DNA from: Candidatus Paceibacterota bacterium | GTDB taxonomy: Bacteria > Patescibacteriota > Minisyncoccia > Phycocordibacterales > CAJBRS01 | Assembly: GCA_035652395.1 (NCBI GenBank) | Contig: DASRDX010000012.1 | Location: 160,778 to 209,154 of the forward strand | Length of the DNA: 48,377 nucleotides | Direction: 5' to 3' | Part shown: one piece after another, positions 1-48,377 of the stretch | Numbering within the stretch: the first letter of the stretch is position 1 | Layout of the letters: each line of letters starts with the position of its first letter | Notes under the pieces: model-generated | What the model saw: the letters and a program-made list of their open reading frames with translations, nothing else | Databases searched by the model: none | What the model was told of the DNA's origin: nothing | Program-made: the position numbers and the translations under genes

Positions 1-191
1 ATATTTACTTCGTTGGGCTGGAAATTGGTGTAAGTAGTAGTGGCTGAAGATTCGGAATTTCGCTGGTTTAATCGAGGGGCCAATTTGTATTGCCAGAAAT
101 AATAAGCCCCAAAAAGTAGGATTAAAACAACAATGATAATGCCGATAATGCCTCCGACGGAACCGGCTCCTTTTTGAGAACCCTGAGTCAT
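1..191 (-). CDS. single-span membrane protein, truncated at window edge
   Basis: Reading from an ATG at 191 down to base 1 the frame stays open for 63 codons and leaves the window, so the C-terminus is missing. The N-terminus is Gly/Ser-rich (MTQGSQKGAGSVGG), followed by a strongly hydrophobic stretch at about residues 15-33 (IIGIIIVVLILLFGAYYFW) and then a polar Ser/Thr/Asn-rich part. This looks like one transmembrane anchor with a short cytoplasmic N-terminus. The start lies one base after the ppa stop codon, so it is probably co-transcribed with ppa and nusA. I do not recognise a family and assign no function. Confidence 0.6.
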   Translation of the reverse strand, partial: MTQGSQKGAGSVGGIIGIIIVVLILLFGAYYFWQYKLAPRLNQRNSESSATTTYTNFQPNEVN

Positions 192-192
192 A

Positions 193-774
193 TTATTTGG
201 AAAATTTTTCTTTGTAGATTTGAATAGATTTTAGAACAGCTTCGGTCGCCGCATCCTTTCCCTTTACTTCACCAATAGTTACCACATTATCATCTCCTTT
301 TAACTTCTTGTAAGTCTCAAAGAAATGTTGAATTTCGCGAATGGTGTGCTTGTTAATATCTTTCAAATCATTGACGTCTTCCCAGCGTCGATCTTTAACA
401 GGGACGGCTATGATCTTACAATCTGACTCGCCGTCATCAACCATTTCCATCATGGCTACCGGCCGGACCTTTACTAATACTCCAACTTGAATAGGGAAGG
501 TTGAAAGAACAATGACATCTAGAGCATCATTGTCCTCCCACAAAGTCTGCGGGGCGAAACCATAATCAACGGGGTAAGGAGCATTGGAATAGTTGGCCCG
601 GTCAAGCGCAATCAAACCGGTTTTCTTATCGATTTCGTATTTATTATTTGAACCTTTTGGAATTTCAATAATAGTATTGAATTCTTCGGGAACTTTATCG
701 CCGAGCGGCACATCGTGCCAAAGATTCATCCCGTTAGAAGCAGGGCGCATTTCGTCTGATTGATTATTGCTCAT
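193..774 (-). CDS. ppa: inorganic pyrophosphatase, family I
   Basis: Soluble enzyme that hydrolyses pyrophosphate to two phosphates and pulls biosynthetic reactions forward. The 193 residues show the family I landmarks in order: IEIPKGSNNKYE (about 37-48), the YPVDYGF segment, the metal-binding loop DNDALDVIVL, and the segment VDDGESDCKIIAVP before a helical C-terminus. The usual D-x-D-P-x-D signature has Ala where Pro is normal, although all acidic residues are kept. About 20 extra N-terminal residues precede the core. It lies 116 bp downstream of nusA on the same strand, with no Shine-Dalgarno sequence before the ATG. The family call is firm. Confidence 0.93.
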   Translation of the reverse strand: MSNNQSDEMRPASNGMNLWHDVPLGDKVPEEFNTIIEIPKGSNNKYEIDKKTGLIALDRANYSNAPYPVDYGFAPQTLWEDNDALDVIVLSTFPIQVGVLVKVRPVAMMEMVDDGESDCKIIAVPVKDRRWEDVNDLKDINKHTIREIQHFFETYKKLKGDDNVVTIGEVKGKDAATEAVLKSIQIYKEKFSK

Positions 775-890
775 AATGGTTATTTATTAAGTTGACTGAT
801 TAAGTAATTATTCTATCTTGCGACCGTGGCTTCTAACGGGATTCATCCCTTGAGTCATATGTCGGAAAAACGACAGGGCTTTCCGACAAA

Positions 891-2183
891 TTACAGGATA
901 TTAGATGATTCAGCTTCTGAAGTTTTTGAGCTCTCTGTTTCACTCGGAGTTTCTTCGGGTACTTCAGCAGGTTCATTTTTTATTTTATCCTCCGGCGCGC
1001 TTTTTGCATCTTCTTCAGTTTCGGTCTCCACCTCCGCTTCTCCTTCCGCTAACTTTTCACCTTTGGCCGACTGAATGTCAATTCTCCAGCCGGTTAATTT
1101 AGCGGCCAATCGAACGTTTTGACCTCCTTTACCGATAGCCAAAGACTGCTGATCTTCCGTCACTTCCACTACTGCCATATTCTCCTCCTGATTGATGTTG
1201 ACACTCAAGACTTTAGCCGGGGAAAGGGCGTCTTCAATAAATTTATCGGGCTCGGCTGACCATTCAATAATATCAATTTTCTCGCCGCCAAGCTCACTCA
1301 TGACAGTGGATACGCGAACGCCGCGCTGGCCCACCATAGAACCAACCGGATCAATGTGAGGATCGTTAGAAAAGACGGCAATTTTAGAACGTGATCCGGC
1401 TTCTCGGGCAATGGCTTTAATTTCCACCGTGCCGTTGGCAATTTCCGGTACTTCCGCTTCAAAGAGCTTGGCCAGAAATTTCGGATGAGATCGGGAAAGT
1501 CGCAGGAAAATACCGCGAGGAGTTTCTTCTACGCGAGAAAGATACATTCGAACGCGCTCTCCTTGACGATAATGTTCGCCGGGGATCTGTTCTTCATAAG
1601 GCAGAATGCCGCTGGCTCGGCCCATATCAATGAAGATGTTGCCGCGTTCAATGCGCTGAACGGTACCGCTGACGATTTCACCTTCTCGTTTACCGTATTC
1701 AGCCAAGACGGAAGTTTTTTCCGCCTCGCGAATTTTCTGAATGATTACTTGCTTGGCAGTCTGCGCCGCGATGCGGCCGTAATCGCTTTTCATTTCAAGA
1801 GGGAAGATTAATTCTTCTCCAACTTCTACACCCTTCTTAATTTTGCGGGCGTCTTCAATTAAAATGTGATGCTCCGGATTAAAACGAACTTTCAAACCTT
1901 CTTCGGCGGTCTCCGGATGATCAGCAATTGGTTGTGTTCCTTCTTCACCCTCCTCTTCAAAGACTACTTTGGATTCATCCACCACAATTTTCACCTGATA
2001 AAATTCCGCCGTGCCGGTATTAAGATCAAACTTGGCGCGGATATATTGACCGCGCTTGCCATACTCTTTTTTGTAAGCAGTAGCCAGAGCCATTTCAATG
2101 GCCTCAATAATTTTTTCTCTTGGGATGCCGCGTTCCTCTTCCAACTGGTCGAGAACGGAGTTAATAACTTTTAGATCGAACAT
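891..2183 (-). CDS. nusA: transcription termination/antitermination factor NusA
   Basis: RNA polymerase-associated elongation factor that modulates pausing, intrinsic termination and antitermination. The 430 residues contain the N-terminal polymerase-binding domain (about 1-130), an S1 domain (about 160-225, GEIVSGTVQRIERGNIFIDMG), KH1 with the DPVGSMVGQRGVRV loop and KH2 with AIGKGGQNVRLAAKLTGW. The last 55 or so residues are a Glu/Ser/Thr-rich disordered tail in place of the acidic repeats of enterobacteria. The start ATG is preceded by a 5' leader of about 80 nt that carries a hairpin with a U-tract and a dispersed repeat, so autoregulation at the leader is conceivable. The domain order leaves no doubt about identity. 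Confidence 0.95.
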   Translation of the reverse strand: MFDLKVINSVLDQLEEERGIPREKIIEAIEMALATAYKKEYGKRGQYIRAKFDLNTGTAEFYQVKIVVDESKVVFEEEGEEGTQPIADHPETAEEGLKVRFNPEHHILIEDARKIKKGVEVGEELIFPLEMKSDYGRIAAQTAKQVIIQKIREAEKTSVLAEYGKREGEIVSGTVQRIERGNIFIDMGRASGILPYEEQIPGEHYRQGERVRMYLSRVEETPRGIFLRLSRSHPKFLAKLFEAEVPEIANGTVEIKAIAREAGSRSKIAVFSNDPHIDPVGSMVGQRGVRVSTVMSELGGEKIDIIEWSAEPDKFIEDALSPAKVLSVNINQEENMAVVEVTEDQQSLAIGKGGQNVRLAAKLTGWRIDIQSAKGEKLAEGEAEVETETEEDAKSAPEDKIKNEPAEVPEETPSETESSKTSEAESSNIL

Positions 2184-2191
2184 AATGTTAC

Positions 2192-2219
2192 GCTTATGGG
2201 CGTTAGCTTATAGCTTGTA
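2192..2219 (+). repeat. 28-nt dispersed repeat, copy 1 (nusA leader)
   Basis: These bases match 38351-38378, downstream of secY, at 25 of 28 positions, and all three differences are A/G. This copy lies between the nusA start codon and its leader hairpin. The consensus resembles iterations of GCTTATAG. It looks like a small dispersed intergenic repeat of unknown origin. Confidence 0.6.
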
Positions 2220-2230
2220 TAAATTTGGTA

Positions 2231-2257
2231 AAAAAAGAGTTCGCCGTGAGGCGAACT
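2231..2257 (-). terminator. leader hairpin with U-tract upstream of nusA
   Basis: Stem AGTTCGCC/GGCGAACT (2238-2245 with 2250-2257), loop of four, and on the minus strand six T residues follow almost at once (2231-2236). No gene lies upstream of it on this strand before the divergent gene at 2406, so it is not an ordinary gene-end terminator. It sits about 5 nt after the predicted nusA transcription start, inside the nusA leader, and may act as an attenuator or as a 5' stabilising hairpin. Confidence 0.6.
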
Positions 2258-2269
2258 GTCGTGCTCATA

Positions 2270-2297
2270 AATATATAGGAGTCAAGAGTTTTGTCAA
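2270..2297 (-). promoter_or_regulatory. nusA promoter
   Basis: On the minus strand TTGACA (2292-2297) is followed after 16 bp by TATATT (2270-2275), a good match to the housekeeping sigma consensus. The predicted start is near 2263, giving a leader of about 80 nt before the nusA ATG. Confidence 0.65.
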
Positions 2298-2306
2298 CTG
2301 TATCGA

Positions 2307-2337
2307 AGAGGGCGGCCGGCGAAGCCGGCCGCCCTCT
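2307..2337. other. 14-bp GC-rich perfect hairpin between divergent promoters
   Basis: A perfect inverted repeat (2307-2320 with 2324-2337) with loop GAA lies between the nusA promoter (minus) and the promoter of the secreted-protein gene at 2406 (plus). No T-tract follows on either strand, so it is not a classic intrinsic terminator. It may insulate the two divergent transcription units. Confidence 0.55.
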
Positions 2338-2353
2338 CTATTAACAGCTCTTA

Positions 2354-2382
2354 TTGCTATTCACCTGTCCTTCCTCTATTAT
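2354..2382 (+). promoter_or_regulatory. promoter of the secreted-protein cluster
   Basis: TTGCTA (2354-2359), 17 bp spacer, TATTAT (2377-2382). The predicted transcription start is close to 2389. This makes the ATG at 2388 an unlikely start and favours ATG 2406, which would then have a leader of about 17 nt. Confidence 0.5.
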
Positions 2383-2405
2383 TATGTATGTATATCTTTT
2401 CTAAA

Positions 2406-3629
2406 ATGACTAAAAAGATCATTTTCGCACTTGTTCTCCTTATCCTCATCTTAGGTGGTATCTTTTTAACTTTTAAAACTCAACCGGCAGCTCTGGCCCA
2501 AAGCGGCACTTTCACCGCTGGAGTTCACGCTGTGCATGGTTATGCCTGGTCCAGTAATTTCGGCTGGATTAAATTTGATCCAGCGTTCGGCGGAGTCTTT
2601 GCCAGCACGACCGGAGCCTCAAGCGCCATTCTCACCGGTTACGCTTGGTCAAATCCCCAAGACGGAGCGGCTGCAAGCAACAACATTGGCTGGCTAAGTT
2701 TCAATGATTATTCCGGTTGTGGATCTCAACCAACTATTGATCTTTCGACGGGTGCTGTCAGTGGTTGGGCCCGTTTTTATAACGCCATCAGTCAGTCCGG
2801 CAACGATGGAAACTGGAGCGGTTGCGTTCATTTAAGCGGTCCAACTTACAGCTCGGCTGTGACAACGGGCGCTAGTCCAAGTTTTACTCAAGGCAGCTAC
2901 TGGTGGGGCGGCGATTTTCCAACAGCTTCAAGTAGTGTCGGCTGGATTCATCTTTGCGGCAGCAATTACTGCGTTACCATTGACGCGGCCACTACCACTC
3001 CGGCTACTGCACCCGGTGTTCCGTCAAATTTGCATCAGACAAACGCCGGCGTCTGCGATAGCTTCGGTGGTATTGTCAATCTTGCCTGGAATGCCGGCAG
3101 TCCTGCTCCAAATACTGCGAACGGCGGAGGTTATTACGTTTATCAAACTGATTCAACCGGCAACACTACTATTAAGAAAACAGTTTCTTACTCGACAACC
3201 GCTTCTATCGGAGGCTTGGCTGTAAATGGGACCTTCTACTTTAAGGTCACCGCCATTAATGTCGGTGGCGGCTCAGTGGCCGAGAGTGCCCCAACTTCCG
3301 TAGTCACTACCACTAGTTCAAAAGTCTGCAACAGCGCCAACACAGCCATTATCTTCAATGCTGTTCCTCCAACCGTGCCGAGAGGAGGCACTTGCAAACT
3401 GGTCTACACGGTTTCATTCCCAAGTGGTTGTACCATTACCAGCGCCGGCAATCAGGATTCGGCCTTTCCATTCTCTTTTGTTTCCGCCACCGGTACTACG
3501 CCTTCCAATCCGACAAGCGGCACGACTACCACCTCAAGAATTTACAAGACAATTGATTACACCCTAACTTGCGGCAGCTTAAGTGCTAAGACCACTTGCG
3601 CCATTGCGCCAGCTTTTAACGAATTCTAA
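2406..3629 (+). CDS. secreted GYAWS-repeat / fibronectin III-like surface protein
   Basis: The protein from ATG 2406 has 407 residues; an in-frame ATG at 2388 would add six, but it overlaps the predicted transcription start. MTKK plus a long hydrophobic run and a site near QPAALAQ form a signal peptide. Residues about 40-190 carry imperfect repeats of an aromatic motif: HGYAWSSNFGWIKFDP, TGYAWSNPQ...NIGWLSF, SGWARF and SSVGWIHLCG. From about 205 to 305 a fibronectin III-like domain is suggested (PGVPSNLHQT ... GGLAVNGTFYFKVTAINVGG). The C-terminal part contains spaced cysteines. It is probably exported and displayed. It opens a four-gene cluster of secreted or membrane proteins; the exact role is unknown. 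Confidence 0.7.
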   Translation: MTKKIIFALVLLILILGGIFLTFKTQPAALAQSGTFTAGVHAVHGYAWSSNFGWIKFDPAFGGVFASTTGASSAILTGYAWSNPQDGAAASNNIGWLSFNDYSGCGSQPTIDLSTGAVSGWARFYNAISQSGNDGNWSGCVHLSGPTYSSAVTTGASPSFTQGSYWWGGDFPTASSSVGWIHLCGSNYCVTIDAATTTPATAPGVPSNLHQTNAGVCDSFGGIVNLAWNAGSPAPNTANGGGYYVYQTDSTGNTTIKKTVSYSTTASIGGLAVNGTFYFKVTAINVGGGSVAESAPTSVVTTTSSKVCNSANTAIIFNAVPPTVPRGGTCKLVYTVSFPSGCTITSAGNQDSAFPFSFVSATGTTPSNPTSGTTTTSRIYKTIDYTLTCGSLSAKTTCAIAPAFNEF

Positions 3630-3631
3630 AT

Positions 3632-3958
3632 ATGTATCAGGATAATTTTTTCATTCGTCACCGAGTCAGCATTCTCATCATCGTTGTGTTGGTCTTTTTA
3701 TCGGCCGGTATAATTATCTGGGTTAATCTCAATAAAATGACTCCCGCTAATGAAGCGACTAATAAACCGTCTTCTCTCTATCCCGGTTTAACTGATCAAG
3801 AAGTGAGCACTTTTATCAAAGAAGGAAGTGCTTCCACTACCGTAACCCCTTATCCTGACCAGAAAGTAAAATATGATAAAAATTTTTCATCTACTGGACA
3901 ATCAGCCTTAACAGCTTCCGAACAGGAAGCGGCTCTGAAGGCAATGAGTTCGAAGTAG
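3632..3958 (+). CDS. small single-span membrane protein
   Basis: 108 residues, starting two bases after the previous stop codon, so translationally linked to it. A charged N-terminus (MYQDNFFIRHR) is followed by one hydrophobic segment at about residues 13-31 (SILIIVVLVFLSAGIIIWV). The remainder is polar, Ser/Thr/Lys-rich and probably extracytoplasmic, with a short helical end (ASEQEAALKAMSSK). It may be a membrane-anchored accessory of the neighbouring secreted proteins. I recognise no conserved domain and assign no function. Confidence 0.6.
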   Translation: MYQDNFFIRHRVSILIIVVLVFLSAGIIIWVNLNKMTPANEATNKPSSLYPGLTDQEVSTFIKEGSASTTVTPYPDQKVKYDKNFSSTGQSALTASEQEAALKAMSSK

Positions 3959-3998
3959 AGGAGAAATAAAGTAATAAAATAATAATTAAATTAAAATT

Positions 3999-4622
3999 AT
4001 GAAAAAAATAAATAAAGAAATATTGTGGTCAGTTCAGGTAGTAGTTATCGCTTTAATTATTAGCGCCTTTGGCAGTTATGTTTTTGCCGCGTCCTTTGCC
4101 GAACCAACTTGTGCTCCAACCGGCTGTAATGCCGATGCGCCGCTTAACGTTTCCGGTACAGCCCAGATTAAAAGCGGTGGATTAATTGTAGCTGCTGGAA
4201 CCGGTATCACTACCGGTCTTGCCGTAGTGACAGGAAAAGTAGGAATTGGCACAGCTAGTCCAACTCATGCTCTGGATATTACTACTACCGGTGGAACGGA
4301 TGGAGCGGTACAGGCCAGCGCCTTCTATTACGCCTCCGATCGAAATTTGAAAAATAATATTGCACCGCTCTCCAATTCTCTAGACAAGGTCATGCAGCTT
4401 CAGGGAGTTTCTTATAACTGGAAATCAAATGGCAAAGCCGATGTCGGATTGGTAGCCCAGGATGTTCAGAAAGTTTATCCGGAACTGGTTAGCTCGGGGG
4501 CTAGCGGCCTATCAGTTGATTACGGACACTTAATTGGTCCGATGATTGAAGCGATAAAAGAGCAGCAGAAGGAAATTAATCAACTTAAAGCAGAAATTAA
4601 TCAACTTAAAGGACAGAAATAA
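3999..4622 (+). CDS. secreted protein with peptidase S74-type intramolecular chaperone domain
   Basis: 207 residues. A signal peptide (about 1-31, ending FGSYVFA/AS) precedes a short Cys pair region, then the phrase VGIGTASPTHALDI that usually precedes S74 domains. The self-cleaving chaperone domain begins with SDRNLK at 113-118, supplying the Ser113 and Lys118 expected of the Ser-Lys dyad, and continues with VSYNWKSNGKADVGLVAQ. The end is a coiled coil built from an exact 19-nt direct repeat (4572-4590 and 4593-4611, period 21, one heptad). Family members trimerise fibres such as phage tailspikes and are then cleaved off. Here the domain is exported, so it may help assemble a surface fibre with its neighbours. 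Confidence 0.75.
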   Translation: MKKINKEILWSVQVVVIALIISAFGSYVFAASFAEPTCAPTGCNADAPLNVSGTAQIKSGGLIVAAGTGITTGLAVVTGKVGIGTASPTHALDITTTGGTDGAVQASAFYYASDRNLKNNIAPLSNSLDKVMQLQGVSYNWKSNGKADVGLVAQDVQKVYPELVSSGASGLSVDYGHLIGPMIEAIKEQQKEINQLKAEINQLKGQK

Positions 4623-4624
4623 AG

Positions 4625-5380
4625 ATGTCTTTATCTTCCAAGATAAAAAAGAATTATTTTGTACCACTTTTGGTTATTATCGGTCTGGTTCTTTTCGCTT
4701 CCGTAGTCTATGCCGCCGCTACTCAATACGTTTGTCCTTCCCGATCAGGCCCGGATTTTTCCAGTCAGGGTCACCTGAAAGATTGTTATCGAGTTAATCT
4801 CAACCAAAGTGTTACGATTGCCGCCACCACTTCACCGGCAGCTGAATGGGGAGTTTGTGCCATCGTCAATAATCAAACCGGCGTAAAAGATCTCTTCATC
4901 CCCGCCAGTACTTCTGCAGAATGGCAGAGAGTTTGGGGCACCACTACAGCTCAGAGAGCTAAACCCTTACCTCTCGGAATGTTTGTAAGCCTCTGTCAAA
5001 ACTCTGGAGGCGCCGGTGGAGCAACCTGTGAGCGAGATTTTGGTTCGGGTGGTGGCAACAGCTACTTTGGAGGCGGGGGCGGACAATGTCAAAGCCCTAG
5101 TTGTGCTAACAATAACGCAAAAACAGGCGAAAAACAGAGTATTAGTAATCAGATTGATGCTGTCCCCAGCTCAGTTTGGGGGCCCAATACCAAGGCCAAC
5201 GCTCATAAGGCCTTAAACCAAAGCGGCGGCACAGTTACCACCAATGGATTAACTCAAAATTTTGATTACGACTTTAGTTCTGAAGTTGACGCCGATTCTC
5301 AACCTGGCCACCGATCAGTCGTATCCAGCATGAGTTTTGGTGGGCCGACTACCAATAACTCACCCGTTCCTTGTCCGTAA
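4625..5380 (+). CDS. secreted Gly/Cys-rich protein of unknown function
   Basis: 251 residues, starting two bases after the previous stop. Residues 1-32 form a signal peptide or anchor (basic SLSSKIKKNYF, then PLLVIIGLVLFASVVYAAA). The mature part has several spaced cysteines that could form disulfides, a Gly-rich stretch at about 130-155 (GSGGGNSYFGGGGGQCQ) and a Ser/Asn-rich C-terminus. It closes the cluster, and a strong terminator follows within 10 bp. No recognised family. Position and export signal suggest a surface or pilus-associated component, but this is inference. Confidence 0.65.
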   Translation: MSLSSKIKKNYFVPLLVIIGLVLFASVVYAAATQYVCPSRSGPDFSSQGHLKDCYRVNLNQSVTIAATTSPAAEWGVCAIVNNQTGVKDLFIPASTSAEWQRVWGTTTAQRAKPLPLGMFVSLCQNSGGAGGATCERDFGSGGGNSYFGGGGGQCQSPSCANNNAKTGEKQSISNQIDAVPSSVWGPNTKANAHKALNQSGGTVTTNGLTQNFDYDFSSEVDADSQPGHRSVVSSMSFGGPTTNNSPVPCP

Positions 5381-5387
5381 ATTTAGG

Positions 5388-5420
5388 AGCCCCGAGCCGC
5401 GAAGCGGCTCGGGGCTTTTT
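5388..5420 (+). terminator. intrinsic terminator of the secreted-protein cluster
   Basis: Perfect 13-bp stem (5388-5400 with 5404-5416), loop GAA, then TTTT to 5420. It starts 8 bp after the last stop codon. The pilB promoter follows within 15 bp. Confidence 0.9.
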
Positions 5421-5430
5421 CATTACATTT

Positions 5431-5439
5431 TGTTATAAT
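5431..5439 (+). promoter_or_regulatory. extended -10 promoter of the pilus operon
   Basis: TGTTATAAT: a perfect -10 hexamer at 5434-5439 with the TGn extension. The -35 position falls in the terminator stem and has no consensus. The predicted leader to the GTG start at 5505 is about 59 nt. It contains four degenerate heptamers (TTTGACT, TTTAACT, TTCAACT, TTCACTC) at about 5473-5500. Confidence 0.6.
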
Positions 5440-5504
5440 TAACTCAATGTGAGTTGATTGATCTCATAGACCTTTGACTTTTAACTTTCAACTTTCACTC
5501 TCGC

Positions 5505-7244
5505 GTGTACATCAACGAAAAACAATTAAAGGAATTCATCTTGGACTCGGGACTTGTCACCCGAAAGGACTTTGAAGGCTCGGAAAAAGAAGCGGAAACC
5601 AAGAAAATCAGTATTGGCGAAGTCTTGGTCAATAAAGGCAAACTCAATGAAGATGATTTGCGCCGAATTCAGGCTTATGTCTTAGGCATCCCCTTTGTGG
5701 ACTTAAAGAGCCAAAAAGTGGATTTTCAAGTCCTTTCTCTTATACCCGAACCAATTGCCAGAAACCATAATATCGTGGCTTTTAAAGCTACCCCGACAGA
5801 TTTGGAAGTGGCAATGTTGGACACTGATGATTTGAGCGCCATTGAGTTCGTCAAGAAAAAAGTAGGGCTGCGTATTCTGCCACGCCTGACTAACACCGAA
5901 TCAATGAAGGCCGTTCTCCTTCAATACCAGAAATCTTTGAAGGCTGACTTCGGAGATCTCATTCAGAAAGAAGCCAGTGCACTAAAAAGAGCGGATGGTG
6001 ATCAGAGCGAGAGCGATCTAAAAAAGATTGCCGAAGATCTGCCGGTAGTTCGCATTGTTGATACATTATTGAAACACGCTATTTTGCAGAACGCCTCTGA
6101 TATTCACATTGAGCCTCAAGAAAACGAAGTACTAGTACGTTATCGTATCGATGGATTACTCCACGATGCCATGGTTTTGCCAAAACACGCCGGCAACAGC
6201 ATCACTGCTCGCATCAAAGTTCTTTCCAATTTAAAACTTGACGAAAAGCGTCTGCCGCAGGACGGACGTTTCAAGATTGATATGAATAATGAGAAAGTCT
6301 CTTTTCGTGTTTCAATTCTTCCGACTTATTACGGAGAAAAAACTGTCATGCGATTATTGCGCGAGAGCGTTTCAGGGTTTACCCTCGAAAGTCTGGGTTT
6401 TCACGGTCGCGCCTTGGAATTAATTCATGAAGGAACGAAGCTGGCCACCGGAATGATCTTAACTACCGGTCCGACCGGCTCGGGAAAAACCACGACGCTC
6501 TACACGGTCCTGGATATTTTAAATACTCCTGACGTCAATATTTCCACCATTGAAGATCCGGTGGAATATCAGATGAAGCGCATCAATCAAAGTCAGGTCA
6601 AACCGGATATCGGCTTCACGTTTGCCAACGGTTTGCGTTCATTAGTTCGACAGGACCCAGACATTATTATGGTGGGGGAAATTCGAGATAATGAAACGGC
6701 ATCACTCGCTATTAACGCGGCGTTGACCGGTCACCTAGTTCTTTCCACCCTCCACACCAACAGCGCCGCTGGCGCCATTCCACGTCTGATGGATATGAAA
6801 GTGGAACCGTTTCTTTTGGTTTCTACCTTAAACATTGTCATTGCTCAGCGATTGATTCGACGTCTGACAGCCAGTAAGGAAAAATATTTCTTAAACAAGG
6901 ATGAATTTGGCACTATTTCCAAGTCGGTGAATATGGATCGGGTCCTCAAGGCTTTAAGAGAAGAGAAAATTGTTGAACCAAATGCCACCTGGGAAAAAAT
7001 TCCTTTTTATAAACCAAAGCCATCGGCGGAATCTGATGACGGTTACAAAAGTCGAGTTGGTATTCACGAAGCTCTGAAAGTTACTCCCACCATCAAGGAC
7101 ATGATCATCAAAGGAGCTACCACTTCGGATATTGAAGAGCAGGCTAAAAAAGAAGGAATGCTCACCATGATTGAGGACGGCATTTTTCAGTGCGTTCAAG
7201 GCATCACTACCATTGAAGAAGTTTTGCGAGTGGTAACGGAATAA
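5505..7244 (+). CDS. pilB: type IV pilus assembly ATPase PilB/GspE family
   Basis: Hexameric cytoplasmic motor that drives pilus extension. In 579 residues an N-terminal GspE-type domain (about 1-150) precedes the ATPase core: Walker A GPTGSGKTT at 322-330 (Lys328), Asp box, Walker B-like DPDIIMVGE (384-392) and a His box (ALTGHLVLSTLHTNSA). The four-cysteine zinc motif normally found after the RLIRRL segment is absent; that part reads IPFYKPKPSAESDDGYKSRVGIHE with no cysteines. The GTG at 5505 is the furthest plausible start, with no Shine-Dalgarno. pilC follows after one base. A retraction ATPase (PilT) is not in this window. Confidence 0.92.
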   Translation: MYINEKQLKEFILDSGLVTRKDFEGSEKEAETKKISIGEVLVNKGKLNEDDLRRIQAYVLGIPFVDLKSQKVDFQVLSLIPEPIARNHNIVAFKATPTDLEVAMLDTDDLSAIEFVKKKVGLRILPRLTNTESMKAVLLQYQKSLKADFGDLIQKEASALKRADGDQSESDLKKIAEDLPVVRIVDTLLKHAILQNASDIHIEPQENEVLVRYRIDGLLHDAMVLPKHAGNSITARIKVLSNLKLDEKRLPQDGRFKIDMNNEKVSFRVSILPTYYGEKTVMRLLRESVSGFTLESLGFHGRALELIHEGTKLATGMILTTGPTGSGKTTTLYTVLDILNTPDVNISTIEDPVEYQMKRINQSQVKPDIGFTFANGLRSLVRQDPDIIMVGEIRDNETASLAINAALTGHLVLSTLHTNSAAGAIPRLMDMKVEPFLLVSTLNIVIAQRLIRRLTASKEKYFLNKDEFGTISKSVNMDRVLKALREEKIVEPNATWEKIPFYKPKPSAESDDGYKSRVGIHEALKVTPTIKDMIIKGATTSDIEEQAKKEGMLTMIEDGIFQCVQGITTIEEVLRVVTE

Positions 7245-7245
7245 A

Positions 7246-8457
7246 ATGAAATTTAAATACAGCGCCATTAATAAAGACGGAATGACTTACGAGGCAGTCA
7301 AAGAAGCCCCGGACAAGTTTACTTTTTATCGCAATTTAAAGAGAGATGGCGAATCCATTATCTCGGTCAAAGAAGTGAAGGGGGGAATGAGTTCAATTAA
7401 TCTAAACTTTAGCCTCTTCGGCGGCATTAAGATGCATGACAAAATTCTTTTTGCCCGCAATTTAGGTGGGATGCTTGAGGCGGGTCTGCCACTTTCGCGC
7501 GCGCTCTCAGTATTGGAGAGACAGACCACCAATAAAAGATTGAAAGCTACTTACGCCGCTCTGAACGGTTCCATTACTTCAGGCAAGTCCCTTCACGAAG
7601 CCATGGCAGAATTTCCGAAAATCTTTAACACCCTTTTTGTTTCCATGGTTAAGGCCGGAGAGGAGGGCGGCAATCTTTCCGGTTCTCTGAAGCAAATTGC
7701 CATTCAAACTGACAAGACTTATCAGTTGAAACGAAAGGTGAGAGGAGCCATGCTCTACCCCGGTATCATCGTTTCCGTCATGATCATTATTGGAATTTTA
7801 ATGATGATCTTTGTGGTGCCGAGTCTGACGGCTACCTTTGAAAGTCTTAATTCGCCGCTTCCAGCTTCCACTAAATTTGTCATCGCCTTAAGCAGTTTTC
7901 TTAAAAATAATTACATTCTGGCTATTATTGTAATGGTGGCGGCAATCGCCGGAGTTTATTTTGGAGCCAAGACAACAAAAGGGAAAAGATTTTTAGACTT
8001 TCTAGTTTTACATATTCCAGTCATCGCTCCCATTATCAAGGAAACTAACGCCGCCCGTACCACTCGCACCCTTTCATCGCTTCTTAGCTCGGGAGTGGAT
8101 TTGATTTTAGCTACGGCTATCACCGGCGAAGTACTCCAAAACTCTTATTACAAGGAAGTTTTAATTGAGGTTCAAAAACGAGTAGAAAAAGGAGAGCCGA
8201 TTTCCACTTTGCTTTTGGAAAAGACTAAACTTTATCCAATTTTTGTCGGAGAAATGATTAATGTAGGGGAAGAAACCGGTCGGCTTTCGGAAATGCTTCT
8301 AGAAGTGGCGACCTATTACGAGGAGGAGGTGGAGGAAAAGACGAAAGATATGTCCACAGTCATTGAGCCATTTCTGATGGTCTTCATCGGACTCGTGGTA
8401 GGGTTCTTTGCCGTTTCCATGATTACGCCACTTTATTCGGTGATGAATAATATATGA
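7246..8457 (+). CDS. pilC: type IV pilus inner-membrane platform protein PilC/GspF
   Basis: Polytopic membrane protein that couples the assembly ATPase to pilin insertion. The 403 residues contain two copies of the GspF domain: about 65-190 (ILFARNLGGMLEAGLPLSRAL ... VKAGEEGGNLSGSL) and about 265-390 (ARTTRTLSSLLSSGVDLILA ... INVGEETGRLSEML). Each is followed by hydrophobic segments near 170-195, 215-240 and 370-395. An N-terminal cytoplasmic domain of about 60 residues precedes them. The gene starts one base after the pilB stop, and its own stop codon overlaps the next ATG (ATGA), so the operon is tightly coupled. Confidence 0.93.
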   Translation: MKFKYSAINKDGMTYEAVKEAPDKFTFYRNLKRDGESIISVKEVKGGMSSINLNFSLFGGIKMHDKILFARNLGGMLEAGLPLSRALSVLERQTTNKRLKATYAALNGSITSGKSLHEAMAEFPKIFNTLFVSMVKAGEEGGNLSGSLKQIAIQTDKTYQLKRKVRGAMLYPGIIVSVMIIIGILMMIFVVPSLTATFESLNSPLPASTKFVIALSSFLKNNYILAIIVMVAAIAGVYFGAKTTKGKRFLDFLVLHIPVIAPIIKETNAARTTRTLSSLLSSGVDLILATAITGEVLQNSYYKEVLIEVQKRVEKGEPISTLLLEKTKLYPIFVGEMINVGEETGRLSEMLLEVATYYEEEVEEKTKDMSTVIEPFLMVFIGLVVGFFAVSMITPLYSVMNNI

Positions 8458-8918
8458 GAAACTCGAAAGCGGGATTTACTATTTTGGAAATTCTGATGGT
8501 AGTAGTAATTTTGGCCATTCTCGTAGGCATCTCTTACACCGCCTTCAACAATCTCAATAGTTCTGAAGCACTGGATACGGAGACAAACACTATTCTTTCC
8601 ATGATTGAAAGGGCCAGAGAGCGAACTATCTCTTCTGAAAATAGTATTGAGTATGGTGTTCACTTTGCTTCTACCACTGCCGTGCTTTTTGTCGGCAAAA
8701 CATATTCCGCCGGATCTTCCACTAGCGAGACGAAGAATATTAATTCAAAAGTGAAAGTAAACAGCATTAATTTAACCGGAGGAGTGGCCGATATTTATTT
8801 TAATAAATTAAGCGGCAAGCCAAGCGCCACCGGAACAATTGTTTTTTCCTTGCTAAGCAGCACTTCCAGCGTAAAGACTATTACCATTTATAATACGGGT
8901 CTAAGTGATGTTAAATAA
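8454..8918 (+). CDS. type IV prepilin-like protein (minor pseudopilin)
   Basis: 154 residues with a textbook prepilin leader: short basic MRNSKAG followed by FTILEILMVVVILAILVGIS, giving Gly(-1), Phe(+1) and Glu(+5) for the prepilin peptidase. The hydrophobic N-terminal helix is followed by a Ser/Thr-rich globular domain with predicted beta structure, typical of GspH/FimT-type minor pilins. The start ATG overlaps the pilC stop. No prepilin peptidase gene is seen in the window, so processing depends on a gene elsewhere. Confidence 0.85.
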   Translation: MRNSKAGFTILEILMVVVILAILVGISYTAFNNLNSSEALDTETNTILSMIERARERTISSENSIEYGVHFASTTAVLFVGKTYSAGSSTSETKNINSKVKVNSINLTGGVADIYFNKLSGKPSATGTIVFSLLSSTSSVKTITIYNTGLSDVK

Positions 8919-9432
8919 AGGTATAAATTACAACTCAAAAGTCTCAACTTCTGTCAGAGAGAAATCCGGCTTCTCTTTAATTGAAGTAGTAGTGGCGGCT
9001 TCCATCATCACCATTTCAGTTTTAAGTATTATGGCCGTCTACGGCACTTTTATTAAAAACAATTTTGATAACACCGCCTCCATCCAAGCGGCTTACCTGG
9101 CCGAAGAAGGAATTGAAGCCGCTAAATCAATGCGAGATTTTGGCTGGGCAAGTAACATCGCTACTTTAACCAACGGCACCACTTACCGTTTCTATTACAA
9201 TACCTCTTTAAATAAATGGCAGGCGACCACTACCGTTTCGCGCATTGATAATGTTTTTGATCGCACATTCACGGTAGGAACGGCTTATCGAGACGGCAGT
9301 GATAATTTAGCCACTTCCGGCACAGCTGATTCAAACACCAAACTGGTGACTGTAAATGTCGCCTGGAACAAGAGAGGAGCCACTTCAACCAAGACTCTAC
9401 AGACATACATTACTAATTTGTTTGATAACTAA
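8908..9432 (+). CDS. prepilin-like protein, PilV/GspI type
   Basis: I prefer ATG 8908 over the in-frame GTG at 8905; the gene overlaps the previous one by about 11 bp. The leader is unusually long (about 22 residues, MLNKGINYNSKVSTSVREKSG) and precedes GFSLIEVVVAASIITISVLS, with Gly(-1), Phe(+1) and Glu(+5). The remaining 130 residues are rich in Thr/Ser/Asn, with aromatic and beta-prone stretches, and may form a minor-pilin head. The N-terminal helix ends in AVYGTFIKN, as in PilV-type proteins. It is expected in the inner membrane until assembled into the pilus. Confidence 0.82.
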   Translation: MLNKGINYNSKVSTSVREKSGFSLIEVVVAASIITISVLSIMAVYGTFIKNNFDNTASIQAAYLAEEGIEAAKSMRDFGWASNIATLTNGTTYRFYYNTSLNKWQATTTVSRIDNVFDRTFTVGTAYRDGSDNLATSGTADSNTKLVTVNVAWNKRGATSTKTLQTYITNLFDN

Positions 9433-9956
9433 TGAAATTTCGTAAAGTTTACAGCATTCATAACGGATTTTCGCTGGTAGAAATGCTGATCTACATCTTT
9501 TTGTTGAGTCTTCTGTTGATTGTCGTAATTAACAGCATGGTTATTATTGTCTCTTCCTACCGAAACATTAAAAGCACTGAAGCCATTGAGAGTTCGGGTC
9601 TCTCCGCTATGGATCGGATGGAAACGGAAATCCGCAACGCCCAAAGCGTCGACGCTATCAATAGTGTCTTTAGTGGAAGTGGCACTTCCAGTATTTTGAC
9701 CATCAATACTTCCACTACCACTCCGGCCAAAATCAAATTTTATGCCTCAAGCACGATTTTGGCGGTGGATGAAGACGGTATCTATAACGGCCCTCTCATT
9801 TCTTCCGGCGTTCGATTGAAAACTTTAATTTTCAGATCGATTAGTACTAGCACCTCGGCGGCTATCAAAATAGAATTAGAGATTGAAAGCGGGACAGGTC
9901 CTTCTTATAAATCAGCCAAGTTTTATGATACAGCTATTTTACGAGGGAGTTATTAA
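9432..9956 (+). CDS. prepilin-like protein, PulJ/PilW type
   Basis: 174 residues; the ATG overlaps the preceding stop codon by one base. Leader MKFRKVYSIHNG then FSLVEMLIYIFLLSLLLIVV, supplying Gly(-1), Phe(+1), Glu(+5). After the hydrophobic helix comes SSGLSAMDRMETEIRNAQSV, the amphipathic segment typical of PulJ/GspJ-like minor pilins, and a beta-rich Ser/Thr head. Three tandem prepilin-like genes downstream of pilC suggest a minor-pilin priming complex for the large protein encoded next. Confidence 0.82.
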   Translation: MKFRKVYSIHNGFSLVEMLIYIFLLSLLLIVVINSMVIIVSSYRNIKSTEAIESSGLSAMDRMETEIRNAQSVDAINSVFSGSGTSSILTINTSTTTPAKIKFYASSTILAVDEDGIYNGPLISSGVRLKTLIFRSISTSTSAAIKIELEIESGTGPSYKSAKFYDTAILRGSY

Positions 9957-9957
9957 T

Positions 9958-11793
9958 ATGAGAATTTTAGATTTTAAATTAAAAGGTTTTGCATCGCCTG
10001 CCGGGAATAGGGGGCAGGCGATGCTCCTGGCAGTTGTTTTCTTTCTCTTCATTAGCCTTACCATTATTCTCGGCATTACTGTTCCCGTTGTAAATCACAT
10101 CAAGAATGTCACCATTTCCAATAATTCCAAACAGAGTTTCATTATTGCCGAGGCCTTGAATGAAGATGCTCTTTATCGTTTGAACCATAATAAAAACTTA
10201 TCATCTTCTTTAAGTCTGGCTTTAAATGGGGCCACCGCTTCAGCCGCCGTTACCACGAGCTCTGGTGCCAAACAGATTATCTCTCAAGGAGCGGATAATC
10301 ACATCAATCGTTCTGTTAGCACTACTTTTACTCAAGGGCAGGGAGTGGCATTTAATTACGGTGTTCAAGTTGGTCAGGGCGGATTCACTTTAATGGGCGG
10401 ATCAAGTATTAATGGAAATGTTTATTCCAATGGTGACATCGTTGCTACTGATGGATCGTCAATTACTGGTAGCGCCGTCGCTGCTGATAGTGCTGCTCTA
10501 AACGCTGACCAAAACAATAATTCTCCTAGTACGCCGCCTTATAACATTTCTTTTGCCAGCTCGAGTGCCAATCAGGATATAGCCCAAGCTTTTCAAGTCT
10601 CCACTTCTTCACCAGTCAATAAAATTCTCTTTTATGTCAAAAAAGTTAGTACTCCGAGTGACGCAACCGTCCGCATCGTTTCAGATAATGGCGGTTCTCC
10701 GGGCACCACTGTTATTGACAGCGGAACTCTTAGTGCTTCTCAAGTCACCACAAGCTACTCTTGGGTAACGGTTACTTTTAGTTCAAATGCTGTCCTCTTT
10801 CCAAACACTACTTACTGGGTAGTAATTGACGCGGCTTCAAATGCCAGTAAATACTATGTCTTGGGCGCAAATACCAATACTTACACCATTGGGTCTTTAA
10901 AGCTCGGTACATACGGCGGCAGCTGGAATACAGTTTCTCCATCGGGCGCTGACGGATACTTTACCCTTTATCTTGGTGGAGTAACTTCTACTATCGGCGG
11001 TGGATCCTATGTTGGCGCTATTAATGTTGGTTCGGCTGGAGTGGGAGATGCCTGGGCTTACGATGTTGAGGGCGGCAGTGTGGCGGGTCATTTATATTGT
11101 CAGATTGGCCATAATAATAATAAAGCTTGTGATACTTCTCGAGGAGATCCGTCGCCTGTAAGCTTTCCCATTTCAGATGGCAATATTCAAGAATGGAAGG
11201 ATGAGGCGGACGGCGGAGGAATAATTACCGGTGCCACCAATTGTCATGGCGGCTATACCGGCGGAAATTGTATCGTCGATTATGCGGGAGCAACTTTCGG
11301 GCCGGGTAAAATTACCGGCAACTTAACAGTCAATGGCGGCGGAACTCTTACTTTAACTGGTACGGTCTGGGTTCAGGGAACTATCACTGTTACCGGCGGC
11401 GGCGCTATCCGTCTATCTTCTTCGTATGGATCAAGCGGTGGTGTTCTACTCACCGATGGCTGGGTAGATCTTAGTGGCGGCGGTCAATTAACCGGCTCAG
11501 GAAGTTCAGGCAGTTATTTGCTATTACTAACCACTAGTCAGTGTCCCAATAGCGGCAGCTGCAGCGGACACAATGCCATGGATGTTACGGGCGGGGCCGG
11601 CGCCGTTATTTTGAATGCTCAAAATGGAGTGATGTCGCTTGCAGGTGGGGTAAATGCTAATGAAGCCACGGCTTATAAGATTAGCGCTGTCGGAGGTACT
11701 ACTGTCACTTATCAAAGTGGACTAGCCAATCAGAATTTCTCCAGCGGACCGAGCGGCGCCTGGAATGTTTCGAGCTGGCAGCAGACACTTTAA
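9958..11793 (+). CDS. large PilX-like pilus-tip / surface adhesin candidate
   Basis: The preferred start is ATG 9958, just after the preceding stop; the frame is open upstream but would overlap the previous gene. The 611 residues begin with a short polar segment, then RGQAMLLAVVFFLFISLTII, a PilX-like N-terminal helix without the prepilin Glu(+5) motif. Residues about 190-350 (DIAQAFQVSTSS ... DNGGSPGTTV ... NTTYWVVID) resemble a choice-of-anchor R / jelly-roll module. The C-terminal third is Gly-rich with short beta repeats (GTVWVQGTITVTGGGAI), as in polymer-forming or beta-helix proteins. It ends the pilus operon. A role in adhesion is inferred from position and architecture only. Confidence 0.72.
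   Translation: MRILDFKLKGFASPAGNRGQAMLLAVVFFLFISLTIILGITVPVVNHIKNVTISNNSKQSFIIAEALNEDALYRLNHNKNLSSSLSLALNGATASAAVTTSSGAKQIISQGADNHINRSVSTTFTQGQGVAFNYGVQVGQGGFTLMGGSSINGNVYSNGDIVATDGSSITGSAVAADSAALNADQNNNSPSTPPYNISFASSSANQDIAQAFQVSTSSPVNKILFYVKKVSTPSDATVRIVSDNGGSPGTTVIDSGTLSASQVTTSYSWVTVTFSSNAVLFPNTTYWVVIDAASNASKYYVLGANTNTYTIGSLKLGTYGGSWNTVSPSGADGYFTLYLGGVTSTIGGGSYVGAINVGSAGVGDAWAYDVEGGSVAGHLYCQIGHNNNKACDTSRGDPSPVSFPISDGNIQEWKDEADGGGIITGATNCHGGYTGGNCIVDYAGATFGPGKITGNLTVNGGGTLTLTGTVWVQGTITVTGGGAIRLSSSYGSSGGVLLTDGWVDLSGGGQLTGSGSSGSYLLLLTTSQCPNSGSCSGHNAMDVTGGAGAVILNAQNGVMSLAGGVNANEATAYKISAVGGTTVTYQSGLANQNFSSGPSGAWNVSSWQQTL
9991..10024. repeat. 12-bp palindrome, 10-nt loop, inside the PilX-like gene
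   Basis: GCATCGCCTGCC (9991-10002) is perfectly complementary to 10013-10024 with a 10-nt loop. It encodes residues about 12-23, just before the membrane helix. One of several coding-embedded palindromes with the same loop length. Confidence 0.75.
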
Positions 11794-11816
11794 ATTTGAA
11801 GAGTAGGCTAATGTAG

Positions 11817-11851
11817 AAGAAGGCCTTTTCACTTCGCGAAAAGGCCTTCTT
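11817..11851 (+). terminator. terminator of the pilus operon
   Basis: Perfect 14-bp stem (11817-11830 with 11838-11851), 7-nt loop. The 3' arm ends in CTTCTT with no longer T-tract. It ends only 8 bp before the -10 box of tpiA. Confidence 0.75.
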
Positions 11852-11856
11852 AGCTA

Positions 11857-11865
11857 TGTTATAAT
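11857..11865 (+). promoter_or_regulatory. tpiA extended -10 promoter, predicted leaderless
   Basis: TGTTATAAT with the perfect hexamer at 11860-11865. Only 7 nt separate it from the ATG at 11873, so the predicted transcription start is the start codon itself. The -35 region is occupied by the preceding terminator. Confidence 0.65.
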
Positions 11866-11872
11866 TTCTAGA

Positions 11873-12628
11873 ATGTCGCGGCGAAAAAAAATTATTGTCG
11901 GAAACTGGAAGATGAATCCGGAATCTTTGCGCGAAGCCGTCAGAATTTTCAGCAAGATTAAAAAAAGCTCTAGCCGCCTCGATACTGAAATAATTATTTG
12001 TCCTCCCGCTATCTATTTAAACAACTTAACTTCGGGCCGAATTAAGATCGGAGCCCAAGATGTTTCCGCGGAGACCAAAGGGGCCCACACTGGTGAGATT
12101 AGCGCTGAAATGCTGGCTAAAAATAACATTAAATACGTCATAGTTGGGCATTCGGAGAGACGGAGCATGGGGGAAACGGACGAAATCATCAATAAAAAAA
12201 TTGAAACCGCTCTTTTTTACGGCCTAAAAATCATTCTTTGCGTCGGCGAGTCAAAACGTGACGAGCATGGCGAGTATTTAAACTATCTGAAAAGCCAGCT
12301 GAAGAATTCTCTGAAAAGAATCAATCGAAAGTATCTAAAAAATATTTTAATTGCTTACGAGCCACTATTTACTATCGGACGAAAAGATTTTGAAGCCATG
12401 TCTCCGCATGATATTCATCAAATTGTTATTTTAATTCGCAAAAATCTATTGGATCATTTCAGTGATCCGCTTGCCGCCAAAGTACCAATACTTTATGGCG
12501 GTTCAGTCAGTGTGGAGAATGCCGCTTTGATCGTTGAGGGAGGGGAAGTGAACGGTCTTTTAATTGGGCGCCAGAGTCTTAATCCGGAGCAGTTCGGAGA
12601 AATTATCAGGAGAGTGGCTCGCGTTTAG
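11873..12628 (+). CDS. tpiA: triosephosphate isomerase
   Basis: Cytosolic glycolytic enzyme interconverting dihydroxyacetone phosphate and glyceraldehyde 3-phosphate. At 251 residues it has the normal length. The catalytic residues are visible: Lys13 in GNWKMN, His93 in VGHSERR and Glu163 in AYEPLFTIGR. The phosphate-gripping YGGSV and the GLLIGR end of the barrel are present. In the flexible loop 6 region, FTIGRKDFE stands where WAIGTG is usual, so the loop is divergent. pgk follows after 8 bp and forms a two-gene glycolytic unit. The promoter places the start codon at or next to the transcription start. Confidence 0.95.
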   Translation: MSRRKKIIVGNWKMNPESLREAVRIFSKIKKSSSRLDTEIIICPPAIYLNNLTSGRIKIGAQDVSAETKGAHTGEISAEMLAKNNIKYVIVGHSERRSMGETDEIINKKIETALFYGLKIILCVGESKRDEHGEYLNYLKSQLKNSLKRINRKYLKNILIAYEPLFTIGRKDFEAMSPHDIHQIVILIRKNLLDHFSDPLAAKVPILYGGSVSVENAALIVEGGEVNGLLIGRQSLNPEQFGEIIRRVARV

Positions 12629-12636
12629 AAACAATT

Positions 12637-13755
12637 ATGTTGGAAATTAAAAACATCAAAGAGGCGGGCGACTTAGCGGGCAAAAAAGTCATCGCTCGGC
12701 TTGATCTTAATGTACCAATAGAAAATGACCAGATTACCGATGATTTTCGCATTCTAAAATTGCTACCCACCATTCAATATCTTCGGGAAAACGGAGCAAT
12801 TACTTTGATTATCAGTCATTTGGATGCTGAGGGAGAGACTTTGGAGGTGATCGGAAACTATTTGAACGAGAAGTTTCCGATCACCTTTTTAAAAGATCTT
12901 TTTTCTGCCGAAACCGAAAAGAAAATTCAGGAGGCCAAAGCCGGCGATGTATTTTTATTTGAAAATATCCGACAGTATCCGGAGGAAGAGAAAAATGACG
13001 AGGAATTCGCGAAGCGAATTGCTCGTCTCGGTGATCTCTATCTCAATGATGCTTTCCCAGTCTGTCATCGTTGCCATGCTTCCGTTGTCGGCGTGCCAAA
13101 ATTTTTGCCTCATTACGCCGGTTTCCAGCTCCAAAAAGAAATTGAACATCTTTCCTTGAGCGAAAATCCGGAGCGACCATTTTTATTTATTTTAGGGGGA
13201 GCCAAATTCAGTACCAAGCTGCCACTGATTCAAAAATTCTTGGACCGAGCAGATTATTGTTTTGTAGCTGGCGCTCTTTCAAATGATTTCTTCAAAGAAA
13301 AAGGATGGGAAGTCGGAATTTCCCTTACCGATCCGACACCCTTTGACCCGAAAATGCTGGAAAATCCGAAATTAATTCTGCCGGCTGAAGTAATGACTAA
13401 AAATGGCGATCAGATCGTGCCGAAAAAACCAAGCGAATTAAATAAAGAAGATAAAATTGTGGATGCGGGTCCCGCAGTTCTAGAACAACTAAGGGAGCTT
13501 ATTCAAAAATCCAAACTAATTATTTGGAACGGACCACTCGGTTATTACGAAGATGGCTTCGATCAGCCGACCAAAGATTTAGCCAAGTTGATAGCCGAGT
13601 CCGTCGCCACCTCGATCATCGGTGGCGGCGACACCATCGCCGCCATTGAGTCGCTCGGTCTTCAAGACAAATTCACATTCGTCTCCACCGGCGGGGGCGC
13701 CATGCTGGACTTTCTTCTTGACGACACCTTGCCGGGAATAGAAGCTTTAAAATAA
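12637..13755 (+). CDS. pgk: phosphoglycerate kinase
   Basis: Transfers phosphate between 1,3-bisphosphoglycerate and ADP in lower glycolysis. At 372 residues it is shorter than the usual 390-400. Landmarks: RLDLNVP near the N-terminus, LFENIRQYPEEEKND, NDAFPVCHRCHAS, ILGGAKFSTKLPL, and the nucleotide-domain motifs IIWNGPLGYYE, GGGDTIAAI and STGGGAMLDFL. The SHLGRP segment reads SHLDAEGET, so an arginine of the usual basic patch is missing and the loop is altered. No terminator follows on this strand; the only hairpin nearby has its T-tract on the opposite strand. A strong terminator-like palindrome lies inside the gene at 12845-12890. Confidence 0.94.
   Translation: MLEIKNIKEAGDLAGKKVIARLDLNVPIENDQITDDFRILKLLPTIQYLRENGAITLIISHLDAEGETLEVIGNYLNEKFPITFLKDLFSAETEKKIQEAKAGDVFLFENIRQYPEEEKNDEEFAKRIARLGDLYLNDAFPVCHRCHASVVGVPKFLPHYAGFQLQKEIEHLSLSENPERPFLFILGGAKFSTKLPLIQKFLDRADYCFVAGALSNDFFKEKGWEVGISLTDPTPFDPKMLENPKLILPAEVMTKNGDQIVPKKPSELNKEDKIVDAGPAVLEQLRELIQKSKLIIWNGPLGYYEDGFDQPTKDLAKLIAESVATSIIGGGDTIAAIESLGLQDKFTFVSTGGGAMLDFLLDDTLPGIEALK
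12845..12890 (+). repeat. 15-bp palindrome with T-tract inside pgk
   Basis: AGGTGATCGGAAACT (12845-12859) is perfectly complementary to 12872-12886, with a 12-nt loop, and is followed directly by TTTTT. It has the form of an intrinsic terminator but sits within pgk codons (about residues 70-85). Confidence 0.7.
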
Positions 13756-13757
13756 AA

Positions 13758-13775
13758 AGACCGTTTTTACGGTCT
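13758..13775 (-). terminator. terminator of the small minus-strand gene
   Basis: 7-bp stem (13758-13764 with 13769-13775), loop TTTT. The minus strand continues with TTTTT and ATTTT. The stop codon of the gene (13767-13769) lies within the hairpin. It does not serve pgk, which runs the other way. Confidence 0.7.
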
Positions 13776-14027
13776 GGCAGCGCTAACCATTGCAGAGAAA
13801 GCTCTTAAGACTTCAGGAGCGGTCTTATAAGTTTCATCGTGACCCTCACCGTAGGCTTTTTTTGAGGAAATTTTCGACAGACCGAATGGCTTGTCTTTTG
13901 TAGCGTTATACTCAATTACGTACTCAGCGCCCTGATAACGAATGCCCAAAAAGTTCTCGTCATTCTTAGTTATGGTTAGCCCCTTTAATCCCTGTAGAGA
14001 GATCTCTAGATCATGTAAGGAGTTCAT
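13767..14027 (-). CDS. small hypothetical protein (86 aa)
   Basis: 86 residues with no membrane segment or signal. The composition is ordinary for a small soluble alpha/beta protein: an N-terminal helix (NSLHDLEISLQGLKGL), beta-prone FLGIRYQGAEYVIEYNAT and a C-terminal helix (APEVLRAFSAMVSAA). It has its own promoter, a perfect TATAAT on the minus strand at 14036-14041, only 8 nt before the ATG, predicting a leaderless mRNA. It also has its own terminator. These signals support a real gene. I do not recognise the family. Confidence 0.65.
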   Translation of the reverse strand: MNSLHDLEISLQGLKGLTITKNDENFLGIRYQGAEYVIEYNATKDKPFGLSKISSKKAYGEGHDETYKTAPEVLRAFSAMVSAARP

Positions 14028-14035
14028 CTACTCTC

Positions 14036-14041
14036 ATTATA
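14036..14041 (-). promoter_or_regulatory. -10 box of the 86-aa gene, predicted leaderless
   Basis: Perfect TATAAT on the minus strand, with 8 nt between it and the ATG at 14027. Confidence 0.55.
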
Positions 14042-14063
14042 CATAACGAAGAATTAAAGCAAT

Positions 14064-14471
14064 TTAAATTGAACTTCGAATTTTCTCTGCGGTTTTTTCC
14101 ATTTCTCCTTCCTTGTAGGGCTTATGAACTCCCCATTTGAAATCATCTTCAATGTATCTAGGAATAATGTGTATGTGAGCGTGAAAAACCAACTGACCCC
14201 CGGGTTTTTCATTATTCATTACCAAGTGAATGCCATCGGCGAGAGTGCCGTGCTTAACTGCAATAGCCACCTTCTTGACCGAAAGCATCAGGCGACAGAG
14301 TTCTTCGTCTGGTATGGTGTAGAGATTTTCAAAATGATCTTTCGGAATAACCAAAACATGGCCGGGATTTGAAGGATGAATGTCCATAAAAGCCAAAGTA
14401 TATTCATCCTCATACACTTTCTCGGCCGGAATTTCTCCTGACACAATTTTACAGAAGACACAATCTTGCAT
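14064..14471 (-). CDS. HIT-family nucleotide hydrolase/transferase
   Basis: 135 residues counted from ATG 14471 (MQDCVFCKI). The reading frame is open further upstream, but that would run into the divergent recJ gene and loses the promoter. The histidine triad HAHIHIIPR near residues 98-106 provides the catalytic His. The N-terminal CVFCKI supplies the cysteine pair of zinc-binding HIT proteins, and the Asp/Asn-rich MDIHPSNPGHVLVIPK strand is typical. Family members cleave nucleoside phosphoramidates or dinucleoside polyphosphates. A TATACT box 6 nt before the ATG implies a leaderless mRNA. Confidence 0.9.
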   Translation of the reverse strand: MQDCVFCKIVSGEIPAEKVYEDEYTLAFMDIHPSNPGHVLVIPKDHFENLYTIPDEELCRLMLSVKKVAIAVKHGTLADGIHLVMNNEKPGGQLVFHAHIHIIPRYIEDDFKWGVHKPYKEGEMEKTAEKIRSSI

Positions 14472-14477
14472 GATCAA

Positions 14478-14492
14478 AGTATATGTTAGAAT
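14478..14492. promoter_or_regulatory. compact divergent promoter HIT / recJ
   Basis: On the minus strand TATACT (14478-14483) stands 6 nt before the HIT ATG (14471). On the plus strand TGTTAGAAT (14484-14492) stands 9 nt before the recJ ATG (14502). Only 30 bp separate the two start codons, so both transcripts are predicted to be leaderless or nearly so, and simultaneous polymerase binding looks sterically difficult. Confidence 0.65.
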
Positions 14493-14501
14493 AGCCGCAA
14501 A

Positions 14502-16208
14502 ATGAAGTCTTATAAAGTCAGAAAAGCGCTTAACGAAGCTGAAAAAGAGCAATTAAAATCATATCCGGAGTTTTTGCAACATCTGCTGCATCATCGCGGC
14601 CTCCGGTCGGAGGAGGCTGCGGAAGAATTTCTATTTCCGCAATATGAAAAAGGCGTTCACGATCCATATCTGATGAAGGATATGGAGAAAGCCGTCACTC
14701 GCATCATTGAAGCTATTGAAAAGGGCGAGAAAACGGTCATTTTCAGCGACTTTGACGCTGATGGCATTCCGGGAGCGGTGATACTGCACGACTTTTTCAA
14801 GAAAATTGGCTATGAAAATTTTGAAAATTATATTCCGGATCGCCACAATGAGGGTTACGGTCTGAATTTAGAAGCCATTCAGAAATTTAAGGACCTCAAC
14901 GCCTCTCTTTTGATTACCATTGATTGCGGCATTTCCAATTTCAAGGAAATTGAAAAGGCAAACGAGCTCGGCATCGATGTCATCATCACTGATCATCACT
15001 TGCCTCACAAGAAATTACCGCCGGCTTTTGCCATTCTCAATTCCAAACAGGAAGACTGCAGTTATCCATTCAAAATGCTCTGTGGGGCCGGCGTGGTTTT
15101 TAAATTAATTCAGGCTATTTTAAAAAAGTCTCGCTACTCTATTAAAGAAGGAATGGAAAAATGGTATCTGGATATGGTTGGCTTTGCCACTCTCTCCGAT
15201 ATGGTGCCACTTCAGGGTGAAAACCGCATCTTTGCCCACTATGGCTTGATGGTTCTCCGAAAATCTCCGCGTCCGGGCTTATTGGAATTGTTTCGACGAA
15301 CAGATATTAATCCACGGTTCCTTTCTGAAGATGATATTTCTTTCAGCCTAACTCCGAAAATCAATGCCGCCTCCAGAATGGGCTCACCCATTGAAGCTTT
15401 CGAATTACTGCACACCAGCGATGTGGTGCGGGCGCGAGAACTTTCCGAGTCTTTAATTAAATTGAATGACGAACGAAAAGGCGTAGTGGCGGGCATGATT
15501 CGTGAAATGAAAAAAGCTATTGAAAACAGAGCCGATCAGATTGGAGAAGTAATCGTGCTCGGAAATCCAAAATGGCGGCCATCACTGCTCGGACTCTGTG
15601 CCAATAATCTGGCGGACGAATTTCAGAAGCCGGTATTTCTCTGGGGCAGAGAGGGGAGCGGCCTGCTGAAAGGATCAGGCCGCTCGAACGGTTTGATTGA
15701 CCTTTCAGTTTTAATGAATGAAGCCAGTTCCGAAATTATCTTGGAATATGGCGGCCACGCCTACGCCGGTGGCTTCTCAGTTGCTCCCGACAAAATTCAT
15801 TTACTGGAAGTGGAATTAAACAAGGCCTATCTAAAAGCTAAAGTGGAAGCAGTCTTAACTGAGGACTTTGTAGACAAGAAAATATCTATTGATGAAGTTA
15901 ACTGGGACATTTATAAATTGATTGAAAAATTGGCGCCTTACGGTGAAGGTAATCCCAAGCCGGTATTCCTCTTGGAAAATCTGGAAATAAATGAAGTTAA
16001 AAATTTTGGCAAGACGAATAATCATCTCGAACTCTCTTTCTTGAATCAGCTAGGTAAACGCGTCAAGGCAATCGGGTTTTTCATGAGTGAGCAGTTTAGT
16101 CACAAGTCACTGGCGGCCGGCGACAAGATTAATCTCGTGGCTACTTTTGAGAAATCAAACTTCCGAAATTATCCGGAACTGCGCCTGCGAATTGTTGATA
16201 TAATTTAA
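14502..16208 (+). CDS. recJ: single-stranded-DNA-specific exonuclease RecJ
   Basis: 5'-3' exonuclease acting in recombination and mismatch repair, and possibly on incoming DNA. The 568 residues carry the DHH phosphoesterase motifs: FSDFDADGIPGA (motif I), ITIDCGISN, DHHLPH and a downstream Asp motif. They also carry the DHHA1 segment EYGGHAYAGGFSV near 410-422 and a C-terminal OB-like domain (about 455-565) that binds single-stranded DNA. The length fits compact RecJ proteins. rnhA follows after 2 bp. A 10-bp palindrome lies within the gene at 15656-15685. Confidence 0.95.
   Translation: MKSYKVRKALNEAEKEQLKSYPEFLQHLLHHRGLRSEEAAEEFLFPQYEKGVHDPYLMKDMEKAVTRIIEAIEKGEKTVIFSDFDADGIPGAVILHDFFKKIGYENFENYIPDRHNEGYGLNLEAIQKFKDLNASLLITIDCGISNFKEIEKANELGIDVIITDHHLPHKKLPPAFAILNSKQEDCSYPFKMLCGAGVVFKLIQAILKKSRYSIKEGMEKWYLDMVGFATLSDMVPLQGENRIFAHYGLMVLRKSPRPGLLELFRRTDINPRFLSEDDISFSLTPKINAASRMGSPIEAFELLHTSDVVRARELSESLIKLNDERKGVVAGMIREMKKAIENRADQIGEVIVLGNPKWRPSLLGLCANNLADEFQKPVFLWGREGSGLLKGSGRSNGLIDLSVLMNEASSEIILEYGGHAYAGGFSVAPDKIHLLEVELNKAYLKAKVEAVLTEDFVDKKISIDEVNWDIYKLIEKLAPYGEGNPKPVFLLENLEINEVKNFGKTNNHLELSFLNQLGKRVKAIGFFMSEQFSHKSLAAGDKINLVATFEKSNFRNYPELRLRIVDII
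15656..15685. repeat. palindrome with 10-nt loop inside recJ
   Basis: GAGCGGCCTG (15656-15665) pairs with 15676-15685, loop 10 nt. The arm core AGCGGCCTG is shared with the palindrome in comEC and, with one change, with that in rnhA. Confidence 0.75.
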
Positions 16209-16210
16209 GA

Positions 16211-16918
16211 ATGCTTCCAAAGATTTTAATTTTTACCGATGGTGCCGCTCGCGGCAATCCCGGTCCTGCCGGTTGGGGAGCGGTGATTGTTCACGATAAG
16301 GAAGTAAAAGAGATTGGCGGATTCGCATCGAATTCCACCAATAATCAAATGGAACTTACGGGCGCCATCAAGGCTTTAAAAGAAGTGGAAGATAAAGATC
16401 TTCCCATCGAACTTTTTACCGACTCATCTTATTTAATCAACGGTATTACTAAATGGGTCAGCGCTTGGCGCATGAATGAGTGGAAGACTAAAGCCAAAAA
16501 GGAAGTCTTGAATCGAGAGCTCTGGGAACAACTCGCAGAGCTGGTGGAGAACAAGAATATTGAATGGAAATATCTCGGTGGGCATTCCGGTATTGTCGGC
16601 AATGAAAGATGTGACCAAATTGCTACCGAATTCGCCGATGGTAAGCGGCCCGTTCTTTTTAGCGGGCCGCTTGATAAATACGGGCTTGATATTTTGAATT
16701 TTAATTTAGATGAAGAAAAAGCTGCCCAAAAGGCGGCCGCCCGAAGCCACCAGCGGGCAGCCGCCTACTCCTACGTCAGTCTTGTCAACGGCAAAATAAA
16801 AACTCACAAAACTTGGGCTGATTGCGAAAAGCGCGTCAAAGGTAAATCCGGCGCTAAATTTAAAAAAGCTACCAGCAAGGAAGATGAAAAAGAGATAATT
16901 AAGGAATTCTCTAAATAA
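16211..16918 (+). CDS. rnhA: ribonuclease HI with C-terminal caulimovirus-type (viroplasmin) domain
   Basis: Degrades RNA in RNA:DNA hybrids. Residues 1-142 form RNase HI with Asp10 (FTDGAARGNPG), Glu48 (MELTGAI), Asp71 (FTDSSY), His125 and Asp135 (NERCDQ), so the active site is complete. A linker of about 45 residues leads to a C-terminal module, about 186-232 (YSYVSLVNGKIKTHKTW ... VKGKSGAKFKKA). This resembles the caulimovirus VI / RNase H1 hybrid-binding domain, which in eukaryotic RNase H1 sits at the N-terminus. The order here is reversed. The gene is 2 bp from recJ. Two palindromes with 10-nt loops lie exactly in the linker. Confidence 0.9.
   Translation: MLPKILIFTDGAARGNPGPAGWGAVIVHDKEVKEIGGFASNSTNNQMELTGAIKALKEVEDKDLPIELFTDSSYLINGITKWVSAWRMNEWKTKAKKEVLNRELWEQLAELVENKNIEWKYLGGHSGIVGNERCDQIATEFADGKRPVLFSGPLDKYGLDILNFNLDEEKAAQKAAARSHQRAAAYSYVSLVNGKIKTHKTWADCEKRVKGKSGAKFKKATSKEDEKEIIKEFSK
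16643..16672. repeat. in-frame 30-nt palindrome in rnhA linker
   Basis: AAGCGGCCCG (16643-16652) pairs with 16663-16672, loop 10 nt. The 30 nt are exactly ten codons in frame (K145 to L154) at the end of the RNase H domain. Confidence 0.75.
16732..16765. repeat. second palindrome in rnhA linker
   Basis: Arms 16732-16743 and 16754-16765 with one central mismatch and a 10-nt loop. It lies at the start of the C-terminal module. Confidence 0.65.
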
Positions 16919-16958
16919 TCTTTAAATATTTTTTAATTCAAATACTTAAACTTCAAGC

Positions 16959-18380
16959 ATGAAGTTTTATATTTTCGTCTGGAGTTTTTTCGCTCTGGTT
17001 TTCCTAATTTCTATTTTTGGATTGTTGAGGCATAAATATGATCCTATTTTCTTCTCAAAAATTAATACCAATGTTCACCTAACTGGTGTTGTAGTGGATG
17101 AGCCAGATCAGCGGCAAAACAGCACCAATTTAGTAGTTTTACCGGAGAAGATTCTTGACAAAAGTATTGACAAAAAACACTCGGAAAAAATTTTGGTTCG
17201 AGCGCCACCGAATACCATCTTTCAATATGGTGATGAGGTTGAGATTGATGGGAAACTGCAGTTACCGCAAAAAATCGATTCTGAAAATGGCAATTCATTT
17301 AATTATCCGGAATATCTGGCCAAAGACGGAATTTATTATTTGATTAATCGAGCCGAAGTTAAAGTTATTTCATCCGGGCACGGTAATTTCCTTAAACGAC
17401 AACTGTTTAGAATCAAAAATCTCTTTCTCGGAAATCTCAAAAAAGTTTTACCTGAACCGCATTCGAGCTTTGCCGGCGGCTTGATCGTGGCTGGTAAGAA
17501 ATCTTTGCCCAAAGATTTGCTAGATCAATTTCAAAAGACCGGTACTCTGCAAATTGTCGTCTTGTCCGGCTACAACATTACTATTGTGGCGGAAGCGATG
17601 ATCAGATTTTTTAGATTTCTGCCCGGCGCCGGCGGCTTCTTAGCCGGCGCCGTCTCTATTATTTTGTTTTCGATTATGGCTGGCGGCACCTCTACCATAA
17701 TTCGTGCCGCCATCATGGCTCTGATTTCTATCTTGGCTAAGCTTACTCATCGAGTTTATGATGCTCGCCGAGCTCTATTTTTAGCCGGCTTTCTGATGGT
17801 GCTCCAGAACCCGAGAATTTTAGTCTACGACCCGTCTTTTCAATTAAGTTTCATGGCCACCCTTGGCTTAATGACACTCTCTCCATATTTCGATCGCCGG
17901 CTAAACTTCTTGCCGGAAAAATTTCAGATTCGGCAAACCGCTTCAGCCACAACTGGAGCTCAAGTCTTTGTGACACCGATTCTTCTTTACCAAATTGGGC
18001 AGATTTCTCTAATTTCAGTACCAGCCAATATGCTGATGATGGTTATTGTTCCGTACATAATGCTAGCCGGATTCATCAGCGGCCTTCTAGTCTTTATTAG
18101 TCCGATTATTGCTTTGCCGGGGGCTTTTATTTCCTATCTAGCTCTCTCTTACGAATTATTTATCTTGAAATTTTTCGCCAGCATTCCTTTCGTTTTGTTG
18201 AAAATTTCATTCTCTTTTTGGCTTCTGATCATTACTTACGGATTTTATATTTTCATTTATTTCCGGAAGAATAAAACTGAATTTAAGATCAAAGAAAGCG
18301 GCCTGCCTTTCAATCGCCGGCAGGCCGCTTTGACCGATTTCTCCGAGGTCGAAGATATCAAAATAATAGAAAATTCTTAA
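16959..18380 (+). CDS. comEC: ComEC/Rec2-type DNA uptake channel (membrane part only)
   Basis: Inner-membrane channel for transformation DNA. The 473 residues start with a hydrophobic segment and a DUF4131/OB-like region (about 30-130; HLTGVVVDEPDQRQNS). The competence domain follows, with the signature LQIVVLSGYNITIVAEAM near 195-212 and five to seven further membrane segments up to about 440. The metallo-beta-lactamase domain that ends most ComEC proteins is not attached; a separate gene at 19035 encodes it. The stop codon overlaps that of the convergent sod gene (shared TTAA). The start lies 40 bp after rnhA with no clear promoter, so co-transcription with recJ-rnhA is likely. Confidence 0.88.
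   Translation: MKFYIFVWSFFALVFLISIFGLLRHKYDPIFFSKINTNVHLTGVVVDEPDQRQNSTNLVVLPEKILDKSIDKKHSEKILVRAPPNTIFQYGDEVEIDGKLQLPQKIDSENGNSFNYPEYLAKDGIYYLINRAEVKVISSGHGNFLKRQLFRIKNLFLGNLKKVLPEPHSSFAGGLIVAGKKSLPKDLLDQFQKTGTLQIVVLSGYNITIVAEAMIRFFRFLPGAGGFLAGAVSIILFSIMAGGTSTIIRAAIMALISILAKLTHRVYDARRALFLAGFLMVLQNPRILVYDPSFQLSFMATLGLMTLSPYFDRRLNFLPEKFQIRQTASATTGAQVFVTPILLYQIGQISLISVPANMLMMVIVPYIMLAGFISGLLVFISPIIALPGAFISYLALSYELFILKFFASIPFVLLKISFSFWLLIITYGFYIFIYFRKNKTEFKIKESGLPFNRRQAALTDFSEVEDIKIIENS
18295..18331. repeat. 13-bp palindrome near the comEC 3' end
   Basis: AAAGCGGCCTGCC (18295-18307) pairs with 18319-18331, loop 11 nt. It encodes a polar segment after the last membrane helix. The arm core AGCGGCCTG is identical to that in recJ. 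Confidence 0.75.
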
Positions 18381-18979
18381 ATTGCTTTCTCAAACCTATC
18401 TTCCACCACGCCCCAATTGAGATTTTCGAAGAAGGCTTCTACATATTTCTTCTTGTCGGCGGGAGTGTAATCGAATAGGTAAGAATGCTCCCACATATCG
18501 AGACCTAGCAGGAATCGTAAGGAATTTAAGTGCCCGAGGTGCTGCTCGTCTATCCAATGATTAAGAATTTTACCGGTGCGTTGGTCAAGGTACAGGTTGG
18601 CCCAGCCGATGCCGCGGGTCATGGCGATTTGTTTGAATCCTTCCAGCCATTTTTCAAAACTGCCAAATTGATCAACAATGCTTTTATAAAAGGCCCCACC
18701 GGCGCTAGCGGCCATTGGGCCGCCTTCAAACTGCTCAAAGTAATATTCGTGATTGCGCATGCCGTTAAATTCAAAAGCAAAACGACGTCTTACCTCGGCC
18801 AGTGAAAATTTGCCGCCCTCATCCTCCGTCTCGCCGTAATCGGCTTGAATTTTCATAATGAGATTGGTGTTTTTAACGTAGCCGGCGTAAAGCTTAAGGT
18901 GCTCCTCGATAGTTTTCTTTGAAATTCCCTTGAGTTCGGGAATATTAAATTTTTTCTCAACATAAGGATCTTGAGGCAT
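18377..18979 (-). CDS. sod: superoxide dismutase, Fe/Mn family
   Basis: Dismutates superoxide. The 200 residues contain all four expected metal ligands: His27 (TIEEHLKLYAGYV), His77 (FNGMRNHEYYF), Asp161 and His165 in the signature DMWEHSYLFDY. The usual HHxxHH stretch around the first ligand is reduced to a single His, and two insertions (EDEGGKFS, IDEQHLGHLN) make it a divergent member. Whether it uses Fe or Mn cannot be read with certainty. The gene sits, convergent and divergent respectively, between the two halves of the ComEC system. Its stop codon shares TTAA with comEC. The predicted leader is about 32 nt. Confidence 0.9.
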   Translation of the reverse strand: MPQDPYVEKKFNIPELKGISKKTIEEHLKLYAGYVKNTNLIMKIQADYGETEDEGGKFSLAEVRRRFAFEFNGMRNHEYYFEQFEGGPMAASAGGAFYKSIVDQFGSFEKWLEGFKQIAMTRGIGWANLYLDQRTGKILNHWIDEQHLGHLNSLRFLLGLDMWEHSYLFDYTPADKKKYVEAFFENLNWGVVEDRFEKAI

Positions 18980-19017
18980 AGATTTTAGAGTTAATTAATA
19001 ATGATTTTAAGACGTAT

Positions 19018-19027
19018 TTTATATAGT
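19018..19027. promoter_or_regulatory. overlapping divergent -10 boxes of sod and the ComEC-type hydrolase
   Basis: Minus strand TATAAA at 19018-19023 faces sod; plus strand TATAGT at 19022-19027 faces the hydrolase gene. The plus-strand box predicts a transcription start at about 19035, which is where I place the hydrolase start. Confidence 0.45.
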
Positions 19028-19034
19028 AACATTT

Positions 19035-19916
19035 CTGATTGTCTCGAAATACAAATCTAAAATCATTCTAGCTGTAGTGGGTCTTTTGGTTCTCCTTAAT
19101 TTAGCTATCTGGTATGTTGCCGTTTGGGAGAATCGCGGCAACATTTTGAAAGTGGCTTTCCTAAATATCGGGCAGGGCGACGCTATTTTAATAGAAGCGC
19201 CGAATGGCAATAAGATGATGATAGACGGCGGCCCCGGAGGGGCCGCCGTCGAATCAGAACTCTCCAAACAATTGCCATTTTACGATCGTCACCTCGACTT
19301 AATCATCCTGACTCATCCCGATGCCGATCATGTGGCTGGATTTCAATCAATTCTTAACGACTATCAAGTGAACGAAGTAATGGAACCGGGTTCAAACACT
19401 GACACAGAAACCTATAAGAAAATCGAGGACACTATAACAGCAAAAAATCTCCCAAAAGTTCTGGCTCGTCGCGGCATGCGCATTATTTTGGATCGAAGGC
19501 GAAAAATTTATTTAACTATTCTTTTTCCGGATCGCGATCCGGAAACCTGGGATACTAACACCAGCTCAATTGTGGCGCGGCTGACTTACGGGCACAACTC
19601 CTTTCTTTTCCAGGGGGATTCACCTCAAATGATTGAAAATTATTTGGTTTCGCTTGATGGCGCCAATTTAAAAAGCGACGTCCTAAAAGCCGGACATCAT
19701 GGCTCCAAAACTTCCACCAGCGATTTATATGTGCAAACAGTTCAGCCTGTTTACACAGTCATCTCCGCCGGCCTCCACAACCGCTACGGTTTTCCTCATC
19801 ACGATACGATCGATATTCTGAATAAATATCACACTCAGCTCTTAAAAACTTATGAATTGGGAACCATTGTTTTGAAAAGTAACGGAACAAATTTGACTTA
19901 CGACAGCTCTCATTGA
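19035..19916 (+). CDS. ComEC-type metallo-beta-lactamase hydrolase, separate gene
   Basis: An exported hydrolase that corresponds to the C-terminal domain of full-length ComEC. Motifs: VAFLNIGQGDAILIEAPNG, MMIDGGPGG, the metal-binding LTHPDADHVAG, FQGDSPQ and LKAGHHGSKTSTSD, ending NRYGFPHHDTI. A GTG at 19077 would leave a hydrophobic N-terminus with no basic flank. The frame is open upstream, reading SKYKSKIILAVVGLLVLLN, a far better signal anchor. The only initiators there are a CTG at 19035, 7 nt after a -10 box, or an ATT at 19038. The start is therefore uncertain. A perfect 12-bp palindrome lies at 19224-19250. Confidence 0.8.
   Translation: MIVSKYKSKIILAVVGLLVLLNLAIWYVAVWENRGNILKVAFLNIGQGDAILIEAPNGNKMMIDGGPGGAAVESELSKQLPFYDRHLDLIILTHPDADHVAGFQSILNDYQVNEVMEPGSNTDTETYKKIEDTITAKNLPKVLARRGMRIILDRRRKIYLTILFPDRDPETWDTNTSSIVARLTYGHNSFLFQGDSPQMIENYLVSLDGANLKSDVLKAGHHGSKTSTSDLYVQTVQPVYTVISAGLHNRYGFPHHDTIDILNKYHTQLLKTYELGTIVLKSNGTNLTYDSSH
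19224..19250. repeat. 12-bp palindrome inside the hydrolase gene
   Basis: GACGGCGGCCCC (19224-19235) pairs with 19239-19250, loop GGA. It encodes the DGGPGGAAV part of the metal-site region. Confidence 0.7.
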
Positions 19917-19940
19917 CAGCTCAACCTAAAGAGCTAACAT
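19913..19940 (+). promoter_or_regulatory. promoter of the 109-aa hypothetical gene
   Basis: TTGACA (19913-19918), 16 bp, TAACAT (19935-19940). It overlaps the end of the preceding gene and supports the ATG at 19955 as the start, with a leader of about 8 nt. Confidence 0.5.
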
Positions 19941-19954
19941 ACAACTGGAATAAT

Positions 19955-20284
19955 ATGGAAAAAGTTACCCGCGATTTTGAAGTGATCGTCTTAAAACCGC
20001 TCATAACTTTTGCTGGAAATCAGGAGTCTATTAGGCGGGTTCGATTTGATCACAAGGATCTTCGACGCAAAGGTCAATACTCGAAAATCAAATCAGCTGC
20101 CCTAGCAGAAGTAGAGGAGGAAGTTCGAGAAATACTAAAGTGTGTGGATCCAACTGACTCACTCACCGAAGAAAAACTCAAAGAGAAGGGGATGCAATAC
20201 TACGATATCACTATCATTGAACATACTTCTACGATTAAGATCGATTTAACCGAAGAAGAAATTCCTGTCCACGCACCGAGTTAA
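19955..20284 (+). CDS. hypothetical protein (109 aa)
   Basis: I choose ATG 19955 (MEKVTRDFEV). The longer frame from TTG 19913 would use the -35 box as coding sequence. The protein is soluble and highly charged, with no signal or membrane segment. A central basic part (RRVRFDHKDLRRKGQ) is followed by an acidic helix (LAEVEEEVREILK) and a beta-prone end (MQYYDITIIEHTSTIKID). No family recognised. It has its own promoter and a terminator that begins just before its stop codon. Confidence 0.6.
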   Translation: MEKVTRDFEVIVLKPLITFAGNQESIRRVRFDHKDLRRKGQYSKIKSAALAEVEEEVREILKCVDPTDSLTEEKLKEKGMQYYDITIIEHTSTIKIDLTEEEIPVHAPS

Positions 20285-20299
20285 TCTCGGGGCGTTTTT
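20271..20299 (+). terminator. intrinsic terminator of the 109-aa gene
   Basis: ACGCaCCGAG (20271-20280) pairs with CTCGGgGCGT (20286-20295) apart from one A/G mismatch, loop TTAAT, then TTTTT to 20299. It overlaps the stop codon. Confidence 0.75.
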
Positions 20300-20301
20300 A
20301 T

Positions 20302-20544
20302 TTAGATTACCCCGGCTTTCTTTAAGGTTTGGTAGGCTCCATTCTTTTGAATGGTCTTGAGAGCTCGAGTGGAGAGATTGAGAGTCATATATTTTTGTAA
20401 CTCTGGAATATAAATACGCTTTTTCTGCAGGTTCGGGTACTTCCGAACACGCCCAGTCGGATTGAATTGGGTAGCTCGAGTGCGGTTGGAGTAACCACCG
20501 CCGACTCGGGAACCTCGTTTTGTTACTGCACAAACTTTAGCCAT
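20302..20544 (-). CDS. rpmB: 50S ribosomal protein L28
   Basis: 80 residues with the bL28 pattern: MAKVCAVTKRGSRVGGGYSN at the start, RKYPNLQKKRIYIPE in the middle and STRALKTIQKNG at the end. Basic, of typical length. It stands alone rather than beside rpmG, convergent with the 109-aa hypothetical gene and divergent from the M50 protease gene. The TGATAGCAT box on the minus strand, 10 nt upstream of the ATG, predicts a leader of only a few bases. Confidence 0.9.
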   Translation of the reverse strand: MAKVCAVTKRGSRVGGGYSNRTRATQFNPTGRVRKYPNLQKKRIYIPELQKYMTLNLSTRALKTIQKNGAYQTLKKAGVI

Positions 20545-20554
20545 AATTAAAAGG

Positions 20555-20567
20555 ATGCTATCATAAC
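20555..20567. promoter_or_regulatory. overlapping divergent promoters of L28 and M50 protease
   Basis: Plus strand TGCTATCAT (20556-20564) and minus strand TGATAGCAT share almost the same bases because the core is nearly palindromic. The plus-strand leader is about 18 nt and the minus-strand one about 3 nt. Confidence 0.5.
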
Positions 20568-20588
20568 TTTAACTTCCTTGGCAAATTT

Positions 20589-21209
20589 ATGACTGATTCC
20601 ACTACTCTCATTTTTTCCATTGTTATCCTGCTTTTTTCTGTCATTATCCATGAAATTTCCCATGGCTATGCCGCTGAAAGACTGGGAGATCCGACCGCTC
20701 GTTATGCCGGCCGCCTGACTCTCAACCCTATTCCACACCTTGATTTAATCGGCTCCATTCTTCTTCCTCTGCTTTTAATATTTTCCGGCTCGCCTTTTAT
20801 GATCGGCTGGGCCAAGCCGGTGCCCTACAATCCATTCAATTTGCGTAATCAGCGTTGGGGAGAAGCTATCGTAGCCATTGCCGGTCCCTTGGTAAATATT
20901 TTTATCTTTCTTCTCTTCGGGCTGATTATTCGATTTTATGCCGACGTTCTGTCTCTTCGAGCTCTAACTTTGATGAGTACGGTGGTGCTGATTAATATTG
21001 TTCTGGCTATATTTAATCTGGTGCCGATTCCGCCACTCGACGGCTCGAAGATTCTTTTTTCCATTTTGCCCTATCGAGCCAGAGCTATTCGCTTTAATCT
21101 AGAGCGATATGGGTTTGTTTTAGTGTTGGTCTTTGTTATCTTTTTTTGGCAATATCTGACCCCCTTAATTGCTTCGATTTTTGCCACGGTGACCGGTATT
21201 CCGGTTTAA
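20589..21209 (+). CDS. site-2-type zinc metalloprotease, M50 family
   Basis: Intramembrane protease with 206 residues and four or five hydrophobic segments. The zinc motif HEISH lies at about 22-26 in the first segment, and the second catalytic motif appears as NLVPIPPLDGSK near 150. The short form without a PDZ domain resembles SpoIVFB/YwhC-like rhomboid-sized M50 proteins. GWAKPVPYNP between segments is characteristic of this subgroup. The substrate is unknown; the neighbours (ribosomal genes) give no hint. It has a promoter shared head to head with rpmB. Confidence 0.9.
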   Translation: MTDSTTLIFSIVILLFSVIIHEISHGYAAERLGDPTARYAGRLTLNPIPHLDLIGSILLPLLLIFSGSPFMIGWAKPVPYNPFNLRNQRWGEAIVAIAGPLVNIFIFLLFGLIIRFYADVLSLRALTLMSTVVLINIVLAIFNLVPIPPLDGSKILFSILPYRARAIRFNLERYGFVLVLVFVIFFWQYLTPLIASIFATVTGIPV

Positions 21210-21248
21210 CCCCCTAATTTGCAATTTTAATTTTCATGTATTACATTA

Positions 21249-21268
21249 ATAGCCACCTTTATGGCTAC
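21249..21268 (+). promoter_or_regulatory. start-codon hairpin of rpsL
   Basis: TAGCCA (21250-21255) can pair with TGGCTA (21262-21267), enclosing the ATG at 21261. A short helix that includes the start codon could limit S12 initiation. It is only six base pairs and unproven. Confidence 0.35.
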
Positions 21269-21668
21269 TATTAATCAGTTAGTAAAACGAAAAAGAGTAA
21301 AACCGATCCGCAAAATTAAGGCGGTGGCTTTAACGCGCACTTTCAATACTCTGAAGAATCGACCGGGGTACAATCCCTCTCCTTTTAAAAGAGGCGTCTG
21401 TACTAAGGTTACGACTAAGACTCCAAAGAAGCCGAACTCCGCCATTCGAAAGATTGCTCGTGTCAGACTGACTAACGGCATGGAAGTAACCGCTTACATT
21501 CCGGGTGAAGGTCATAATCTACAAGAACACTCGGTAGTTTTACTTCGATCAGGAAAAGTAAAGGATATTGGTGTTAGATACACCATTGTTCGAGGCAAGC
21601 TTGATGCAACCGGAGTCGAGAAGCGCCGAAAGGTTAGAAGTATGTATGGGACGAAGAAACCTAAATAA
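21261..21668 (+). CDS. rpsL: 30S ribosomal protein S12
   Basis: 135 residues. Decoding-centre protein with the hallmark strings [13 protein letters not shown] and [14 protein letters not shown]. In the loop normally reading VKDLPGVRYH the sequence is VKDIGVRYT. One residue, the proline, is missing from a loop in which streptomycin-dependence mutations are known in E. coli, but the Asp that RimO methylthiolates in many bacteria is still present. The N-terminus is lysine-rich and somewhat extended. It begins the str block, with S7 following after 9 bp. Confidence 0.97.
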
Positions 21669-21677
21669 AAAGTAAGA

Positions 21678-22148
21678 ATGCGAAGAAAAGTTAAAAATAG
21701 AAATAAAGTTCGACCGGAAGCGACCTACGATTCAGAGAAGGTGGCTAAGTTTATTAATTACTGCATGGAAAGAGGCAAAAAAAATGCCGCTCGAAAAATT
21801 GTTTACGGCGCTTTTGAATCAATCAAGGAAAAAAATAAGACGGATAATCCTCTGGAAGTATTCGATACCGCTTTGAAAAACACCGCTCCTCAAATGGAAG
21901 TGCGATCTCGAAGAGTGGGAGGCGCTAATTATCAAGTGCCGCGAGAAGTTCGACCGGAGCGACGTCAGCAACTTTCAATGAAATGGATTATTCAGGCCGC
22001 TAAATCTAAAAAGGGTCAACCAATGCATCTTAAATTAGCCGATGAAATCATTGCCGCTTCTAAAAATGAAGGAGAAGCCGTGAAGAAGCGCGAGAATACT
22101 CATAAGATGGCGGAGGCCAACAAAGCTTTTGCTCATTTTGCCTGGTAA
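21678..22148 (+). CDS. rpsG: 30S ribosomal protein S7
   Basis: Primary assembly protein of the 30S head. 156 residues, the standard length, with the motifs INYCMERGKKNAARKIVYGA, NTAPQMEVRSRRVGGANYQVP (interrupted here for length as the central loop) and the C-terminal MAEANKAFAHFAW. All as expected for uS7. It is co-transcribed with rpsL and followed by a strong terminator about 25 bp later, so this block is separated from the EF-G gene. Confidence 0.97.
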   Translation: MRRKVKNRNKVRPEATYDSEKVAKFINYCMERGKKNAARKIVYGAFESIKEKNKTDNPLEVFDTALKNTAPQMEVRSRRVGGANYQVPREVRPERRQQLSMKWIIQAAKSKKGQPMHLKLADEIIAASKNEGEAVKKRENTHKMAEANKAFAHFAW

Positions 22149-22173
22149 TCAAAGACTAAATTTTAATTGAGAA

Positions 22174-22202
22174 AGAAAGCGGCGCCGAAGGCGCCGCTTT
22201 CT
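22174..22202 (+). terminator. terminator after rpsG
   Basis: 13-bp perfect stem (22174-22186 with 22190-22202), loop GAA, then TGTTTATT. The T-tract is broken but the stem is strong. Confidence 0.85.
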
Positions 22203-22220
22203 TGTTTATTTTAAATTTAA

Positions 22221-22229
22221 TGCTATAAG
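22221..22229 (+). promoter_or_regulatory. extended -10 promoter, predicted leaderless
   Basis: TGCTATAAG at 22221-22229, 9 nt before the ATG at 22239. Confidence 0.5.
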
Positions 22230-22238
22230 TGGGTCAGA

Positions 22239-22460
22239 ATGACTCGAAGGATCATTAAAAAGATTTGCGAAGCTGGCCCAATTGGTCTTGATGATTTAGC
22301 TCAGCGCCTTTCGGCGAATGTTCCGGAAGATCAAAAGGAGTGGAAACGCAATCAAATTAAGAAAGCAGCGTCTCGGCTTCAGAAAAAGGGAATTTTGCGG
22401 CAGGATAAACGTGAGCGGCTCTCCATCAACCCGGCCAAAATCAATCTAAATCGCGCCTAA
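22239..22460 (+). CDS. small winged-helix-like basic protein between S7 and EF-G
   Basis: 73 residues, strongly basic. The sequence has the alternation of a winged helix-turn-helix: helix TRRIIKKICEAG, helix LDDLAQRLSA, recognition-like helix NQIKKAASRLQKKG and a small wing (ILRQDKRERLSINP). It may bind DNA or RNA. It has its own extended -10 promoter with a predicted leaderless start and its own terminator overlapping the stop codon, so it is an independent unit inserted in the str region. The fold is inferred by eye; the role is unknown. Confidence 0.6.
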   Translation: MTRRIIKKICEAGPIGLDDLAQRLSANVPEDQKEWKRNQIKKAASRLQKKGILRQDKRERLSINPAKINLNRA

Positions 22461-22476
22461 AGCCGGCGCGATTTTT
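22448..22476 (+). terminator. terminator of the winged-helix-like gene
   Basis: 10-bp stem (22448-22457 with 22465-22474), 7-nt loop containing the TAA stop codon, T-tract to 22476. Confidence 0.85.
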
Positions 22477-22478
22477 AA

Positions 22479-22507
22479 TTGCCAACTTTTTAAATAAATG
22501 ATATCTT
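22479..22507 (+). promoter_or_regulatory. fusA promoter
   Basis: TTGCCA (22479-22484), 17 bp, TATCTT (22502-22507) with TGA extension. The predicted start is near 22514, where the leader hairpin begins. Confidence 0.55.
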
Positions 22508-22510
22508 TTG

Positions 22511-22535
22511 AAAACGACTCACCGAGTCGTTTTTT
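22511..22535 (+). terminator. 5'-end hairpin with U-tract in the fusA leader
   Basis: 10-bp stem AAAACGACTC/GAGTCGTTTT (22511-22520 with 22524-22533), loop ACC, T-tract to 22535. The upstream gene already has its own terminator, and the hairpin coincides with the predicted fusA transcription start. It is therefore either a second terminator or a leader element like that of nusA. Confidence 0.6.
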
Positions 22536-22552
22536 AAATCAAAAATTAAGAC

Positions 22553-24694
22553 ATGAATCGAGATTATCCTTTAGAAAGAGTCCGAAATTTCGGAATTATT
22601 GCCCACATTGATGCCGGAAAGACTACCACTTCCGAGCGTATTCTTTATTACACCGGAGAATCACACAAAATTGGAGAAGTTCATGAAGGAAACACAACCA
22701 CGGACTGGATGGAGCAAGAGCGAGAGCGTGGTATCACCATTACGGCCGCCGCCATTACTTGTTTTTGGAATCCAACCTATATGGGAAAGGATACCTCCAA
22801 CAAGATGCGTTTTAATATTATCGATACCCCAGGACACATTGACTTCACCGCCGAAGTAAAGCGATCACTTCGAGTGCTCGACGGAGCCGTGGTAGTTTTT
22901 GATGGAGTAGCTGGAGTAGAGCCACAATCAGAGACAAACTGGCGATATGCCGACGACGGAAACGTGCCTCGAATCTGTTTTATTAATAAACTTGATCGTC
23001 TAGGTGGCAGTTTTGAACGATCTTTCCAATCAATTTTGGATCGTTTGACTAAGAATGCAGTGAGAATGCAGATTCCAATCGGAGTGGAAGATAAATTTGA
23101 AGCAGTTATTGATCTTCTGAAAATGAAAGCCTACTACTTTGAAGGCAATATGGGTAATGAAATTATAGAGAAGGAAATCCCGGCCGAATATTTAGAAGAG
23201 GCCAAAAAATATCGACACGACTTAATTGAGAAAATCGTTGAACAGGATGACGCCCTAATGAGCGCATATCTCGAAGGAAAAGAACCAGCCATTGAGGATC
23301 TGAAGAAGACTCTGCGCAAGGCCACTCTTGAAGTAAAACTAGTGCCCGTTTTTACAGGATCAGCTTTGAAAAATAAAGGAGTTCAGTTGATTCTTGATGC
23401 CGTGGTTGATTATCTACCTTCACCTTTAGATATTCCACCGATTACTGGAATTGATCCAAAGACAAATGAGCCAATTATTCGACATGCTTCCGACGAAGAA
23501 CCATTTGCTGCTCTGGCCTTCAAACTCCAATCCGATCCGTTCGTCGGACAGCTGACTTTCTTCCGAGTTTATTCTGGAACGATTGAAGCCGGCTCTTATA
23601 TTTACAATTCAACGACTGGAGACAAGGAGCGATTGGGCCGAATTGTCCGACTCCAAGCCGATAAACGGGAAGAAGTGAAGAAGGTATTTGCCGGTGAGAT
23701 TGCGGCAGCTGTCGGATTAAAGAGTGCCAAGACCTCCCATACTTTCTGTGATGAAAAAAATCCGATCATTCTGGACCCAATTAAATTCGTTGAACCGGTT
23801 GTGTCGTTAAGAATAGAACCCAAAACTAAAGCAGATCAAGAAAAAATGGGCATGGCTATGAAAAAACTTTCCGATGAAGACCCCACCTTCAAAGTCAGCT
23901 CAAACACTGAAACTGGCGAAACCATTATTTCAGGAATGGGCGAGCTTCACCTGGAAATCATGATTGATCGAATGAAGCGGGAATTTGGAGTGGAAGCTAA
24001 CGTTGGTCAGCCACAAGTAGCATATCGAGAAACCATTACTGGCACGGCCGAAGAAGAACATAAATATATCAAGCAATCAGGAGGAAAAGGTCAGTACGGG
24101 CACGTTAAGATTGTCATTAAACCGATGGAGCCGCTTGATCCAGAGAAAAAAATTCCTAAAAACGTTAGTCGTTATGACGATTTTGAATTCATCAATAATA
24201 TCAAAGGAGGGGTCATTCCGAATGAATTTATTCCGGCCGTCGAAAAAGGAGTGCGTGAAGCTATGACTCGAGGCATTGTAGCTGGCTTTCCAATGGTGAA
24301 TGTTTCCTGTGATTTAATTTACGGCTCATATCATGATGTAGACTCATCAGAAATCGCTTACAAGATTGCTGCTTCTCAAGCTTTTCAGGCAGCCGCTAAA
24401 AAAGCCCGACCTGTGATTTTGGAACCAATTATGAAATTAGAAGTAGTGGTACCGGAAAAATTCATGGGCGATATCACTGGAAATCTCAACTCTAAACGTG
24501 CTCAGATTGAAGGCATGGAAGATAGATCAATGCTTCGAGTAATCAAGGCCAAGGTGCCTCTTTCGGAAATGTTCGGATATGTCACATCTTTGCGTTCAAT
24601 GACGGAAGGCCGTGGTTCAGCCAACATGGAATTTGATCATTACGAAATCGTGCCACCGCAAGTGGAAAAAAGTATAGTCGAAGCTCGTAAATAA
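22553..24694 (+). CDS. fusA: elongation factor G
   Basis: GTPase that catalyses ribosomal translocation. The 713 residues have all EF-G domains: G1 AHIDAGKTT, switch I with [10 protein letters not shown]3 DTPGHIDF, G4 NKLDRLGG, the G' insertion (about 160-260), domain II ([20 protein letters not shown]), domain III, domain IV beginning QVAYRETI with the loop [10 protein letters not shown], and the C-terminal domain V. The length matches canonical EF-G rather than LepA or TetM. The gene is monocistronic by its flanking hairpins, not coupled to S7 or EF-Tu. Confidence 0.97.
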
Positions 24695-24724
24695 TTTTTA
24701 GCTCTGCAGTAAATATAAATAAAG

Positions 24725-24750
24725 GAGCGGCTGCGAAGCAGCCGCTCTTC
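24725..24750 (+). terminator. terminator after fusA
   Basis: 10-bp stem (24725-24734 with 24738-24747), loop GAA, followed by only TTCT. The extended -10 of the next gene (TGCTATGAT, 24751-24759) starts 3 bp after the hairpin. Confidence 0.7.
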
Positions 24751-24785
24751 TGCTATGATGAACCCATTAATATTAATCTTAAACT

Positions 24786-25154
24786 ATGAAAATTCTAGCT
24801 GTTGATTATATTTATCATGACGTCAGCGATCTTTCTAAAGCATTAGTCTTTTATAAAGATGTGCTGGGACTAAAATCTACTTTTGAAGGAGATAAATTCG
24901 CCGAATTTGATTTGAGTAATGTCACTTTAACTATCGGCAATTTTGCCGAAGAAAAACCAAAAGAGAAAAAGGAAGGACCATCAGTGGGCCTCGCCGTAGA
25001 CGATGTTGGCGAAGCGATTAAATATTTGAAATCAAAAGGCGTGAAGGTTCTTCAAGATTTTATCGATACTCCAGTGTGCCACATGGCCATGATTACCGAT
25101 CCTGACGGAAACCAGATAACTATTCATAAGAGAAAAGATGGGACTGTCGGTTAA
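24786..25154 (+). CDS. VOC/glyoxalase-fold protein
   Basis: 122 residues with the paired beta-alpha-beta-beta-beta units of the vicinal oxygen chelate superfamily: IYHDVSDLSKALVFYKDVLG at the start and GLAVDDVGEAIKYLKSKGVKV in the second half, ending MITDPDGNQITIHKR. The potential metal ligands His (YHD) and Glu/His near the C-terminus are plausible but incomplete, so the enzyme activity (glyoxalase, dioxygenase or resistance protein) cannot be named. Its own extended -10 promoter gives a leader of about 20 nt. It is not obviously related to the translation genes around it. Confidence 0.82.
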   Translation: MKILAVDYIYHDVSDLSKALVFYKDVLGLKSTFEGDKFAEFDLSNVTLTIGNFAEEKPKEKKEGPSVGLAVDDVGEAIKYLKSKGVKVLQDFIDTPVCHMAMITDPDGNQITIHKRKDGTVG

Positions 25155-25166
25155 ATTAAATAAAAC

Positions 25167-25198
25167 AGCCGAAGCGCACTAACTTTCGCGCTTCGGCT
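25167..25198. terminator. convergent terminator
   Basis: 11-bp stem (25167-25177 with 25188-25198), 10-nt loop. On the minus strand it is followed by GTTTTATTT and lies directly after the stop codon of the 151-aa gene. On the plus strand the T-tract is weak but the stem may also stop transcription from the VOC gene. Confidence 0.7.
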
Positions 25199-25199
25199 A

Positions 25200-25655
25200 C
25201 TATTCAGCTTGCAGAAAGGCCTCCTTCAACCTTTCAACCCGATCTTGGAGAGAGTGATCGAGTTTCGGTAAGTCATTTTCGAAAGAGATTGCCAAGCTGC
25301 TTCCTTCTTCTTCCCAGGGAAGTAAAGTAACAAACCTTACGAAGCGACGATTTGGGAAATGAGGACAGATTGCTGCAACTTTTATCCCGTCTCTTGCTTC
25401 GTAGGCAATCTTTGTGGAAGGGAAAAGTTGGCTGCCGGAGGGAGTTGAGGTTAGCTTCAGATAATCAATTCCACCATTTACTCGGCCCAGATAGAGATCA
25501 GTCTTTGAAACATCTCTCCTTTTGGGTGGCGTCCCATCCATTATTTCATCAGGATGTTGGTGGATTACCACCATCAATTGGTTGAAGTGTTTTCGGAGCT
25601 GTTCGTTGAAAATCCTTAAATTGTCGAGTTCGGCCTTCTTAAAGGTAGGATCCAT
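25200..25655 (-). CDS. hypothetical protein (151 aa)
   Basis: Soluble protein without signal or membrane segments. It starts with a charged helix (DPTFKKAELDNLRIFNEQLRK), followed by alternating strands and loops (DLYLGRVNGGIDYLKLTS, KIAYEARDGIKVAAICPHF, FVRFVTLLPWEEEG), and ends in a helix (LQDRVERLKEAFLQAE). It is a complete transcription unit: TTGACA/TAACCT promoter upstream and a terminator at the stop. I do not recognise the family. Confidence 0.65.
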   Translation of the reverse strand: MDPTFKKAELDNLRIFNEQLRKHFNQLMVVIHQHPDEIMDGTPPKRRDVSKTDLYLGRVNGGIDYLKLTSTPSGSQLFPSTKIAYEARDGIKVAAICPHFPNRRFVRFVTLLPWEEEGSSLAISFENDLPKLDHSLQDRVERLKEAFLQAE

Positions 25656-25675
25656 AGTCTTTTGTTCTGGCCCTA

Positions 25676-25703
25676 AGGTTACTTTAAGAATTTCTTATGT
25701 CAA
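25676..25703 (-). promoter_or_regulatory. promoter of the 151-aa gene
   Basis: Minus strand TTGACA (25698-25703), 16 bp, TAACCT (25676-25681). The predicted leader is about 14 nt. Confidence 0.5.
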
Positions 25704-25705
25704 AT

Positions 25706-25748
25706 GATAAAAGAGAGGGGCGGCCTTCGGCCGCCCCTCTCTTTTATC
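25706..25748. terminator. 20-bp perfect hairpin between divergent promoters
   Basis: Arms 25706-25725 and 25729-25748, loop TTC, the longest perfect stem seen in the window. The outer part is A/T, so each strand ends in a short T-containing run. It lies between the promoter of the 151-aa gene (minus) and that of tuf (plus), where it ends no gene. It may act as an insulator. The remaining spacer up to 25803 shows nothing I can assign. Confidence 0.65.
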
Positions 25749-25803
25749 CTCAATTTTTCCCCATCTTCTCCCCATTTTTAGATCGTCCGTAATCCGCTTA
25801 ACG

Positions 25804-25831
25804 TTGACTTCTCTCTTTAGTTTGTTATCAT
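25804..25831 (+). promoter_or_regulatory. tuf promoter
   Basis: TTGACT (25804-25809), 16 bp, TATCAT (25826-25831) with the TGn extension. The predicted start is near 25838, giving a 5' leader of about 230 nt before the EF-Tu ATG. Confidence 0.6.
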
Positions 25832-25851
25832 CACTCTTACACGTTTTGCTA

Positions 25852-26069
25852 AGACCCTCTTGGGTCAAACGGCCTAAACGAGGGACCACCATGTTCGCTA
25901 CGGCGAACTTGTGGAATAAGAAATCATGTTTGCAGACTCTGGAGAGATGCAGACAGGTTTAAATATTAATAATTATCATTAATTCAGGGTTTAGCATTTA
26001 GGGTCTAGGGTTTAGTTGAGAACTTTCTTTACTACACCCTTACCCCTCAATCTAATCTCTAAAAAATAT
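25852..26069 (+). other. long tuf leader with hairpins and a possible leader peptide
   Basis: The leader contains a GACCC/GGGTC hairpin near 25852-25866, then a hairpin GTTCGC/GCGAAC (about 25893-25908) flanked by CCAC and GTGG. A 23-codon frame from ATG 25891 to TAA 25960-25962 has a GAGGG about 7 nt upstream. The rest to 26069 is A/T-rich with degenerate GGGTTTAG-like iterations (about 25987-26015). Whether it is a regulatory leader cannot be decided by eye. Confidence 0.45.
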
Positions 26070-27272
26070 ATGGCAGATTTTGATCGTTCAAAGCCACACG
26101 TCAACGTTGGAACCATCGGTCACGTTGACCACGGCAAAACCACCACTACCGCCGCCATCCTTCATGTTCTGGGAAATCTCGGAAAGGACAAAGGATATTC
26201 GGCTCGAGTGGAAGGAGTAGATGGTATTGACAATGCTCCGGAAGAAAAGGCTCGAGGTATTACTATTGCTCTTCACCACTCCGAATATGAGACACCGAAT
26301 CGTCACTACGCTCACATTGACGCTCCGGGTCACGCCGACTACATCAAGAACATGATTACCGGTGCCGCTCAAATGGACGGCGCTATTCTAGTAGTAGCCG
26401 CTACTGACGGCGCTATGCCCCAGACTCGCGAGCACGTTCTTCTGGCCAAGCAAGTTGGAGTGCCAAAAATCATCGTTTACTTAAACAAGTGTGACATGGT
26501 GCCCGACAAAGACTTGATTGACCTGGTTGAGGCTGAAATTCGCGAACTTCTAACCAAGAATGATTTTGACGGAGACAATGCTCCGGTCATTCGAGGCTCA
26601 TCCACTAAAGCTCTGGAAGCCAAGAGTTTTGATGATGAGGGAGCTAAGCCAATTATTGATTTGGTTAACGCTCTAGATACTTACATCCCAACTCCAGTTC
26701 GAGAAACCGATAAGCCGTTCCTGATGCCGGTAGAAGACATCTTCTCAATTGAAGGACGAGGTACGGTAGTAACCGGAAGAATTGAACGAGGAAAGGTAAA
26801 AGTTGGTGAGGAAGTTGAAATTGTCGGTTTGAAACCTACAACTAAGACCACTATCACCGGTATCGAAATGTTCAACAAGTCTCTTTCAGAAGGTATGGCC
26901 GGAGACAACGCCGGAATTCTGCTTCGAGGTACTAAGAAAGAAGATGTACATCGAGGACAGGTTTTGGCCAAAACTGGATCTGTGACGCCTCACACTGACT
27001 TTGAATCGGAAGTTTACATTCTGAAAAAGGAAGAAGGTGGACGACACACCCCATTCTTCACTGGTTATAAACCTCAATTCTACATTCGAACTACTGACGT
27101 AACCGGAGAAGTAACTCTAAACGAAGGCGTAGAAATGGTTATGCCGGGAGACACCGTTACTTTCAAAGTCAAACTCGTTGCCCCCGTAGCTCTTGAGGAA
27201 CAACAGCGCTTTGCTATTCGCGAAGGAGGCAAGACTGTCGGCGCCGGTGTAGTTACTAAGATTACTGCTTAA
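26070..27272 (+). CDS. tuf: elongation factor Tu
   Basis: Delivers aminoacyl-tRNA to the ribosome. The correct start is ATG 26070 ([14 protein letters not shown]); the open frame before it is leader. The 400 residues show G1 GHVDHGKT, switch I RGITIA, G3 DAPGHADY, G4 NKCDMV, G5 GSSTKAL, domain II ([22 protein letters not shown]) and domain III ([17 protein letters not shown]). The G3 motif has Ala where DCPGH is usual. The G4/G5 motifs are otherwise standard. It is followed by rpsJ after 10 bp, the classical arrangement. Confidence 0.97.
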
Positions 27273-27282
27273 TATTAGCCAT

Positions 27283-27741
27283 ATGCCTAGAACGGCTAAA
27301 CCAAAAAAAGCAGACTCAGCCGCTGCGCCAAAGAAGGTGTCTAAGAAGAGCGGCGCGACCTCAAAACGCGCCGCCAAAACCGCTTCGCCTGCGGCGAAGC
27401 CAACTGAAAAGCGGGCCACCGCTCCTACTGAAGCGACTTCCAAACTTCGTATCAGAGTGCGGGCTTACGAATCTAAAATTCTTGATCAGTCGGTCAAGCA
27501 AATCATGGATACGGCTCTTCGATATGATGCCAAAGTTCTCGGACCGATTCCGCTTCCAACGGAAATCAAAAAGTACACTGTCAACCGAGCTGCCTTCGTT
27601 TACAAAAACGCACGAGAGCAATTCGAAATGCGAGTTCATAAAAGACTTTTGGACATTGTTAATCCGGGCGCCAAAGTTATTGAAGCCCTAACCAACTTAA
27701 GTCTGCCTTCCGGAGTCAGCATTGACGTTAAGATGATTTAA
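27283..27741 (+). CDS. rpsJ: 30S ribosomal protein S10 with N-terminal basic extension
   Basis: The core uS10 starts near residue 53 (KLRIRVRAYESKILDQSVKQ) and ends with the expected SLPSGVSIDVKMI; it has about 100 residues as usual. It is preceded by about 50 extra residues rich in Lys, Ala, Ser and Pro (for example PKKADSAAAPKKVSKKSG), probably disordered. The ATG at 27283 is the only good start near tuf, and the extension has the base composition of the gene. An 8-bp palindrome (27382-27400, loop TGC) lies in the extension. S10 heads the ribosomal operon. Confidence 0.95.
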   Translation: MPRTAKPKKADSAAAPKKVSKKSGATSKRAAKTASPAAKPTEKRATAPTEATSKLRIRVRAYESKILDQSVKQIMDTALRYDAKVLGPIPLPTEIKKYTVNRAAFVYKNAREQFEMRVHKRLLDIVNPGAKVIEALTNLSLPSGVSIDVKMI

Positions 27742-27772
27742 GCTAGTATCAAAATCTGCATCTAAAACAGAT

Positions 27773-28381
27773 ATGAAATTTTTACTTGGAACAAAACAGA
27801 AAATGACGGAAGTTTTTGATGAAAACGGCACGGTTTATCCCGTAACGGTCATTAAAACTGCTCCGCTAACTGTTACTCAAGTAAAAACCAAAGAGAAAGA
27901 TGGCTACGAAGCCGTTCAAGTCGGTTTTGGCGAGAAAAAAGAAAAGAGAATGCGAAAAGCCGAAAAAGGTCATTTAAAAGATTTAGGCAACCTTCGACAT
28001 TTAAAAGAATTCCGAACGGCTGTCGGAGACTTAAATCGCGGTTCCAAAATCGAGCCGGCAGTTTTTGTCGCTGGTGATAAAGTAACCGTTTCTGCCACCT
28101 CTAAAGGCAAAGGCTTTCAGGGAGTAGTAAAGCGTCACGGCTTTCACGGCGGTCCGCGCAGTCACGGCCAGAAACATTCAGAACGAGAACCGGGTTCAAT
28201 CGGCACGGCCGGTTATCAGCGAGTCTTCAAGAATCGGCGCATGGCCGGTCGCATGGGTGGCGAGAGAGTAACGGTAAAAAATCTGGAAGTAATTAAAGTT
28301 GATCCGGAAAATAATGAATTGTTAATCAAGGGAGCTATTCCCGGCGTTCGCGGAACTCTGGTAGAAATTGTTGCCAAATAA
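27773..28381 (+). CDS. rplC: 50S ribosomal protein L3
   Basis: 202 residues, normal length. It begins KFLLGTKQKMTEVFDENG as uL3 does. It carries the loop that reaches towards the peptidyl transferase centre (GKGFQGVVKRHGFHGGPRSH, then SIGTAGYQRVFKNRRMAGRM), where the usual GACATPGRVFKGKKM is slightly changed. It starts 31 bp after S10 and its stop codon is followed at once by the rplD ATG, indicating translational coupling. Confidence 0.97.
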   Translation: MKFLLGTKQKMTEVFDENGTVYPVTVIKTAPLTVTQVKTKEKDGYEAVQVGFGEKKEKRMRKAEKGHLKDLGNLRHLKEFRTAVGDLNRGSKIEPAVFVAGDKVTVSATSKGKGFQGVVKRHGFHGGPRSHGQKHSEREPGSIGTAGYQRVFKNRRMAGRMGGERVTVKNLEVIKVDPENNELLIKGAIPGVRGTLVEIVAK

Positions 28382-28382
28382 A

Positions 28383-29027
28383 ATGGAAGCTAAAATCTAC
28401 AACCAAAAAGGCAAGGAGTCTGGCAACATTACGCTGCCGGAAAACGTTTTCGGATTGCCTTGGAATGCCGATCTGGTTCACCAGGTTGTTACTTCCATTC
28501 AAAATAATCAGCGAAACGCCTGGGCTCACACCAAAGATCGCGGCGACGTCTCCGGTGGAGGCAAGAAGCCATGGCAGCAGAAAGGCACTGGCCGAGCCCG
28601 ACACGGTTCTACTCGCTCACCGATCTGGGTTGGTGGAGGTGTCGCTCACGGACCACGCAACGACAAGAACTACAAGAAAAAGATTAATAAGAAGATGAAA
28701 GCCAAGGCTCTTTACACCGTGATTTCCAAGAAGTTAAAGGACGGCGAAGTTATTTTCTTAGAAAATTTAAATTTTGCCACTCCAAAAACTCGTGACGCCA
28801 AAGGACTTTTGACTTCTCTTAAGGTTAATCGCTCCGCTTACATCGCCATTCCAGGCAAAGATGAAAATGTAAAGAAAAGTTTTAACAACTTCAGCAATTT
28901 GATGGTGGAAGAAGTGCGAAATTTAAATGCTTTGGATATTCTCAATCACAAATTCTTAGTAATCACCAATCCGACCGAATCGGTAAAATTTATTGAAGGC
29001 AAGATGGCGGCTAAGAAGAAAGAATAA
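28383..29027 (+). CDS. rplD: 50S ribosomal protein L4
   Basis: 214 residues from ATG 28383; the frame is open five codons further upstream inside rplC, but the ATG lies directly after the rplC stop. The long tunnel-lining loop is present: RNAWAHTKDRGDVSGGGKKP, then WQQKGTGRARHGSTRSP and GGGVAHGPR. The globular C-terminal part (NLNALDILNHKFLVITN) is complete. In E. coli L4 represses its own operon; no equivalent leader is identified here. Confidence 0.96.
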   Translation: MEAKIYNQKGKESGNITLPENVFGLPWNADLVHQVVTSIQNNQRNAWAHTKDRGDVSGGGKKPWQQKGTGRARHGSTRSPIWVGGGVAHGPRNDKNYKKKINKKMKAKALYTVISKKLKDGEVIFLENLNFATPKTRDAKGLLTSLKVNRSAYIAIPGKDENVKKSFNNFSNLMVEEVRNLNALDILNHKFLVITNPTESVKFIEGKMAAKKKE

Positions 29028-29043
29028 ATATTAACTGATCATC

Positions 29044-29328
29044 ATGAGTTTGAATTTAAAAAACCAAAACGCTATCATTCGCCCTCGGGTTACCGAGAAA
29101 GGTAGTTTGGTTAATTCGGCTAATGTCTATACTTTTGAAGTAACCACCGAGGCTACCAAGAAAGATATTGCCCGTGAAGTAAATCAAGTTTACAAAGTGA
29201 AGCCGATCAAGGTGAACATCACCAAAAATCCCGGCAAACAGGTAATGCATAAAGGCATGGTCGGTCGAACTCGAGGGGTGAAGAAAGCTTATGTTTATTT
29301 AAAAGAAGGAGATAAGATCGAGTTCTAG
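29044..29328 (+). CDS. rplW: 50S ribosomal protein L23
   Basis: 94 residues. It begins with the sequence around IIRPRVTEKGS typical of uL23 and contains VYTFEVTTEATKKDIAREV and the basic loop IKVNITKNPGKQVMHKGMVG, ending YVYLKEGDKIEF. Located at the tunnel exit, where it docks trigger factor and SRP. The spacing to L4 is 16 bp and to L2 9 bp, as expected for one operon. Confidence 0.96.
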   Translation: MSLNLKNQNAIIRPRVTEKGSLVNSANVYTFEVTTEATKKDIAREVNQVYKVKPIKVNITKNPGKQVMHKGMVGRTRGVKKAYVYLKEGDKIEF

Positions 29329-29337
29329 AGACTTTTT

Positions 29338-30180
29338 ATGAAAAGTTATAAACCCACATCACCATCACGCCGACAAATGAGCCATGTCTCTTATCGTGGA
29401 GTTTTTAACGCGACCGAGCCGGAGAAATCACTGACCAAAGGATTCAAGCGTTCAGTCGGGCGAAACAATCAGGGACGCATCACTACTCGTCACAAGGGTG
29501 CCGGTCACAAGCGTCTTTTCCGAGAAATTGATTTTCGATTTGATAAAAAGGACATTCCGGCCAAGATTTCTACCATTGAATACGATCCAAACCGCTCCGG
29601 CTTCATCTCTCTTTTAATTTATGCCGATGGCGAGAAACGATACACCTTGCTGCCGAAATCTTTGAAAGTGGGTGATAGTATTCTCGTTTCCGAAAAAGCC
29701 GAATTAAAATCAGGAAATCGTCTGCCACTTCGAAATATTCCAGTCGGTACTTTTATTTACAACGTGGAAGTAAAACCGGGCTCTGGTGGAGTCCTTTCCC
29801 GTGCTGCTGGCAACTATGCTGAAGTGGTGGCGCAGGACGAAGGATATACTCAAGTGAAGTTGCCTTCCACTGAAGTGCGAAAAATCAAAGACAGCGCTTG
29901 GGCTTCCATCGGCGAAGTTTCAAATGATGAAAACCGTCTGCAGAATTTCGGTAAGGCCGGACGTTCTCGCTGGAAGGGCATTCGTCCAACTGTCCGAGGT
30001 ACGGCTATGAACCCAGTGGATCATCCATACGGAGGAGGAGAAGGCCGCCAAGGCCGTGGAACTCGCCGCGCTAAAAGTATTTATGGTAAGCCAACAGGCA
30101 AAGGCCAGAAATCTCGCCGCGCTAAGAAATACTCCAATACCATGATTGTTTCTCGAAGGAAGGTAGGGAAGAATAGATAA
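29338..30180 (+). CDS. rplB: 50S ribosomal protein L2
   Basis: 280 residues, full length. N-terminal OB and SH3-like domains (KRSVGRNNQGRITTRHKGAG, DFRFDKKDIPAKI) and the C-terminal segment near the peptidyl transferase centre, RGTAMNPVDHPYGGGEGRQG. The conserved His after Asp is kept, but the usual second His (HPHGGGEG) is Tyr. It is the last gene before a strong terminator, so the S10 operon is split here. Confidence 0.97.
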   Translation: MKSYKPTSPSRRQMSHVSYRGVFNATEPEKSLTKGFKRSVGRNNQGRITTRHKGAGHKRLFREIDFRFDKKDIPAKISTIEYDPNRSGFISLLIYADGEKRYTLLPKSLKVGDSILVSEKAELKSGNRLPLRNIPVGTFIYNVEVKPGSGGVLSRAAGNYAEVVAQDEGYTQVKLPSTEVRKIKDSAWASIGEVSNDENRLQNFGKAGRSRWKGIRPTVRGTAMNPVDHPYGGGEGRQGRGTRRAKSIYGKPTGKGQKSRRAKKYSNTMIVSRRKVGKNR

Positions 30181-30184
30181 AATT

Positions 30185-30208
30185 AAAAACCGCCGAAAGG
30201 CGGTTTTT
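30185..30208 (+). terminator. terminator after rplB, inside the ribosomal block
   Basis: 10-bp stem AAAAACCGCC/GGCGGTTTTT (30185-30194 with 30199-30208) with a GAAA tetraloop and T5. Textbook form, 4 bp after the rplB stop. Confidence 0.92.
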
Positions 30209-30223
30209 GATTCAAATAACGTA

Positions 30224-30232
30224 TGAGATAAT
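30224..30232 (+). promoter_or_regulatory. extended -10 promoter with leaderless GTG start
   Basis: TGAGATAAT at 30224-30232 and only 6 nt to the GTG at 30239. Confidence 0.5.
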
Positions 30233-30238
30233 TAAGGT

Positions 30239-30421
30239 GTGAAAAAATCTAGAGTATTTAGTTTAATTTTTCTAATTTTAGCTTTGATTATGTTTTTATA
30301 TTATGGGGTAAACCATCAGACCCTTTTCTTGCTGGGGGTAGTACCAGTATTCTGGGGAGGAATTTTTATAATACTCTCTATAGTATTTTTCCTGAGTTCG
30401 TTTATAAGAAAAAGAAAATAG
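30239..30421 (+). CDS. 60-aa two-span membrane protein between L2 and S19
   Basis: GTG start. Basic N-terminus (MKKSRVF), then two hydrophobic segments, about 8-24 (SLIFLILALIMFLYYGV) and 30-53 (FLLGVVPVFWGGIFIILSIVFFLSS), and a basic end (FIRKRK). It has its own extended -10 promoter and sits between two terminator-like hairpins in the middle of the S10 operon, so it is an independent unit. The hairpin-like element around its stop (AGGGG/CCCCT, 30420-30437, then TTTGTCTTTT) may terminate it. No family recognised. Confidence 0.6.
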   Translation: MKKSRVFSLIFLILALIMFLYYGVNHQTLFLLGVVPVFWGGIFIILSIVFFLSSFIRKRK

Positions 30422-30446
30422 GGGGTTAGGCACCCCTTTGTCTTTT
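30420..30446 (+). terminator. weak terminator after the 60-aa gene
   Basis: 5-bp GC stem (30420-30424 with 30433-30437), 8-nt loop, then TTTGTCTTTTG. Confidence 0.45.
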
Positions 30447-30478
30447 GTTTATCAAAATTTCATCTAAATCGGGCTAAT

Positions 30479-30506
30479 TTGACAGCCTCTTTGCTTCTGC
30501 TACTAT
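30479..30506 (+). promoter_or_regulatory. rpsS promoter
   Basis: Perfect TTGACA (30479-30484), 16 bp, TACTAT (30501-30506) with TGC extension. It restarts transcription of the ribosomal genes after the rplB terminator. The predicted start is about 30513. Confidence 0.7.
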
Positions 30507-30513
30507 GTTTTAA

Positions 30514-30533
30514 GCCGCCGATGGCGGCATTTT
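30514..30533 (+). promoter_or_regulatory. 5'-end hairpin of the rpsS transcript
   Basis: GCCGCC (30514-30519) pairs with GGCGGC (30523-30528), loop GAT, followed by ATTTT. It begins at the predicted transcription start, as in nusA, fusA and rpsN. Confidence 0.55.
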
Positions 30534-30543
30534 CAGTCAAAAA

Positions 30544-30903
30544 ATGACACGATCACTTAAAAAAGGTCCCTTTGTGGACGCCAAATTATTGAAGAAAATT
30601 GAGGGAAAGAAGCCGACCCAGACCGGTGTGATTAAGACTTGGGCTCGTCGAAGCGACATCAGTCCGGAAATGATCGGCTTTACCTTCGGGGTGCACAATG
30701 GCAAGCAGCATCTCGAAGTTTTCGTTACGGAAGAGATGGTCGGCCACAAATTAGGGGAGTTTTCACCGACTAAGAAGTTCCTGCGACACGGAGGAAAGAT
30801 GCAGAAAGAACAGGAAGCGGCTGCTCGCGAAGCGGAAATTAACGCCGCCAAATCGGCCCGCGCCGCCGCCGACGCCACTGCCAATAAAGCTCCCGCCAAA
30901 TAA
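30544..30903 (+). CDS. rpsS: 30S ribosomal protein S19 with C-terminal extension
   Basis: The uS19 core (about 1-88) starts [18 protein letters not shown] and has [30 protein letters not shown] in two adjoining stretches, ending in the expected KKFLRHGGK-like segment. About 30 extra residues, Ala/Lys/Glu-rich ([19 protein letters not shown]), form a probable charged helix or disordered tail beyond the normal end. S19 is the first gene of the second ribosomal transcription unit; L22 follows after 11 bp. Confidence 0.95.
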
Positions 30904-30914
30904 TTTTCACTATC

Positions 30915-31247
30915 ATGCGCGCCGCTCTTAAAACTTATCGACAGTCCCCTCGCAAGGTCCGCTTAGTAGCTGATCTCATTCGCGGCAAGAAGGCCACTGA
31001 CGCTTTAGTTACTTTACAGTTTGCCAACAAGAAGGCCGCCCAAGAATTGAGTAAACTCCTGAAGAGCGCCATCGCTAACGCCAAAACCCAAAACCTTAGC
31101 GAGACCGATTTGTTTGTGAAAGAAATTCAAGTCAATAAAGGAGTAACTTTGAAGAGAATTATGCCCCGAGCCCGAGGATCGGCGTCAGCCATTAATAAAC
31201 GCACCAGTCACATCACCATTTCCCTCGGCACTAAAGAAACAAAATAA
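30915..31247 (+). CDS. rplV: 50S ribosomal protein L22
   Basis: 110 residues, normal length. Starts with LKTYRQSPRKVRLVADLIRG and has the tunnel-lining beta hairpin KRIMPRARGSASAINKRTSH, the site of macrolide-resistance changes in other bacteria, here without obvious deletion. The middle is helical. It precedes rpsC by 1 bp, indicating coupling. Confidence 0.96.
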   Translation: MRAALKTYRQSPRKVRLVADLIRGKKATDALVTLQFANKKAAQELSKLLKSAIANAKTQNLSETDLFVKEIQVNKGVTLKRIMPRARGSASAINKRTSHITISLGTKETK

Positions 31248-31248
31248 A

Positions 31249-31917
31249 ATGTCACATACCGTTCACCCATATTCCCATAGATTAGGCATCATTCGAGACT
31301 GGAAGTCTCGCTGGTTCGGTATTAACAAACAGTATCGAGACTATCTTCGCTGCGACATTTTACTCCGTGAATGGCTGGAGAAAAAAATGCGCGGTCTTTT
31401 TGTCAGCTCAATCGAAATGGAGCGCAATCAGAAAAATTTGCGAGTCATTATTAAAAGTTCCCGACCAGGTATGATCATCGGCCGCAGCGGTGAAGGTGCC
31501 ACTAAACTCCGAAATGATATTTTGAAGCAGATGCGAAAGCTTGGTATCGAACCAAAAAATGAAGAATTAAAAATTGATATTGAGGAAATTCGCTCACCGG
31601 AATCCAATGCTTCCATTATTGCCCAGATGATTGCCGAGGGGCTCGAGAAGCGCCTGCCTTTTCGACGAGTAATGAAGCAGATGGTTGATAAAGCCATGGC
31701 TAATCGTGATGTTCAGGGAGTTAAGATTCTCCTTTCGGGTCGTCTCGGCGGCGCCGATATGTCTCGAAAAGAGGAACTTAAAAAGGGTCGCATTCCACTT
31801 CAGACTTTCAGAGCCGACATTGATTTCGTTCGATACGAAGCCAATCTGCCTTACGGCAATATTGGTATTAAAGTCTGGATTTATAAAGGCGAGATTTTTG
31901 AGAAAGACAGAAAATAA
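31249..31917 (+). CDS. rpsC: 30S ribosomal protein S3
   Basis: 222 residues. N-terminal KH domain with the SRPGMIIGRSGEGATKLRND loop (about 75-95) and the C-terminal domain beginning RDVQGVKILLSGRLGGADMS and ending around LPYGNIGIKVWIYKGE. The extreme C-terminus is short. Located at the mRNA entry. L16 follows after 9 bp. Confidence 0.96.
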   Translation: MSHTVHPYSHRLGIIRDWKSRWFGINKQYRDYLRCDILLREWLEKKMRGLFVSSIEMERNQKNLRVIIKSSRPGMIIGRSGEGATKLRNDILKQMRKLGIEPKNEELKIDIEEIRSPESNASIIAQMIAEGLEKRLPFRRVMKQMVDKAMANRDVQGVKILLSGRLGGADMSRKEELKKGRIPLQTFRADIDFVRYEANLPYGNIGIKVWIYKGEIFEKDRK

Positions 31918-31926
31918 TTTTTATTT

Positions 31927-32346
31927 ATGCTATATCCTAAAAAAGTAAAACATCGAAAATGGCAGACTACTCGTCGGAATGCAAAAAAGGATCGCGTGGA
32001 GACGCGAGGCATTGAAGTGTCTTTTGGTTCTTACGGTCTAAAAGCCGTGAGTCCCGCTCGTATCAAATCAAATCAGATTGAATCGGCTCGAAAGGTTCTG
32101 GCTCGCTCTGTCAGCAAAGTTGGTAAAATCTGGGTTCGAGTTTTCCCGGACCGACCTTTTACGGCCAAACCGGCTGAAGTCGGCATGGGGAAGGGAAAAG
32201 GCGATCTCCAGGGCTATGAATTTCAGGTTTTCCCTGGACGGGTTTTGTTTGAAATTGATGGAGTGGAAGAGGCTGTAGCTCGAGAGGCTCTGCGAAAGGC
32301 AGGAACAAAGCTTCCCGTAAAGACCCGAATTGTTTCCAGAGTATAA
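31927..32346 (+). CDS. rplP: 50S ribosomal protein L16
   Basis: 139 residues. The uL16 landmarks are PKKVKHRKW at the start, FGSYGLKAVSPARI, and the loop near the A-site tRNA elbow EVGMGKGKGDLQGYEF. In E. coli the residue before that Met-Gly is Arg81, which is hydroxylated; here the sequence has Gly. The C-terminal EAVAREALRKAGTKLPVKTR is typical. It is followed by a 36-bp gap containing a small CGCAAG/CTTGCG hairpin before L29. Confidence 0.96.
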   Translation: MLYPKKVKHRKWQTTRRNAKKDRVETRGIEVSFGSYGLKAVSPARIKSNQIESARKVLARSVSKVGKIWVRVFPDRPFTAKPAEVGMGKGKGDLQGYEFQVFPGRVLFEIDGVEEAVAREALRKAGTKLPVKTRIVSRV

Positions 32347-32382
32347 CTGAAGCGCAAGGAGCTTGCGACGACATTTAAAGCC

Positions 32383-32580
32383 ATGAAAAAAACAACTTAC
32401 AAAGGAAAAGACGAAAGAGAATTGGCGAAAACTCTCAAAGAAAAACGAGAAGCGCTAAAGAATTTTCATTTTAATCTTTCCGGAAGCAAGGTTCGAAATG
32501 TCAAAGAAGGCAGGGGACTCCGAAAAGATATTGCCCGCATTCTGACTGAACTTAATCAACCAAAAGTATCGGCAAAATAA
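32383..32580 (+). CDS. rpmC: 50S ribosomal protein L29
   Basis: 65 residues forming two helices as in uL29: [20 protein letters not shown] and [20 protein letters not shown], with the conserved pattern ELxKxLxExRxxLxxLRF modified to NFHF. The spacing to S17 is 2 bp. At the tunnel exit next to L23. Confidence 0.92.
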
Positions 32581-32582
32581 TT

Positions 32583-32837
32583 ATGGCTACCACAAATCCC
32601 CAACCGAATATCCGTCGCCGCATTCTTTCCGGTGTTATCATGTCTGACAAAATGAAAGACACTGTCGTTGTGCGAGTGGAAAGATATGTCAAACATCCGA
32701 AATACGGTAAATACATCAAGCACGCCAAACGATACAAAGCTCACGATCCGGGCAATGCTCACAAGATGGGAGAGAAAGTCCGAATTGAAGAGTGTCGTCC
32801 GATTTCCAAAGATAAACACTTTAAAGTAATTGCTTAA
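32583..32837 (+). CDS. rpsQ: 30S ribosomal protein S17
   Basis: 84 residues. OB-fold protein with [38 protein letters not shown] and the end [20 protein letters not shown]. About 6 residues longer than the core at the N-terminus (ATTNPQPNI). Start ATG two bases after L29 stop; followed by L14 two bases after its stop. Confidence 0.96.
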
Positions 32838-32839
32838 AT

Positions 32840-33211
32840 ATGATTCAGCCACGTTCCATCGTAAATATTGTAGATAATTCCGGCGCCAAGATCGGTCGCA
32901 TTTTCAAAGTACTTGGCTCTTCCAAGAAGCGATATGCTGAAATCGGCGAGGAAGTAGTTTTGTCTGTTCAGAAGGCCGAACCTCGAAAGCAGGTCAAAAA
33001 GAAGGACGTTCTTCAGGCCGTGGTGGTTCGTCAGAAGAAAGCCTATCGGCGCAAGGATGGTTCATATGTTCGCTTTGATGAGAACGCCGTTGTGATTTTG
33101 GAGAAAGGCAAGAAAGAGCCGATCGCTGGCCGTGTTTTCGGACCAATTCCTCGGGAAATTGCTGAATTCGGTTATCAGACTATTGCTTCACGGGCTCCGG
33201 AAATCGTTTAA
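32840..33211 (+). CDS. rplN: 50S ribosomal protein L14
   Basis: 123 residues, normal length. Begins MIQPRSIVNIVDNSGAKIGR, has AVVVRQKKAYRRKDGSYVRF and FDENAVVILEKGKKEPIAGR, and ends GPIPREIAEFGYQTIASRAP. A typical uL14; the segment after the first strand (VLGSSKKRYAEIGEE) lacks the usual glycine-rich stretch. L24 follows after 12 bp. Confidence 0.96.
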   Translation: MIQPRSIVNIVDNSGAKIGRIFKVLGSSKKRYAEIGEEVVLSVQKAEPRKQVKKKDVLQAVVVRQKKAYRRKDGSYVRFDENAVVILEKGKKEPIAGRVFGPIPREIAEFGYQTIASRAPEIV

Positions 33212-33223
33212 ATCCTTAGACTT

Positions 33224-33529
33224 ATGAAGATCAAAAAGGGAGACAATATCATAGTAATTACCGGCAAAGACAAAGGCACCACAGGCAAGGTGGCCAAGGC
33301 CTTTCCTGCTAGAAATTTAGTCCTGATTTCCGGAGTGAATATTAAAAAACGACACCAGAAATCCAAGCGGGCTGATCAGAAAGGTCAGGTTGTGGAAGTA
33401 TCTTCACCCATTCATGTCTCCAATGTGATGGTAGTGGACGATAATGGTAAGCGTGGCCGAGTAGGTAAAAAATTGGTCGGGGAAAGTTATGTTAGAGTTC
33501 ATAAGAAGTCGGGAAAAACAATTCAATAA
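33224..33529 (+). CDS. rplX: 50S ribosomal protein L24
   Basis: 101 residues. KOW motif near the start: MKIKKGDNIIVITGKDKGTT then GKVAKAFPARNLVLISGVNI, and the conserved KKRHQKSKRADQKGQVVEVS and SPIHVSNVMVVD. Initiates 50S assembly. L5 follows after 3 bp. Confidence 0.96.
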   Translation: MKIKKGDNIIVITGKDKGTTGKVAKAFPARNLVLISGVNIKKRHQKSKRADQKGQVVEVSSPIHVSNVMVVDDNGKRGRVGKKLVGESYVRVHKKSGKTIQ

Positions 33530-33532
33530 ATA

Positions 33533-34111
33533 ATGTCGCAAGCTCCTATAAGATTCATGCCAACCGTAAAAGAAAAACAGAATAAAATGTTCGACACCCT
33601 GAAAGGGGAATTTAAATATAAGAACAAGATGCAGGCGCCGAAGGTGGTGAAGGTTGTTCTTTCTTCCGCTACCGGTTCCATTAAGGATCCAAAGAAAAAA
33701 GAATTGATTGCCGACCGTCTGACTAAAATTTCCGGCCAGAAGGTTTCGCCTCGAGCGGCCAAAAAATCGGTAGCTTCGTTCAAGATTCGACAAGGCGATC
33801 AGATTGGTTACCAAGTAACTTTGCGCGGTCCGCGAATGTTCGACTTCTTGGAGAAATTAGTGAATGTTTCCTTGCCGCGAACTCGTGACTTCCGTGGAGT
33901 GAAACTTTCGGCTCTGGACGATTTGGGAAATTTTACTCTCGGTATCAAAGAGCACACTATTTTTCCGGAAACTTCTGATGAGGAATTGAAAGATGTTTTT
34001 GGTTTGGCAGTGACGATCGTTACCACTTCAAAAGATAAGAAACAGACCGAAAAATTCTTGGAAAGTCTCGGATTTGTCTTCCGTAAGACGGAAGCCAATC
34101 AAACTAAATAA
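33533..34111 (+). CDS. rplE: 50S ribosomal protein L5
   Basis: 192 residues, about a dozen more than usual, partly from the N-terminus. Contains YKNKMQAPKVVKVVLSSATG, the conserved SFKIRQGDQIGYQVTLRG, and FDFLEKLVNVSLPRTRDFRG, then FTLGIKEHTIFPE. Binds 5S rRNA. It is the last gene before a strong terminator, and a gap of 307 bp separates it from S14, a place where this operon is normally continuous. Confidence 0.96.
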   Translation: MSQAPIRFMPTVKEKQNKMFDTLKGEFKYKNKMQAPKVVKVVLSSATGSIKDPKKKELIADRLTKISGQKVSPRAAKKSVASFKIRQGDQIGYQVTLRGPRMFDFLEKLVNVSLPRTRDFRGVKLSALDDLGNFTLGIKEHTIFPETSDEELKDVFGLAVTIVTTSKDKKQTEKFLESLGFVFRKTEANQTK

Positions 34112-34113
34112 TT

Positions 34114-34142
34114 AGAAACGGCGCCGAAGGCGCCGTTTCTCT
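34114..34142 (+). terminator. terminator after rplE
   Basis: 12-bp perfect stem (34114-34125 with 34129-34140), loop GAA, then CTT. The stem resembles that after rpsG. Confidence 0.85.
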
Positions 34143-34148
34143 TAATAT

Positions 34149-34170
34149 AAAAAGTCGCTCTAGGAGCGAC
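34149..34170 (-). terminator. terminator of the antisense small gene
   Basis: On the minus strand GTCGCTC/GAGCGAC (34164-34170 with 34154-34160) is followed by TTTTT (34149-34153) and ATATT. The TAG stop codon of the gene (34160-34162) lies partly in the loop. Confidence 0.8.
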
Positions 34171-34288
34171 CAGTGCCCGAATGTTTATCCAGCCAGTCAA
34201 TCGGGAGGACTATTCCGAAGAAAATTAAGGCCAAAATGGTGAAATCTGGCCATTGATACCATACAACTTCACAGTTAAGAACTTTCAT
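34160..34288 (-). CDS. 42-aa single-span membrane protein, antisense within the spc operon gap
   Basis: ATG 34288 to TAG 34160. The peptide starts MKVLNCEVVWYQWPD, has one hydrophobic segment (FTILALIFFGIVLPI) and ends with a polar tail (DWLDKHSGTGRS). Three signals support it. A TGTGATAAG box lies 10 nt upstream (34299-34307), an AAGGTG lies before the start, and a classical terminator sits exactly at the stop. No family recognised. It is divergent from the rpsN promoter that follows and occupies most of the spacer between L5 and S14. Confidence 0.55.
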   Translation of the reverse strand: MKVLNCEVVWYQWPDFTILALIFFGIVLPIDWLDKHSGTGRS

Positions 34289-34298
34289 CTCTGGTCAC

Positions 34299-34307
34299 CT
34301 TATCACA
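34299..34307 (-). promoter_or_regulatory. extended -10 promoter of the 42-aa gene
   Basis: Minus strand TGTGATAAG, 10 nt before the ATG; predicted leader of about 3 nt. Confidence 0.45.
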
Positions 34308-34332
34308 CAAAAATCAGCTTTCAACCCTCTAT

Positions 34333-34360
34333 TTGACTTCCTTTCTCCCTCTGATAAGAT
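34333..34360 (+). promoter_or_regulatory. rpsN promoter
   Basis: TTGACT (34333-34338), 16 bp, TAAGAT (34355-34360) with the TGA extension. Predicted start near 34367. Confidence 0.65.
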
Positions 34361-34368
34361 GATTTTAC

Positions 34369-34389
34369 GCCCATTTTTGGGCTGTTTTT
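34369..34389 (+). promoter_or_regulatory. 5'-end hairpin with U-tract of the rpsN transcript
   Basis: GCCCA (34369-34373) pairs with TGGGC (34378-34382), loop TTTT, followed by TGTTTTT. It begins about 2 nt after the predicted transcription start; rpsN follows at 34419. Confidence 0.55.
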
Positions 34390-34418
34390 ATCAAATAAAC
34401 AAGCTCGCAAGTTCCTAA

Positions 34419-34604
34419 ATGGCAAAGACTTCCGTAAAAGCTAGAGCGGCTCGTCCGCCAAAATTCAAAAGTCGAGTAGTCCGACGCTGCTTTCGCTGTG
34501 GCCGAAAAAATGGCTACATGCGAGATTTCGCTCTCTGTCGTATTTGTTTCCGTGAAGCCGCCAACGAAGGCAAGATTCCGGGGATTAAGAAGTCTTCTTG
34601 GTAA
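34419..34604 (+). CDS. rpsN: 30S ribosomal protein S14, zinc-binding type
   Basis: 61 residues, the short (C+) form. Two CxxC pairs, CFRCGRK and CRICFRE, form a zinc ribbon; GYMRDFALCRICFREAANEG and the end PGIKKSSW are typical. Because it starts a new transcription unit (promoter at 34333), S14 to map may be regulated separately from the genes before L5. S8 follows after 13 bp. Confidence 0.97.
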   Translation: MAKTSVKARAARPPKFKSRVVRRCFRCGRKNGYMRDFALCRICFREAANEGKIPGIKKSSW

Positions 34605-34617
34605 TTATTTTACAATC

Positions 34618-35010
34618 ATGCGCGACCTAATTGCTGATCTCATCATTAAAATCAAGAATGCCAACATGGCCGGCCATGAAACGGTTACTTTACCTTATTC
34701 AAAAATAGGCAGTGCCGTTTTAGAAGTCTTGGAAAAAGAAGGATATGTTCAAGGTCTAAACAAAAAAGGCAAGAAAATTACGAAATCAATTGAAGTCGGC
34801 TTAGTTTATGAAGACGGGAAAAAACCTAGAATTACCGGAGTCGAGAGAGTTTCAAAATTTTCCAAAAGAGTTTATCAAAAAGCTAAGGAAATCCGATCGG
34901 TTCGATCAAACTTTGGCATGCTCGTTCTGACTACTCCCAAAGGTATTTTGACTGATAAAGAAGCTAGGAAGGAAAAAGTGGGAGGAGAAGCCTTGTTTAA
35001 AATTTGGTAA
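34618..35010 (+). CDS. rpsH: 30S ribosomal protein S8
   Basis: 130 residues from ATG 34618 (MRDLIADLIIKIKNANM). A longer frame overlaps S14 out of register and is not used. Conserved parts: LPYSKIGSAVLEVLEKEGYV, KPRITGVERVSKFSKRVYQK and the end GILTDKEARKEKVGGEALFK. S8 binds the central domain of 16S rRNA. L6 follows after 38 bp without terminator. Confidence 0.96.
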   Translation: MRDLIADLIIKIKNANMAGHETVTLPYSKIGSAVLEVLEKEGYVQGLNKKGKKITKSIEVGLVYEDGKKPRITGVERVSKFSKRVYQKAKEIRSVRSNFGMLVLTTPKGILTDKEARKEKVGGEALFKIW

Positions 35011-35048
35011 TTAATAGAATTCTATAAATAACGTCATAATTTTTTTAT

Positions 35049-35582
35049 ATGTCTCGCGTCGGCAAACAAATCATTCAAATTCCATCTAATACTGAAGTAA
35101 AAGTTTCTTCAGGCTTTGTTGATATTAAGGGTCCGAAAGGCACTCTTTCCAAGAAGTTTAGTGACGCAATTGAGATTAAAGTTGATGGCCAAAACGTAAC
35201 CCTAATGCCTACTAAAGAAGATTTGGAAACGCAGGCTCTCTGGGGCACTTATGCATCACATCTCGCCAATATGATTGAAGGCGTAAATAATCCTTACGTT
35301 AAGAAGTTAGTGATAGAGGGCATTGGTTACCGAGCCGAAGTTTCCGGCACTAATTTGGTTTTAAATCTCGGTTTTTCTCATCAGATAAAAGTGGAAATTC
35401 CTGCCGAATTAAAGGTGACGGTTGATAAAAATATTTTAACTGTTTCCGGCGCGGACAAAGAGCTGGTTGGTCAGTTTGCTTCCAAAATCCGTGCCATGAA
35501 AAAGCCCGAACCATATAAAGGTAAAGGTATTCGATATGAAAAGGAAGTGGTCAGACGAAAACAAGGCAAGAAATCTGTTTAA
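35049..35582 (+). CDS. rplF: 50S ribosomal protein L6
   Basis: 177 residues, two tandem L6 domains. Begins [20 protein letters not shown] and has [14 protein letters not shown]; the second domain has [20 protein letters not shown] and the conserved end [20 protein letters not shown]-like. Typical length and order. L18 follows after 5 bp. Confidence 0.96.
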
Positions 35583-35587
35583 TAATA

Positions 35588-35929
35588 ATGAAAACAAAGA
35601 CTGAACAAAGAAATAGACGACGTAAGAGAATCAGAGCCAAAGTCTCTGGCACTAAAAGCATGCCTCGACTTTCGGTCTTTAAATCAAACAAATACATTTA
35701 TGCCCAATTGATTGATGATGAGGGAGGGAAGACTCTTGCCACCTCATCTTCTATGAAGGTGAAAGGAAAGGGCAAGACTGAACAGGCCAGAAAAGTTGGT
35801 GAAGATTTGGCTAAAAAAGCTGAAGCCCAGAAAATCAAGAAAGCCGTTTTTGATCGCGGTGGTTTTGTTTACACTGGTCGAGTCAGAGCTTTGGCGGAAG
35901 GAGCCAGAGAAGGTGGTTTGAAATTTTAA
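35588..35929 (+). CDS. rplR: 50S ribosomal protein L18
   Basis: 113 residues. N-terminal basic part ([20 protein letters not shown]), [20 protein letters not shown], and the end [20 protein letters not shown]. Binds 5S rRNA with L5. Normal length. A gap of 53 bp to S5 contains no obvious promoter or terminator. Confidence 0.96.
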
Positions 35930-35982
35930 TATTTAATTAAACATTACAACTCTATTAACTAGGAGTTTACGACGGCATTAAC

Positions 35983-36627
35983 ATGAATGATGAAGATAAA
36001 AATTTAAATACGAAGGAGGAAGCGGTAGCCCAAGAAACTGTAGCGACGACCGATTCTTCCGCCGCTTCGGCCGCGCCGAGCCGCGACCAAGGCAATCGTC
36101 GCGGCTCTTCATCCGCCCCCGGCTTTTCCCGCGGCCCTCGTCAGAAAAACGAACGTAAGCCTCGCCGCGAGCCCAGAGCTCGTCCGGAATTTGATCAGCG
36201 TATCATTGCTATTCGCCGCGTTACTCGAGTGGCCGCCGGAGGACGACGTTTTAGTTTCAGCGTGGCTTTAGTGGCTGGAAATCGCAAAGGTCAGGTTGGG
36301 GTAGGAACCGGTAAGGCCGGAGATACTTCTCTCGCCATTGAAAAGGCCCTGAAAAACGCCAAGAAAAATATGATTACCATTCGGACTACTAAAGAAATGT
36401 CCATTCCACACGAAGTTGACGCAAAGTATTCCAGCGCTCGCGTAGAAATTATGCCTGCTCGCGGACGTGGAATTACCGCCGGCAGCTCCGTCCGAGACGT
36501 TATTGATTTGGCCGGCCTGAAAGACGTCACTGCCAAACTTCGATCGGGCACTAAAAACAAACTCAATAACGCCCGAGCCGCGGTTAAAGCTCTTAACACC
36601 CTGAAAGTTTCCAAAGTGGCTGCCTAA
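35983..36627 (+). CDS. rpsE: 30S ribosomal protein S5 with long N-terminal tail
   Basis: 214 residues. The core (about 68-214) has FDQRIIAIRRVTRVAAGGRR, FSFSVALVAGNRKGQVGVGT and PARGRGITAGSSVRDVIDLA. It is preceded by about 65 residues rich in Ser, Ala, Arg and acidic groups (EEAVAQETVATTDSSAASAA), probably disordered. A palindrome with 10-nt loop at 36078-36107 lies in that tail. L15 follows after 5 bp with no gene for L30, which normally stands between S5 and L15. Confidence 0.96.
   Translation: MNDEDKNLNTKEEAVAQETVATTDSSAASAAPSRDQGNRRGSSSAPGFSRGPRQKNERKPRREPRARPEFDQRIIAIRRVTRVAAGGRRFSFSVALVAGNRKGQVGVGTGKAGDTSLAIEKALKNAKKNMITIRTTKEMSIPHEVDAKYSSARVEIMPARGRGITAGSSVRDVIDLAGLKDVTAKLRSGTKNKLNNARAAVKALNTLKVSKVAA
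36078..36107. repeat. palindrome with 10-nt loop in the S5 tail
   Basis: GAGCCGCGAC (36078-36087) pairs perfectly with 36098-36107, loop 10 nt. Same geometry as the recJ and rnhA elements (arms 10, loop 10). Confidence 0.75.
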
Positions 36628-36632
36628 CTATC

Positions 36633-37073
36633 ATGCAATCAAATCAATTAAAAAGAATTCATAAAAATAAGAAATCGGCCCGAGTTGGTCGCGGCGGCAA
36701 ACGTGGTAAGACTGCCGGACGTGGCACCAAAGGCCAGAAAGCTCGCGCTGGGCGCAAATTGCGACCGGAAATGCGCGACATCATCAAGAAACTGCCAAAA
36801 CGACGCGGCCGCGGTAAAAACTCTTTCTTAAGTATTCAGGAAAAACCCTTAATTATAAATCTCACCACTTTGGAAGCAGTTTTTGAGAATGGCGAAAAAA
36901 TTACCCCTTCCTCTTTAGTCAAAAAGAATGTTGTCAGTCTCTACAAAGGCCGCACTCCTCGGGTAAAAATTCTAGGCGACGGAGATTTCAGCAAGAAAGT
37001 GGAAATCTCTGGCTGCTTGGTTTCAGCGGGAGCCAAGAGTAAAATAGAAAAGGCTGGTGGAAAGATAAGCTAA
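36633..37073 (+). CDS. rplO: 50S ribosomal protein L15
   Basis: 146 residues. The basic Gly-rich N-terminus (KKSARVGRGGKRGKTAGRGT, KGQKARAGRKLRPEM) and the C-terminal globular part ending VSAGAKSKIEKAGGKIS are typical for uL15. The TAA stop overlaps the ATG of secY by one base, the usual coupling. Confidence 0.96.
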   Translation: MQSNQLKRIHKNKKSARVGRGGKRGKTAGRGTKGQKARAGRKLRPEMRDIIKKLPKRRGRGKNSFLSIQEKPLIINLTTLEAVFENGEKITPSSLVKKNVVSLYKGRTPRVKILGDGDFSKKVEISGCLVSAGAKSKIEKAGGKIS

Positions 37074-38344
37074 TGCAACAATTCACGGACAAATTAAAAG
37101 CCGTCTTCATGGATCCGGCCATTCGCCGCCGCATTATTTTCGTGCTGGTGGCTTTAGTCCTTTTCCGTTTATTGGCCGCCATTCCGGTACCGAATATTGA
37201 TAAGACTCAGCTCGCCAATTTCTTTAATAACAATGCCTTCTTCGGACTCTTGGGCATTTTCTCCGGAGGCGGTCTCTATACTCTTTCCATCATCATGCTC
37301 GGAGTGGCCCCTTACATTACCGCCTCCATTGTCATGCAGCTTCTCACCATGATGTCACCGAGTCTGAAAGCTATGTATCAGGAAGAAGGGGAGGCCGGCC
37401 GCCGAAAATTCACTCAATACTCGCGACTGCTCACCGTACCACTCGCCGTACTGCAGGCTTTTGCTTACATGATTCTTTTTCAGAAGCAAAACGTAGTGCC
37501 ACATCTCGACACTCTTCAACTTGTCACTAACATCGTAGTTATCACCGGTGGCTCTGTTCTCTTGATGTGGATTGGCGAGCTCATCACCGAATTCGGAGTG
37601 GGAAACGGCGTTTCAATTTTAATTTTTGCCGGTATTGTTGCCCGACTGCCGCAAGACTTAGTTCAACTCTCCTACACTTATGATCCGGCCCAGATTCCTG
37701 TCTATCTATTATTCTTAGCCGCTGCTCTATTAATTGTCTATGGAGTGGTAGTGATAACTGAAGCTGAACGGCCCATTCCGGTCACATACGCTAAAAGAGT
37801 AAGAGGCAATAAAGTCTATGGCGGAGTTTCTACCTATCTTCCTCTTCGTCTCAATCAATCCGGTGTTATTCCGATTATCTTCGCTCTCTCCATTCTGTTA
37901 TTTCCTCAAATGATTTTCCGTTTCCTCCAAACTTCCTCACATCTTTGGGTAGCCAATGTTTCTACCTCTATCATAAATCTTCTGGCTAATCAGTGGTTCT
38001 ACGGCATTGCTTATTTCGTGCTGGTCTTTCTCTTTACTTACTTTTACACGGCTGTCACTTTTGATCCCGAGTCAATTTCCACCAATCTGCAAAAAAGCGG
38101 CGCTTTCATTCCGGGAGTTCGACCAGGGGCTTCTACTTCGGAGAACTTGACGAAAGTCTTGACACGCATCACTTTGGTGGGAGCTCTATTCCTCGGCGTT
38201 ATTGCCGTTTTGCCGCTTGTTGCTAGAGGTTTTACTGGCAATCAATCCTTGGCCATTGGAGGTACGGCTCTTTTAATTGCCGTCTCTGTCGTTCTTGATC
38301 TAGTGAAGAAGCTTGATGCCCAATTGGGAATGAGAGAGTATTAG
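37073..38344 (+). CDS. secY: protein translocase subunit SecY
   Basis: Channel of the Sec translocon in the inner membrane. 423 residues, ten predicted membrane segments. Conserved pieces: RRRIIFVLVALVLFRLLAAI near the start, the plug region after TLSIIMLGVAPYITASIVMQ, GNGVSILIFAGIVARLP, RLNQSGVIPIIFALSILLFP and the cytoplasmic loop GAFIPGVRPG. All exported proteins of the first 12 kb depend on it. Its end is followed by the inverted repeat at 38348-38445, then adk. Confidence 0.97.
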   Translation: MQQFTDKLKAVFMDPAIRRRIIFVLVALVLFRLLAAIPVPNIDKTQLANFFNNNAFFGLLGIFSGGGLYTLSIIMLGVAPYITASIVMQLLTMMSPSLKAMYQEEGEAGRRKFTQYSRLLTVPLAVLQAFAYMILFQKQNVVPHLDTLQLVTNIVVITGGSVLLMWIGELITEFGVGNGVSILIFAGIVARLPQDLVQLSYTYDPAQIPVYLLFLAAALLIVYGVVVITEAERPIPVTYAKRVRGNKVYGGVSTYLPLRLNQSGVIPIIFALSILLFPQMIFRFLQTSSHLWVANVSTSIINLLANQWFYGIAYFVLVFLFTYFYTAVTFDPESISTNLQKSGAFIPGVRPGASTSENLTKVLTRITLVGALFLGVIAVLPLVARGFTGNQSLAIGGTALLIAVSVVLDLVKKLDAQLGMREY

Positions 38345-38347
38345 AGG

Positions 38348-38445
38348 ATAGCTTATAGGCATTAGCTTATAGCTTATAGAAAAACTTTTAGAAATAAGAT
38401 AATATGTTTTAACGTATAAGCTAATGCCTAACACCTATCAGCTAT
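38348..38445. repeat. inverted repeat with dispersed-repeat copy 2
   Basis: The 16-nt arm 38356-38371 (TAGGCATTAGCTTATA) is perfectly complementary to 38415-38430, and ATAGCT (38348-38353) to 38440-38445. The left half (38351-38378) is the second copy of the 28-nt repeat found in the nusA leader. It fills the secY-adk gap and could form a long-range hairpin in the mRNA. Confidence 0.7.
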
Positions 38446-38449
38446 TTTT

Positions 38450-39058
38450 ATGATTCCGCAGACTTTTATTTTTATTGGACGCAGCGGTTGTGGTAAAGGT
38501 ACTCAATCCGACCTCTTACATAAATACATTAATGCAAATGATAAAGATGAGCATCTGATTTTTTATTTGGAAACCGGCGCTCGATTTCGGGAATTCATGG
38601 AAAAAGAAAATTTTTCCAGTAAACTCGCCAAGGACATTTCTCTCAAGGGCGACCGTCAGCCGGATTTTTTAGCGGTCTGGATGTGGTCAAATATTCTTCT
38701 AGAAAACTTCACTGACAGTGAACATCTTATCGTCGATGGAGCGCCGCGCTCACTGCCGGAAGCCAGGGTTTTTGATTCCGCCATTAAATTTTATCGAAGA
38801 AAAAATACGACAGTTATTTATTTGAATGTTGACAGAAAATGGTCCGAAACTCATCTCCAGCGGCGCGGCAGAGCTGATGATATTAATGTTAATGAGGTTA
38901 AGAGGCGTCTGGACTGGTTTGAGAAAGATGTTGTTCCGGCAGTGGAATATTTTAAGGAGAATAAAGATTATCGATTTTTTGAAGTTAACGGAGAGCAGAC
39001 GCCGGAGAAAGTTCACTACGACATCATTCAAAAAGCTTTTGGAGAAAATCTAAAATAG
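38450..39058 (+). CDS. adk: adenylate kinase
   Basis: Catalyses 2 ADP to ATP + AMP. The 202 residues have the P-loop GRSGCGKGTQSD, the AMP-site motif DGAPRSLPEA (usually DGFPRT) and the LID region reduced to a short loop around RRGRADDINVNEVKRRLDWF. No zinc cysteines. The form is short and divergent, in keeping with minimal genomes, and the gene position after secY is the canonical one. map follows after 3 bp. Confidence 0.9.
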   Translation: MIPQTFIFIGRSGCGKGTQSDLLHKYINANDKDEHLIFYLETGARFREFMEKENFSSKLAKDISLKGDRQPDFLAVWMWSNILLENFTDSEHLIVDGAPRSLPEARVFDSAIKFYRRKNTTVIYLNVDRKWSETHLQRRGRADDINVNEVKRRLDWFEKDVVPAVEYFKENKDYRFFEVNGEQTPEKVHYDIIQKAFGENLK

Positions 39059-39061
39059 ACG

Positions 39062-39832
39062 ATGGTAAGGCTGAAAACAGAGGAAGAAATCAAGAAATTG
39101 CGGCAAGGAGGAAAAATCCTTGCCGCAATTCTCAAAGAGGTCGCTACTCGCGTCGCGACTGGCGTGAAGACTCGGGAATTAAACGACTTAGTTAATGAAT
39201 TGTGTGAGAGAAATAAAGTCATTCCAGTCTTTCTCAATTATCAGCCCGATGGCGCCGACCGACCATACCCAGCTTCTATTTGTATTTCTATTAATGATGA
39301 GATCGTGCATGGCATTCCGAACGAAGGCGAAGAGCGTATTTTAAAAGAAGGGGATGTGGTCTCCCTTGATATGGGTATTTCGCATGAAGGAATGATTGTG
39401 GACAGTGCCATAACTGTCGGAGTAGGGAAAATCGATAAGTCGGCCGAGAAGCTTTTAGCGGCCGGAAAAGAGGCCTTGGCGGCGGGGATTAAAGCCGCCA
39501 AGGCCGGAAGCCGCACCGGCGATATCGGTGCAGCCATCGAAGCCGTGGCGAAGCGCCACGGCTTCACTCTCCCCGAAGAGCTCGGCGGCCACGGTGTCGG
39601 CTTCGCCGTTCACGAAGATCCTTTTATTCCCAACTTCGGCAAACCCGGAGAGGGTGTCATCTTAAAATCCGGCATGGTTCTCGCCATTGAACCCATGCTA
39701 AACGAAGGATCAAAAGAAACAGTTGTGGATAAAGACGGCTATACTTTCCGCACCAAGGACGGCAAACGAAGTTGCCATTTTGAACACACCATTGTAGTTA
39801 CAAAAAACCAGCCAGAAATTCTAACGATCTAA
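39062..39832 (+). CDS. map: methionine aminopeptidase, type I
   Basis: Removes N-terminal Met from new proteins. 256 residues. Metal ligands are in the expected strings: SLDMGISHEGMIVDSAITVG (two Asp), GGHGVGFAVHEDPFIPNFG (His), LAIEPML (Glu) and a last Glu in CHFEHTIVV. It closes the ribosomal block; infA, rpmJ and the S13-S11-S4-rpoA genes that often follow are not here. Two perfect palindromes lie inside the gene. Confidence 0.96.
   Translation: MVRLKTEEEIKKLRQGGKILAAILKEVATRVATGVKTRELNDLVNELCERNKVIPVFLNYQPDGADRPYPASICISINDEIVHGIPNEGEERILKEGDVVSLDMGISHEGMIVDSAITVGVGKIDKSAEKLLAAGKEALAAGIKAAKAGSRTGDIGAAIEAVAKRHGFTLPEELGGHGVGFAVHEDPFIPNFGKPGEGVILKSGMVLAIEPMLNEGSKETVVDKDGYTFRTKDGKRSCHFEHTIVVTKNQPEILTI
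39472..39505. repeat. 12-bp palindrome with 10-nt loop in map
   Basis: GGCCTTGGCGGC (39472-39483) pairs with 39494-39505, loop 10 nt; coding for an Ala/Gly/Lys helix. Confidence 0.75.
39539..39565. repeat. second palindrome in map
   Basis: GAAGCCGTGGCG (39539-39550) pairs perfectly with 39554-39565, loop AAG. Confidence 0.75.
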
Positions 39833-39835
39833 AAC

Positions 39836-39863
39836 TTGCAATTTAAAGAGAACTAATTAATAT
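39836..39863 (+). promoter_or_regulatory. promoter of the NUDIX gene
   Basis: TTGCAA (39836-39841), 16 bp, TAATAT (39858-39863); 10 nt to the ATG at 39874, so the leader is only a few bases. Confidence 0.5.
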
Positions 39864-39873
39864 CGCATTAGGT

Positions 39874-40410
39874 ATGCATCATCCAGATTTAGAAAAGGAG
39901 ATTGCGCAAATCATCGCTTCTCCCGAATATGACCCAAAAGTTCAACAAGAATTTGCCGCTCTTTTAAATGAAGGAAAATTCTTGCGAGAAGAGGGCGCAC
40001 GAGAGCATTTCAGCCTCTATTTTCTTCCATACAACAAAAAAGAGGGCAAAGTATTTCTGGTCCATCACAAAAAGGCTGATCAATGGCTGGCACCGGGCGG
40101 TCACATTGATTCAAACGAAACTCTACTTCAAACCCTCAATCGAGAGATTGAAGAGGAGTTAAGAGTGGTAAATCAGTTTTCTTCTCTGCCAAAACCATTT
40201 CATCTTTCTATTGTGGAACTAGAGAATCCTCGACCAGATTGTTTAAGACATTACGATATCTGGTACCTCTTTGAAACAGACGGGGCTAACTTCCAAGTAA
40301 ACCCCGCTGAGTTTAGAGAAACCAGGTGGTTTACCGTGGAAGAAGCCAGAAAAATTCTTCGGGACAAAACCAATTTGGAGGCCCTCAATAAACTCAACGC
40401 TCCCTCTTAA
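39874..40410 (+). CDS. NUDIX hydrolase
   Basis: 178 residues. The Nudix box is complete in GGHIDSNETLLQTLNREIEEEL (G-x5-E-x7-REUxEE), starting about residue 75. It is preceded by an N-terminal helical extension of about 45 residues. The family cleaves nucleoside diphosphates linked to other groups; the substrate cannot be read. Its own promoter and terminator make it a single-gene unit after map. The extension (LEKEIAQIIASPEYDPKVQQ) is less usual for small NUDIX proteins. Confidence 0.9.
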   Translation: MHHPDLEKEIAQIIASPEYDPKVQQEFAALLNEGKFLREEGAREHFSLYFLPYNKKEGKVFLVHHKKADQWLAPGGHIDSNETLLQTLNREIEEELRVVNQFSSLPKPFHLSIVELENPRPDCLRHYDIWYLFETDGANFQVNPAEFRETRWFTVEEARKILRDKTNLEALNKLNAPS

Positions 40411-40417
40411 GCAACTT

Positions 40418-40450
40418 AAATCCGCTTTCAGAAATGACTGCGGATTTTTA
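40418..40450 (+). terminator. terminator after the NUDIX gene
   Basis: 8-bp stem AAATCCGC/GCGGATTT (40418-40425 with 40440-40447), 14-nt loop, then TTATTT. A second small hairpin TCGCC/GGCGA with T7 follows at 40472-40493. Confidence 0.75.
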
Positions 40451-40498
40451 TTTAATTGACAAACTATTCGCTCGCCCTTATGGCGATTTTTTTACCCA

Positions 40499-40527
40499 TT
40501 GCTCATTTATCGCTCCAATGCTAACTT
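40499..40527 (+). promoter_or_regulatory. promoter of the DUF6915-like gene
   Basis: TTGCTC (40499-40504), 17 bp, TAACTT (40522-40527) with TGC extension; leader of about 15 nt. Confidence 0.45.
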
Positions 40528-40548
40528 ATTCTTAGAAAGAACATATCT

Positions 40549-41043
40549 ATGGCCAAACCCATTATTCATGCTAGAAGTAGCGCCAAAATCTTTGGGGGCA
40601 AGCCCGAAGATTATCTGGAGATTCATCAGCTCATTGACTCGAGTCGGGGAGCTTTTCCTGATTTGCGCCATCGCACTCTCACCCACAACACTTGGTTTGT
40701 AACAACAATTCTGCCGCTCATATTCGGTGAGACCCGGAAAAACTCAGACAATAGGGAATACTCCATTCGCGACATAGGAGAAAGACACGTCATGGAGGAT
40801 TTTGGCGGTAAGTTCATTCCTTCAGCTCAAGATTTTCTTACTGAAGTGGAATTCAAACCGTGGATGGATAACGGAAAAGGAAATTCTCGACCGCCAAGTT
40901 ATCGAAAGCTAAAGAACTTTCTCAAAACTGTGCCAAAACAGACTGAGAGTGCTTTGAAAAAGAACAAGCGGCGGCGGCCACCAAACAACGGGGAAGCTGA
41001 GGAATTCCTTCCTGGTTGTCGCGGGAACGGAATGATTGATTAA
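40549..41043 (+). CDS. DUF6915-like protein
   Basis: 164 residues. The N-terminal 110 residues (MAKPIIHARSSAKIFGGKPE, IHQLIDSSRGAFPDLRHRTL, SIRDIGERHVMEDFGGKFIP) fit the DUF6915 pattern, recalled from memory, which is found in phages, plasmids and diverse bacteria. The conserved His residues (HARS, DLRHRTLTHN, ERHVMEDF) might bind a metal. The C-terminal 45 residues are basic and rich in Asn/Gly/Arg. The function is unknown. It is flanked by its own promoter and terminator. Confidence 0.65.
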   Translation: MAKPIIHARSSAKIFGGKPEDYLEIHQLIDSSRGAFPDLRHRTLTHNTWFVTTILPLIFGETRKNSDNREYSIRDIGERHVMEDFGGKFIPSAQDFLTEVEFKPWMDNGKGNSRPPSYRKLKNFLKTVPKQTESALKKNKRRRPPNNGEAEEFLPGCRGNGMID

Positions 41044-41055
41044 TCTTTGATTATT

Positions 41056-41084
41056 GACGGACATCCTTTGATGTCCGTCTTTTT
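41056..41084 (+). terminator. terminator of the DUF6915-like gene
   Basis: 10-bp perfect stem (41056-41065 with 41070-41079), loop CTTT, T5. Confidence 0.92.
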
Positions 41085-41091
41085 ATTTAAC

Positions 41092-41100
41092 TGGTATAAT
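41092..41100 (+). promoter_or_regulatory. extended -10 promoter of the VirD4-like gene, predicted leaderless
   Basis: TGGTATAAT with perfect hexamer at 41095-41100; 7 nt to the ATG at 41108, the same spacing as tpiA. Confidence 0.65.
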
Positions 41101-41107
41101 ATTTCAA

Positions 41108-43891
41108 ATGGAATCTCCTACTTTGACATCTGCGGAGACAAAATTCTCTTCCCCGGAAGAAGAGCTTCAATATTTGCGCGAAAAAATCGCCCAGAAAGAG
41201 CGCGAATTATCTAAGAATAAGGAACAATTTACTCGCGAAGAGGTTATTAAAAGTGAGTTAAAAGATTACAAAAGTCAGGTTCCGGCAGAGACTTTAAGTA
41301 AGGGTTACGCTCTGATGGAGCCGCATGTAGACGCCATCGTTTTGAATCTGGTGCCCGAAACTCACGACATTAAAATGGCTGAACTTCTCGGTATTCTTCA
41401 GGAGAAGGGGATAATGAACGCTCTTCAGATTGTGGAGAAACTGAACAATCCGCACATTGAAGATGACTTCCATCGTTTTCTAGTGGAATACATTAAAGAG
41501 GGTTTCCCTGTGGAAGGTTTAAAGGAGAAAACAATTCTATCCAAAGCTCTCCGACACACCCTTTATGAAGTGTCACTGCCGAGCGAAGCGGAGAATAAAG
41601 AAGAAAAGCAAAAACAATTGAAGGAATTACTTTCCTCCATGGAGCAGTTCTACGCCGGCATGCTTTCAGTCTCGGAGAAGCAGAGCAGTCTGCGAGCCGA
41701 AGAAAATTTCTTTACTATTGAGCTCTCTAATGCCATCGGCAGTCAGGAATTTATTTTTTACGTTTCAGTGCCCGATTCCAAACGGGATCTTTTTGAAAAA
41801 CAATTACTTTCCATTTTCCCTCGCGCCACCATCACTCTCCAGACTAATGATTACAATATTTTTACCGATCTGGGCGCTACTGCCGGCTCATTTGCCTTTC
41901 AATCCCAGAATCCCATCTTTCCGATAAAAACTTATGAGCAATTTGATTATGATCCGCTGAATATTATCCTTAATACTTTTTCCAAGTTAGAGCAGCATGG
42001 AGAAGGAGCGGCCATTCAGCTCGTTTTTAATCCGGCCGGCGATTACTACACCGCTCATTATAAGGAGGCTCTAGGAGAGATTCAAAAGGGAGTGCCACTG
42101 AAGAAGGCTATTGATATCAAGCACAGTTTCTTGGGAGAACTTTTTAAAACTAGCAAGAATGTGGCGACGGATCTGGCCAAATCTAATAGAGAGGAAGAAA
42201 AACCGCCTCGAGACGAAAAAGCCATTGAAAATATTCAGGCTAAAATTTCCAGTCCGGTAGCTGAAGTTAATTTAAGAATTGTCACCTCGGCTAAGACAGA
42301 ATTCCGGGCCAGTGAAATCCTTTCCGACATTCAATCCGCTTTCAATCAATTTGATAATACGATTGGAAATACTGTTAGATTTCGAAAAGAGAATGGAGCG
42401 AAGTTAGCCAAACTAGTTCGAGATTTTTCTTTTCGAGTTTTTTCCAAAGAGGAAAAGATGGAGCTTAATTTAAAAGAGGCCACTTCCTTGATGCATTTTC
42501 CGGCCGGAGCGGTGCGCTCGGCCGAACTGCGTTCAGCCCGTGCGGCCACCGCTCCGGCCCCCCTTGATCTCGCTTCTGACGGCATACTGATCGGTATCAA
42601 TCGCCACCGAAATTTGGAAACCAAGATTTTTATGTCACCTGAAGATCGCCTGCGCCACTTCTACACCGTTGGCCAGACCGGTACCGGCAAGACTACTTTT
42701 CTCAAGAACATGATCATTCAGGACATCCGAAATGGCGACGGTGTTTGCATGATCGACCCACACGGCTCCGATATTCAGGAAGTGTTAGCCAATGTTCCAC
42801 CAGAAAGATATGAAGATGTGGTTTATTTTGATCCAAGTTATACTCCGAGGCCGATGGCTCTGAATATGCTGGAATATGATCCGCGCTATCCCGAGCAGAA
42901 AACTTTTGTGGTCAATGAAATGCTCTCTATCTTCAACAAGCTCTTTGACATGAAAGTGGCGGGCGGTCCGATGTTCGAGCAGTATTTTCGTAATGCCACA
43001 ATGCTGGTGATTGAGGATCCGGAAAGCGGTAACACCTTGCTGGATGTTTCGCGTGTCTTAGCCCAGAAAAGTTTTCGTGAGATGAAACTTTCGCGCTGCA
43101 AGAATCCAATCGTTGTTCAATTCTGGCGTGACATTGCCGAGAAGGCGGGAGGCGAGTCGTCACTGGCTAATATTGTGCCGTACATTACTTCCAAATTTGA
43201 CGTCTTTCTATCAAATGAAATTATGCGACCGATTATTGCTCAAGAGCACTCCTCCTTTAATTTTCGGGAGATCATGGATAATCGTAAAATCCTTTTGGTC
43301 AATTTGGCTAAGGGGAGACTTGGAGATATTAACGCCAATCTCATCGGTCTGATTCTGGTCGGTAAGATTTTGATGTCTGCTTTGTCCCGCGTAGATTCGC
43401 TGGGCCGTGACCTGCCGCCGTTCTATCTCTATATTGATGAGTTTCAGAATATTACTACCGACTCAATTGCCACCATCCTTTCCGAGGCTCGAAAATACAA
43501 ATTGTCCCTTACCATTGCTCATCAATTCATCAAGCAGCTTGAGGAAAAGATCAAAGATGCCGTGTTTGGTAACGTCGGTACTATTGCTTCATTCCGAGTT
43601 GGAAGCGAGGATGCCGAGTTTCTGGAAAAACAATTTGCGCCAATTTTCAGTGCCCACGATCTTATGAACGTGGATAATCATAACGCTTATATTAAAATGC
43701 TCTCGCACGGTAAACCAGTAAAACCATTTAGTATTGAACAAATTGGGTTTCTGCCAAAAGGTGAGCCGGAAATTACGGATAAGTTGAAGGAACTGTCGTA
43801 TTTAAAATTCGGCTCCCAACGAGCAGAAGTGGAAGAAAAAATCATGGAGAAATATCGGACAATTTCAGCCAAGCCATCACCCATGCTATAG
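41108..43891 (+). CDS. VirD4/TraG-like DNA-translocation ATPase
   Basis: 927 residues. The N-terminal half has a coiled region (about 15-45) and a long part without recognised motifs (to about 480). The ATPase domain follows: Walker A VGQTGTGKTTFLK (Lys528), DPHGSDIQEVLANVPPERYE and Walker B IDEFQN (Asp777, Glu778). The C-terminal part ARKYKLSLTIAHQFIKQLEE resembles the TraM-recognition domain of TraD/TraG. Such proteins occur widely in CPR genomes without a full type IV secretion system. No membrane anchor is evident. A role in DNA transport or conjugation-like transfer is inferred. A 13-bp palindrome lies at 42502-42559. Confidence 0.82.
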   Translation: MESPTLTSAETKFSSPEEELQYLREKIAQKERELSKNKEQFTREEVIKSELKDYKSQVPAETLSKGYALMEPHVDAIVLNLVPETHDIKMAELLGILQEKGIMNALQIVEKLNNPHIEDDFHRFLVEYIKEGFPVEGLKEKTILSKALRHTLYEVSLPSEAENKEEKQKQLKELLSSMEQFYAGMLSVSEKQSSLRAEENFFTIELSNAIGSQEFIFYVSVPDSKRDLFEKQLLSIFPRATITLQTNDYNIFTDLGATAGSFAFQSQNPIFPIKTYEQFDYDPLNIILNTFSKLEQHGEGAAIQLVFNPAGDYYTAHYKEALGEIQKGVPLKKAIDIKHSFLGELFKTSKNVATDLAKSNREEEKPPRDEKAIENIQAKISSPVAEVNLRIVTSAKTEFRASEILSDIQSAFNQFDNTIGNTVRFRKENGAKLAKLVRDFSFRVFSKEEKMELNLKEATSLMHFPAGAVRSAELRSARAATAPAPLDLASDGILIGINRHRNLETKIFMSPEDRLRHFYTVGQTGTGKTTFLKNMIIQDIRNGDGVCMIDPHGSDIQEVLANVPPERYEDVVYFDPSYTPRPMALNMLEYDPRYPEQKTFVVNEMLSIFNKLFDMKVAGGPMFEQYFRNATMLVIEDPESGNTLLDVSRVLAQKSFREMKLSRCKNPIVVQFWRDIAEKAGGESSLANIVPYITSKFDVFLSNEIMRPIIAQEHSSFNFREIMDNRKILLVNLAKGRLGDINANLIGLILVGKILMSALSRVDSLGRDLPPFYLYIDEFQNITTDSIATILSEARKYKLSLTIAHQFIKQLEEKIKDAVFGNVGTIASFRVGSEDAEFLEKQFAPIFSAHDLMNVDNHNAYIKMLSHGKPVKPFSIEQIGFLPKGEPEITDKLKELSYLKFGSQRAEVEEKIMEKYRTISAKPSPML
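42502..42559. repeat. 13-bp palindrome with 32-nt loop in the VirD4-like gene
   Basis: GGCCGGAGCGGTG (42502-42514) pairs perfectly with 42547-42559. It encodes the Ala/Arg/Pro-rich linker just before the ATPase domain. Confidence 0.7.
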
Positions 43892-43898
43892 TTTTAAA

Positions 43899-44246
43899 AT
43901 GGCTTTTAAATATGATGAATTTGATATTGCCGCTATCGAAAAGACTTTTGATGAAGTAACGGATCAGGACGTAAAAGATGCGGTGGAAAATATTCAACAT
44001 GAATTGGGAGAACATGGAATCTGGGGGGAGGCTTTTCCAGTGACCACAGAAGGGAATATTGATTTTGAGAAGGGTAATTTTAGATTACTTTCTCCTAATA
44101 TTAAGACGGTGAGCCACGTTTATGAATTAGCCAGAAGGCTTGAAGAGAAATATCCTCAATATCAAGTTGTAATTGAACAGTTACAAGAATATAATACGCT
44201 ACGCTTTACTGTATTAAAAAGAGAGCAAACAAATGCCACATCATAA
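43899..44246 (+). CDS. hypothetical protein (115 aa)
   Basis: Acidic soluble protein. N-terminal helix (FDIAAIEKTFDEVTDQDVKD), middle loop with aromatic residues (EHGIWGEAFPVTTEGNIDF), then helix VYELARRLEEKYPQYQVV and a beta end (YNTLRFTVLKRE). It starts 7 bp after the VirD4-like gene and overlaps ndk by 14 bp, so it belongs to this operon. No family recognised. Confidence 0.65.
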   Translation: MAFKYDEFDIAAIEKTFDEVTDQDVKDAVENIQHELGEHGIWGEAFPVTTEGNIDFEKGNFRLLSPNIKTVSHVYELARRLEEKYPQYQVVIEQLQEYNTLRFTVLKREQTNATS

Positions 44247-44838
44247 AGAAGAACGAACACTAGTAATTATAAAACCGGACGGAGTTCAAAGGACTTTAAT
44301 CGGCGAAATCATTAAACGCTACGAGCAAGCGGGACTTAAACTGATTGGCATGAAGATGATGGTGCCGACCGTCGATCACGTGGAAAAACATTATACTCTT
44401 GACCTAAATTGGCGGAAAATAACCGGCGAGAAAACCATTAAAGGCTATCAAGACAAAGGGCTAACTCCGCCTTCCATGGATCCGTTTGAAATCACCGGCC
44501 GCATTTTAGACGGGCTGAAAAAATATCTGACCAGCGGTCCAGTTATTGCCATGGTTTGGCAAGGCGCCCATGCGGTGAAGATTGTTCGAAAAATCACTGG
44601 CGGTACGGAGCCTCTTACCTCGGACGTCGGCTCTATCCGCGGAGACTTTGTTCTGGATTCGTATCAGATGTCAGATACTGATGGCCGAGCGGTTCGAAAT
44701 TTGGTTCACGCTTCGGGCTCGGTTGAAGAAGCCGACATGGAAATTAAGCACTGGTTTAAAGATGAGGAATTGACTAAATATCGCCTAGTTCAGGACGAGA
44801 TTCTCTACGATGTTAACCTGGACGGGATTTTGGAATAA
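44233..44838 (+). CDS. ndk: nucleoside diphosphate kinase with internal insertion
   Basis: Equilibrates nucleoside di- and triphosphates. At 201 residues it is about 55 longer than usual. It starts RTLVIIKPDGVQRTLIGEII and has the catalytic His159 in NLVHASGSVEEA (normally NxxHGSD) and the preceding GSIRGDF. An insertion of roughly 40 residues (about 55-97, LDLNWRKITGEKTIKGYQDK onward) stands after the first helix pair, and the C-terminus is also extended. The insertion could alter oligomerisation. The gene overlaps the preceding hypothetical gene. Confidence 0.92.
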   Translation: MPHHKEERTLVIIKPDGVQRTLIGEIIKRYEQAGLKLIGMKMMVPTVDHVEKHYTLDLNWRKITGEKTIKGYQDKGLTPPSMDPFEITGRILDGLKKYLTSGPVIAMVWQGAHAVKIVRKITGGTEPLTSDVGSIRGDFVLDSYQMSDTDGRAVRNLVHASGSVEEADMEIKHWFKDEELTKYRLVQDEILYDVNLDGILE

Positions 44839-44856
44839 AGAAATTCTAGGGCTACC

Positions 44857-44885
44857 TTTACAAAACATCATAATTATGCTATAAT
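44857..44885 (+). promoter_or_regulatory. strong promoter of the 65-aa gene
   Basis: TTTACA (44857-44862), 17 bp, TATAAT (44880-44885) with TGC extension. Among the best promoters in the window. Confidence 0.75.
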
Positions 44886-44929
44886 ATAGAAGAATTTTGA
44901 ACCTTAACAAACCTTGAAAGGAGGTTTAG

Positions 44930-45127
44930 ATGTACGACCAACGTCGATACAAAAGAGATTTAAGAAAAGCAGTTAAACCACTAAAGCAGAGAGGAAAGGA
45001 ATTCTTAAGGGCTGTTCCTAAAGGTTCCCTCAAATCATCCTGGCCAACATTCAGAATGGTGCTACGGCTCGCCCTATTTCTAGTGCAAGCGCTCTTCTTC
45101 AGTGGTCGGAAAATTCTCAATAAATAA
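44930..45127 (+). CDS. small basic protein with hydrophobic C-terminal segment (65 aa)
   Basis: Starts ATG 44930, 5 nt after a full Shine-Dalgarno AAGGAGGT (44918-44925), which is exceptional in a region where most genes lack one. The first 45 residues are highly basic (YDQRRYKRDLRKAVKPLKQR). Residues about 45-58 are hydrophobic (MVLRLALFLVQALFF), ending SGRKILNK. It may associate with membrane or nucleic acid. A strong promoter and terminator make it a real, highly expressed gene. No family recognised. Confidence 0.65.
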   Translation: MYDQRRYKRDLRKAVKPLKQRGKEFLRAVPKGSLKSSWPTFRMVLRLALFLVQALFFSGRKILNK

Positions 45128-45149
45128 GGGAATCAGATGAGCCAGTCTT

Positions 45150-45187
45150 AATGCCGTCCGGACGAATTCGGACGGCATTTCTTATTT
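45150..45187 (+). terminator. terminator of the 65-aa gene
   Basis: 11-bp stem AATGCCGTCCG/CGGACGGCATT (45150-45160 with 45169-45179), 8-nt loop, then TCTTATTTTT. Confidence 0.88.
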
Positions 45188-45232
45188 TTATTCTATCTAA
45201 AACAGGAGATAAATTTTTAATAAAGTCTAGAC

Positions 45233-45260
45233 TTGCATTTATTTTGGAGAGGAGAATAAT
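45233..45260 (+). promoter_or_regulatory. promoter of the candidate structured RNA
   Basis: TTGCAT (45233-45238), 16 bp, AATAAT (45255-45260). The predicted start at about 45267 coincides with the first base of the RNA's closing helix. Confidence 0.45.
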
Positions 45261-45266
45261 GGGGGC

Positions 45267-45396
45267 AGGATTATTCAAAGACATTGTCTAGATTACTAAC
45301 GTAATCAGGGAGCCTATTTTGTAGATGAGAACCTTGGTTTTCACCTCAGGGCACCCACCTGGCATAAAGCTGGGCTAAATGTCAGAGGATAATCCT
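45267..45396 (+). ncRNA. candidate structured non-coding RNA
   Basis: The intergenic stretch folds by eye into a closed molecule. P1 is AGGATTAT (45267-45274) with ATAATCCT (45389-45396). After a 5 by 5 internal loop, P2 is GACATT (45280-45285) with AATGTC (45378-45383). Inside are a hairpin GATTAC/GTAATC (45291-45306) and a hairpin TGAGAAC/GTTTTCA (about 45327-45344), plus AGCC/GGCT pairing (45311-45314 with 45373-45376). No frame of useful length is present. A 14-bp hairpin (45401-45432) follows. It matches no RNA family I can recall in detail (tmRNA, RNase P, SRP, common riboswitches). A 6S-like role is one possibility. Confidence 0.5.
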
Positions 45397-45400
45397 ATCG

Positions 45401-45432
45401 AAGAGCCGTTTGCCGGAAGGCAAACGGCTCTT
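45401..45432 (+). terminator. 14-bp hairpin after the RNA candidate
   Basis: AAGAGCCGTTTGCC (45401-45414) pairs perfectly with 45419-45432, loop GGAA. There is no T-tract beyond TT. The next extended -10 (TGGTATAAT) overlaps its last base. Confidence 0.6.
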
Positions 45433-45440
45433 GGTATAAT
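45432..45440 (+). promoter_or_regulatory. extended -10 promoter of the membrane-protein gene
   Basis: TGGTATAAT with perfect hexamer 45435-45440. The -35 region is inside the hairpin. The leader to ATG 45461 is about 14 nt. Confidence 0.55.
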
Positions 45441-45460
45441 GAAAGTCTAAAAATCAGTCC

Positions 45461-45850
45461 ATGAAATCTTTTTTTATCCTTCTTCTTTCCTTAATATTGA
45501 TCGGTATCACCATAGGTATCGATCATCTTTCTAAACATTTTTATTTATACTGGCAGACCGGCTGGATTGACGCTTCAGTCCACTTTTTAGGCGGTTTGAG
45601 CGCTACATTATTTTTTAGTTGGGTATATTTTTACACCAATCTATTTAAAAATCCTTTACCCAGAAAGAAATCTACACTTGTTCTATTTGTTTTATACATT
45701 TTAATAGTCGGTATTCTCTGGGAGATTTACGAATATCATTTCGGTTTCAGTTTTTTCTCTCAATATTTCGTTTCCGACACTATCTCTGATTTAAGTATGG
45801 ACGTTTTAGGCGGTTTGCTGGCTTATTTTCTGACAACTTTTTTGATTTAA
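45461..45850 (+). CDS. four-span membrane protein, DUF2238/YjdF-like
   Basis: 129 residues with hydrophobic segments at about 3-20, 41-58, 69-87 and 110-128. Conserved-looking polar residues lie next to the membrane: DHLSKHF, ASVHFLGGLSA, GILWEIYEYHF and DTISDLSMDVLGG. This pattern of His/Gly, Trp-Glu-x-x-Glu and the Asp-rich DTxxDLxxDxxGG resembles DUF2238 (YjdF) membrane proteins. The function is unknown. It is followed after 18 bp by the metallo-hydrolase gene with its own -10 box. Confidence 0.65.
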   Translation: MKSFFILLLSLILIGITIGIDHLSKHFYLYWQTGWIDASVHFLGGLSATLFFSWVYFYTNLFKNPLPRKKSTLVLFVLYILIVGILWEIYEYHFGFSFFSQYFVSDTISDLSMDVLGGLLAYFLTTFLI

Positions 45851-45852
45851 GA

Positions 45853-45858
45853 TATACT
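45853..45858 (+). promoter_or_regulatory. -10 box of the beta-CASP gene
   Basis: TATACT, 10 nt before the ATG at 45869; a leader of about 3 nt is predicted. Confidence 0.45.
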
Positions 45859-45868
45859 ACTGGTATTA

Positions 45869-47236
45869 ATGAACGAAAAATTGAAACTAACCTTCTGCGG
45901 TGGAGCTAACTCGGTAACGGGGGCTAATTTTCTATTGGAAAGCGATAAATTCAAGATCTTAGTTGACTGCGGACTTGAACAGGGAGATCCGAATGCTGGA
46001 GAAATTAATCGGCGGCCTTTTATTTTTGATCCGGCAGCCATCGACGTCTTATTGGTCACTCACGCTCATACTGATCATTTAGGTCGAATACCGAAATTGG
46101 TGAAAGACGGCTTTAAAGGCCGCATAATTTCCACCATTGAGACTAAAGAATTAGCTCCTTTGATGTTGGAAGATAGTGTCAAATTATTAAACCAAGAAGC
46201 CGAAAGGAATGGAGTTTTACCGATTTATGAAATGCCAGATGTTCAGAAGACTATTAGCCTCTGGCAAAGCATACCGTACCACCAACAGACAGAAATTTTA
46301 CCCGGCTTTTCCGTCTACTTGAAAGATGCTGGTCATGTTCTCGGCTCGGCCATGATTGAACTCACTCATAACGGCAAAAAAATCGTCTTCACTGGAGATT
46401 TGGGTAACAGCCCATCACCACTTTTAAAAGACACCGAGGCTATCACAGATGCAGATTATCTATTGATGGAAAGTGTCTACGGTGACCGCAACCATGAATC
46501 AGCCACCCTTCGACGGGATAAACTGGAAGATGTTATTGAAGAAACTGTCAAAAGAAACGGCGTTCTGGTAATCCCGACTTTCTCCTTGGAAAAAGCCCAG
46601 ATCATCATCTATGAATTGAATAATTTAGTTGAGCAGGGTCGGATTTCGGTTGTGCCAGTCTATATTGACTCGCCGCTTGCCATTAAAATCACCGAAATTT
46701 ATAAACGCCATCCGCAAAATTTCAATGACGTGGCTCGCGCGGCCGTTGAAAGAGGGGACGATCTTTTTAATTTTCCGAAACTCCATTTCACCTCTACCTC
46801 TGAAGAATCAAAAGCTATTTTAGGTACGCCTAATCCGAAAATTGTTATCGCCGGCTCCGGCATGTCCACCGGCGGTCGCATTCAGCATCACGAAATTAAT
46901 TATCTTTCCGATCCGAAAAACACCTTGCTCTTTATTGGCTATCAGGCGGCTGGCTCCGTCGGCCGTCAAATCGAAGATGGTGCTCGCTCAATTAATCTTC
47001 TCGGTCAGAATGTTCAAATTAAAGCCCAGATCGCCAAGATTGACGGGTTTTCCTCTCACAAGGACTCCGAACACCTGATTGAATTTGTGGAAAATACTGC
47101 TGATACCGTTAAAAAAATTTTTGTAGTGATGGGAGAAAGTAAGTCGGCTCTCTTTTTAGTTCAGCGTCTGCGCGATTATCTTGGTCTTCAGGCCTATCAT
47201 CCCCGAGAAGGAGAGAGCGTAATGCTGGAATTCTGA
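45869..47236 (+). CDS. metallo-beta-lactamase / beta-CASP RNA-processing exonuclease family
   Basis: 455 residues. Metal motifs: VTHAHTDHLGRIP (motif 2), DAGHVLGSAMIEL (motif 3) and FTGDLGN (motif 4). The beta-CASP region follows with MESVYGDRNH, VIPTFSLEKAQIIIYEL, SGMSTGGRIQHHE and the C-terminal VQIKAQIAKIDGFSSHKDSE (RMMBL), ending LQAYHPREGESVML. Related to CPSF73/YSH1-type and bacterial RNA metallo-hydrolases rather than RNase J (no long C-terminal domain). It probably degrades or matures RNA in the cytoplasm. Confidence 0.9.
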   Translation: MNEKLKLTFCGGANSVTGANFLLESDKFKILVDCGLEQGDPNAGEINRRPFIFDPAAIDVLLVTHAHTDHLGRIPKLVKDGFKGRIISTIETKELAPLMLEDSVKLLNQEAERNGVLPIYEMPDVQKTISLWQSIPYHQQTEILPGFSVYLKDAGHVLGSAMIELTHNGKKIVFTGDLGNSPSPLLKDTEAITDADYLLMESVYGDRNHESATLRRDKLEDVIEETVKRNGVLVIPTFSLEKAQIIIYELNNLVEQGRISVVPVYIDSPLAIKITEIYKRHPQNFNDVARAAVERGDDLFNFPKLHFTSTSEESKAILGTPNPKIVIAGSGMSTGGRIQHHEINYLSDPKNTLLFIGYQAAGSVGRQIEDGARSINLLGQNVQIKAQIAKIDGFSSHKDSEHLIEFVENTADTVKKIFVVMGESKSALFLVQRLRDYLGLQAYHPREGESVMLEF

Positions 47237-47242
47237 TATAAT
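47234..47242 (+). promoter_or_regulatory. extended -10 promoter of the LOG-like gene
   Basis: TGATATAAT with perfect hexamer 47237-47242; it contains the TGA stop of the previous gene. 10 nt to the ATG at 47253. Confidence 0.6.
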
Positions 47243-47252
47243 TTTTACAATT

Positions 47253-47885
47253 ATGGCGATTGATAAACACGGTCATTTGAAAATTAAAGTTGCTGTTTCC
47301 GGAGCAGCCGAGATGGGATTTCTCGGGCAGGTTGCATACGATAAAGCCAAAGAAATCGGCCGCGAAATTATTCGCCAGGATGGCATTTTAGTTAGTGGGG
47401 CCACTACCGGTTTCCCACTGTGGGCGGCTATTGGGGCCAAGGAGGAAGGCGGAATGTCTTTCGGTCTCTCTCCGGCCTCAAACGAAGTGGAACACGTAGA
47501 AACTTACCGCTTGCCGGTAGATTACATGGATTTAATTATTTATACCGGCTTTGGTTATTCCGGTCGCGATCTTTTAATGACTCGCTCCTCGGATGCAATT
47601 ATCATCGGACCAGGCCGAATTGGCACTATTCATGAATTTACTATTGCTTATGAAGACCTTAAACCGATTGGGGTTTTGACAGGTGATTGGGAAGATACGG
47701 ACGAAGTAATTAAAAATATTATGGACAAGAGTCACCGGCCAAATGATAAGGTCGTCTTTAGCGATGATCCAAAAATTTTAGTTCAGCGGGTTATGGAAAT
47801 GGCTCAAGCCGATAAAGAAAAACATAAATATGTTCACATGAACGATGATCATATTGGAGGAACGGTAGGCGAGAGAGTGCTTTAA
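47253..47885 (+). CDS. SLOG/LOG-like nucleotide-binding protein
   Basis: 210 residues with a Rossmann-like start (KIKVAVSGAAEMGFLGQVAY), GILVSGATTGFPLWAAIGAK in the second strand-helix unit, and DAIIIGPGRIGTIHEFTIAY, which corresponds to the PGGxGTxxE motif of LOG and TIGR00725-type proteins with slight change. LOG enzymes release cytokinin-like nucleobases from nucleotides, but this divergent member could only bind a nucleotide. The C-terminal 40 residues are charged. Confidence 0.75.
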   Translation: MAIDKHGHLKIKVAVSGAAEMGFLGQVAYDKAKEIGREIIRQDGILVSGATTGFPLWAAIGAKEEGGMSFGLSPASNEVEHVETYRLPVDYMDLIIYTGFGYSGRDLLMTRSSDAIIIGPGRIGTIHEFTIAYEDLKPIGVLTGDWEDTDEVIKNIMDKSHRPNDKVVFSDDPKILVQRVMEMAQADKEKHKYVHMNDDHIGGTVGERVL

Positions 47886-47889
47886 AAGA

Positions 47890-47914
47890 AAGAGGCCAAA
47901 AGTTCAGGCCTCTT
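47890..47914 (+). terminator. terminator after the LOG-like gene
   Basis: 8-bp stem AAGAGGCC/GGCCTCTT (47890-47897 with 47907-47914), 9-nt loop; poor T-tract (GTCTCT). Confidence 0.65.
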
Positions 47915-47925
47915 GTCTCTCAGTG

Positions 47926-47934
47926 TGATATAAT
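47926..47934 (+). promoter_or_regulatory. extended -10 promoter of the last gene
   Basis: TGATATAAT with the perfect hexamer at 47929-47934; leader of about 15 nt with GAGGG close to the ATG at 47956. Confidence 0.55.
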
Positions 47935-47955
47935 CCTCCATATTCTCGAGGGAAA

Positions 47956-48377
47956 ATGAAACACTGCTTCTATAAAATCTCTTTCTCTTTTCTAGCCACT
48001 CTCCTTCTCCTCCGCTCTTTCTTTGACTCCACCAAGGCTCTCTCCAAAGAAGAAACTACTCCCATCCCACTAAAGAGAGAAGCCACCTCCTCCCTCCTCC
48101 TCAAACCCTACCTCTCCCTCCTCCTCAAACACTCTCCCTTCTCCTCTCTTCTAATCACTCCAGCTTACGCAGCTGAGGGAAGCTCCTCTCCCTCCTTTTT
48201 CTCCTCCCTCCTCAACTTCTTCAAAAATCTCTTCTCGAAGCCTACGACTGTAGAGATTATCAATACCACTCCCACTGCTCCAAAGACTCCTACTCCTCCA
48301 GCAATCTTCAACCCTCCCGTCTCCACTCCTCCAAATTCCACCTCAAACCTCATCCACAACACCACCATCATTAATGG
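47956..48377 (+). CDS. secreted Ser/Leu/Pro-rich protein, truncated at window edge
   Basis: Open from ATG 47956 to the window end (140 codons and two bases), so the C-terminus is missing. A signal-like N-terminus (MKHCFYKISFSFLATLLLLR) is present, with further hydrophobic runs up to a possible cleavage site LLITPAYAAEG near residues 66-74. The rest is rich in Ser, Pro, Thr and Asn (PTAPKTPTPPAIFNPPVSTP). The coding strand is strongly pyrimidine-rich (CTC and TCC codons dominate), unlike neighbouring genes. Probably exported; the function is unknown. Confidence 0.65.
   Translation, partial: MKHCFYKISFSFLATLLLLRSFFDSTKALSKEETTPIPLKREATSSLLLKPYLSLLLKHSPFSSLLITPAYAAEGSSSPSFFSSLLNFFKNLFSKPTTVEIINTTPTAPKTPTPPAIFNPPVSTPPNSTSNLIHNTTIIN

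Follow-up and report, generated by a model that had tools for sequence, protein, structure and literature searches.

Organization of the locus

The window analysed here, 48,377 nucleotides long, belongs to a 0.79-Mb assembly of a Paceibacterota (Patescibacteria) bacterium. On its plus strand, to which all features below refer, a spacer separates a 65-aa open reading frame (44930-45127) from a small membrane-protein gene (45461-45850). Read in order, this spacer holds TTGCAT (45233-45238), AATAAT (45255-45260), a 135-nt element (45265-45399), a 14-bp hairpin (45401-45414/45419-45432) and, directly after it, TATAAT (45435-45440). Judged by sequence, the first two motifs are a weak -35-like element and a -10 element; a generic promoter scan of the window did not list the pair. 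The hairpin is a probable terminator, the T-run of which is weak to absent in the window genome.

The TATAAT motif is probably the -10 element of a separate promoter that serves the membrane-protein gene downstream (ATG at 45461), and the same motif is found 5' of the membrane-protein gene in L004, a relative from the same genus. Since the hairpin runs straight into this motif, terminator and promoter are packed into ca 40 bp (45401-45440), and they abut in the same way in L004. The gene itself encodes a predicted membrane protein of 129 residues that has no match in Pfam; a similar protein is encoded beside the RNA in L004 and L006.

On the other side, the 65-aa frame is preceded by a near-perfect promoter (TTTACA-17-TATAAT, with TG before the -10 box) and has neither a match in Pfam nor a counterpart at the same place in L004. 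Downstream of it lies a strong terminator-like hairpin (45150-45179), which sets the RNA element apart from upstream transcription.

Fold and parts of the RNA

The segment 45262-45400 folds to −48.4 kcal mol−1 with z = −4.5, and none of 200 shuffled sequences was equally stable; folded together with the 14-bp hairpin, the element gives z = −6.2. A preliminary description of this DNA had proposed a non-coding structured RNA of about 130 nt at this place, and the fold, the conservation and the compensatory changes described below all bear this out for 45265-45399. These boundaries are those set by R2, a refined covariance model of 70 sequences, which matches the window nowhere else (93.3 bits, E 3.7e-20). 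Among the homologues the median length is 129 nt, with a range of 112-159.

The closing stem P1 has 10 bp (45267-45276/45387-45396); the terminal helix proposed earlier, 45267-45274/45389-45396, is thus real and somewhat longer than described. It is followed by P2 (45279-45285/45378-45384), the downstream helix beside the bubble, whose outermost pair is an A-A mismatch in the window sequence. The 5' side of the central bubble (45286-45307) contains a 6-bp hairpin, GAUUAC/GUAAUC, that lies outside the consensus structure. Beyond it the bubble is bordered by the apical-side helix GGG-A-GCCU/GGGC-A-CCC (45308-45315/45349-45356), identified by its conservation and its match to the 6S consensus, and the rod ends in a shortened apical arm hairpin (45324-45345). 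On the way back come the 3' central-bubble hairpin CCUGG/CUGGG (45358-45374), which is the fifth helix and is seen in the fold, the model and the covariation, and the 3' strands of P2 and P1 (45378-45396), placed by model and fold. GGGA is near-invariant, being present in 69 of the 70 homologues, as is CCCAC (69/70), while ACCCACCU occurs in 57.

Homologues and covariation

A DNA similarity search of 60 relatives returned a single full-length homologue, from the same genus and 79% identical. DNA matches in L002 and L005 were rejected as RNA homologues, as they cover the 3' hairpin alone and lie on the opposite strand. In another genome, a weak match to the Rfam 6S family (RF00013) is located at the same place, 3' of the nucleoside diphosphate kinase gene, and shares with the window RNA the motif GGGAGC...GCACCCACCU. 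Searched by itself, this pattern occurs in 27 of the 197 genomes of the order, compared to one for the reversed control.

A covariance model built from 13 sequences, all from the order (R1), matches 152 of these 197 genomes (77%), nearly always once per genome, and 93 of a phylum-wide sample of 380 genomes. With R2 the latter number rises to 158 (42%), normally in single copy, and the RNA is kept across at least 100 genera. Because strict filters were used, these counts are lower bounds; outside the order, either real loss or the reach of the models may explain the lower rates. Antisense matches of 30-37 bits mirror the rod-like structure and were rejected as separate genes.

The window genome has one copy of the RNA. 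In two other genomes a second, weaker 6S-like copy is found beside the first, in L010 at 1754-1882 (−) together with 1462-1612 (−), and in L159 at 2843-2969 (+) together with 2387-2516 (+). These weaker copies score 36 and 44 bits, respectively, and the one in L159 is followed by a terminator-like hairpin. A tandem 6S-1/6S-2 arrangement in Patescibacteria is a possible reading of these pairs. Between the two copies in L159, at 2650-2680, there is also a near-perfect inverted repeat, tttgcctgcctgccggtaggcaggcaaaa.

In the alignment of 70 sequences, 91.9% of the cells are paired, compared to 68.3% with shuffled partners and 36-48% when the structure is slid along the alignment, and the covariation score is 0.643, compared to 0.212 and 0.08-0.13, respectively. 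Two-sided changes are present at 34 of the 39 pairs. They occur at every pair of P1 (10/10) and P2 (7/7), where compensatory changes had been named beforehand as the check to make, and at all ten pairs of the apical arm; all five helices are backed by both fold and covariation. It is important to point out that this alignment was fitted to the structure. The count was therefore repeated on a MAFFT alignment of 13 sequences made from sequence only, which gives 89.2% paired cells compared to 38-48% slid, and a covariation score of 0.433 compared to ca 0.1. The RNA structure is under selection.

Promoter, terminator and gene context

A promoter upstream of the RNA had been suggested, and the homologues support it. 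A TATAAT-like box with at most one mismatch lies 5-18 nt 5' of the RNA in 49 of 70 homologues, compared to 16 in an equal control stretch. The position of the box peaks at exactly −10, and many homologues have TTGCA-like boxes at the spacing of the TTGCAT element in the window. The downstream hairpin, too, recurs: a terminator-like hairpin with a T-run follows the RNA in 34 of 45 homologues from the order, compared to 0.8% in shuffled sequences. Outside the order the same simple rule finds it in 2 of 25 sequences, in part owing to the shorter portion of the stem that the model spans in them.

The RNA lies 3' of the nucleoside diphosphate kinase gene, on the same strand, in 58 of the 80 public Patescibacteria contigs that hold this gene, separated from it by a median of 98 nt. 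Genomes from outside the order have other neighbours, for example tRNA genes downstream, and the RNA is kept, as expected for a trans-acting RNA. Conservation, covariation and recurring signals support the view that it is a free-standing gene with its own promoter.

Probable identity as a 6S RNA

We now turn our attention to the family to which the RNA belongs. At the gathering threshold, Rfam gives no match on the window, and the window sequence scores 10.1 bits with RF00013, below the cut-off of 46.4. RF00013 was also run in 100 genome searches, covering the 60 relatives and 40 phylum genomes picked for having an R1 match, and in none of them did a Patescibacteria sequence reach the cut-off. 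However, below this threshold 18 matches (E ≤ 1) were obtained, and all 18 overlap an R1 match on the same strand. Since R1 was built from the order only, the 15 coincidences outside the order are independent of its training set.

When all 4227 Rfam families were considered, seven loci outside the order gave a full-length RF00013 match with scores of up to 42.5 bits and E of 1.1e-5 to 4.1e-4, and these seven showed no match to any other family. Of 20 loci from within the order, 4 show a 6S match on the RNA, and no other family is found there repeatedly. The near-invariant GGGAGC...GCACCCACCU equals the RF00013 consensus at the apical border of the central bubble: the bubble-border sequence of 6S, GGGagccc/gggcaCCCACCU, is present, and the Rfam consensus GGGagccc...gggcaCCCACCUggaA corresponds to the near-invariant part of the Patescibacteria RNA. 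A closing stem, a large central bubble and an apical stem are present on a single rod, encoded by a short gene of its own that is matched once in almost every genome with a match. Some 25-30 positions of the RF00013 model, which make up the distal apical arm, are absent.

In the reverse direction, R1 and R2 do not recognise E. coli ssrS as 6S (4-5 bits at best), and the link to 6S therefore rests on RF00013 finding the Patescibacteria RNA. For the window RNA, which scores 10 bits alone, the probable 6S identity passes through the relatives.

The RNA is homologous to RF00013, conserved, base-paired and normally single-copy, and it carries promoter and terminator signals of its own. The preliminary description had put it forward as a candidate new RNA of no recognised family. 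Such novelty is not supported, and the claim gives way to that of a divergent, shortened 6S RNA scoring below the Rfam threshold. We consider it very likely that the element is the ssrS gene of Patescibacteria, encoding a minimal 6S RNA, ca 130 nt long, that would mimic an open promoter.

Proposed function

On the basis of the homology, holoenzyme sequestration followed by pRNA-driven release is the most likely function. The closing stem, P2, the large bubble with its 3'-bubble hairpin and the short apical arm would together mimic an open promoter, and the RNA would bind the holoenzyme of RNA polymerase and housekeeping sigma in slow or host-starved cells, thereby blocking transcription. The polymerase would then use the 5' side of the bubble (ca 45280-45293) as template for a short pRNA, the synthesis of which would open P2 and release the enzyme. 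One sigma70-type factor was found in the window genome (a sigma70 region-3 gene). By analogy with U44, the start position in E. coli, the RF00013 alignments of E. coli and a relative suggest a pRNA start near 45293, with 45280-45293 as the predicted template and AUCUAGACAAUGUC as the product.

This scheme follows what is established for 6S RNAs, in which the bubble mimics an open promoter and is bound by the housekeeping holoenzyme, and pRNA synthesis opens P2 and frees the enzyme (PMC9130861, PMC8876501, PMC8414754). A B. subtilis 6S-1 trimmed to the bubble plus a pair of short arms can complete the 6S cycle in vitro, with ca tenfold weaker binding (PMC8876501), which makes a natural form of 130 nt plausible. 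The 3'-bubble hairpin is predicted to form when the RNA is free, which resembles B. subtilis 6S-1 and differs from E. coli (PMC8876501).

Alternative interpretations

Homology does not fix the binding partner, and one can ask whether this is a 6S-derived RNA with a changed function, similar to Ms1, which is structurally related to 6S and binds core RNA polymerase without sigma. The RNA is shortened, and Ms1 itself was initially regarded as a 6S candidate (PMC9130861). However, with ca 300 nt and extra terminal hairpins (PMC9130861), Ms1 is the opposite of the 135-nt form, 6S is the only Rfam family that matches, and the 6S bubble consensus is kept. Identity with Ms1 is rejected on the basis of its size and the absent match, and a changed function of this kind appears unlikely.

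Another option is a cis-acting, riboswitch-like leader that controls the membrane-protein gene through the 14-bp hairpin. The RNA lies ca 60 nt 5' of this gene in the window, and a similar gene follows it in L004 and L006. However, no strand of P1 or P2 is part of the hairpin, the gene has its own TATAAT 3' of the hairpin, and in some relatives outside the order tRNA genes take its place downstream while the RNA is kept. With the hairpin independent of P1 and P2, the downstream genes varying and the homology to 6S, this reading is rejected as highly improbable. Finally, a fold arising by chance in a spacer without function, for which nothing speaks except that a single spacer is small, has a practically negligible probability, considering the z of −4.5 and the conservation across the phylum, and is refuted by the compensatory changes.

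Significance

6S RNA has been described in nearly all bacteria (PMC8414754), and Patescibacteria, which are among the largest radiations of bacteria, would be counted as devoid of it, since no sequence in the 100 genome searches reached the Rfam cut-off. Among the open-access papers searched we found none on 6S RNA in Patescibacteria or the candidate phyla radiation; the main surveys could contain an earlier report. We somewhat favour the view that the RNA represents an unannotated, phylum-wide minimal class of 6S, in which the bubble and two short arms are naturally sufficient in host-dependent, genome-reduced bacteria, possibly with altered release and, in some lineages, a tandem copy. For host-dependent cells the RNA is a candidate global transcription switch, for example for persisting away from the host, and it illustrates the small size that a 6S RNA can have in nature. 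The alignment supplied here can be the basis for a proper Rfam model.

Comparison with known RNAs

Ms1 of Actinobacteria shares with the present RNA a rod-like form with a central bubble resembling 6S, but it has ca 300 nt, extra hairpins at both ends and binds the core polymerase (PMC9130861). The tandem 6S genes of the Bacillus cereus group (PMC7726162) have their likeness in the second copies of L010 and L159, while the window genome differs in having one copy.

The closest counterpart is 6S/SsrS (RF00013; E. coli ssrS, B. subtilis 6S-1). Known members usually have 160-200 nt (PMC8414754), a common property and not a functional criterion, compared to ca 130 nt here; the 6S RNA of Aquifex, with ca 160 nt, is named among the shortest (PMC9130861). 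The gene context also differs, as the Patescibacteria RNA lies 3' of the nucleoside diphosphate kinase gene and not beside ygfA. What the two have in common is the succession of elements along the whole model, the GGGAGC...GCACCCACCU border of the bubble, a closing stem at the transcript start, a separate gene with promoter and terminator, and a 3'-bubble hairpin, for which B. subtilis 6S-1 provides a comparable example (PMC8876501).
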